Shown piece by piece: positions 1 through 33,912 of a stretch of DNA of 33,912 bases (position 1 is its first letter; each line of letters begins with the position of its first letter). Under the pieces are notes generated by a model, which saw nothing but the letters and a program-made list of their open reading frames with translations, was not told the DNA's origin and ran no database searches. A program made the translations under genes and the position numbers. Where the stretch lies: contig QCQM01000007.1 of assembly GCA_003212195.1 (NCBI GenBank), positions 1 to 33,912 on the forward strand, in the 5' to 3' direction. This stretch comes from Prochlorococcus sp. AG-449-O05. GTDB taxonomy: Bacteria > Cyanobacteriota > Cyanobacteriia > PCC-6307 > Cyanobiaceae.

Positions 1-91
1 CATCTTCCCAAGCTTGAGTTTCTTCTTTTAATTCCTTTTTTATAATGTTGATTTCTTCAGCATTTAGTAACTGATGAGTTAAATAATTCAT
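1..91 (-). CDS. PKHD-type Fe(II)/2-oxoglutarate hydroxylase, PiuC-like (N-terminal fragment, runs off window)
   Basis: Only the first 30 codons are in the window; the gene continues past base 1. The visible N-terminus (MNYLTHQLLNAEEI, then a Trp-Glu-Asp-Gly stretch at the edge) resembles the start of PKHD-type iron/2-oxoglutarate-dependent hydroxylases of the PiuC family, which often accompany iron-uptake genes. The catalytic HxD...H residues lie outside the window and cannot be checked. The gene diverges from the futA-like gene at 194, with about 100 bases shared between the two starts, so joint control by iron is a reasonable inference. The assignment rests on a short stretch and on context. 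Confidence 0.6.
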   Translation of the reverse strand, partial: MNYLTHQLLNAEEINIIKKELKEETQAWED

Positions 92-108
92 GAGCAATAT
101 AAAAAATG

Positions 109-124
109 ATACATCTCTATGTAT
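109..124. promoter_or_regulatory. 16-bp inverted repeat between piuC-like and futA genes (operator candidate)
   Basis: ATACAT-CTCT-ATGTAT is a perfect 6-bp inverted repeat with a 4-base spacer, in the short divergent region between two iron-related genes. It lies where a minus-strand promoter for the piuC-like gene would be, and a -10-like TATAAA (162-167) faces futA. It does not closely match the classical Fur consensus, so assigning it to Fur is inference. Confidence 0.35.
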
Positions 125-193
125 AGAAGATCGCTTTTAAAGGATTTACAGTTTTGATAAGTATAAAGTAACCATAGATACTAATTTGAAAAA

Positions 194-1216
194 GTGCAAA
201 AACTCAAGAAACTTTTCTATACAGCACTAACATGTACATTTTTAATGAATGTAAATATTCCTGTTAATTCAACTGAAAAAGAAGTCAAAGTTTATTCGGG
301 TAGACATTACAACACAGATAGAAGTGTTTATAAAAAATTCGCAGAAGAAACAGGAATTAAAGTCAGGCTAATAGAAGCAGCAGGGATATCTTTAATTGAA
401 AGATTGAAAAGAGAAGGTAATAATTCTCAGGCAGATTTGATATTACTAGTAGATGCCGCAAGAATCACTAATGCAGCACAAGCTGGATTACTTCAACCAA
501 TAACCTCTTCTAATTTAGAAAATGATGTGCCTGTTGGATTAAAAGATCCAAATAAGGAGTGGTATGCATTAACAAGAAGAGTAAGAGTTATGGTCGCCAA
601 TCCAAAGGTTGTAGATATAAGCAAGATTAATGATTATACTGATTTAGCTGATCCTTCTTTGAGAGGAAAAGTATGTTTAAGGAATAGAAAAAGTCCATAC
701 AATCAATCTTTAGTTGCTAATCAGATAATTAACAAAGGCGAATCAAAAACTAAAGCTTGGTTAAGCGGAATGATCTCTAACGTAAATCAACCATTCTTTC
801 CAGGAGATATTTCAATAATTAGAGCAGTTTCCAAGAAAAAATGCGGAGTAGGAATTGTTAATCATTATTATGTCGCAAGAATGTTAGCGGGTATTAATGG
901 AAGAAGAGATGCTTTGTATGCAAAAAGAACAACAGTTCTTACTCCTAACCCTGCACATGTAAATATTAGTGCTGGTGGTGTTGCAAAATATGCAACAAAT
1001 AAAGAAGAAGCTATTCAGTTGCTTGAATTCTTAGCATCTCCGGAAGGAAGTAAAGGTTTAGCTGCACCAACTTTTGAACATCCTTTGAAGGAAGTCAATC
1101 AGAATGAAATAGTAAAGAACTTTGGAGAGTTTACACCTGATAGTGTAACTGTAGAAGACCTAGGAGAAAAAAATTCCCTAGCTATTAAATTGATGAAAGA
1201 TGCAGGGTGGGATTAA
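194..1216 (+). CDS. futA: Iron ABC transporter substrate-binding protein FutA/IdiA
   Basis: Periplasmic iron-binding component of an Fut-type ABC importer, 340 residues with a GTG start. Residues 1-26 form a signal peptide (basic QKLKK, then a hydrophobic stretch) ending near NS-TEKE. After it comes YSGRHYN, typical of the family. Tyrosines at 39, 169, 225 and 226 (NHYY) sit where, from memory, the four iron-ligand tyrosines of Prochlorococcus FutA lie in mature numbering (13, 143, 199, 200). Permease and ATPase genes are not adjacent, which is usual for picocyanobacteria. The divergent piuC-like gene supports iron regulation. Dual roles in ferric and ferrous binding have been discussed for this family but cannot be read from the sequence. 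Confidence 0.93.
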   Translation: MQKLKKLFYTALTCTFLMNVNIPVNSTEKEVKVYSGRHYNTDRSVYKKFAEETGIKVRLIEAAGISLIERLKREGNNSQADLILLVDAARITNAAQAGLLQPITSSNLENDVPVGLKDPNKEWYALTRRVRVMVANPKVVDISKINDYTDLADPSLRGKVCLRNRKSPYNQSLVANQIINKGESKTKAWLSGMISNVNQPFFPGDISIIRAVSKKKCGVGIVNHYYVARMLAGINGRRDALYAKRTTVLTPNPAHVNISAGGVAKYATNKEEAIQLLEFLASPEGSKGLAAPTFEHPLKEVNQNEIVKNFGEFTPDSVTVEDLGEKNSLAIKLMKDAGWD

Positions 1217-1278
1217 AAATTAAGATAATAAGATAGAACTAAAATTCCTTTTTTAATTTGTGCATACTTTAAACAGGC

Positions 1279-1363
1279 GGAGAGGTGGCTGAGTGGTCGA
1301 AAGCGAACGACTCGAAATCGTTTAATAGGAAACTATTCGTGGGTTCGAATCCCACCCTCTCCG
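1279..1363 (+). tRNA. tRNA-Ser (anticodon CGA)
   Basis: An 85-base cloverleaf. The acceptor stem GGAGAGG pairs with CCTCTCC and is followed by discriminator G. The anticodon stem AACGA/TCGTT holds the loop CTCGAAA, giving anticodon CGA, which reads UCG. A long variable arm, typical of tRNA-Ser, precedes the T arm GTGGGTTCGAATCCCAC. The CCA end is not encoded. Confidence 0.96.
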
Positions 1364-1528
1364 TTAACAAATAGTTTCTAGAATTCCAAAAAATAAAATT
1401 AAGAAAGCATTTGCCCTCTTAAGGTAATATGCACTTCCCTAACACAAAGTTGATAAAGTGCGTTTGACTCATGAATTATTTCTACTCCTACTGAATGGGA
1501 AAAGATAGTTGTGTCAACCACAAAGCAC

Positions 1529-1544
1529 TAATACTCGGGTATTA
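1529..1544. promoter_or_regulatory. Inverted repeat upstream of the CP12-tail-like gene
   Basis: TAATACTCGGGTATTA is a perfect 6-bp inverted repeat with a 4-base centre. It is followed by a second copy of AATACTC (1544-1550), about 65 bases before the start codon at 1611. It could be an operator or part of a structured leader. No regulator is recognised. The rest of the interval between the tRNA and 1611 shows no gene. Confidence 0.25.
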
Positions 1545-1610
1545 ATACTCTATTAATTTCAATTAAATAGGAGGATAATTAAGGAGTAGAGATATAGGAG
1601 TTTTATTTTA

Positions 1611-1769
1611 ATGATACTCACCACTCCATTTACTGCCCTAAGAAATGCAACTTCAGATATTTGGAAAATGCATGATTTTAATTATCAACTACCAAAAGAG
1701 CAAAAACAAGATTATTGGGAAAAAGAATGCATAGACCACCCAACAAGTTCTCATTGCAAAGTTTACTAA
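1611..1769 (+). CDS. 52-residue protein with a CP12-like C-terminal cysteine motif
   Basis: A short gene beginning ATG, with AGGAG (1596-1600) ten bases upstream and a strong terminator 25 bases after the stop. The C-terminus reads CIDHPTSSHCKVY, i.e. C40-x3-P44-x4-C49-K-x-Y52. This is the pattern of the C-terminal disulphide hairpin of CP12, the redox linker that binds GAPDH and, with it, PRK. The N-terminal CP12 core (AWD_VEEL region and first cysteine pair) is absent; instead there is a polar, aromatic stretch (residues 14-38). The match is seen directly; a role in regulating the Calvin cycle is inference. It could equally be a small unrelated protein with a similar motif. Confidence 0.7.
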   Translation: MILTTPFTALRNATSDIWKMHDFNYQLPKEQKQDYWEKECIDHPTSSHCKVY

Positions 1770-1793
1770 AGGTAATATAAATTCAAGACATTA

Positions 1794-1820
1794 AAAAGAC
1801 CCTTTTGAGGGTCTTTTCTT
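1794..1820 (+). terminator. Rho-independent terminator of the 52-residue gene
   Basis: AAAAGACCCT (1794-1803), loop TTTG, then AGGGTCTTTT (1808-1817): a 10-bp perfect hairpin ending in T-rich sequence, just downstream of the stop codon at 1769. Confidence 0.85.
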
Positions 1821-1862
1821 TCAAGCAAGTAGATATTCTTTTAGTACAAAACTAAAGAAAAT

Positions 1863-2465
1863 ATGGCTATTAAAAATTCAATATCTAAATATGATTGGCA
1901 GTATCTAGTAACTGGATTTTTTTTAATTTCAGTTTTTATTTTTACAGATTTAATTGGTGTTATTGATAAAGAATATTTTTACTTTGTACCAAGCTTAATT
2001 AGTGATCAACCCTATAGGATTTTTACATCAATTCTAATCCATGCAGATTTAAATCATTTATTAAGTAATCTTGGAGGAATAATCATCACTAGATATTTTT
2101 TGATGAGACTTGGAATCGAAAGCAGATTTTTTTATCTGAAATTTATTTTTATTTGTTCTTTTTTAAATTTCTTTATTATCTGGGTTTACGAAAAGATCTT
2201 ATCGTATTTTAGTATTTATCCGAATTATGCCACTTTAGGATTTAGTGGAATAATTTATGCTTTATTTGGATTCTTATTATTAACTTCTTTTTATGGAAAG
2301 GAATATTTTTTTGGTAAAGAAATTGGTTTTAAGTCAAATTATGAAGTTCAAAAAATGTCAAAGACGATTTGCTTTATAGGTTTGATTTTCTCTTTTTTGC
2401 CTGGGGTAAGTTTATTAGGTCATTTAAGTGGATTTATTGCAGGGTGTTTTTTGTTCTTTATCTAA
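1863..2465 (+). CDS. Rhomboid-family intramembrane serine protease
   Basis: A 200-residue protein with about six hydrophobic segments. The rhomboid signatures are present in order: H60-ADL-N64-H65-LLSN in the second helix region, the nucleophile motif GFSG (126-129, Ser128), and the catalytic His187 in GHLSGFIAG in the last helix. Rhomboids cleave transmembrane segments of substrate proteins within the bilayer. The length and six-helix layout fit the basic bacterial type with no extra domain. It stands alone between two terminators or spacers, so the context gives no clue to substrates. An active enzyme is likely because both catalytic residues are kept. Confidence 0.85.
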   Translation: MAIKNSISKYDWQYLVTGFFLISVFIFTDLIGVIDKEYFYFVPSLISDQPYRIFTSILIHADLNHLLSNLGGIIITRYFLMRLGIESRFFYLKFIFICSFLNFFIIWVYEKILSYFSIYPNYATLGFSGIIYALFGFLLLTSFYGKEYFFGKEIGFKSNYEVQKMSKTICFIGLIFSFLPGVSLLGHLSGFIAGCFLFFI

Positions 2466-2530
2466 TTAAGATTAATTGTTATTTGATCAAATTAATATAG
2501 TTATTTACCCAGCCATTCAACTTTATTCTT

Positions 2531-2635
2531 TTACTTTTTATTTTTAAATAGATCAATTTTGATATCAAAATTAACTACTATTCCAATACTTATAAGCATT
2601 AATCCAATAGCAATTTGGGGTGAAGGTAATACCAT
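2531..2635 (-). CDS. Possible 34-residue single-span membrane protein
   Basis: A short reading frame from ATG at 2635 encodes a peptide with one hydrophobic segment (QIAIGLMLISIGIVV, residues 7-21) and a lysine-rich tail ending KNKK. Hydrophobic core plus basic C-terminus is the shape of the tiny photosystem and cytochrome subunits, but the sequence matches none I recognise (not PetG, PetL, PetN, PsbM, PsbX or Ycf12). It fills an otherwise empty gap between convergent and divergent neighbours. It may be chance. Confidence 0.4.
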   Translation of the reverse strand: MVLPSPQIAIGLMLISIGIVVNFDIKIDLFKNKK

Positions 2636-2727
2636 ATAAATCTTATTTTCAACCACCCTATCCGATCTTTCCCAGTAACGTTGAAAGATTGAGTAATATT
2701 AACTTTGAATAAAACATCACCTTAAAA

Positions 2728-2922
2728 ATGGCAAAACTAGAAAATGATCTTGATATATATTACGCAGTTGGAAATGCAAATACTCAAAGACAAGAAAAGG
2801 AACTTGCAGCAATTATGAAAAAACGCAATTCTGCAGGATGGAAGTTGATCTCAGCAAGTACCGCATTAGTAGATACTAAAAATCAGTTTTCAAATCTTTA
2901 TCTTTTTTGGGAAAAGAATTAG
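2728..2922 (+). CDS. DUF4177-like small protein
   Basis: A 64-residue soluble protein. It has the shape of DUF4177: an initial beta strand (IYYAVG), a helix rich in K/E/Q (QRQEKELAAIMKKR), the AGWKLISAST turn-strand typical of the family, and a last strand LYLFWEK. The function of the family is unknown. The start codon is ATG. An imperfect hairpin (ATCTTTC...GAAAGAT, 2665-2689) lies in the upstream region and a terminator-like hairpin is at 3008-3037. It appears to be a single-gene unit. Confidence 0.65.
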   Translation: MAKLENDLDIYYAVGNANTQRQEKELAAIMKKRNSAGWKLISASTALVDTKNQFSNLYLFWEKN

Positions 2923-3007
2923 TAATTAATACTTTAGATATTTGATACCTTTTGCCATTGGATAGTATTAATCAGATTCTCAAATCACACACTAATTTTT
3001 GATAAGT

Positions 3008-3040
3008 AAACACTCTTCTCTTTAAATTAGAGTGTTTTTA
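3008..3040 (+). terminator. Terminator-like hairpin
   Basis: AAACACTCT (3008-3016) pairs with AGAGTGTTT (3029-3037) across a 12-base loop, followed by a short T tract. It lies 85 bases after the DUF4177-like gene and before the Yfr2-type RNA. Confidence 0.6.
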
Positions 3041-3146
3041 ATGACAAATTTCCTGCAATAAACAATTTACACTTGTGACAGTTAAGTAACATTCCATTCG
3101 CCCCTCCCACGGAAAAGTAATAATTGGCATAGTTTATAAATGTGTG

Positions 3147-3239
3147 AAGGAGTGGTTTTACTAAAACAGTGGAAACAAGGAAACACTTTATTTAGTAAAA
3201 TCCTGAAAGACCTCTATAAATAGGGGTCTTTTTTTTTTA
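3147..3239 (+). ncRNA. Yfr2/Cyano-1 family small RNA
   Basis: The hallmark of the Yfr2 family, tandem GGAAACA motifs, is present as GGAAACAAGGAAACAC (3171-3186). The motifs sit in a loop closed by AGTG/CACT and by a long outer stem, GGTTTTACTAAA (3154-3165) with TTTAGTAAAATCC (3191-3203). A Rho-independent terminator follows: AAAGACCTCTA (3206-3216), loop TAAA, TAGGGGTCTTT (3221-3231) and a run of T. A -10-like TATAAA (3135-3140) places the 5' end near 3147. The family is abundant in marine cyanobacteria and, in work on Yfr2a, was linked to outer-membrane protein mRNA; targets here are unknown. The flanking 2923-3146 and 3240-3424 hold no convincing gene. Confidence 0.82.
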
Positions 3240-3424
3240 ACTCAATACTCTTATTGACTTTACTATATCGTTCAATATATACAGGTTTTTGGTATTAGTT
3301 GATGTGTTGGTGGATATTCTCATAATCACTCAAAAATTAGTCCAATATTTTCTTTATTTAACTACTGATTTTGAGATTGAATTTAAACCTCTCTGTTATT
3401 GTTTATAAAAAAATTTTTAACAAA

Positions 3425-3676
3425 TTAGTTTTCCCAAAATGGGTCTGTAGTAAGTGCAACATTTAATATTTGTTCTTTTTTACTTTTGATATTTGTTACG
3501 CAAGCTCTTACAGTTTCTCCATTAACATCAATTTCACAAGCTCCGCAACTTCCTGTTAAACAACCTGTAGGGATTTCAAAGCCTGCTTTTTCTGCAGTTG
3601 AGAACCAATCATCACCCTCAGAGGCGTATGTCTCGACATTATTAGGCCAAGAAATTTTAATGAATGATTTTTTCAA
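3425..3676 (-). CDS. Plant-type [2Fe-2S] ferredoxin, small
   Basis: An 83-residue beta-grasp ferredoxin. The cluster ligands are C39-x4-C44-x2-C47 (GCLTGSCGAC) and C59 (RACV). The last cysteine follows after only 11 residues, much closer than the roughly 29 of PetF. It is therefore a specialised electron carrier rather than the main photosynthetic ferredoxin. The start codon is TTG at 3676, overlapping the TGA stop of cobQ (TTGA), so it is probably translationally coupled to it. The coupling could mean electron delivery to cobalamin synthesis, for example corrin cobalt reduction, but this is inference. Its partner reductase is not evident. Confidence 0.85.
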   Translation of the reverse strand: MKKSFIKISWPNNVETYASEGDDWFSTAEKAGFEIPTGCLTGSCGACEIDVNGETVRACVTNIKSKKEQILNVALTTDPFWEN

Positions 3677-5199
3677 TTTAATAATGATGCAATATTTAAA
3701 TGTTTGTTAAATTCATTCGCAAGATTATCAATAATTGATTCTCTCTTAATTTTATAGGAGCTTATTTTTTTATCTACTTTTGGTAATTTTTTACTCTTCC
3801 TTATTACATTTATATATTGGGCTCTCCATTCATCATTTTCAAAGATACCGTGAATGTAAGTACCAGCTATTGTACCTCCGCCCTCGTTTTCTCTGTACCA
3901 ACCAAGCTCCGAATCTTTAAACATAGGCATTATTCTTAAAGATTTTTCACTTCTGTCTAATTCTGTTATGCCATTATGGATCTCAAACCCATGTATTTCT
4001 GATAAACAAGGCCATATTGATCTGGAGTAAGTTTGACGTGTTATTTTTTGTGAGAAGAAGGTTGTTTTTAGTGGAAGTAATCCGATACCTCTAATTTTTT
4101 TTTCTAAATTAGTTTTTGAACCTTCTTTTAAAAAAGGATCTTCAAGTACAGTTCCCAACATTTGTAGTCCACCACAGATTCCAATAATATTACCTTTATT
4201 TGAATATTCTCTAATGTCATTAGATAGGCCAGACTTTTCCAGAAATAGTTGATCTTTAATGGTTTGTTTACTTCCAGGAAGAATAACGAAGTCATATTGA
4301 TTCAAACTCTGAGATTTAATGACCCACTCTATTTCTATTGAATCTTCATTTTCTAAAGGATCAAAATCTGAAAAGTTGCTTATAGAGGGCAACTTTATAA
4401 TTCCAATTTTTAATTCAGGATTATTCACATAAGATTTTCTTTCAAGCAAATCTAAAGAATCTTCTGGAGAAAAATTATCGTTTAGCCAAGGAATTATCCC
4501 TAAAACAGGAATCTGGGTTTTGCTCTCAATCCATTTTTTGCCTTCTTCAAATAATGTAAGGTCACCTCTGAATCTATTTATAATAATTCCCTTAATAAGT
4601 TTTTTTTCTTCAGGCTTCATCAATTCAAGAGTGCCGATTATTTGTGCAAATACGCCACCCCTCTCAATATCAGATACTAATACGCAATTTGCATTTAAAT
4701 ATTTTGCAACTCTTAAATTAGTAAGGTCTCTATGAATTAAATTCATTTCTACTGGACTCCCAGCTCCTTCGATAATTAATCGACAATTTGGATTTCGTTT
4801 ATAAATAGACTTTAAACTTTTTTTAATTACTTCCCAGCCAGGAATAAACCAATCTTTATAGTAATTTTGTGCGGTTGTGGTCCCTATGCTTTTGCCAAGG
4901 TGAATCACCTCGCTTGTTGAGTTTCCTTGTGGTTTTAATAAAATGGGATTCATCTCTGCAGAAGGAATAATACCACTTGCAAAAGCTTGAAGTGCTTGTG
5001 AATACGCCATCTCTCCACCTTCCCAATCAACCCAAGCATTGTTACTCATATTTTGTCCTTTAAAAGGTATTGGTTCTTCACCTAAATTTTTAAGAATCCT
5101 GCAAATAGCTGTAACAGTTAAAGATTTTCCTGCTCCACTGGAAGTGCCTAGTACCATTATTGGTTTCTTTATTTCATGTAATTTTGCTTCTAATTCCAT
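3673..5199 (-). CDS. cobQ: Adenosylcobyric acid synthase CobQ (glutamine-hydrolysing)
   Basis: A 508-residue enzyme of (pseudo)cobalamin synthesis that amidates carboxylates b, d, e and g of the corrin ring, using ATP and glutamine. The N-terminal half is a dethiobiotin-synthetase-like P-loop ATPase (GTSSGAGKS, 18-26; IEGAGSPVE near 143-151; SDIERGGVFAQ near 176-186). The C-terminal half is a class I glutamine amidotransferase with nucleophile C342 in GICGGLQML and H450 in GTYIHGIFE. Length and motif order are normal. It starts at ATG 5199, diverges from maf, and overlaps the downstream ferredoxin gene by 4 bases. Confidence 0.95.
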   Translation of the reverse strand: MELEAKLHEIKKPIMVLGTSSGAGKSLTVTAICRILKNLGEEPIPFKGQNMSNNAWVDWEGGEMAYSQALQAFASGIIPSAEMNPILLKPQGNSTSEVIHLGKSIGTTTAQNYYKDWFIPGWEVIKKSLKSIYKRNPNCRLIIEGAGSPVEMNLIHRDLTNLRVAKYLNANCVLVSDIERGGVFAQIIGTLELMKPEEKKLIKGIIINRFRGDLTLFEEGKKWIESKTQIPVLGIIPWLNDNFSPEDSLDLLERKSYVNNPELKIGIIKLPSISNFSDFDPLENEDSIEIEWVIKSQSLNQYDFVILPGSKQTIKDQLFLEKSGLSNDIREYSNKGNIIGICGGLQMLGTVLEDPFLKEGSKTNLEKKIRGIGLLPLKTTFFSQKITRQTYSRSIWPCLSEIHGFEIHNGITELDRSEKSLRIMPMFKDSELGWYRENEGGGTIAGTYIHGIFENDEWRAQYINVIRKSKKLPKVDKKISSYKIKRESIIDNLANEFNKHLNIASLLN

Positions 5200-5265
5200 T
5201 AGTAATTTATATTAATTTTAAAATTTATTAGTTATTAAATTGAATTATAATTTGGTAAAAAATTT

Positions 5266-5877
5266 GTGTTAATTCTAGCCTCTGCTTCTCAATCTAGAAA
5301 GAAATTACTAGAAAATTGTCAAATCGAATTTATCCAAATATCAAGTGACTTTGATGAAAATACTATTCAAGAAAAGAATATATTTAATTTAGCTTTGGAA
5401 TTATCTTTTCAAAAGGCTAATAGTTTATCTGAAAATATTCAAAACGTATCATTGCCCGAAGAATTTAATTATGGTCCTTTGGAAATACTTGGTTGCGATT
5501 CAATATTTGAATTTAAAGGAGAAGCTTATGGAAAACCATCTAATAAAGAGGAGGCATTTATAAGGTGGAAAAAAATGTCTGGAGAATTTGGATTTTTACA
5601 TACTGGTCATACTCTAATAATTGGGAATTTTGATTCAACTTCCAAAATTTTTAAAATCACTGAAATAATAAAAAAAATAGTAAGTTCAAAAGTTTATTTT
5701 TCTAATTTGGAAGATTGGGAAATCAAAAGTTATGTAGATACAAATGAACCTTTATACTGCGCCGGAGGATTTGCCTTGGAAGGTATAGGCGGTAAATATA
5801 TAGAAAAAATAGAGGGTTGCTTCAGTAATGTAATGGGATTAAGTTTGCCGTGGCTTAGAGAAAATTTATATAGATAA
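5266..5877 (+). CDS. maf: Maf-like nucleoside triphosphate pyrophosphatase
   Basis: A 203-residue member of the Maf/HAM1-like house-cleaning pyrophosphatases, which hydrolyse modified or canonical NTPs. The N-terminal [14 protein letters not shown] (2-15) is the family's phosphate-binding motif ASxSxxR. The mid-region GCDSIFEF, with KPSNKEEA just after, matches the (A/C)D...KP metal/substrate motif, and [12 protein letters not shown] near the C-terminus matches AGxFxIEGxGG. The start is GTG at 5266, the first codon giving the full motif. It diverges from cobQ and converges on psbC, with a shared terminator hairpin between. Confidence 0.9.
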
Positions 5878-5889
5878 TAAAATTGAGCA

Positions 5890-5922
5890 AAAAAAAACCC
5901 TATCCGAAAATAGGGCTTTTTT
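5890..5922. terminator. Bidirectional terminator between maf and psbC
   Basis: CCCTAT (5898-5903) pairs with ATAGGG (5910-5915), with an A tract on the left and a T tract on the right. The hairpin can therefore end maf transcripts rightward and psbDC transcripts leftward. Confidence 0.75.
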
Positions 5923-5936
5923 AGTTGTGATAGAAA

Positions 5937-7319
5937 TTAATCTAAATCTGGCATTTCTAGAGCTGGTTCACTCTTTCTGTCGATTCCTTTTTCGAAACCA
6001 GCAGCGGCTGCTCTAGCACGTCCAGCATGCCAAAGATGACCAATGAATGTAAACCATCCTAGGAAGAATTGGGCTGCAGCTAACCATTGTCTTAAGTTAA
6101 CGAAGTTAACAGCATTAGGCTCTGTAATGATTCCACCAACAGAATTGATAGAAGCGTTAGGAGCATGAGTCATATATTCAGCTGCTCTTCTTACCTGCCA
6201 AGGCTGAATATCATTTTGGATTTTCTCAAGGCTCAATCCGTTAGGTCCTCTTAAAGGCTCTAACCATGGACCTCTGAAATCCCAAAATCTCATTGTTTCA
6301 CCACCAAATATAATTTCACCAGTAGGAGATCTCATGAGATACTTACCTAGACCAGTTGGTCCCATTGTTGAACCTACGTTAGCTCCAATTCTTTGATCTC
6401 TCACTAGGAAAGTAAAGCTTTGAGCTTGTGAAGCTTCAGCATTTGTTGGGCCATAAAACTCTGAAGGGTAAGCAGTGTTGTTAAACCAGATGAACGTTGA
6501 AGCGATAAAACTTGCTACACAAATTCCGCCAAGAGCGTAACTTAGTAGTCCTTCACCATTCCAGATAAAAGCTCTTCTTGCCCATCCAAAGGGTTTGGTA
6601 AAGATATGGAATATTCCTCCAATAATTGCAGTAATACCCACATAAACATGTCCACCAACAATATCTTCAATGGAGTTAACACCGATAATTGAACCAGCTC
6701 CCCCCCACGGAGATCTGAAAAGATAACCAAGAATAACTCTTGGATCTAAAGTTGGGTTTACAAGTCTGACTTCACCACCACCTGGTGCCCATGTGTCATA
6801 TGCACCGCCAATAAAACACCAGTTTATTGACCATGCTAGTGCACCTACACCTAGAACAATCAAATGATATCCGAGGATATTTGTCATTTGATTTTTATCT
6901 CTCCAATCAGTTGAGAAAAATGGAAAATCTTCTTCAAGTTTTTCTGGACCTGCTAATGAATGGTAAATACCACCAAAACCAAGTACAGCGGAAGCTATCA
7001 AGTGAACCACGCCTGCTTGGAAGAAAGGCATGATATCAGTAACTTCACCACCTGGGCCTATTCCATAGCCAAACATTGCGACGTGTGGCATACAGATTAA
7101 ACCTTGCTCCCACATTGGTTTATCAAAAGTAAAATGATTAACCTCAAAGAGCATCATTGCTCCCGCCCAAAAGACTATTAGTCCAGAGTGAGCAATGTGA
7201 GCTCCTAATAAACGTCCAGATAAATTGATTAATCTAGCATTACCTACATACCAGGCATAACCAGTTTCCTCAATACTTTGGTTTGGAGCTCTTAATAAAT
7301 TATTAAAGGGCGTTTCCAC
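5937..7319 (-). CDS. psbC: Photosystem II CP43 protein PsbC
   Basis: The chlorophyll a inner-antenna protein of photosystem II, 460 residues. It has six membrane helices with chlorophyll-ligating histidines, and a large lumenal loop between helices 5 and 6 that includes [20 protein letters not shown] with the arginine near the Mn4CaO5 cluster. An upstream in-frame ATG would add nine residues inside psbD. The family start is the GTG at 7319, giving [15 protein letters not shown] with V read as fMet. GAGGAGG lies about ten bases upstream, and the start overlaps the psbD end by 17 bases, as in chloroplasts. The two genes form one operon with psbD first. Confidence 0.97.
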
Positions 7320-8379
7320 GTGGAAGAACCTCCTCAGGGAATACAAAGTTTTCGTGTGGTTGATCCACAGAAGACATCCATGCTCGCATACCTTCGTTCA
7401 AAAGTATATTTTTTGTATAGAAAGTTTCAAATTCTGGATCTTCTGCTGCACGGATTTCTTGGCTTACGAAATCATAAGCTCTTAAGTTTAGTGCTAGGCC
7501 TACAATACCAATCGAAGATGTCCACATACCCATAACAGGTACAAATAGCATCAAGAAGTGTAAGAAACGCTTGTTTGAGAAAGCAATACCGAAGATTTGA
7601 CTCCAGAATCTATTCGCTGTAATCATTGAATAAGTTTCTTCTTCCTGAGTTGGATCAAAAGCTCTAAATGTTGAACTTTGAACCTTACCATCTGTATAAA
7701 TACTTGTATCTTCATACAAAGTGTTTTGTACTGTAGCACCATGAATAGCGCAAAGTAGAGCACCACCAAGAATTCCAGCAACACCCATCATGTGGAATGG
7801 ATTTAAAGTAATATTGTGAAAACCTTGAATGAACAGAATGTAACGGAAGATTGCTGCAACACCGAATGAAGGTGCAAAGAACCAACTATGCTGTCCTAAA
7901 GGATAAATAAGGAAAATACTTGTAAATACTGCAATTACTGCTGAGAATGCTAAAGCGTTGTATGGTCTAATTCCAACAAGGCCAGCAATTTCAAACTGAC
8001 GAAGCATAAAACCGATAAGGCCAAATACTCCATGTAATGCAACGAAGTTCCAAAGTCCACCAAGCTGTAGCCATCTTACAAAGCTACCTTGGGCTTCAGG
8101 ACCCCATAAAAATAGAAGACTGTGTCCCATGGCATCACCAGGGGTGCTTACAGCTGCTGTTAAAAAGTTACAACCTTCAAGGTATGAGCTTGCAACTCCA
8201 TGTGTGTACCAAGAGGTAACAAATGTTGTTCCGACGAACCAACCACCTATAGCAAGATATGCACAAGGAAGCAGAAGTAGTCCGGACCAACCAATAAATA
8301 CAAAGCGGTCGCGCTTCAACCAATCATCGAGGACATCAAACCATCCTCTTTGTGGGGCGCTACCAACTGCGATCGTCAT
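7303..8379 (-). CDS. psbD: Photosystem II D2 reaction-centre protein PsbD
   Basis: D2, 358 residues with five membrane helices, pairs with D1 to hold P680, pheophytin, QA and the non-haem iron. The N-terminal [20 protein letters not shown], the [16 protein letters not shown] region with the P680-side His, [16 protein letters not shown] with an iron-ligand His, and the conserved tail [11 protein letters not shown] are all present. The length is a few residues above the 352-353 common elsewhere, owing to insertions such as [10 protein letters not shown]. The leader (8380-8561) is AT-rich with TTTACA-like and TACAAA-like boxes on the minus strand near 8473-8448, too weak to call as a promoter. 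Confidence 0.98.
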
Positions 8380-8561
8380 GAGAAATCGTTTTTAGCTTCG
8401 GGATACGCAGTGACTGTAACAAAGATTGAGAGTAATGTGGGGAAATATTTGTATATCTGAAATGCCTTGTAAAGCTTTCCTGACTTTTTTATTAAAAATT
8501 AGGTAAGAATACTCCTTTAGTTTGTTAAATTATCTGAATTAGGCCCAAATAAAAGATAAAA

Positions 8562-9119
8562 ATGAATTCAGACCTCACGTCATTCGATAAAATCGAACAA
8601 AAAATTGGTGGATCAAGAAAAATTTCAAATTATATTATTGGTGGAATGTTGACTATAGGAGGTATTGGTTTTCTTTTGGCCTCTATTTCTAGCTACACAG
8701 GAAGGGATTTATTACCTTTAGGAAATCCTTCAACTTTATTGTTTATCCCTCAAGGAATAATAATGGGTGCATACGGAGTAATAGCTAATTTATTAAATTT
8801 TTACTTGTGGTATTTGGTTTATATAAACTTTGGTTCAGGAAGTAATTATTTTGATAAATCCTCAAAATCTGTAGAAATAAAAAGAAAGGGATTATTTAAA
8901 GATGTTGAAGTTAAATTGAATTTTGATGAAATTAAATCTGTTAAGTTGGATATAAGTGAGGGATTTAATCCTAGAAGAAGAATTGCTTTAGTATTAAAAG
9001 GTAGAAAAAAACCTCTCCCTTTAAGCGGAGCAGGTGAACTTAAACCACTGCTTCAGGTTGAAGAAGAGGGAGCTCGTCTAGCTAAATTTTTAGATGTTAA
9101 TTTGGAGGGCCTAAAATAA
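8562..9119 (+). CDS. ycf4: Photosystem I assembly protein Ycf4
   Basis: A 185-residue thylakoid membrane protein that scaffolds photosystem I assembly. It has two membrane spans near residues 23-44 and 61-90. A soluble domain follows with the family stretch VEIKRKGLFKDVEVKLNFDE and a conserved ISEGFNPRRRIALVLKG segment. Length is typical. The gene diverges from psbD. A GGAGGG near its 3' end (9104-9109) probably serves the downstream cyclophilin gene. Confidence 0.95.
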   Translation: MNSDLTSFDKIEQKIGGSRKISNYIIGGMLTIGGIGFLLASISSYTGRDLLPLGNPSTLLFIPQGIIMGAYGVIANLLNFYLWYLVYINFGSGSNYFDKSSKSVEIKRKGLFKDVEVKLNFDEIKSVKLDISEGFNPRRRIALVLKGRKKPLPLSGAGELKPLLQVEEEGARLAKFLDVNLEGLK

Positions 9120-9160
9120 AAAAAAAATATTTTTTAAAAACATTATCTTTTATACAGGTT

Positions 9161-9772
9161 TTGTTTTTGGTTCAAGCTTGTAGTTATAAAAGTAAGATTG
9201 ATTCAAATTATTACTGCCAAAAACTTAAATTTAGTTGTATTCAGAGTAATAAAGTGGTTAATTTTAAAACTTCAAAAGGTGATTTTGAGGTAAAATTATT
9301 TGGTAAAGATAACCCAGTAACAGTATCAAACTTTTTGGAAAACGTAGAAAATAATATTTATGTAAATCAAAAATTTTATAAGATAATTAATTTTACCCAA
9401 ATAAGTTTTATACATGGTGGTGTTAATCCAGAAAATAAAATTTTTATAGAACGAAAAAAAAACCTGAATAAGACAAGTCCATTAATACCTTTAGAAATAA
9501 AATTCAAAGAAGAAATTAAGCCAAGATATAACTACCAAATAAAAAATCCTAATGAAACTAAAAATTTAGTTCATACTTTTGAAAGTGGTTCAATCGCAAT
9601 GGTTAAGAGCGGTAAGAATAAGTCTTCATCTACTGAATTTTTTTTTGTAACTAATAAGATCCCAGAACTAGATGGAAGATATTCGATTTTTGGAAAAATT
9701 ATTAAAGGATTAGAAGTATTAAAAAAAATAAATAAAGAAGACTACATTAAGGCAGTCCAGATATCCAATTAA
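9161..9772 (+). CDS. Cyclophilin-type peptidyl-prolyl isomerase, divergent; probable lipoprotein
   Basis: A cyclophilin fold is recognisable from [63 protein letters not shown] and [14 protein letters not shown]. The active-site region is unusual: the catalytic Arg of FHRVI is Lys here (FYKII) and the Gln of QGG is His (HGG), so isomerase activity may be reduced. The first canonical start is TTG at 9161. The same frame is open upstream to 9101, and from an ATA at 9116 it reads [18 protein letters not shown] then VQAC, a complete lipoprotein signal peptide, with GGAGG seven bases before that ATA. The real start is therefore likely 9116. It ends overlapping ilvH convergently by 4 bases. Confidence 0.8.
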
Positions 9773-10293
9773 ATTTCTAGAGAATATTTATTTATTTTCA
9801 ACATTTCTGTATTAACTCCTGAAGAGCGTTTAAGAGCTACCTTACCAGTCCTCGCTATTTCAAGGATGCCGTATGGCTCGAGTAATTTCTCTAGAGCAAC
9901 TAACTTCCCAGGATCTCCAACTACCTCGAGAGTTAAGGCCATATCTGATACATCAACAACTTTTGCACGGAAAATCTGTACTATATCAAGGATATTACTC
10001 CTAGTATCTTCTTTCGATGAAACTTTTAGTAACATTAATTCCCTTTCAACAGCTGCGAGATTAGTAAAATCTACAACTCCCAGAACATTAAATAACTTAT
10101 TAAGTTGCTTAGTCATTTGTTGAAGAGTTTCATCATCACCCTCTACTACCATTGTTAACCTTGAAATCCCTTTAGATTCTGCAGGTCCTACTGCAAGGCT
10201 ATCTATGTTGAATCCCCTTCTAGCGAATAGACCTGAGATTCTACTCAAGGCTCCAGATTCATCTTCTACAAGAACTGATAATGTATGTTTCAT
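9769..10293 (-). CDS. ilvH: Acetolactate synthase small (regulatory) subunit IlvH
   Basis: A 174-residue regulatory subunit of acetohydroxyacid synthase, the first common enzyme of valine, leucine and isoleucine synthesis. The N-terminal ACT domain [20 protein letters not shown] with [13 protein letters not shown] binds valine for feedback inhibition. The C-terminal domain carries RELMLLKV and [17 protein letters not shown]. Length is standard. The large subunit is elsewhere. It lies 3 bases downstream of the alpha/beta hydrolase gene on the same strand and is probably cotranscribed with it. Confidence 0.96.
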
Positions 10294-10296
10294 ATT

Positions 10297-11256
10297 TTAA
10301 AAGGTTTTTAAATCTCTAATCCATTCATAAGAAATTCTATTGAATACTGAAGGGTCTTCATCATGGATACAATGCCCTGAATTGGATACTATTTTTAATT
10401 TTACCCATCTATGGAAATTTGCAATCTTTTTACCAACAAACAAAGGTATGAAATTATCTTTTTCGCCCCAAATCAATAAAAAAGGAACTTTTTTTGAGGC
10501 GCTAAGTTTTCTCAAAAGGTAAGAAGCTTTAAATTTTTCATCTCTAGAAGACATTCCAATACACATTGCTCTTAATGATCTAGCTGAAGTTCTTCTTAAA
10601 ACTGGTTTTTTTACCAAATCTATTAGTTCGCGATCAATATTATCTTTTTTGAAATAGGCAGAATTTAGTCCCAATTTAATAACCCCTAATTTAGTTATCA
10701 AAAATAAAATAATCTCCAAAGGGAAAAACAAAAAAAATATTGTTATGAATCTATCTTGAAATTTCTTAGATGATGATTTTTTTGATATGGACTTTTTATT
10801 TTCTTGAATCTGATCTGGCAAAGGCGATGCAATAACTGTTGCAATCTGATCCTCTAATGAAACAGCACATGTTAAAGCAACTAGTGATCCAAGGGAATTG
10901 CCAATAAGAATTACTTTCCCAGAATTCTTTGGTCTTATTACCTGTGCAATAAAGTCTTTCACTTGATCACACCAAATCTCATTATTTAACTTTCCAATTT
11001 GTCTAATCCCAGGTTGATCTGAATCCCCAAATCCTATTAAATCTAAAGAATAAGAGGCAAAATTCTTTTTCGCAAAATACTCTAAATTGTTTCTCCAATG
11101 TTTTCGACTTGCTCCAAATCCATGGAGAAAGATAATCGGAATCTCATTTTCTTCGCCTGTAACACTCCAACAAATTTTAAAACCATTCCAATTCCAGTAA
11201 TTAGGAATGTTTATATTTTTTTTAAAATTTTTATTCATATATTCAAAAATTTTCAA
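10297..11256 (-). CDS. Alpha/beta hydrolase (cyanobacterial, chloroplast-related type)
   Basis: A 319-residue alpha/beta-hydrolase with an intact triad: Ser121 in GNSLGS, Asp267 in IWGEKDNFIP and His295 in SGHCIHDEDP. The oxyanion-hole motif HGFGASRKHW lies at 45-54, and DLIGFGDSDQPG is typical of this plant/cyanobacterial subgroup. A lysine-rich, hydrophobic lid (about 160-215, including a FFLFFPLEIILFLI stretch) may associate with membranes. The substrate is unknown; relatives include pheophytinase-like and esterase proteins. It stands divergent from petM and just upstream of ilvH. Confidence 0.85.
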   Translation of the reverse strand: MKIFEYMNKNFKKNINIPNYWNWNGFKICWSVTGEENEIPIIFLHGFGASRKHWRNNLEYFAKKNFASYSLDLIGFGDSDQPGIRQIGKLNNEIWCDQVKDFIAQVIRPKNSGKVILIGNSLGSLVALTCAVSLEDQIATVIASPLPDQIQENKKSISKKSSSKKFQDRFITIFFLFFPLEIILFLITKLGVIKLGLNSAYFKKDNIDRELIDLVKKPVLRRTSARSLRAMCIGMSSRDEKFKASYLLRKLSASKKVPFLLIWGEKDNFIPLFVGKKIANFHRWVKLKIVSNSGHCIHDEDPSVFNRISYEWIRDLKTF

Positions 11257-11331
11257 GATATTTGAATTATCTACATTTTTAACAAATAAATGTATTTTGA
11301 ATGTAAATTATAGTAATCATTCAATCTTACT

Positions 11332-11430
11332 ATGGCTAAAGAAATTTTTAGTATTGCAGCAGTTTTTTGGATACTGATACCAATAGGATTAGTTGGTGGC
11401 GCTTTGTTATTAAAGTTTCAGGGAGACTGA
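11332..11430 (+). CDS. petM: Cytochrome b6f complex subunit PetM
   Basis: A 32-residue single-span subunit of the cytochrome b6f complex. [19 protein letters not shown] is followed by [13 protein letters not shown], which matches PetM of marine cyanobacteria in length and pattern: a short N-terminus, one hydrophobic helix and a KFQG tail. A TATAGT-like -10 about 20 bases upstream could drive it. ycf39 follows 57 bases later on the same strand. Confidence 0.92.
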
Positions 11431-11487
11431 TTCTCACGGATACATCACAATTTGAGTTATGGTCTTAAAGTTAAGTAAATCTTAAGT

Positions 11488-12450
11488 ATGAAGATTCTTT
11501 TAGTAGGAGCAACAGGGACACTTGGTAGACAAATAGCAAAGCAAGCTATAGAAGAGGGACATGAAGTAAGATGCTTTGTAAGAAATCCAAGAAAAGCTTC
11601 CTTTCTACAAGAATGGGGTTGTGAGCTAACAAAAGGTAATTTATTAAATTCTTCTGATATCGAATATGCATTGCAAGATATTGAAGTAGTTATTGATGCG
11701 GCGACTAGTAGGCCAGATGATCCTAAAAGTATTTATGAAATTGATTGGGATGGAAAACTTAACTTATTCAATGCTTGCGAATCTTTAAACGTAAAAAGGG
11801 TAATATTCCTTTCCATTCTCCTAACAGAAAAGTTTAGAAATGTTCCTTTAATGGACATTAAATTTTGCACTGAAAAACTTCTTGAAAAATCTGATTTAGA
11901 CTATACAATCTTCAAATGTGCAGCTTTTATGCAAGGAGTTATTGGTCAATTCGCAATCCCAATCTTGGATAGTCAAGCAGTATGGATGAGTGGGACTCCA
12001 ACTAAAATTGCTTATATGAATACTCAAGATATGGCGAAAGTTGTTGTAGCAGCAGTAAATAATCCAAAAACTTACAAAACATCATTGCCATTAGTAGGTC
12101 CCAAAGCATGGGATTCAAATGAAGTTATATCTTTATGTGAAAAATTTAGTGAAAAAAAGGCGAAAATTTTTAGAGTTTCTCCCTTTCTTATTAGTCTCAC
12201 TCAAAAAGTAGTTTCCTTTTTTCAAGATTCTCTTAATGTTGCTGAGCGATTGGCTTTTGCTGAAGTAACTAGTAGTGGTGAATCATTAGATGCTGACATG
12301 AGCAAAACTTACGAAATATTGGAACTTAAAAAAGAGGATATGACCTCACTAGAGAGTTATATAAAGGAGTACTATCAACAAATACTTAAAAGATTGAGGG
12401 AAATGGAAGCGGATCTTAATATTGAAGAAAAAAAGAGATTACCTTTTTAA
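11488..12450 (+). CDS. ycf39: Ycf39/HCF244-type NAD(P)-binding photosystem II assembly factor
   Basis: A 320-residue atypical short-chain dehydrogenase. The N-terminal Rossmann motif is GATGTLG (7-13). RCFVRNPRKA follows, then WGCELTKGNLL, as in the NmrA/Ycf39 group. The active-site Tyr-x3-Lys of true dehydrogenases is not evident. Ycf39 works with Hlip proteins in early photosystem II assembly, delivering chlorophyll to newly made D1. The presence of petM next door and hli genes in the same window is consistent but not proof of partnership. The C-terminus ends in a charged helix (LKRLREMEADLNIEEKK). Confidence 0.93.
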   Translation: MKILLVGATGTLGRQIAKQAIEEGHEVRCFVRNPRKASFLQEWGCELTKGNLLNSSDIEYALQDIEVVIDAATSRPDDPKSIYEIDWDGKLNLFNACESLNVKRVIFLSILLTEKFRNVPLMDIKFCTEKLLEKSDLDYTIFKCAAFMQGVIGQFAIPILDSQAVWMSGTPTKIAYMNTQDMAKVVVAAVNNPKTYKTSLPLVGPKAWDSNEVISLCEKFSEKKAKIFRVSPFLISLTQKVVSFFQDSLNVAERLAFAEVTSSGESLDADMSKTYEILELKKEDMTSLESYIKEYYQQILKRLREMEADLNIEEKKRLPF

Positions 12451-12506
12451 TTTTGCAATTTTAGAATTATATAGTATATTTGTACTATATTAAATATTAT
12501 TGACCT

Positions 12507-12719
12507 ATGTCTGTTTCTAAGTCTAAAAACCTTGAACGAAAACTAGATAATTTTGCAAAAGAAGCAAAAAATGAATTGAATAATGTTTGCGGATCTTCAT
12601 TATGGGAAAGCCTTGGGTTTGTTTTTTTTGATCAATTAGAAGATTCTGAAAAAATTGCGAAAGCAAATTTTTACTATGGACAACTTCAAATAATTAATGA
12701 AATTAAATTTTCAATTTGA
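12507..12719 (+). CDS. Small hypothetical protein (70 aa)
   Basis: Not recognised. A 70-residue soluble protein with a basic, amphipathic N-terminal helix (KSKNLERKLDNFAKEAKNEL), then GSSLWESLGFVFFDQLEDSEKIAKANFYYGQLQIINEI. It contains one Cys and no transmembrane segment. The ATG at 12507 follows an AT-rich stretch with several TATA-like boxes. It is followed by infA on the same strand, 92 bases later. Coding character (K/N/E-rich with a regular hydrophobic pattern) supports a real gene. Confidence 0.6.
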   Translation: MSVSKSKNLERKLDNFAKEAKNELNNVCGSSLWESLGFVFFDQLEDSEKIAKANFYYGQLQIINEIKFSI

Positions 12720-12811
12720 ATTGAATTGCATATTTTTACGTATGTAATTTTTTTTAAATCAATTTTGGCCAATCTTTTTCTGATAATATGTACTTAGTAA
12801 AAGATTAATTA

Positions 12812-13078
12812 ATGATTGAAACTTCAGGTGTAATAGAAAAAGAGCAGGGGAATGGATTTTATTTGGTTACCTTAGAACAACCTGAAGGACATCAATGTTT
12901 ATGTAGAGCTGCAGGTAAATTGACTAAATTTAGAATTAAATTATTAGCTGGAGACAAAGTGTTAGTTGAGATAAGTCCTTATGATCTTTCTAGAGGGAGG
13001 ATAACTTATAGAGAGAGGAATGCAGGCGGTGCTAGACCTACTACTAATAAAAATAATCCCAAGAGAAATAATAAATAA
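12812..13078 (+). CDS. infA: Translation initiation factor IF-1
   Basis: An 88-residue S1/OB-fold protein that binds the ribosomal A site during initiation. MIETSGVIEKEQGNGFYLVTL, CRAAGKLTKFRIKLLAGDKVLVEISPYDLSRGRITYR matches the IF-1 core. The basic, Asn-rich tail (AGGARPTTNKNNPKRNNK) is longer than in E. coli IF-1 (72 residues), as in other picocyanobacteria. It stands alone and converges on the thioredoxin reductase gene with a 9-base gap. Confidence 0.95.
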   Translation: MIETSGVIEKEQGNGFYLVTLEQPEGHQCLCRAAGKLTKFRIKLLAGDKVLVEISPYDLSRGRITYRERNAGGARPTTNKNNPKRNNK

Positions 13079-13087
13079 AAAGTTATT

Positions 13088-14464
13088 TTAGATAATATTT
13101 TTTATCGCTTCTTTAAACTCACTTCTTTGTTTAACACCTTGCCATTGTTTTTTTAATAATTTTTCTTTAAAAAGTTGAACTGTTGGTGTGCCATTAATAC
13201 CAGCTTGTTTCGCAATATCTTGATCTTTATCAATATCTATTTCAACGCCAAGAACTGCACCATCAAGTTCCTTGATTACCCTTTTTAACTGAGGTTTCAA
13301 AACATGACATGGACCGCAGCTAGGGGAACTGAAAATTACTAAAATAGGTTTTTTACTCTCGTGATAAAGTTTCCTTAATGCATAACTGCCTTTTTGCCAT
13401 TCAGCATTTGAATCGAAAGTATCTTCATTAACTTCTTCTTCATTAAAATCTGATGAATTAAGCTTTTTTTCTGGTTCTGGTGTTTCTCTGACTATAGTTT
13501 TTGCTAAGTTTTTCTCGGCTAGCCATCTTTCAGTAGCTAATGCTGCCATGCATCCAGTTCCTGCAGCGGTAACTCCTTGTCTCCACTCAGAATCGACAAC
13601 ATCACCTGCAGCGAAGATACCTTCAATAGATGTTTCTGGCCTTCCTGATTTGCAAGCAATATAGCCTTTATTATCTAAATCAATTTTGTTGCCCAAGAAT
13701 TTTGTATTAGGTGTGTGCCCTATCGCGTAAAAAAGACCTTTTATATTGATTTCCCCTTTACCTTCTTGCGAGTGATTAGTCTCTATTCTCTCAAGCCATT
13801 CAGAACCATCGGCTTTATCAACTTTTGTATTCCAATGAATTTCTATCTTTGGATTAGCTTTTACTCTATCAACCATTGCTGCGCTAGCCCTTAATTTTTC
13901 TGACCGAACAATCAAATGAACTTTGCTTCCATACTTTGTGAGATATGCTGCTTCTTCACACGCAGAGTCGCCCCCTCCAATAACAGCTAATTCTTCGTCT
14001 CTAAATTGAGGGGTCGCTCCATCACATATTGCACAAGCACTTATTCCTCTACTCCAGAATTTATCTTCATTAATTACGCCTAATCTATTTGCACTTGCTC
14101 CAGTTGCAATAATAATTGAGTTAGATTTTATAGTTCCTTCTAAAGTTTTTAATTCAAAGGGATGTGAATCGGTATTAATTGAGACTACATCACTTTCGCA
14201 TAAATTAGTGCCCCATCTTTCTGCTTGAGCTTTCATTAGATCCATTAATTCAGGACCTAGTACACCATCTGGAAAACCGGGATAATTTTCAACAAATGTT
14301 GTAGTCATTAATTGCCCACCAGGAATTCCACCAGAATTAAAACCTGTTACGAGTAAAGGTTGGAGATTTGCTCTTGCTGCATATATTGCAGCTGTATAAC
14401 CTGCAGGACCTGAACCTATAATTACCAAATTTTCTACGTTAGAATTTTTCTCTTTATTTTCCAT
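13088..14464 (-). CDS. trxB: NADPH thioredoxin reductase with fused thioredoxin domain (NTRC type)
   Basis: A 458-residue fusion. Residues 1-330 are a thioredoxin reductase with the FAD-binding GSGPAG (17-22), redox pair C144-AIC147 and the NADPH site GGGDSACEEA (163-172). A charged linker (331-355) leads to a thioredoxin domain with C383-GPC386 and cis-Pro427 in GTPT. NTRC uses NADPH to reduce 2-Cys peroxiredoxins and other targets in the dark or at low light. This is the plastid/cyanobacterial form, not the short bacterial TrxB. Length and both active sites are intact. No peroxiredoxin gene is adjacent. Confidence 0.93.
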   Translation of the reverse strand: MENKEKNSNVENLVIIGSGPAGYTAAIYAARANLQPLLVTGFNSGGIPGGQLMTTTFVENYPGFPDGVLGPELMDLMKAQAERWGTNLCESDVVSINTDSHPFELKTLEGTIKSNSIIIATGASANRLGVINEDKFWSRGISACAICDGATPQFRDEELAVIGGGDSACEEAAYLTKYGSKVHLIVRSEKLRASAAMVDRVKANPKIEIHWNTKVDKADGSEWLERIETNHSQEGKGEINIKGLFYAIGHTPNTKFLGNKIDLDNKGYIACKSGRPETSIEGIFAAGDVVDSEWRQGVTAAGTGCMAALATERWLAEKNLAKTIVRETPEPEKKLNSSDFNEEEVNEDTFDSNAEWQKGSYALRKLYHESKKPILVIFSSPSCGPCHVLKPQLKRVIKELDGAVLGVEIDIDKDQDIAKQAGINGTPTVQLFKEKLLKKQWQGVKQRSEFKEAIKNII

Positions 14465-14543
14465 TTATTTGCTAATTTCACTATTAATAATAATAAACAA
14501 ACCCAAATAATGTAGGGCGGATATTACTCGATCTATTTATTAT

Positions 14544-14768
14544 TTAATCGTTAACTTTTTGGTCTAATAATTTTTTTAATTCCTTTGGGAAGTTCAAAAC
14601 AGAATCTTTTAAATTTTCATTCTTTTCTCCGATATGTAATATCCACTCTCTAAATTCTTCTGCAATTGCATAACTATCTTCATATCTTTCAAGAGTATCC
14701 ATTGCAGAAATTCTGTTGGTAGCCCAACAGGTGGAAATGTCGATCCTTTTTCTAATGAAATCTTCCAT
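14544..14768 (-). CDS. Small conserved-looking hypothetical (74 aa)
   Basis: Not recognised. A soluble, charged and mostly helical 74-residue protein beginning MEDFIRKRIDISTCWATNR, with an ERYEDSYAIAEEFREWIL helix and a KELKKLLDQKVND tail. It contains one Cys and no transmembrane span or signal peptide. It sits between the NTRC gene and a Cys/His-rich hypothetical on the same strand, with enough spacing (75 and 154 bases) for separate promoters. Function cannot be inferred. Confidence 0.6.
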   Translation of the reverse strand: MEDFIRKRIDISTCWATNRISAMDTLERYEDSYAIAEEFREWILHIGEKNENLKDSVLNFPKELKKLLDQKVND

Positions 14769-14922
14769 TGAAAGTTAAAAGTTCTCTATAGATAAACACA
14801 AAAAAAGGGATATGTATTGTCTAATAAGTTACAACTTCGCACTTTCAAACAATAATTTAATGTTTATTTTATATTTGAGTCATTTCTTGAGAAGGTTATA
14901 AATAAAAAATTAAGAGATAGGG

Positions 14923-15501
14923 TTAAACTGCCTCGCTATGATTTGCAAGTAGCCTTTCAACTTCATCAAAACCCTCTCTAGCTGAATTTATTGCAAGTTC
15001 CTCGCTAACTTTTTCTTCTGATATTAATTTTGCCGATATTTTCTTTAAAAGAGTTTCTTTTTTTTCTCTTAGAGAACTAACAATTTCTTCTTCAATGATA
15101 GATTTTATTGCTTTAGAAATTATTTTTTTGTCATTTGCTTCTTCAAATGTGCCTTGGACTAATTCCTGAATAAATAATCGATGCACCTCACTACTCCTTA
15201 GAAAGCTTTCTGTGGCATTAATAATTCCTTCAACAAGGGCTTCATCAGGCTCAGAGTCATTTTCTGCCAGTTTAAATTCCCAATCTAAATGTCTCCTTTG
15301 CCAACCTGCCGAGTGGAGACTTGGCATGACTGTTTGTGAATAAGTATCAACTGACATTTCATAAATTCTCTCTGCTAATTTCTCGCACCAGTCTTTGCCA
15401 TGCTTTTCTAGATTTTTCTGCATAGCTTGCCTTGGAACAGCATGACCACCATGATGACTGTGACATACACCATCAGGACATTCGATTGCTTTTATACTCA
15501 T
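14923..15501 (-). CDS. Hypothetical protein with Cys/His-rich N-terminus (192 aa)
   Basis: Not assigned to a family. The N-terminus carries CPDGVCHSHHGGH (8-20: Cys8, Cys13, His14, His16, His17, His20), a likely metal- or cluster-binding element. The remainder is a helical domain (WCEKLAERIYEMSVDTYSQTVMPSLHSAGWQRRHLDWEFKLAEND) and a charged coiled-coil-like tail rich in E and K (about 120-192). No membrane segment is seen. It has its own 5' region and diverges from pntA. Function is unknown; the metal-binding suggestion is inference from residues only. Confidence 0.75.
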   Translation of the reverse strand: MSIKAIECPDGVCHSHHGGHAVPRQAMQKNLEKHGKDWCEKLAERIYEMSVDTYSQTVMPSLHSAGWQRRHLDWEFKLAENDSEPDEALVEGIINATESFLRSSEVHRLFIQELVQGTFEEANDKKIISKAIKSIIEEEIVSSLREKKETLLKKISAKLISEEKVSEELAINSAREGFDEVERLLANHSEAV

Positions 15502-15628
15502 TAGATTATTTAGTACCTATATATTCTAGATAGCTATTTTTTTTAGAAAAGAAAATATATTTTTAACAAAAATCCAAAACTTTTGACTTTCTTCAATTTA
15601 TATTTAGTATGTTAAAAAAATAAATAAA

Positions 15629-16759
15629 TTGACAAAGATACTTATTCCTTCCGAAACAAGCTCTGGTGAAAGGAGAGTTTCAGCTACTCCAGAAGCGGTA
15701 AAGAAATTAAAAAGCCTTGGATGTGATGTTTATATTGAAAGTTCAGCGGGAAAATTATCAGGATTTAGTGACTTGTCATATGAAGAGTCGGGTGGAAAAA
15801 TAATAAATAACTTAGATCACAAAATTTGGGGTGAAGCCGACCTAATTTTTTGTGTTCAAACTCCATCAGAGGAAAATTTAACTAAATTAAAGAAAGGTGC
15901 AGTTCTTCTTGGTCTTCTTAACCCATATGGTAATAAGGAGCTTTTTAAGATTATAAATAGTAATAAGATTTCAGCTTTATCACTAGAACTGCTTCCGAGG
16001 ATTAGTAGAGCTCAATCTTCTGATGTTCTTTCTTCACAGGCCAATATCGCTGGATATAAAGCAGTTCTTTTGGCTGCAAGTGAGTTAGATAGATATTTCC
16101 CAATGCTTATGACTGCAGCAGGCACAGTCCAACCTGCAAAAGTAGTAGTTCTTGGTGGTGGCGTTGCAGGATTGCAGGCAGTTGCGACAGCAAAAAGACT
16201 TGGTGCAATAGTTTTCGTATCTGATATTAGACCTGCTGTTAAAGAACAAGTAGAGTCCCTCGGAGCAAGATTTATAGAACTTCCTGAAGTGGATGAAAAA
16301 CCTGGAGAAGCTGGAGGTTATGCAAAAGCAGTAACACCCGAATTCCTTTCAAAACAGAAGTCTACTTTAACTAAATATTTATCTGAAGCTGATGTTGCTA
16401 TATGTACTGCGCAAGTTCTAGGTAAAAAGGCTCCTGTTTTAATAGACGCTCCCATGATTGAAAAAATGAGATCTGGTGCAGTAATTATTGATTTAGCAGT
16501 TTCTCAGGGAGGGAACTGCGCAGGAACAAAATCAAATGAAACTATTATCAAAGATGGGGTAAAACTTATTGGAGCGGGGGAATTACCCTCTTCAGTTCCT
16601 TATGATGCAAGTTCACTTTATGCTAAGAACTTAACATCTTTAATTACACCATTTATAAAAGATGGTGTAATTAAATTAGATAAAGAGGATGAACTCATTT
16701 CTGGATGTTTATTAAGCGATGAAGGAGTTGTTCTTCAAAATAAAGTTTTTGAAAATTGA
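15629..16759 (+). CDS. pntA: NAD(P) transhydrogenase subunit alpha part 1
   Basis: A 376-residue soluble NAD(H)-binding domain dI of the proton-translocating transhydrogenase, which couples hydride transfer from NADH to NADP+ to the proton gradient. Starts TTG at 15629 with MTKILIPSETSSGERRVSATPEA. It contains the nucleotide-binding VVVLGGGVAGLQAVATAKRLGA and the catalytic RPAVKEQVESLGA loop. As in many cyanobacteria, alpha is split into two proteins; the membrane part is the next gene. The stop is 12 bases before pntA2, so the three genes probably form one transcript. Confidence 0.94.
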   Translation: MTKILIPSETSSGERRVSATPEAVKKLKSLGCDVYIESSAGKLSGFSDLSYEESGGKIINNLDHKIWGEADLIFCVQTPSEENLTKLKKGAVLLGLLNPYGNKELFKIINSNKISALSLELLPRISRAQSSDVLSSQANIAGYKAVLLAASELDRYFPMLMTAAGTVQPAKVVVLGGGVAGLQAVATAKRLGAIVFVSDIRPAVKEQVESLGARFIELPEVDEKPGEAGGYAKAVTPEFLSKQKSTLTKYLSEADVAICTAQVLGKKAPVLIDAPMIEKMRSGAVIIDLAVSQGGNCAGTKSNETIIKDGVKLIGAGELPSSVPYDASSLYAKNLTSLITPFIKDGVIKLDKEDELISGCLLSDEGVVLQNKVFEN

Positions 16760-16771
16760 GGTTTTAAAATT

Positions 16772-17065
16772 ATGTCTTTTATAAGTCTTCTTTGGGTTCT
16801 TTTACTTGGTAGTTTATTAGGCCTAGAGTTAATTGGAAAAGTTCCTCCTACCCTTCACACACCTCTAATGAGTGGAGCAAATGCAATTTCAGGAATAACA
16901 ATGCTTGCAGCCTTAACTTTAATTGTAAAAGCAGAAGGTAACGTACCACTTTTAATCATTGGTTCAGTTTCTCTTGGATTTGCTCTTTTCAACGTTGTAG
17001 GCGGTTTCTTTGTAACTGATCGAATGCTCGCGATGTTTAGTCGTAAACCATCAAATAAAAAGTAA
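16772..17065 (+). CDS. pntA2: NAD(P) transhydrogenase subunit alpha part 2
   Basis: A 97-residue membrane protein with three hydrophobic spans (near 2-19, 36-52 and 57-80). Motifs GLELIGKVPPTLHTPLMSGANAISG and VVGGFFVTDRMLAMF are standard for the alpha-2 membrane subunit. It forms part of the proton channel of transhydrogenase together with the beta subunit. Encoded between pntA and pntB with gaps of 12 and 8 bases. Confidence 0.93.
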   Translation: MSFISLLWVLLLGSLLGLELIGKVPPTLHTPLMSGANAISGITMLAALTLIVKAEGNVPLLIIGSVSLGFALFNVVGGFFVTDRMLAMFSRKPSNKK

Positions 17066-17073
17066 TTTTTATC

Positions 17074-18513
17074 ATGAATCTACCTGTAATCATTAAATTC
17101 GTTATTGACCTTTTAGCAGTTCTTTTACTGGCGTTGGGAATAAAAGGGTTGTCAAAAGTAAAGTCAGCCAGGGATGCCAATAGATTAGCTGCATTTGCAA
17201 TGTCGCTATCAGTAGTAGGATTACTTTCTTATTATTTAGGCACTTCTGGAATTGCTATTCAGTCTTGGATTTGGATAATAATTGGATCAATCATAGGTAG
17301 TTTATTCGGAGCAATTCTTGCAAAAAAAGTACCTATGACCTCCATGCCTGAAACAGTTGCATTGTTCAATGGTTGTGGAGGAATGTCATCACTTTTAGTG
17401 GCCTTAGGAGTAGCCATTTTTCCTATATCTAGTGGCCAAGAAAATTTTGATTTTTTTAAGTCACTTATTAACGAAGTTTCAATATCTGTTTCTATTTTTG
17501 TTGGTGCCATAACTTTCACAGGTTCAATTGTGGCGATGGCAAAGTTACAGGGTTGGTTGTCAACTCCAGGATGGACTCAGAGCAAAGTTAGACATTTTGT
17601 AAATATTGTTTTTGCAGTTGCTTCCTTGATAGCCTTTTTTGATTTGATAAACGGCAATACAAGTTCTATTTGGCTTTTAGTTATAGTTTCTTCTTTATTA
17701 GGTATTGGAGTTACTTTGCCAATTGGTGGAGCGGATATGCCAGTCGTTATATCTTTATTAAATAGCTATTCGGGGATTGCAGCAGCAGCAGCAGGTTTTG
17801 TTGTAGATAGTCAGCTTTTGATAGTAGCAGGCGCTATGGTTGGAGCGGCAGGTCTAATACTTACTCAAGTAATGTGCAAGGGTATGAATAGATCATTGGT
17901 CTCAGTTCTTTTTGGAGGATCTTTATCTGCACAAAGTACAGCCTCTTCTGGTTCAGGAGAATATACAAATATAACTTCTTGCAGTGTTGAAGAATGCGCA
18001 TTGACTTTAGAGGCAGCCAACAAGGTAATTATTGTTCCTGGTTATGGTCTGGCAGTAGCTCAAGCTCAACATACTTTAAGGGAAGTGACCAAAAAATTAG
18101 AGCAAAATGGTATTGAAGTTGTTTACGCAATTCATCCTGTAGCAGGGAGGATGCCTGGACATATGAATGTACTTTTAGCAGAAGCAGATGTTCCTTACGA
18201 ACAACTTAAAGAGATGGACGTTGTAAATCCTGATTTTCCAGCAACGGATGTTGTTTTAGTTTTAGGAGCAAATGATGTGGTTAATCCTCAAGCTAAAAAT
18301 GATAGCTCTTCTCCTTTATATGGCATGCCAGTTCTTGATGTGCAGGAAGCAAGAACGGTATTTGTAATTAAACGTGGTATGAGTGCAGGTTACTCCGGAA
18401 TAAAAAATGATTTATTTGATCTACCAAATACTTCAATGGTCTTTGGTGATGCAAAAAAGGTACTGAATGATTTGATTGGAGAATTAAAGGATCTTGGAGT
18501 TGGGGAGAAATAA
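17074..18513 (+). CDS. pntB: NAD(P) transhydrogenase subunit beta
   Basis: A 479-residue beta subunit. The N-terminal two thirds is a membrane domain with about eight or nine spans and the conserved PLLVALGVAIFPISSG-like, LPIGGADMPVVISLLNSYSG and RSLVSVLFGG segments. The C-terminal NADP(H)-binding domain dIII has GYGLAVAQAQHTLREVTKKL, HPVAGRMPGHMNVLLAEA and a VLGANDVVNPQA motif. It ends at 18513 inside the start of the following hydrolase gene. The complete set makes energy-linked NADPH supply likely. Confidence 0.95.
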   Translation: MNLPVIIKFVIDLLAVLLLALGIKGLSKVKSARDANRLAAFAMSLSVVGLLSYYLGTSGIAIQSWIWIIIGSIIGSLFGAILAKKVPMTSMPETVALFNGCGGMSSLLVALGVAIFPISSGQENFDFFKSLINEVSISVSIFVGAITFTGSIVAMAKLQGWLSTPGWTQSKVRHFVNIVFAVASLIAFFDLINGNTSSIWLLVIVSSLLGIGVTLPIGGADMPVVISLLNSYSGIAAAAAGFVVDSQLLIVAGAMVGAAGLILTQVMCKGMNRSLVSVLFGGSLSAQSTASSGSGEYTNITSCSVEECALTLEAANKVIIVPGYGLAVAQAQHTLREVTKKLEQNGIEVVYAIHPVAGRMPGHMNVLLAEADVPYEQLKEMDVVNPDFPATDVVLVLGANDVVNPQAKNDSSSPLYGMPVLDVQEARTVFVIKRGMSAGYSGIKNDLFDLPNTSMVFGDAKKVLNDLIGELKDLGVGEK

Positions 18514-19579
18514 TAGTATATCTTTTAGTTTTTCAGATTACCTAAAAAATAAGCCATTTCGAGAAGTCTTACCTTGGATAGGTGGCGACTTACAAACTTT
18601 GAGAGATACTTTTGTTATTGATTTTGATAAATCAAAAAAAAATAAAAAAATATTCTTTCCTATTAATAAAATTCTTTCTAAAAAATTTGAATGTGATTAT
18701 CTTTTAGGTTTTTTAGAATTACCTGAAAACTTAAGCTCACTTAGGGGTTTTGTAATCGTTACACATGGTTTAGGTGGCTCAACTAAACGGTTTGGTTTAA
18801 GAAGAATATCTAGGAAATTAGCAAATAATGGTTTTGGAGTTCTTAAATTAAATCTAAGAGGATCTGGAACTGCGAGATATTTAGCTAAAGGAAATTATTG
18901 TGCTAGATGCTCCAGTGATGTTATTTCAGCAATTAATTATTTTAAAGAATTCATTAATTTAGAGTTTAAAGATCCCATTAAGATGAATAATCTTCCAATT
19001 TACGGAGTTGGATTATCTTTAGGTGGAACAATTCTTTTGAATGCCTGCCTAGATTACGATGAAAACAAAGGAGAAAAACTTTTAGATGGCCTTGCCTGCG
19101 TGAGTACCCCTTTAGATTTATCTTCATGCAGTATCTGTATTGAAAAATCTAGAAATTCTATCTACCAAAAATGGTTACTTCACCGCTTAAAAAATCAGTT
19201 ATGGGAGGGATTTAATGATGAAGGCAAACTCCTTGATAACGAGAAGTTAAGAACAAAAATTAGAAACTTAAGAAGTATAAGAGAATTTGATCAAAAATTT
19301 ACAGCTCCAAGTTGGGGATTTAATTCTTTAGAGGATTATTATATTAAAGCTTCTCCAATATTTAGAATCCAAAACTCAATAAAAAAATTACCTAAGATGC
19401 TTTTTATTCATGCCAAGGATGATCCCTGGGTTCCATATAAGGATACTTTGAATTTAAGAAAAGAATCTATTGATAAATTCACTATTTTTATAACTGAAAA
19501 AGGAGGTCATAATGGTTTTCATTCGATTAATGGCTGCTGGTCAGACGAAGTCGTAAAGAACTGGTTTATGAGTATCTAG
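18494..19579 (+). CDS. YheT-family alpha/beta hydrolase
   Basis: A 361-residue member of the YheT/COG0429 alpha/beta hydrolase group. The oxyanion region is THGLGGSTKRFG (90-101), the nucleophile Ser175 lies in GVGLSLGGTILL, the acid residue is in IHAKDDPWVPYKD (about 309-310) and His339 in EKGGHNGF. The family start could be TTG at 18494 or TTG at 18500. The latter is better spaced (8 bases) from AAAGGA at 18486-18491 and would give residues from MGRNNS. It overlaps the end of pntB by about 14-20 bases and converges on the ferredoxin-like gene with a 14-base overlap. Substrate is unknown. Confidence 0.85.
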   Translation: MELGRNNSISFSFSDYLKNKPFREVLPWIGGDLQTLRDTFVIDFDKSKKNKKIFFPINKILSKKFECDYLLGFLELPENLSSLRGFVIVTHGLGGSTKRFGLRRISRKLANNGFGVLKLNLRGSGTARYLAKGNYCARCSSDVISAINYFKEFINLEFKDPIKMNNLPIYGVGLSLGGTILLNACLDYDENKGEKLLDGLACVSTPLDLSSCSICIEKSRNSIYQKWLLHRLKNQLWEGFNDEGKLLDNEKLRTKIRNLRSIREFDQKFTAPSWGFNSLEDYYIKASPIFRIQNSIKKLPKMLFIHAKDDPWVPYKDTLNLRKESIDKFTIFITEKGGHNGFHSINGCWSDEVVKNWFMSI

Positions 19580-19910
19580 GACTATTTAAAAATGGTGTTT
19601 TTTTGAAAATCCATTTTTCTATTGGCTTGCCGTTAATAATATGTGAGGTAAAAATCTCAGAAATTTTTTCTGGAGAAACTTTCTCATACCAAATACCATC
19701 AGGCCAAATAAGAAGAATTGGGCCGTTCTTACATACCCTTAAACAGTCAGCTTTTGATCTTAATATATGAACGTTTTTTGTAGAGGGATCATTCTCAAAT
19801 TTTTTTAAAGTCTTTTTCAGACATTCCCATGTTTTTTGACCTTCATTGCCTTTAAAGCATTTCTGTTTTGTAGGTGTTGCGCATAGTAGAAGATGTTTTT
19901 TTATATTCAC
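19566..19910 (-). CDS. Thioredoxin-like [2Fe-2S] ferredoxin
   Basis: A 114-residue protein with the thioredoxin-like 2Fe-2S ligand pattern C10-x7-C18 (LCATPTKQKC) and C56-x3-C60 (ADCLRVCKNGP), followed by the family's LLIWPDGIWYEKVSPEKISEIF segment. Such domains also occur in NuoE and HoxE; free-standing forms in cyanobacteria have poorly known partners. It follows dxr by 2 bases on the same strand, so it is probably translationally coupled. Dxr itself needs only NADPH; downstream isoprenoid enzymes IspG and IspH use ferredoxin, which makes the pairing suggestive but unproven. Confidence 0.88.
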   Translation of the reverse strand: MNIKKHLLLCATPTKQKCFKGNEGQKTWECLKKTLKKFENDPSTKNVHILRSKADCLRVCKNGPILLIWPDGIWYEKVSPEKISEIFTSHIINGKPIEKWIFKKTPFLNSPRYS

Positions 19911-19912
19911 TT

Positions 19913-21142
19913 TTATCCAATACTTACGTATTTTTTTCCTTTTTTAATTTCTTGCTCAACAAAAAGTCTGGCCCAATTGTCTACTTCAAGAATATCCTCC
20001 AATTCAGGACTCAAATTCAAATTCTCCATATGTGATTCGCAAGCTTTACTTATAAATGTAGGAATTTCTTGAAAAGAAATTTTTTCTTTGAGGAATTGTT
20101 CAACAGCCATTTCATTAGCAGCATTTAAGACTGCAGGCATGGTCCCAGAAGATTTTCCTGCTGCGTAGGCAAGTCCCATGCATGGATATTTAAACTCGTC
20201 TGGCTCTTTAAAAGTTAATTTTCCAATTTCACTTAGGTTTAATCTTTTCCAATTTGTTTTAAATCTATCAGGCCAACTCATCGCATATAAAATGGGTAGT
20301 TTCATATCTGGCCAACCTAATTGAGCTAATACTGAAGAATCTTCCATCTCAATCATTGAATGAATAATACTTTGAGGGTGGATAACTATTTCGATATTTT
20401 CGTAAGAGGTCCCAAATAAATAATGAGCTTCTATAACTTCCAATCCTTTATTCATAAGAGTTGCAGAATCTACAGTTATTTTTTTTCCCATATCCCAATT
20501 AGGATGTGAAGTCGCATCTTCCACTGTGACATGTTTTAAATCCTCAACCGCCCAATCTCTAAAAGCACCACCAGAAGCTGTTAAATGTATGGCTTTTAAA
20601 CCTTTAGGTATCTCTCCTGTTGAAAAATCTGCATTTTCATAATTGGGTAATCCTTGTAAGCATTGAAAGATAGCAGAGTGTTCTGAATCAGCAGGTAAAA
20701 GCCTACTATTATTTTTCTTTAATGCAGGAATAACAATTGGCCCTGCCGCAATTAAAGTTTCTTTGTTAGCAAGTGCAATATTTTTCCCCGCATTAATTGC
20801 TGACATGGTTGGAATTAAGCCTGCACAGCCTACTATCCCTGTCACCACAGTATCTGCCTTATCCCATTCTGCAACAGCGTTAATCCCCTGCTTTCCACCT
20901 AAAACCAAGGGAGCACAATCCAAATCTAAGTTATTAATATTATCTTTTAAATCTTCTAAAAGATTTTCATCTTCAATCGCAACTACTTCTGGTTTATGTG
21001 TTTTAACTTGTTCTGTTAATAAATTAATATTTCTTCCTGCCGAAAGGGCTACAGCTTTAAACTTATCAGGCTGCTCACTAGCTATTTCGAGAGTTTGAGT
21101 CCCTATTGAACCAGTAGAACCGAGCACAGTAATGTATTTCAA
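19913..21142 (-). CDS. dxr: 1-deoxy-D-xylulose 5-phosphate reductoisomerase
   Basis: A 409-residue enzyme that makes 2-C-methyl-D-erythritol 4-phosphate, the committed step of the MEP isoprenoid route feeding carotenoids, phytol and quinones. The NADPH motif [13 protein letters not shown] begins at residue 8. [15 protein letters not shown] and [11 protein letters not shown], then [27 protein letters not shown], carry the metal and substrate residues. Length is standard. It sits in a minus-strand run with cysS upstream (gap 82 bases) and the 2Fe-2S protein downstream. Confidence 0.97.
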
Positions 21143-21224
21143 TTTTCTCTGATATTTCTAATATCTTCCCACTTAAAGGTGTATTTAAAAAACAAAAATT
21201 TCAAATTGGTTTTTTTCTTAAAAT

Positions 21225-22694
21225 TTAGACCCTTATCCAAGTTGTTATTTCCTTTGATTGATCGATAAGTTCTATACCTTTTTCTTTTAACAAATTCCTG
21301 ATTTCATCAGCCTTCGCATAATTCTTTTCCATTTTTGCTTTCAATCTTTCATCAATAAGCGATGATATTTCGTCTTCTTTTATTTTACTTTCTTTTACTA
21401 TAATCTCTTTTTTAAGACCAAGTACCTCGGTCAACTTTTCAAGAGTTTTAAAATTCTCAAGTAGAAAGAATTTTTCATTTAGGTCTATTTTAAAACCTTC
21501 AACCCTTTGAAATTGGTTTAAAAAGTTTTTTAATGGTTTCGCTAAATCGTAAATAATTGCAATAGCACCTGCGGTATTAAGGTCATTTCCAAGAGCCTCA
21601 GAAAATTTAAGCTTTTTTTGAGATAATTCAAAACTTATTTTCTCTTTATATTCTTCTTCGATAGATTCATTTTTTTCAATAGATCTAAAAGCACCCTTTG
21701 TAAGGTCCATAAAAGAAAGGGCTACATTAATGTTTTTCCAAGCTTCTGAAGCACTCCTTAAAGCTGCTTCAGTAAAATCGAGTGGTTTTCTATAATTCAC
21801 AGTCATAACAAAATATCGCAAAGTCATAGGGCTTATACCTGACTTAATTAGCTCTCTGATAGTTTTAAAATTTTTAAGGGATTTACTCATTTTCTGTCCA
21901 TTTACATTGACCATCCCATTGTGTAACCAATAGTTCGCTAGCTTTTTGCCATTGGCTGCTTCTGATTGGGCGATTTCATTCTCATGATGAGGAAAAATTA
22001 AATCAGAACCACCTAAATGGATATCAATAGTATCTCCTAATTCATCTTTAACCATCGCCGAACATTCAATATGCCATCCTGGCCTACCTTTACCCCATGG
22101 CGAATCAAAAAATGGTTCATCATCTTTGGCTTTTTTCCATAGCGCAAAATCTTGCGGATTAAGTTTTTTACTATTTTCCTCATTAACCATTCTTCCTTGC
22201 TGATTGATATTTTGTTCTTGTAAATTTTGATTACTTAGCTTTCCATAGTTTTTATTTTTGAAAACAGAATAATAAACGTCTCCATCCCTAGAGTATGCAT
22301 AACCTTTGTCCTCAAGGATTGTTATGAAGGAGCAGATATTGCATATATGATTCGTTGCTCTTGGCATGCTATCCGGACGCATTATCCCTAAAGAATCCAT
22401 ATCTTTATGAAATTCAATGATATTCTTTTCAGATACCTCCTTCATTGAACTGCTTTCTTCTTTCGCTCTTTTTAAGATCTTGTCATCAATATCTGTAAAA
22501 TTTTGAACATACTTCACTTTGAAATCACTGTAAATTAAAAATCTTCTTAATACATCCCAAGCGATATAACTTCTGGCATGACCAAGATGACATAAATCAT
22601 AAACAGTTACCCCACAACAATAAATTTTTACTACATCATCAATAGGCTTAAAAACCTCAATTCTTTTGCTTAAAGTATTAAAAAGTTTGATCAT
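21225..22694 (-). CDS. cysS: Cysteinyl-tRNA synthetase
   Basis: A 489-residue class I synthetase charging tRNA-Cys. Signature HLGH (36-39) and KMSKS (268-272) are present. The zinc-ligand residues are C27 (YCCGVTVYD), C211 (WHIECSAM), H236 and the nearby Glu in FPHHENE. The C-terminal helical domain ends in a DEIRNLLKEKGIELIDQ pattern common to the family. Starts ATG at 22694. It lies 24 bases downstream of polA and is probably cotranscribed. Confidence 0.97.
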   Translation of the reverse strand: MIKLFNTLSKRIEVFKPIDDVVKIYCCGVTVYDLCHLGHARSYIAWDVLRRFLIYSDFKVKYVQNFTDIDDKILKRAKEESSSMKEVSEKNIIEFHKDMDSLGIMRPDSMPRATNHICNICSFITILEDKGYAYSRDGDVYYSVFKNKNYGKLSNQNLQEQNINQQGRMVNEENSKKLNPQDFALWKKAKDDEPFFDSPWGKGRPGWHIECSAMVKDELGDTIDIHLGGSDLIFPHHENEIAQSEAANGKKLANYWLHNGMVNVNGQKMSKSLKNFKTIRELIKSGISPMTLRYFVMTVNYRKPLDFTEAALRSASEAWKNINVALSFMDLTKGAFRSIEKNESIEEEYKEKISFELSQKKLKFSEALGNDLNTAGAIAIIYDLAKPLKNFLNQFQRVEGFKIDLNEKFFLLENFKTLEKLTEVLGLKKEIIVKESKIKEDEISSLIDERLKAKMEKNYAKADEIRNLLKEKGIELIDQSKEITTWIRV

Positions 22695-22718
22695 CTTAAA
22701 TTAAGTTTTTCATAAGGT

Positions 22719-25649
22719 TTATTTTGTCTCCATCCAATTGTCTCCAATTCCAATATCAACTAAAAGAGGCACATTTAATTTTACACAATCTTCCATAGTC
22801 TTCTTTACTAATTTCGTCGTAATTTCCAAAGAATCTGGTTCAACTTCAAACAACAATTCATCATGTACTTGTAAGAGCATTTTTGCTGGAACATTCATTT
22901 CTATGAATTTTTTATTTAGTTGAACCATTGCAATTTTAATAATATCTGCACTTGAACCCTGAATTGGGGCATTGGCTGCGGCTCTTAGTGACTGTGCTTC
23001 CATGCCAGCTCTTCTTGCGGACTGCAAGTCAATTTCGTAAGGATCTTTTCCTATTAGTCTGCCAAGTCCATTTTTATCAAACTTAAATTCTCTCTTTCTA
23101 CCAAAAATTGTTTTTACATAACCTTTTGATAAGGCAAGCCTTTCTTGAAGTTCAAGAAATTTGAAAATTTTTGAATATCTTTCTTTGTATTTTATTAGGA
23201 ATTCTTTTGCTTCTGGAGTACTTACTCCTGTAGAACGTGCAAACTTTTTAATTCCCATACCATAGATAACTCCAAAATTTATTGTTTTCCCAACTCTCCT
23301 CTCATCAGAAGAAATTTCTTCTTTCTCAAAAATTAATCTTGCAGTCAAAGAATGAATGTCATCATTTTTATGAAATGCATTTATTAGTATTTCTTCATCC
23401 GCTAAGTGAGCGAGTATTCTTAATTCGATCTGAGAATAATCAGCTGATAAAAGTTTCCAATTTTTTTCAGGCAAGAATGCTTTTCTGATTCTCCTACTAA
23501 ATTCAGTCCTAACAGGGATATTTTGAAGATTAGGATTGCTACTACTTAGTCTCCCAGTCGCTGTAGCAGCTTGATTAAAGTTTGTATGAACTCTTCCTGT
23601 CTTTTCGTTTATAAGATTTGGAAGAGCATCAATATAGGTGCTAAGTAATTTGCTAAGAGTTCTGTGTTTTATTAAATGTTGGATTATTTCATGTTCGTCG
23701 ACTAATCTTTCAAGAACTACTGCATCTGTGCTCCATCCTGTTTTTGTTTTTCGTGATTTTTTCTTATCCAAATTTAATTTTTCAAACAAGATCTCACCAA
23801 GTTGTTTTGGTGAAGATAGATTGAAACTTTCCTCTGCTAACTCATAAACTTTACTTTCAATATCTTCTAAGGTACTTTTTAATTCTTTTGAGAGTTTATC
23901 CAAATAAGGGATGTCGATGGTTATGCCATTCATTTCCATTTGGGACAATACAGGCTCTAAAGGCAGCTCGATTTCTTCAAACAATTTGATTAATTCATCT
24001 TTTTCCTTTGAAAAACTTTCTTTAAAAATTTTGACAATCTTAAAAGTTAGAAAAACATCATAACCGCAGTAAATACTTGCTTCATCAATATCAACAAATG
24101 AAAAGTCTTTATTTTTTCCAACTGTCTCCTTAAATGAAGGAGGCTTAAATCCAAATAATCTAAAACTAATTTCACTTAACCCATGTTTCTCCTGATTATT
24201 AAGAAGGTAGTCTGCTAACAAGGTGTCAAAGGTTACGCCTTTAAGATCAAGTCCATGATTAAAAAATATTTGCCTATCAAATTTAGAATTTTGGAGTGCC
24301 TTTTCTTTTTTTGGATCTTCTATCCAATTTCTTAGCTTTGAGAAAACATCATCAATTGATAATTGATTGGAGGTCTCCTTTTTTGTTTGATGACCAAGAG
24401 GTATATAAAATAAATCATCATTTTCTTCTCCAAGACATAACCCTATCCCAACAAGTTCCGCATCGATTGGATTCAAACTATTGGTCTCAGTATCTAAAGA
24501 AACTATTTGATTAGTCTTGTCTAATCTTTGAATTAATTTATCAAGTAATTCGAAATCATTTACAACAGTTACGTTGATTTTAGGGATTTTATTCTCACTA
24601 TTTTCTAATTCATTATTGCCTGCAACTTTTGGTGCCTTCTCTTCCTCTTTAGCTACATTATTTTTGTCAAAACCACCTTTGCTGAAAGTTGAATTGAAAA
24701 TATCAATTTGTCTAAGTAGTGTTGATAGTTCTAATTTTTTCAGTGACTCTGAAAGTAGTTCTTGATTTATATTTTTTAATTCATAACCATCACTTAATAT
24801 CAAAGGCACTTCAGTATTTATTTTTGCTAAATCCCTGGAAAGAAAAGCATTATGCTTATCGTTTCTGAGCTTTTCTATAACCGATCCTTTGATGAATCCT
24901 TTATATTTTTTATCATTATTCTGCTGAATCTTGTCCAAAGCCTGATAGATTCCATCAAGTGTGTCGTTTTCTTTTAGTAGATTAATTGCAGTTTTTGGAC
25001 CTACCCCTTTAATACCCGGAATATTATCAGAACTATCACCAGTTAGGGCTTTAAGATCAACTACTCTTTCTGGGGCAACGCCTAATTTTTCTTTTACTCC
25101 ATTTTCATTCATAAGAGTTGGATTACCACTTTTCGCATATGGACCACCACCCATATAAAGTACATAAATATCTTTTTGATCATCTACTAATTGAAATAAG
25201 TCCCTATCTCCAGAAAGAATATTAACGCACCATCCTTTCGAAGAAGCATCATTTGCAATTGTGCCTAGGAGATCATCTGCTTCATAACCGGGAGATTTAA
25301 AAATTGGTAAATTAAGGCTTTCTTCTAAAATGACTTCTAGTTGTTCAATATCCTGAAAAAAAACATCTGGTGCTACATCTCTATTGGCCTTATAATTTGG
25401 ATCTAATTCATGTCTGAAAGTTGGTTTTTCGGTATCAAACGTAATACAAACACCCTCAGGACTAATATTTTTGCAATTATCCAGAAGACTTTTTAGAAAT
25501 CCATAAGTCACACTTGTTGGAAATCCTTCTTTGGTTGTTAAACCTCCATCAATCCCTTTGCTAAATGCATAAAAGCTTCTAAAAGCAAGTGAATGCCCAT
25601 CGACTAAAAGTAAAATTGGTTTTTTAGAGTTTTCAGATTTTAAACTCAT
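22719..25649 (-). CDS. polA: DNA polymerase I
   Basis: A 976-residue repair and Okazaki-processing polymerase. The N-terminal 5'-3' nuclease domain has DGHSLAFRSF (18-27) and GYEADDLLGT. A 3'-5' proofreading domain follows with intact ExoI (SLDTETNSL), ExoII (NSKFDRQIF) and ExoIII (YCGYDVFLT). The polymerase domain carries motif A (ADYSQIELR), motif B (RRVGKTINFGVIYGM, with Phe in the O-helix position that selects against ddNTPs) and motif C (VHDE, 928-931). It overlaps the upstream membrane fusion protein gene by 4 bases. Length is normal for cyanobacteria. Confidence 0.97.
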   Translation of the reverse strand: MSLKSENSKKPILLLVDGHSLAFRSFYAFSKGIDGGLTTKEGFPTSVTYGFLKSLLDNCKNISPEGVCITFDTEKPTFRHELDPNYKANRDVAPDVFFQDIEQLEVILEESLNLPIFKSPGYEADDLLGTIANDASSKGWCVNILSGDRDLFQLVDDQKDIYVLYMGGGPYAKSGNPTLMNENGVKEKLGVAPERVVDLKALTGDSSDNIPGIKGVGPKTAINLLKENDTLDGIYQALDKIQQNNDKKYKGFIKGSVIEKLRNDKHNAFLSRDLAKINTEVPLILSDGYELKNINQELLSESLKKLELSTLLRQIDIFNSTFSKGGFDKNNVAKEEEKAPKVAGNNELENSENKIPKINVTVVNDFELLDKLIQRLDKTNQIVSLDTETNSLNPIDAELVGIGLCLGEENDDLFYIPLGHQTKKETSNQLSIDDVFSKLRNWIEDPKKEKALQNSKFDRQIFFNHGLDLKGVTFDTLLADYLLNNQEKHGLSEISFRLFGFKPPSFKETVGKNKDFSFVDIDEASIYCGYDVFLTFKIVKIFKESFSKEKDELIKLFEEIELPLEPVLSQMEMNGITIDIPYLDKLSKELKSTLEDIESKVYELAEESFNLSSPKQLGEILFEKLNLDKKKSRKTKTGWSTDAVVLERLVDEHEIIQHLIKHRTLSKLLSTYIDALPNLINEKTGRVHTNFNQAATATGRLSSSNPNLQNIPVRTEFSRRIRKAFLPEKNWKLLSADYSQIELRILAHLADEEILINAFHKNDDIHSLTARLIFEKEEISSDERRVGKTINFGVIYGMGIKKFARSTGVSTPEAKEFLIKYKERYSKIFKFLELQERLALSKGYVKTIFGRKREFKFDKNGLGRLIGKDPYEIDLQSARRAGMEAQSLRAAANAPIQGSSADIIKIAMVQLNKKFIEMNVPAKMLLQVHDELLFEVEPDSLEITTKLVKKTMEDCVKLNVPLLVDIGIGDNWMETK

Positions 25650-26707
25650 TTTCTCTTCTTAGCCCAAGGTGGAATATCAATAAAGATTTGCTCTCCAGGT
25701 TCTAATCCATCAATTACTGAAGTTTTATTTCCACTACTAATACCAATTTCGATTTTTTCAAATTTGGGAGAATTGTTTTTATCAACTTTCAAAATTCCTT
25801 TTTCACCTTTTTCAGTGACAATAGAAACTGTTGGCACTAAGATTTTTTCTTCATTACCTTCGACTCTAAATTCAAGATCTGCAGTCATTCCAATTTTAAT
25901 TTCTTCAGAAGTATCTTTAAAATTTAAAGTTACTTCGAATGAGGTTACATTATTATCTTTTACAGCTCTTGTAGCTATTTTTTTAACTATGGCACTATAT
26001 TTTTTTGAGGGATAAGCCTCAATTCTTACTGAGGCTTCTTGACCTATTTTTATTCTGCCAATGTCACTCTCAGGAACTTTAGCAACAATTTCTAGGCCCT
26101 CTGATAGTTCAAAAATAAAGTTTTTGGTTTTAGGGTCTGAACTTAAGTTTGTACTTGGTGTGACATAAGATCCTATCTCAGCATATTTTGCAGTTATCTT
26201 TCCTCCATAAGGAGCTTTAATTAGATAAAAACTTTTTTCAGCTTTTGCATCATTAAGTTTTGCGCTACTAATGTTGTAGTTATTTTTGTAACTTTCATAG
26301 TCTTCTTTACTTACCGCACCTTCTTGATATAAATATTCCCTTCTTAAAAATTCAGATTTTTGTTTTTCTACATTTAATTCAAGTTCTTCAATTTTATAGA
26401 TAAAGTCTTGATCATCAAGAGAAGCTAAAACCTGATCTTTTTTTACAAGATCGCCCTCATCTACTTTGATTTCTTTTATTACCCCTTGCTTACGAGGCCC
26501 AATATTGCTTGTCCTTATTGCTTTTACTTCACCACTAGTATTAATTGAATCTGAGAGGATTCCTTTTTCAACTTGAACTACAAAATCAGAAATATCTTTT
26601 GACTTATTTTTCTTGAAGGAATTGGTTATAAAAACGAAAAATATAGCTAGAGAAAGCAATATAATTCCACTTCTTAGATTTATATTTTTTTTTATTAAAT
26701 CAAACAT
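25646..26707 (-). CDS. HlyD/DevB-type membrane fusion protein (periplasmic adaptor)
   Basis: A 353-residue adaptor of an efflux or secretion pump. One membrane helix near 13-29 is followed by a biotinyl-lipoyl-like half (VKAIRTSNIGPRKQGVIKEI, DEGDLVKKDQVLASLDDQD), a coiled-coil hairpin (about 105-150), the second lipoyl half (LIKAPYGGKITA), and a beta-barrel domain with VRIEAYPSKKY and ADLEFRVEG. In cyanobacteria such proteins usually sit with an ABC permease and ATPase (DevC/DevA); neither is next to it here, and polA overlaps its 3' end instead. The partner transporter must be elsewhere. It diverges from ychF. Confidence 0.87.
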   Translation of the reverse strand: MFDLIKKNINLRSGIILLSLAIFFVFITNSFKKNKSKDISDFVVQVEKGILSDSINTSGEVKAIRTSNIGPRKQGVIKEIKVDEGDLVKKDQVLASLDDQDFIYKIEELELNVEKQKSEFLRREYLYQEGAVSKEDYESYKNNYNISSAKLNDAKAEKSFYLIKAPYGGKITAKYAEIGSYVTPSTNLSSDPKTKNFIFELSEGLEIVAKVPESDIGRIKIGQEASVRIEAYPSKKYSAIVKKIATRAVKDNNVTSFEVTLNFKDTSEEIKIGMTADLEFRVEGNEEKILVPTVSIVTEKGEKGILKVDKNNSPKFEKIEIGISSGNKTSVIDGLEPGEQIFIDIPPWAKKRK

Positions 26708-26851
26708 TTCTTTTTAAAAGCAGAAGTAGAGAATATTTAGGAACTAAATAAATAATCAAGACGATTATAATTAACTTATCCAAGATTGGTTAAGTAAATA
26801 CTATATTACTAGAAGATGTTTTCTTGATAATTTCCCCATAAGTTTTTTCAA

Positions 26852-27943
26852 ATGTTAAAAGCAGGTATTATTGGATTACCAAATGTTGGAAAATCAACTC
26901 TATTTAATGCACTTGTAGAAAATGCTAAGGCTCAAGCGGCTAATTTCCCCTTTTGTACTATAGAACCAAATAAAGGCATAGTTTCAGTCCCAGATCAAAG
27001 GTTGCAAGAGTTAGGTAATTTAAGTTCTAGCCAAAATATTATCCCAACAAAAATTGAATTTGTAGATATTGCAGGACTAGTAAAAGGAGCTAGTAAAGGC
27101 GAAGGTTTGGGAAATAAATTTTTATCAAATATTAGGGAGGTTGATGCAATAGTTCATGTTGTTAGGTGCTTTGAAGATAGTGATGTAATTCATGTTTCTG
27201 GAAAGGTAGATCCCTTGGATGATATTGAGATAATTAATCTGGAATTGAATTTATCTGATTTATCTCAACTCCAAAAAAGAAGAGAAAGAATTAAAAAACA
27301 GGTTAGAACTAGTAAAGAGGCAGCAAAAGAAGATTCCTTACTAGAAAAAATTGAAGAAGAGCTAGAGAAAGGCCTTTCAGTGAGATCAATTTCTATGAGT
27401 GAAGAAGAAAATTTAATAATTAAGCAATTAGGCTTCCTTACCGCAAAACCAATTATTTATGCAACAAATTTGAATGAAAATGATTTAGCTGAAGGTAATG
27501 ATTTCTCATCAAAAGTACAGAGTTTTGCAAGCAATGAAAATACAGAATGTGTAAAAATATCAGCGCAAGTCGAATCTGAATTAATAGAGTTAGAACCAGA
27601 AGATAAAAAAGACTACCTTATAGGTTTAGGAGTAGAAGAAGGGGGATTAAGTTCTTTAATTAGATCAACATATAAATTATTGGGATTAAAAACTTATTTC
27701 ACCACCGGAGAAAAGGAGACAAAAGCATGGACCATAAAAGATGGGATGACTGCGCCACAGGCAGCAGGAGTAATTCATACTGATTTTGAAAAAGGATTTA
27801 TAAGAGCTCAGACTATTTCGTATCAAAATTTAATTGATTCAGGTTCAATTGCCAATGCAAAAACTAAAGGTCTTTTAAGAAGTGAAGGTAAGGAATATAT
27901 TGTTAACGAAGGTGATGTAATGGAGTTCTTATTTAATGTTTAG
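26852..27943 (+). CDS. ychF: Ribosome-binding ATPase/GTPase YchF
   Basis: A 363-residue Obg-family P-loop protein. Motifs G1 (GLPNVGKS, 8-15), G2/G3 (NFPFCTIEPN, DIAGLVKGASKGEGLGNKFL) and NLNEND at the G4 position, which explains the family's preference for ATP over GTP. The C-terminal TGS-like end (TGEKETKAWTIKDGMTAPQAAGVIH, GKEYIVNEGDVMEFLFNV) is intact. YchF binds ribosomes and modulates stress responses. The start at 26852 is ATG and the gene ends overlapping a weak hairpin and, on the other strand, the end of a 52-residue gene. Confidence 0.96.
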   Translation: MLKAGIIGLPNVGKSTLFNALVENAKAQAANFPFCTIEPNKGIVSVPDQRLQELGNLSSSQNIIPTKIEFVDIAGLVKGASKGEGLGNKFLSNIREVDAIVHVVRCFEDSDVIHVSGKVDPLDDIEIINLELNLSDLSQLQKRRERIKKQVRTSKEAAKEDSLLEKIEEELEKGLSVRSISMSEEENLIIKQLGFLTAKPIIYATNLNENDLAEGNDFSSKVQSFASNENTECVKISAQVESELIELEPEDKKDYLIGLGVEEGGLSSLIRSTYKLLGLKTYFTTGEKETKAWTIKDGMTAPQAAGVIHTDFEKGFIRAQTISYQNLIDSGSIANAKTKGLLRSEGKEYIVNEGDVMEFLFNV

Positions 27944-27975
27944 TAAGTCTCTTAAGGCTTACTATTTTGCTTTTT
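27942..27975 (+). terminator. Weak hairpin at the end of ychF
   Basis: AGTAAG (27942-27947) pairs with CTTACT (27958-27963), followed by ATTTTGCTTTTT. It begins in the ychF stop codon and overlaps the 3' end of the convergent small gene. Stem is only 6 bp. Confidence 0.35.
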
Positions 27976-28110
27976 GAATTTAAATTCAAAAAATGAAATT
28001 AATAAAATCAAGATACATCCTAAGCAACTTCCTATTAACCCAAAAACAATGGTTGTAAAGCCATCATCGTAGCCATATTGTAGTTGTGGTAAGTGAGGAG
28101 GTATTGGCAT
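27952..28110 (-). CDS. Small single-span membrane protein (52 aa)
   Basis: Not recognised. It opens with a proline-rich MPIPPHLPQLQYGYDDG, then one strongly hydrophobic span (TTIVFGLIGSCLGCILILLIS, about 19-39, with GSCLGC) and a basic tail FKFKKQNSKP. Its ATG overlaps the TAA of the upstream 53-residue gene by one base (TAATG), so the two are translationally coupled, and it converges on ychF. The regular charge-hydrophobic-charge layout and the coupling support a real gene. Confidence 0.62.
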   Translation of the reverse strand: MPIPPHLPQLQYGYDDGFTTIVFGLIGSCLGCILILLISFFEFKFKKQNSKP

Positions 28111-28271
28111 TATTTTTCAACAGAATTTTCAATATCTTCCAGTAAATGTTTAGTTGATCTACTAAAACCATTAGTTTTTAAATAGTTTTGAGCCTCTCTA
28201 AATTTTTCAGCTACTCTTTTTGCATAAGGAGTATTCATGGAATTTTGAGTCATGTTGAAAATGCGACTCAT
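28110..28271 (-). CDS. Small soluble hypothetical (53 aa), coupled upstream of membrane peptide
   Basis: Not recognised. Mostly helical and charged: MSRIFNMTQNSMNTPYAKRV, then AEKFREAQNYLKTNGFSRS and a KHLLEDIENSVEK tail. A later in-frame Met could also start it. The stop shares a base with the downstream gene's ATG, which argues for a two-gene unit. No regulatory site is visible in the 143 bases before the divergent gene at 28415. Confidence 0.58.
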   Translation of the reverse strand: MSRIFNMTQNSMNTPYAKRVAEKFREAQNYLKTNGFSRSTKHLLEDIENSVEK

Positions 28272-28414
28272 TTTATAATCTGATTTAGGTAACCCCTTGA
28301 TAAGTATTCAAAAATACAAGAATATAAAAATAGGATTTTTTACTTACTAATAAATTAATTGTGAAAAGTTCTTGATTTTCTTAATAAAGTTTTTTCAAAT
28401 TAGAAAAATTGACA

Positions 28415-28699
28415 ATGACAAATATATTATTAATTCTTTTTTTTGTACTTTTATTTTTATTATTTTTTTATTCAAAACGAAATAGAGGGTTAGCCCAAAA
28501 AACAACAATTAATCCAACTTATGTACCTTTCTTAAAAGAACAAGAATTTAATCCTGACATAAGTACTGATAATTGGGATTTACACAAACTTAGATTAGAT
28601 AAATTTAAAAGATCACAATATAAGGGATTAACTTTCTTCGTAAATTCAGAAAATAAAATTTACTATCTTTCTGAAGAAGGGGATAAGGTTTATTGCTAA
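28415..28699 (+). CDS. Membrane-anchored small hypothetical (94 aa)
   Basis: Not recognised. One N-terminal membrane span (MTNILLILFFVLLFLLFFY, residues 1-19) followed by a basic stop-transfer SKRNRG and a soluble part ending KIYYLSEEGDKVYC, with a terminal Cys. The first available start is a TTG at 28409, but the ATG at 28415 gives a normal membrane-anchor start and is preferred. First of three small membrane-protein genes on this strand. Confidence 0.62.
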   Translation: MTNILLILFFVLLFLLFFYSKRNRGLAQKTTINPTYVPFLKEQEFNPDISTDNWDLHKLRLDKFKRSQYKGLTFFVNSENKIYYLSEEGDKVYC

Positions 28700-28752
28700 C
28701 AGGTGAAATTAATTTTATAAATAAGAAAAGCCGATAGAAATTAATAATATTA

Positions 28753-29004
28753 ATGAAGTACTTATTTTTATTATCAGAAAAGTTCTACAGGCTTATTCAA
28801 TGGGAGTGGAATACCTTAAAAAATCTAAGAAGAACAAAAAGAAAGAATTATTTTTTAAGAGGATCATTTGCTTTATTTAGTTTATTCTCTATTCTTTTTT
28901 TAATATTTTCGCCTCCTATTACTTTCGGAATATTATTTGGAGAGGGATTAAAATTTAGTATTTTTTTTATTTGGATATGGATTTTAAATTTAAAGTTTTT
29001 TTGA
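28753..29004 (+). CDS. Small two-span membrane protein (83 aa)
   Basis: Not recognised. A basic N-terminal part (residues 1-33, with LRRTKRKN) followed by two hydrophobic segments (about 35-58 and 62-82) separated by FGEGLK. It is rich in Phe and Ile with no polar motif. Starts ATG at 28753. The AT-rich composition makes chance long frames likely, but the positive-inside pattern and position between similar genes favour a real one. Confidence 0.5.
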   Translation: MKYLFLLSEKFYRLIQWEWNTLKNLRRTKRKNYFLRGSFALFSLFSILFLIFSPPITFGILFGEGLKFSIFFIWIWILNLKFF

Positions 29005-29062
29005 AAATGTATAATTTACTTCCCAAGGTTATTTAAAATTAATAATATAAAAAAATAAAATT

Positions 29063-29278
29063 ATGCCAAAAATATTCAAACAAAATAAGTTCGCTTTGTT
29101 GGGAGCAAATATATTAATAATTTTACTTTGGGTAACTATATCTTCCTTTTTGATGAATTTATTTCATAGTGAAAATGCCCTATTTTATATTTATAAAATT
29201 TCTTTTTTAATAAGATTCCTCCCTCCTATTTGGGTTACATGGTTCCTTTGGATAAAAAGAGGTGGTTTAAAAAGATAA
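29063..29278 (+). CDS. Small two-span membrane protein (71 aa)
   Basis: Not recognised. Begins MPKIFKQNKFALLGANILI and has two hydrophobic segments (about 11-33 and 40-63) and a basic end IKRGGLKR. Gap to the previous gene is 58 bases. A clear Rho-independent terminator follows at 29372, about 95 bases downstream, which may end this transcript. Confidence 0.55.
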   Translation: MPKIFKQNKFALLGANILIILLWVTISSFLMNLFHSENALFYIYKISFLIRFLPPIWVTWFLWIKRGGLKR

Positions 29279-29371
29279 ATTACAAAAGCATTTTTACGGA
29301 TTTACTATAAAAACAAATCAGTTAAGATCTGCAAGCTTACTTGAAATTTTCACGTAAGAATTAGGTAATTG

Positions 29372-29410
29372 AGAGATTGTTTTTAGCTAAGAAACAATCT
29401 CTTTTTTTTT
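29372..29410 (+). terminator. Strong Rho-independent terminator (plus strand)
   Basis: AGAGATTGTTT (29372-29382) pairs perfectly with AAACAATCTCT (29392-29402), followed by eight T. It ends the plus-strand small-gene transcript or a short RNA begun near 29318, where a -10-like TATAAA lies just upstream (29306-29311). Confidence 0.88.
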
Positions 29411-29425
29411 ACAAATATTTTTTCT

Positions 29426-29466
29426 CATAAAAAAAGTGTTTGTCAGTATCCCTATTGACAAACACT
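29426..29466 (-). terminator. Strong Rho-independent terminator (minus strand) of the hli cluster
   Basis: On the minus strand GTGTTTGTCA (29465-29456) pairs with TGACAAACAC (29445-29436) over a 10-base loop and runs into a long T tract. It lies 23 bases after the stop of the last gene of the hli unit. Confidence 0.88.
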
Positions 29467-29488
29467 CATGACGATCATTTTTTAAAAA

Positions 29489-29668
29489 TTAAACAGGCAA
29501 TCTATTATCAATTTCTACTACTCCAGAATCCATAAGACGGCCGATCTTAATAACTAAAGCCATATCTAACCTTGAAAATTCAGATTGATGGTTAGTTATC
29601 CAATCAAGTTCAGAAAGAGTTATAACTCCCAAAGTATTTACTTTAAGAAAAAGTAAGCCTAAATTCAT
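29489..29668 (-). CDS. Small hypothetical associated with hli genes (59 aa)
   Basis: Not recognised as a domain. A 59-residue protein, MNLGLLFLKVNTLGVITLSE, then LDWITNHQSEFSRLDMALVI and a KIGRLMDSGVVEIDNRLPV end. It looks soluble with an amphipathic start rather than a true span. Its ATG lies one base after the TAA of the upstream hli gene, so translation is probably coupled. Its position as last gene before the terminator suggests it works with, or is made together with, the Hlips. Confidence 0.68.
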   Translation of the reverse strand: MNLGLLFLKVNTLGVITLSELDWITNHQSEFSRLDMALVIKIGRLMDSGVVEIDNRLPV

Positions 29669-29669
29669 T

Positions 29670-29798
29670 TTAAAAAATTCCTGGGATTATCCATCCGAAT
29701 AAGCCATAATTTACAACTAATGCAAATAAGCCCATCATTGCCATTCTTCCATTAGTTCTCTCGGCGTTTTGCCAATAAGTTGTTTTTGAATTTTCCAT
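29670..29798 (-). CDS. hli: High-light-inducible protein (42 aa)
   Basis: A single-helix chlorophyll-binding protein. The core motif ExxNxRxAMxG is present as E13-RTN16-GR18-MAMMG23, followed by the hydrophobic helix LFALVVNYGLFGW and IIPGIF. The short N-terminus MENSKTTYWQNA is typical. Hlips bind chlorophyll and carotenoid and quench excess energy during stress and photosystem II assembly. This one ends one base before the associated hypothetical gene and lies 35 bases after the 86-residue hli gene. Confidence 0.92.
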   Translation of the reverse strand: MENSKTTYWQNAERTNGRMAMMGLFALVVNYGLFGWIIPGIF

Positions 29799-29833
29799 TT
29801 TTCTGATTTGTAATTATGTTAAATAGTAGGTTT

Positions 29834-30094
29834 TTAAACGAAACCAGGAATTATTTGACCTGTTGTTAGGTATGCTCCAACAGCAGCAATTAATCCAAGC
29901 ATTGCGAATCTGCCGTTAAGAGTTTCAGCAACAACTTTTTCTTTTTCGATTGTTTTGACTTTTGTGTTTGTGTTTTTCATTTGATTAGAAGATGAATAGT
30001 TTAAATTTTCGTTTTGAAATTGCTTGGTTAAATAAGCAACGAGCATGGCTGTAAAGAATACAATTACGGCTAAGAAACCTGAAAGTGGACTCAT
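29834..30094 (-). CDS. hli: High-light-inducible protein with extra N-terminal membrane span (86 aa)
   Basis: The C-terminal part (residues 55-86) is a clear Hlip: E57-TLN60-GR62-FAMLGLIAAVGAYLTTG and QIIPGFV. In front of it is a separate hydrophobic span (LSGFLAVIVFFTAMLVAYL, 4-22) and a polar linker (23-54), giving two predicted membrane segments. The start used is the ATG at 30094, which shares a base with the TAA of the upstream hli (TAATG). An internal ATG at residue 39 would give an ordinary 48-residue Hlip, so two products are possible. A longer frame starting at 30169 lies within the preceding gene and is not preferred. Confidence 0.8.
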   Translation of the reverse strand: MSPLSGFLAVIVFFTAMLVAYLTKQFQNENLNYSSSNQMKNTNTKVKTIEKEKVVAETLNGRFAMLGLIAAVGAYLTTGQIIPGFV

Positions 30095-30300
30095 TAAAAA
30101 ATGCCAGGAATAATTTGTCCGGTTGAAACGTAAGCACCTACTAACGCAACAAGGCCTATCATTGCCCAACGACCGTTAACTTTTTCTGCATTTTGTGGGT
30201 AGCTGTCGTAAGAAACAGACTCATCTATGTAAGGACGTGTCTCAGTAGGAAACATATTCTGTCTGCCACCTGATTCAGTAGTAACGTTTGAATTAGCCAT
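30094..30300 (-). CDS. hli: High-light-inducible protein (68 aa)
   Basis: A Hlip with a polar 37-residue N-terminal extension (MANSNVTTESGGRQNMFPTE onward) and the core E39-KVN42-GR44-WAMIG49, then LVALVGAYVST and the TGQIIPGIF tail. This C-terminal tail is the form shared, as known for the family, by multi-copy Prochlorococcus hli genes and cyanophage hli genes. First gene of the minus-strand unit, coupled to the next by TAATG. Confidence 0.94.
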   Translation of the reverse strand: MANSNVTTESGGRQNMFPTETRPYIDESVSYDSYPQNAEKVNGRWAMIGLVALVGAYVSTGQIIPGIF

Positions 30301-30602
30301 TGAAGTTATGTAATTGTTAATTAATGTAACACTACTATTAACAAATGTAAAGGATTAACCCAAAATTAAGTTATTTTCAAGATATTTTCTACATAACTGT
30401 AACATAAACGTGACATAAGTCTTTAAATAGTTGTTTTTGGCTTTCTACTCTTTGCAGATTGATTCGCAAACTATTAGGAGTTCAATCTGTTATTTAAGTA
30501 TTTATTTTTAAATCTTTAGAAAGATATCAGTTTGGTAGAAAAAACTACATCATTCTAAAATTTGAATAGTTAGTTTTTAGATATAATCTATTTCACTTTA
30601 TT
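30301..30602. promoter_or_regulatory. Divergent hli promoter region
   Basis: This 302-base gap separates two divergent hli transcription units and contains no convincing gene. It is AT-rich, with repeated TGTAAC-like elements (30325-30330, 30408-30413) and a related GTGACAT (30419-30425). A good -10 for the right-hand hli is at 30582. Left-hand promoter elements are not clear. The repeated short elements may be binding sites for a light or redox regulator; that is inference. Confidence 0.4.
30582..30587 (+). promoter_or_regulatory. -10 box for the plus-strand hli gene
   Basis: A consensus TATAAT 15 bases before the ATG at 30603, implying a leader of roughly ten bases. No matching -35 is evident, which is common in this group. 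Confidence 0.5.
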
Positions 30603-30731
30603 ATGGAATTCGCAAAAAAAATCATGACCGAAAAAGCTGAAAAGCTTAATGGTAAAGCTGCAATGCTTGGAATGTTTGCTCTTGTAGGAGCTTATTATTT
30701 TACTGGTCAAATTCTTCCAGGTATTTTCTAG
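30603..30731 (+). CDS. hli: High-light-inducible protein (42 aa), Lys in place of the motif Arg
   Basis: A 42-residue Hlip too short for routine gene callers: MEFAKKIMTEKAEKLNGKAA, then MLGMFALVGAYYFTGQILPGIF. The core is E13-KLN16-GK18-AAMLG23, with Lys where most Hlips have the Arg that pairs with the Glu of a partner helix. The C-terminus keeps TGQILPGIF. It has its own -10 box and a strong terminator, so it is a monocistronic unit divergent from the three-hli cluster. Confidence 0.9.
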   Translation: MEFAKKIMTEKAEKLNGKAAMLGMFALVGAYYFTGQILPGIF

Positions 30732-30755
30732 TAAAATTCCTTTTTAAATTTTTTC

Positions 30756-30779
30756 AGGGCTTTATCAAGCCCTTTTTTG
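30756..30779 (+). terminator. Rho-independent terminator of the plus-strand hli gene
   Basis: AGGGCTT (30756-30762), loop TATC, AAGCCCT (30767-30773), then a T run; 25 bases after the stop codon. Confidence 0.88.
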
Positions 30780-30798
30780 CTGGATTATTATTCCCTTT

Positions 30799-31536
30799 TT
30801 AATTATCTAATAATTCAAATAATTTACTTATTAGAAGCTTTCTTTTTAAAAAAGTTTTATCAATATATTTTTTATTCTCTTCTTTTAAAATTTCCTGACC
30901 ATTTAAGCCTAATCCTTTAAGGACAAACTCTTTATCTTCTTTAATCCAGTTATTTATCATTCCCCCCGTCGTCTCTATGTGGAATTGTAATCCGTAAGCA
31001 AAATTACCAATCCTAAAAAACTGTTCCTTACAACGAGCACTACTAGCAATTAGTACTGCTTTATTAGGTAATAAAATCCTATCTCCATGCCAATGCAGTA
31101 CATGAAAAGGGTCTTTAAATAGTGCTTTAAAGTCTTTAGTTGATTTATTAATAAAAATTTGAGACCATCCAATTTCCGGTAATGCTTTTGGAGGTGATCC
31201 ATATTTAAGAATTTCTACATCTCCTCCAGCAGCACTCGCAAGCAACTGAGCACCTAAGCAAACACCGATTATAGGTCTTTCATTTTCTAATTCTTTTTTT
31301 ATAAAATCTCTTTCTAACTTGAGCCAGGGATATCTGTCGCTTCCAATATCTTTAACTCCCATTGGTCCACCCATAATTAGAATCAAGTCACCTTTTTTTG
31401 TTTGCGGCATAGCATTTTTATTATCTAAACGAATTATTTCGATTTTTAAATTTCTTTCTTTAGCAAATTGTTCAAAAAGACCAGGCCCCTCTATTTCCAA
31501 ATGCTGCAAAACTAATAGGCGCCTTATTACCTTCAT
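30799..31536 (-). CDS. Class I glutamine amidotransferase (GMP synthase-like)
   Basis: A 245-residue free-standing glutaminase-type domain. Nucleophile Cys93 lies in GVCLGAQLLA and the dyad His186/Glu188 in LQFHIETT; the oxyanion loop is MGGPMG (55-60) and VLHWHGD precedes the His. This layout belongs to the COG0518/GATase1-like group that includes gamma-glutamyl-x hydrolases and unknowns rather than GuaA itself, which has a C-terminal synthetase domain. The substrate is not known. Its start overlaps the previous gene's end by 4 bases, so it is in one unit with the two upstream small genes. Confidence 0.87.
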   Translation of the reverse strand: MKVIRRLLVLQHLEIEGPGLFEQFAKERNLKIEIIRLDNKNAMPQTKKGDLILIMGGPMGVKDIGSDRYPWLKLERDFIKKELENERPIIGVCLGAQLLASAAGGDVEILKYGSPPKALPEIGWSQIFINKSTKDFKALFKDPFHVLHWHGDRILLPNKAVLIASSARCKEQFFRIGNFAYGLQFHIETTGGMINNWIKEDKEFVLKGLGLNGQEILKEENKKYIDKTFLKRKLLISKLFELLDN

Positions 31537-31829
31537 TCACTTTCCATTATTTCAGCTGATTCAGAACAGACATTAACGCTAAACCACTTTATTACCGACC
31601 AATTATCTTCTTGGTGTGTACCTGCTGCAATGCTTACAAAACAATCATTTTCATACCAACTTCGATAACTGGGGGTTACTCCCGTTCCTTTTAATCTATT
31701 TTCTAGGCCTTTTCCATATTTTTTAATGACAAGATTTATAGCTTTATTCTCAATTTCTCTTTGCTTTTCATCAGCAAAACCTCCTAGTGGTATAAAAAAA
31801 AGAATTGATGCAATAAGTAAACGTATCAT
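31533..31829 (-). CDS. Small secreted or periplasmic hypothetical (98 aa)
   Basis: Not recognised. A signal peptide MIRLLIASILFFIPLGGFAD (1-20) leads to a mature part of about 78 residues with two cysteines (NDCFVS and VNVCSES) that could form a disulphide. An ATG ten codons upstream (31859) is possible but would overlap the preceding gene by 20 bases and spoil the signal peptide, so the ATG at 31829 is preferred. The end overlaps the amidotransferase gene by 4 bases. Confidence 0.65.
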   Translation of the reverse strand: MIRLLIASILFFIPLGGFADEKQREIENKAINLVIKKYGKGLENRLKGTGVTPSYRSWYENDCFVSIAAGTHQEDNWSVIKWFSVNVCSESAEIMESE

Positions 31830-31839
31830 TGAGTCTTTT

Positions 31840-32130
31840 TTATATGTAGCTGATTTCATTTAGATTAATTAGTTTTTTAAAATCATCAACTCTATTTTGT
31901 CCATTTTTTAATGGTCTTGAGGAGTCAAGAACTGCTGCACAGCATAAATGCCAACAAGATTTCTCATCTAGTCCTAATTTCTTGCATATGTTTTTAGGGG
32001 CTTTGATTACTGTATTTATTTCTGCGATATGTTGTGAAGTTTCCCATAATTCTCCTTCAAGAAAGTCAAGTTCAATACTTGATAATAATTCTGTAGCAAC
32101 GTAATCCCTAATTAGCTCAGTTAATTCCAC
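31840..32130 (-). CDS. Hypothetical protein (96 aa)
   Basis: Not recognised. A soluble, acidic N-terminal part (MELTELIRDYVATELLSSIE) followed by a Cys-containing middle (NICKKLGLDEKSCWHLCC, four cysteines) and LDSSRPLKNGQNRVDDFKKL. The clustered cysteines could bind a metal, though no known motif fits. First gene of the three-gene unit that leads to the amidotransferase; the gap to the next start is 10 bases. Confidence 0.6.
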   Translation of the reverse strand: MELTELIRDYVATELLSSIELDFLEGELWETSQHIAEINTVIKAPKNICKKLGLDEKSCWHLCCAAVLDSSRPLKNGQNRVDDFKKLINLNEISYI

Positions 32131-32244
32131 GATATTTCATTGAAGCAGAAGAAGTTAAATCATCTTTTATTATTTGTATAGCAAGATAAAAAAAAAAGGA
32201 ATTAGTTTCTACCTCATCTTGAAAATCCTGTAGATTTTTAGAGA

Positions 32245-32382
32245 CTACATCATTTCATATTGATCAAGTTTGGTTTTTAATTTTGTTGCTTGTTTAATCA
32301 ATGACAAAGATTCTTTTCTGCCTGTTGAATTATTAGCCTGGACTATAAGATCGGCGTATTTCTTTGCGATTTTTTTTTCCAT
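32245..32382 (-). CDS. Very small helical hypothetical (45 aa)
   Basis: Not recognised. MEKKIAKKYADLIVQANNST, then GRKESLSLIKQATKLKTKLD and QYEMM: entirely helical, basic and amphipathic, with no span. Starts ATG at 32382 and ends TAG at 32245. The composition looks coding, but the length leaves it uncertain. A set of short GAGTCA repeats lies upstream. Confidence 0.5.
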   Translation of the reverse strand: MEKKIAKKYADLIVQANNSTGRKESLSLIKQATKLKTKLDQYEMM

Positions 32383-32633
32383 AATTTAAGATATATAAAT
32401 ACCGTTTTTGAATCTTGAAACTAGCGAGTCACAACTAGAGATAGATAAGGAGTCAACGGTTAAAACCTCAGAGTCAACAAATTGGAACGGGTTAACTCGT
32501 GTCTTTAATTTATAATCAATTAATAAAAAAGCTGTTGGTATCTACGATTACATTGTTTTCAAACCCTGATTTAATTTATAGTTATCTATGAATTGGATTG
32601 AAAATTTTCAATCATCTTTTTAATGCAATTAAT
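32383..32633. other. Intergenic region with GAGTCA repeats and an 18-bp palindrome
   Basis: No gene is convincing here. It holds three GAGTCA copies at 32426, 32450 and 32471 (the last two as GAGTCAAC), about 21-24 bases apart, 44-89 bases upstream of the 45-residue gene's start. Further right, GATTGAAAATTTTCAATC (32596-32613) is a perfect palindrome followed by ATCTTTTT, so on the plus strand it could end an unannotated transcript. Confidence 0.4.
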
Positions 32634-32665
32634 AAAAAAAAGGGGGTTACAAACCCCCTTTTTTT
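32634..32665 (-). terminator. Strong bidirectional-type hairpin ending the riboswitch-controlled gene
   Basis: GGGGGTT (32642-32648), loop ACA, AACCCCC (32652-32658), flanked by eight A on the left and seven T on the right. On the minus strand it ends the gene at 32684-33013, 18 bases after its stop; its symmetry also allows rightward termination. Confidence 0.88.
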
Positions 32666-32683
32666 ATTAAAAGACCTAATTTA

Positions 32684-33013
32684 CTAATTACCTAAACCTA
32701 GAGGAGCCCAAAGAGTTGCTTCAGAACCTATAACAGGGACAACTCCTGTAGTTTTTGCATTAGAAACTTTATTTTTAACAATAGGAGTGTCTTGTTCTCC
32801 TAAAGCTGCCCATAAAGTTGATTGATGAGCGATAACTGGTTGAACTTTTAATGGTTGAGATTGAAAAGAAGGCTTTTGGGTTCTTACAAGTTGGACTCCA
32901 AGAGAACCAACAATAAATGCTCCAAGAAAACCTGCAAATACAGCAGTAATATTGTTACTACTTACTGAGGTAGATACGTTATTAGACATAATAGTTATGT
33001 GGCTAAATTTCAT
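32684..33013 (-). CDS. Small single-span membrane protein with repeated TLWA-x-LG motif, behind a glutamine-type riboswitch
   Basis: Not assigned to a known family. 109 residues: one membrane span (NITAVFAGFLGAFIVGSLGV, 21-40), then a soluble tail containing two copies of PVI-x3-x-TLWA-x-LG at 59-72 and 93-106, 34 residues apart. The start at 33013 is preferred to the later ATG at 32989 because a riboswitch-like leader ends within a few bases of it, as in downstream-peptide loci. A palindrome of NtcA type lies just upstream of the leader. The gene is therefore probably a nitrogen-status-responsive protein, analogous in control, though not in sequence, to the glutamine synthetase inactivating factors of other cyanobacteria. 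Function is unproven. Confidence 0.75.
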   Translation of the reverse strand: MKFSHITIMSNNVSTSVSSNNITAVFAGFLGAFIVGSLGVQLVRTQKPSFQSQPLKVQPVIAHQSTLWAALGEQDTPIVKNKVSNAKTTGVVPVIGSEATLWAPLGLGN

Positions 33014-33077
33014 TTTTGACTGAAGTCCCCGTTCCTTGGCTTCAATCTTAATGCGGCTCGTAAAACGAGATGAACGT
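33014..33077 (-). promoter_or_regulatory. Glutamine-II riboswitch (downstream-peptide RNA motif)
   Basis: Reading the minus strand 5' to 3': CGTTC (33076-33072) pairs with GAACG (33034-33030) as P1; CTCGT/ACGAG (33069-33057) forms P2; ATTGAAG (33046-33040) pairs with CTTCAGT (33025-33019) as an H-type pseudoknot P3. The CGTTCATC start and the GGAACGGGGAC segment fit the picocyanobacterial downstream-peptide motif, shown to bind L-glutamine. It ends five bases before the ATG at 33013. The GGGGA just before the P3 3' strand could be the ribosome site that folding hides or exposes; the direction of control cannot be read from sequence. Confidence 0.8.
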
Positions 33078-33080
33078 TTA

Positions 33081-33096
33081 TGTAGTCTACGCTACA
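33081..33096. promoter_or_regulatory. NtcA-type binding site
   Basis: TGTAG-TCTACG-CTACA contains GTA-N8-TAC (33082-33095), the NtcA consensus, with extended dyad symmetry. A minus-strand -10-like TATAGT (33107-33102) would put the transcription start at about 33095, inside the site. NtcA at the start point normally represses, which fits a gene needed when nitrogen is plentiful. The palindrome might alternatively be a leader hairpin. Confidence 0.6.
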
Positions 33097-33173
33097 TTTT
33101 AACTATAAGTATAATTTAATTTTCAAGATGTTAATGGCAATACAAAAACTTATTAAAAAAAAGAAATTAAATT

Positions 33174-33314
33174 TTAAAGTGAAGAAAATATATTTGAATT
33201 TTTTTGAGTAAAAAATAATTGATTATTTTCATAATTGTTTGCAGAATAACTTTCAGAAACAACAGTTCCGTGAGTTACCCCAAAAATAAAACCAAGTAAG
33301 ATCGCTAAACGCAT
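33174..33314 (-). CDS. Very small secreted peptide-like hypothetical (46 aa)
   Basis: Not recognised. MRLAILLGFIFGVTHGTVVS resembles a signal peptide or membrane anchor, followed by an Asn/Ser-rich tail (SYSANNYENNQLFFTQKN). The ATG at 33314 is 75 bases downstream of moaA on the same strand. The short length and unremarkable tail make it uncertain. Confidence 0.5.
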   Translation of the reverse strand: MRLAILLGFIFGVTHGTVVSESYSANNYENNQLFFTQKNSNIFSSL

Positions 33315-33389
33315 CCAAGAATATAAATTTGAAGTTAATTTCCCTCGAATTAAGAATATATGATGTTGTTATTTATACTAAATAATTTT

Positions 33390-33912
33390 TTATCCCCCAA
33401 GATATGACATTGATGGATGAATTTTTTGATTTTTGTCAGTTTTTTTCTCTAATACTTTAAATCGATCTTCACTATAGTTATCTTCTCTAGCTTCCCAAAT
33501 GCTCTTGATTTTATTTTCCAATTCATGGAGATTAATTGGTAGAGACAACCATGGGTTTAGATTTATACCTTCATTAGAAAAAAGACATGTATAAGCATAA
33601 CCATCGCTAGTTATCCTCAATCTATTACAGTCTGAACAAAAAGGATTACTTATTGAAGAGATTGTACTTACAAAACTATTTGAATCACTCATGTACCATC
33701 TATTAGCAGTTTGTCCCTCCTTTCTTCCGTAGTCTTTTAATCGATGTTTCTTCTTTATTAGCCTAATAATTCTTTCAGAGAAAAAAACATCTGATGGCTG
33801 CCAATTATTAGATATCCCTACGTCCATATACTCAATGAAACGAATTTCTATAGACCTTTTTTTTGCAAAATCAACTAATTCAAAAATTTGATTATCATTA
33901 ATCTCTTTTTTT
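33390..33912 (-). CDS. moaA: GTP 3',8-cyclase MoaA (C-terminal part, runs off window)
   Basis: The visible 174 codons are the C-terminal half of MoaA, which converts GTP toward cyclic pyranopterin monophosphate in molybdenum cofactor synthesis. IRFIEYMDVG marks the end of the radical-SAM barrel. The C-terminal [4Fe-4S] site is CSDCNRLRITSDGYAYTC (C-x2-C-x13-C). The final Gly-Gly after HPSMSYL is the conserved tail that inserts in the active site. The N-terminal CxxxCxxC motif lies beyond base 33912. Molybdenum cofactor synthesis in this lineage fits strains keeping nitrate assimilation, or a remnant otherwise; neighbours beyond the window would tell. Confidence 0.92.
   Translation of the reverse strand, partial: KKEINDNQIFELVDFAKKRSIEIRFIEYMDVGISNNWQPSDVFFSERIIRLIKKKHRLKDYGRKEGQTANRWYMSDSNSFVSTISSISNPFCSDCNRLRITSDGYAYTCLFSNEGINLNPWLSLPINLHELENKIKSIWEAREDNYSEDRFKVLEKKTDKNQKIHPSMSYLGG

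Follow-up and report, generated by a model that had tools for sequence, protein, structure and literature searches.

A glutamine-II riboswitch and a putative NtcA operator precede a small membrane-protein gene of the nitrate-assimilation cluster in Prochlorococcus

The window, the whole stretch of 33,912 nucleotides analysed here (Prochlorococcus sp. AG-449-O05, contig QCQM01000007.1), ends inside moaA, at the edge of a nitrate-assimilation cluster. Adjacent to moaA lie a small ORF and a gene, termed here the TLWA gene, that is preceded by −10-like elements, a palindrome and a riboswitch aptamer (Table 1). The gene is followed by a terminator-like hairpin, which suggests a single-gene transcript. 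Papers are cited here by PubMed Central number, for the excerpts that bear on the point. Elsewhere in the window, an Rfam match to IsrR, the isiA antisense RNA (152 bits, 6722-6905, plus strand), lies antisense inside an ORF (5937-7346) with a psbC-like sequence, and further Rfam matches mark the known cyanobacterial small RNAs Yfr19 (29335-29415), Cyano-1 (3138-3207) and Yfr10 (2971-3049), all on the plus strand.

Table 1. Features of the TLWA locus, in window coordinates
Feature	Position	Strand	Basis or remark
Terminator-like intrinsic hairpin, 14 pairs, T-rich tail	32635..32665	-	3′ of TLWA gene
ORF of 109 aa (TLWA protein)	32684..33013	-	ORF list and homologues
Second motif copy VIGSEATLWAPLG, residues 86-98	32696..32734	-	missing in short homologues
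First tail motif VIAHQSTLWAALG, residues 52-64	32798..32836	-	V52, W60 and L63 invariant in 18 rows
Predicted single membrane-spanning helix, residues 11-36 of 101	32882..32959	-	AlphaFold2; hydropathy maximum 2.1
Glutamine-II (downstream-peptide) riboswitch aptamer	33020..33079	-	RF01704 covariance-model match
Putative NtcA-type operator GTA-N8-TAC, GTAGCGTAGACTAC	33082..33095	-	sequence
−10-like elements TATACT and TATAGT (putative promoter)	33102..33113	-	sequence, just upstream of operator
46-aa ORF MRLAILLG...THG..., starts MRLAILLGFIFGVTHG	33174..33314	-	high-light version of companion small ORF
moaA, 3′ part, cut by contig end	33390..33912	-	PF06463, E 8.8e-33

Two in-frame start codons may begin the TLWA gene. 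Translation may start at ATG 32989, giving 101 residues, because three probable low-light homologues carry no ATG next to the pseudoknot of the aptamer and begin about 20 bases beyond it; ATG 33013 is also a candidate because it is kept in frame at all 36 high-light places read. AlphaFold2 predicts the helix at residues 11-36 only and the remainder at low confidence (mean pLDDT 55.6), such that the tail is predicted, at that confidence, to be disordered. Arg and Lys follow the helix, so the tail would be cytoplasmic by the positive-inside rule. The conserved stretches are GFLGAF..GSL.VQL in the helix and PV.A..ATLW..LG in the tail, the latter as a single copy in short homologues and as two copies in the rest. 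The protein shares 43-57% identity with 15 homologues outside the genus; alignment A3 omits L191, L193, L196, L197 and L198, L197 for a stop and the others by choice. Values of dN/dS against five high-light relatives lie between 0.24 and 0.68, on few changes. Searches of Pfam, NCBIfam, PHROGs and the PDB returned no family for the TLWA protein, and a scan of viral contigs returned no relative. Two matches were set aside: one to CbtB (E 0.035; 14.6 bits, where the cut-off is 64.4) and one to a PHROG (E 0.4).

The original prediction, made from the letters of the DNA, had described a glutamine-II leader with three helices that ends five bases before an ATG, a perfect GTA-N8-TAC site within five bases upstream of it, and an unknown membrane protein downstream. 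This description holds. In an Rfam covariance-model scan, the downstream-peptide model proposed for checking it, RF01704, matches 33079-33020 on the minus strand over its complete length (model positions 1-60) at 64.9 bits and E 1.1e-13, against a gathering score of 33 bits. Every pair of the outer helix (CGTTC/GAACG) and of the hairpin (CTCGT/ACGAG) is present, and all pairs of the pseudoknot (ATTGAAG/CTTCAGT) are formed, one of them as G-U. The labels given to the helices do not stand: the outer helix had been called P1 and the hairpin P2, the reverse of the crystal-structure naming, in which the hairpin is P1 and the outer helix P2 (PMC6698751). ATG 33013 follows the pseudoknot strand after five bases (CAAAA), and GTA-N8-TAC is found at 33095-33082, five bases from the CGTTC of the outer helix. 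The product, with its one predicted helix and no family in the databases named above, agrees with the membrane protein described.

Covariation, proposed as a further check, proved slight, because the aptamer hardly varies among the copies linked to the TLWA gene. Over ten distinct sequences, the outer helix and the hairpin are 99% paired. No change occurs in the outer helix. In the hairpin, one pair is changed on both sides and one pair is broken in one row, with a score reached by 45 of 500 shuffles; in the pseudoknot, one pair is changed on both sides, and the seventh pair is unpaired in the seven low-light rows. The single-strand fold of the leader is unremarkable (z −1.21), such a fold being blind to the pseudoknot. 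The covariance-model match is stronger evidence for riboswitch identity than covariation. We regard the identity of the riboswitch as well supported, and glutamine binding and a resulting change in expression as predictions. A type-2 aptamer of Prochlorococcus is reported to activate expression upon glutamine binding (PMC6316151), and related glutamine-II riboswitches are reported as ON switches (PMC6316151, PMC6698751); the ON polarity of the window riboswitch is taken from these papers on its relatives. Ligand binding could instead block ATG 33013, given its nearness to the pseudoknot.

The site upstream of the aptamer is part of a 16-bp palindrome (TGTAG-N6-CTACA, 33081-33096). GTA-N8-TAC by itself is not unusual in the AT-rich window, where six are observed against 3.48 expected and 13 of 100 shuffles reach six. 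Its position is what recurs. Across nine genomes, 35 aptamers were compared, 30 with loci, out of 35 matches, and five from the window's own genome; in 28 of these the site lies at −15 to −17 from the aptamer start, with a chance of about 3e-4 per aptamer at the fixed position, although the genomes are related and no meaningful combined probability can be given. Two of the remaining seven miss by one base (one in spacing, one in a letter), and the other five belong to one gene type, encoding proteins that start MNN or MND and contain IREKI. All six aptamers in this set that precede a TLWA gene have the site. In a separate survey, in which aptamers were found by pattern and not by Rfam, all 38 loci with an intact 5′ end (36 places, 35 genomes) carry both aptamer and site ahead of the TLWA gene. 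Site and aptamer are therefore one recurrent module, beyond chance.

Within the window's own genome, four of the five aptamers have GTA-N8-TAC immediately upstream. The fifth (L005 1141-1200, genome G000, contig C23), which has no NtcA site and lies ahead of a 56-aa protein with no Pfam family, includes an exact copy of the 60-base wild-type sequence reported with the crystal structure (PMC6698751).

The operator probably covers the transcription start, because a −10-like element lies just upstream of it both in the window and in four probable low-light leaders, where CATAAT occurs at a similar distance. A sigma-70 scan did not report the hexamers TATACT and TATAGT, and the pairs that it found nearby are at chance level (5 found, 3.7 expected). 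In a class II, NtcA-activated promoter, a TAN3T box is expected about 22 bases downstream of the site. The TLWA gene lacks this arrangement: in L066, L070 and L179, no TAN3T box occurs 19-26 bases downstream of the site in the direction of the gene. On the opposite strand of the palindrome, a TAN3T-like TAATTT is present at +20/21 in L066 and L070. At two loci, the site of the transporter gene napA (nrtP) is followed by TAN3T at +23, an activator geometry. The layout of the predicted NtcA site at the TLWA gene thus fits repression, opposite to that of the transporter gene, NtcA binding itself being a prediction. The NtcA–riboswitch layout as such is already known from a DUF4278 gene, since an NtcA motif and a type 2 riboswitch have been noted at PMM1846 of Prochlorococcus (PMC6316151).

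The gene belongs to the nitrate-assimilation cluster, a linkage that is well supported. Among relatives, it lies at the moaA edge of nirA–moaA clusters. A full cluster (genome G027) reads nirA, a 242-aa gene, moaB, moaD, moaE, moeA, moaC, narM, narB, napA, mobA, moaA and the TLWA gene; NarM and the NarK-type transporter were confirmed by search, the 242-aa gene has no NCBIfam match, and the other names are presumed from the sequences. Genome G043 has two nitrate clusters, about 215 kb apart and in opposite orientation (L068 and L069), each with aptamer, site and TLWA gene. In G006 and G116, aptamer, site and gene remain attached to the nitrate cluster, although the usual high-light flanking genes are missing from the stretches fetched. 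Outside the genus, 76 genomes of the family have a match; in each of the 20 that were fetched with long flanks, the gene lies in a nitrate cluster that also holds narB and napA, and more than one gene order occurs.

The 46-aa ORF of the window has counterparts in these clusters. A companion small ORF (MR.A..LG...G..HG) is present in all 17 family loci read that do not belong to group g56; in 16 of them it directly precedes the TLWA gene, and that of the 17th (L190) was found by pattern alone. The three g56 loci checked show no such ORF. Group g56 is probably the low-light LLI clade, and seven of its eight loci have the aptamer, the eighth contig starting too near the gene; in the five g56 genomes whose leaders were read, GTA-N8-TAC is present too. 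Groups g5 and g34 are probably Synechococcus, and in their clusters that were read the TLWA gene adjoins narM/narB, behind the companion ORF. No aptamer precedes the TLWA gene in the seven genomes of these two groups that were scanned (six g5, one g34). From these comparisons, the TLWA protein appears to be older than its switch, and insertion of the module between companion ORF and TLWA gene in the Prochlorococcus line would be the parsimonious reading. The g5 nitrate region L182 (probably marine Synechococcus) carries at 16262-16340 an aptamer with an adjacent TGTA-N8-TACA before a 58-aa protein that is DUF4278-like by eye.

Presence of the gene in the genus tracks narB. The TLWA protein was matched in 57 of 266 genus genomes, full-length in 48 (98 or more of the 101 residues of the query aligned) and truncated in nine, while narB was found in 47 after removal of one spurious row (G035; E 2.9e-4, 31% identity, several stops). 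Both the full-length gene and narB occur in 44 genomes. Four have the full-length gene and no narB; the contigs of three of these (G000, G049, G186) end in or beside the cluster, and that of G143 does not. Three have narB and no gene (G080, G081, G177), on contigs broken within the cluster. Among 87 near-complete congeners, 19 have both, 68 have neither and none has one only. Nine genomes without narB retain only 3′ parts of the gene, with varying breakpoints; the seven remnants fetched begin at different residues, one adjoining a nirA remnant, and the aptamer pattern was not found at the four remnant loci scanned. The TLWA gene thus travels with the cluster and decays with it. G143 (L079 4907-5233) has an intact gene without aptamer, site or nearby nitrate genes, and neither narB nor NrtP was found in this genome, which is 80% complete; about 2.5 kb from the TLWA gene lies a DUF4278-type riboswitch gene, assigned by likeness to L002, with its own aptamer.

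Of 300 family genomes searched with a profile, 83 have a match to the TLWA protein, and 76 of these do not belong to the genus. When 242 genomes from across the class were scanned, 14 genomes of the window's family gave matches; a single match outside the family (G687:C5:2162356-2162535, E 2.9e-4), from a genome of 9.4 Mb in that class, is marginal.

Within the family, narB was matched in 182 of 300 genomes and NrtP in 94 of 293. Among narB genomes, 80 of the 94 that carry NrtP have the TLWA protein as well, compared with 0 of the 85 that lack NrtP. Because 80/94 stands against 0/85, the TLWA protein is tied more tightly to the permease than to the reductase, which is strong evidence for a link with NrtP and not proof: the statistic treats related genomes as independent, and since clusters are inherited together, co-occurrence alone does not name the partner. 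Genomes numbered above G536 are left out of this table, the NrtP search having drawn 293 genomes rather than 300; G537, outside that draw, has both NrtP and the TLWA protein. The pattern is unchanged by six weak narB matches among the 85 (E above 1e-30) and by one marginal TLWA match among the 80 (G327, E 4.7e-4). G441 (E 2e-4, four stops) was kept in the TLWA list but, lacking a match to narB, is not counted in the table. In the one NrtP-negative cluster inspected (L205), NrtC/NrtD-type genes adjoin narB. Of the 14 NrtP genomes without a TLWA match, six were fetched: G529 ends at a contig edge, and the other five show no such gene; L201 holds one chance occurrence of the motif, in a longer frame. 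Cluster position and co-occurrence together place the gene in the NrtP nitrate module, with G143 and these 14 genomes as exceptions.

The original prediction had further seen in this gene a nitrogen-sufficiency-induced regulator that does what GifB does elsewhere. The layout does predict such expression; the GifB-like role is not supported. The leader is of the same kind as that of DUF4278 genes, among them two other riboswitch genes of the window's own genome, and a review relates the DUF4278 domain to IF17 (PMC6316151). A GifB-like regulator of glutamine synthetase is nevertheless very improbable, because near-complete genomes without nitrate genes lack the TLWA protein: the gene is missing from 68 of the 87 near-complete congeners, exactly those without narB, all 20 relatives fetched from beyond the genus have it among nitrate genes, and a Pfam search found neither DUF4278 nor any other family in the window protein. 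Control of glutamine synthetase would not be expected to require nitrate genes. Nitrate assimilation, rather than glutamine synthetase, is the likely target.

We propose, with a probability of about 0.45, that the TLWA protein acts as a brake on nitrate use that depends on NrtP, and that it is produced while glutamine is abundant and NtcA inactive. The locus would be a single-gene unit consisting of a promoter, an NtcA operator over the presumed start, a glutamine-II aptamer, a small membrane protein and a terminator, and the protein would be a dedicated part of the picocyanobacterial NrtP-type nitrate-assimilation module. When nitrogen is short, 2-oxoglutarate-loaded NtcA on the operator would block the promoter, while NtcA would activate the nitrate transporter gene from its activator-geometry site. 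When nitrogen is plentiful, NtcA would leave the operator, and the glutamine-bound aptamer would raise translation. The TLWA protein, with one helix, a predicted disordered tail and one or two 'TLW' motifs, would then most likely bind NrtP or the nearby nitrate reductase and lower nitrate use. We infer the target from co-occurrence and cluster position, and the inhibitory sign from the operator position and the reported polarity of related riboswitches; NtcA repression, and the brake as such, are put forward in the same sense. Counting against a brake are the 14 of 94 NrtP genomes without the gene, the exception G143, and a statement, citing Nostoc work, that NrtP activity is not regulated post-translationally (PMC4390861).

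The absence of an aptamer in the seven g5 and g34 genomes means that control by nitrogen sufficiency is not universal, and the protein could therefore be a positive partner: an anchor, assembly factor or stability factor for NrtP or NarB, whose synthesis in Prochlorococcus is tuned by glutamine, which would maintain or prime a pool of it in nitrogen-replete cells. Its place beside narM/narB, behind the companion ORF, in the g5 and g34 clusters read and its presence in 80 of 94 NrtP genomes agree with such an accessory. We nevertheless consider it rather unlikely, as the position of the NtcA site and the reported ON switch (PMC6316151) predict least protein when nitrate genes are expressed most, and the 14 NrtP genomes without the gene indicate that NrtP can probably function in its absence.

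The sign could also be reversed at the RNA. With ATG 33013 five bases from the pseudoknot strand, and that ATG kept at every high-light place, glutamine might stabilise the pseudoknot beside the start codon, making the aptamer an OFF switch and the protein a product of nitrogen shortage that aids nitrate use. The low-light homologues that lack this ATG and start beyond the aptamer, the reported ON polarity of relatives (PMC6316151, PMC6698751) and the repressing position of the NtcA site make this improbable.

If the TLWA protein limited not the entry of nitrate but the handling of nitrite, by nitrite reductase or by export, it would be a picocyanobacterial counterpart of NirP1. In favour of this are the presence of nirA in the cluster and three points from PMC10907346: Prochlorococcus is reported to lack NirP1, nitrite is released by some strains, and NtcA represses nirP1 by way of a site lying over the start. 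This reading is likewise doubtful: presence of the gene follows NrtP, and a predicted membrane-bound protein is less expected as a partner of the soluble nitrite reductase.

The TLWA protein, which tracks NrtP among genomes with narB and in Prochlorococcus lies behind a sensor of glutamine, is a concrete candidate for how marine cyanobacteria that rely on NrtP stop nitrate use when ammonium is present. Control by PII through NrtC is a feature of the ABC transporter (PMC6603209), and Prochlorococcus is reported to lack both NirP1 (PMC10907346) and PirN (PMC13205821). A more specific form of the proposal, which we hold only tentatively, is that the protein is a membrane-anchored inhibitor of the MFS permease NrtP, under a glutamine riboswitch and NtcA, that replaces PII/NrtC uptake control in NrtP-bearing picocyanobacteria and helps to set nitrate use, and perhaps nitrite release, in Prochlorococcus. 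If true, the glutamine-II regulon would extend from mainly DUF4278 genes to nitrate use, and there would be a point of access to the nitrate use and nitrite release of a phototroph that abounds in the ocean. In the excerpts of the literature searched, this riboswitch was nowhere assigned to a membrane-protein gene linked to the nitrate cluster or to NrtP, although the full text of the main riboswitch paper may mention one.

Relative to known systems, the window riboswitch adds one member to a known class: it has the same helices as Glutamine-II (RF01704) and matches the full model, but its gene encodes a nitrate-cluster membrane protein and not DUF4278. Associations with further genes, for glutamine synthetase, PII and ammonium transporters, are mentioned for environmental sequences (PMC6316151). 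PMM1846-type DUF4278 genes (PMC6316151) have the same layout of NtcA site and aptamer, at a fixed spacing seen in the DUF4278 genes of the window's own genome; the TLWA protein differs from them in being unrelated, in having nitrate-cluster neighbours and in occurring, among near-complete congeners, only with narB. The gifB/IF17 system of Synechocystis follows the same two-input logic, NtcA repression and a glutamine riboswitch, but with a type 1 aptamer and an inhibitor of glutamine synthetase (PMC6316151), whereas the TLWA protein has no DUF4278 or other Pfam family. The two clusters of G043 fit MIT0604 as described in PMC6370341. By shape only, the TLWA protein can be likened to SynWH7803_1012, a 112-aa one-helix membrane protein that is strongly down without ammonium (PMC9430850). 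NirP1, compared here by description only, is likewise a small protein with a nitrate/nitrite link and an NtcA site over its start, but it interacts with nitrite reductase and is reported absent from Prochlorococcus (PMC10907346). A further parallel is the NrtC regulatory domain with PII, which would do the same job of stopping nitrate uptake when nitrogen is plentiful (PMC6603209); PII acts there on NrtC/NrtD of an ABC transporter (PMC6603209), whereas the TLWA protein occurs in none of the 85 narB genomes without NrtP.
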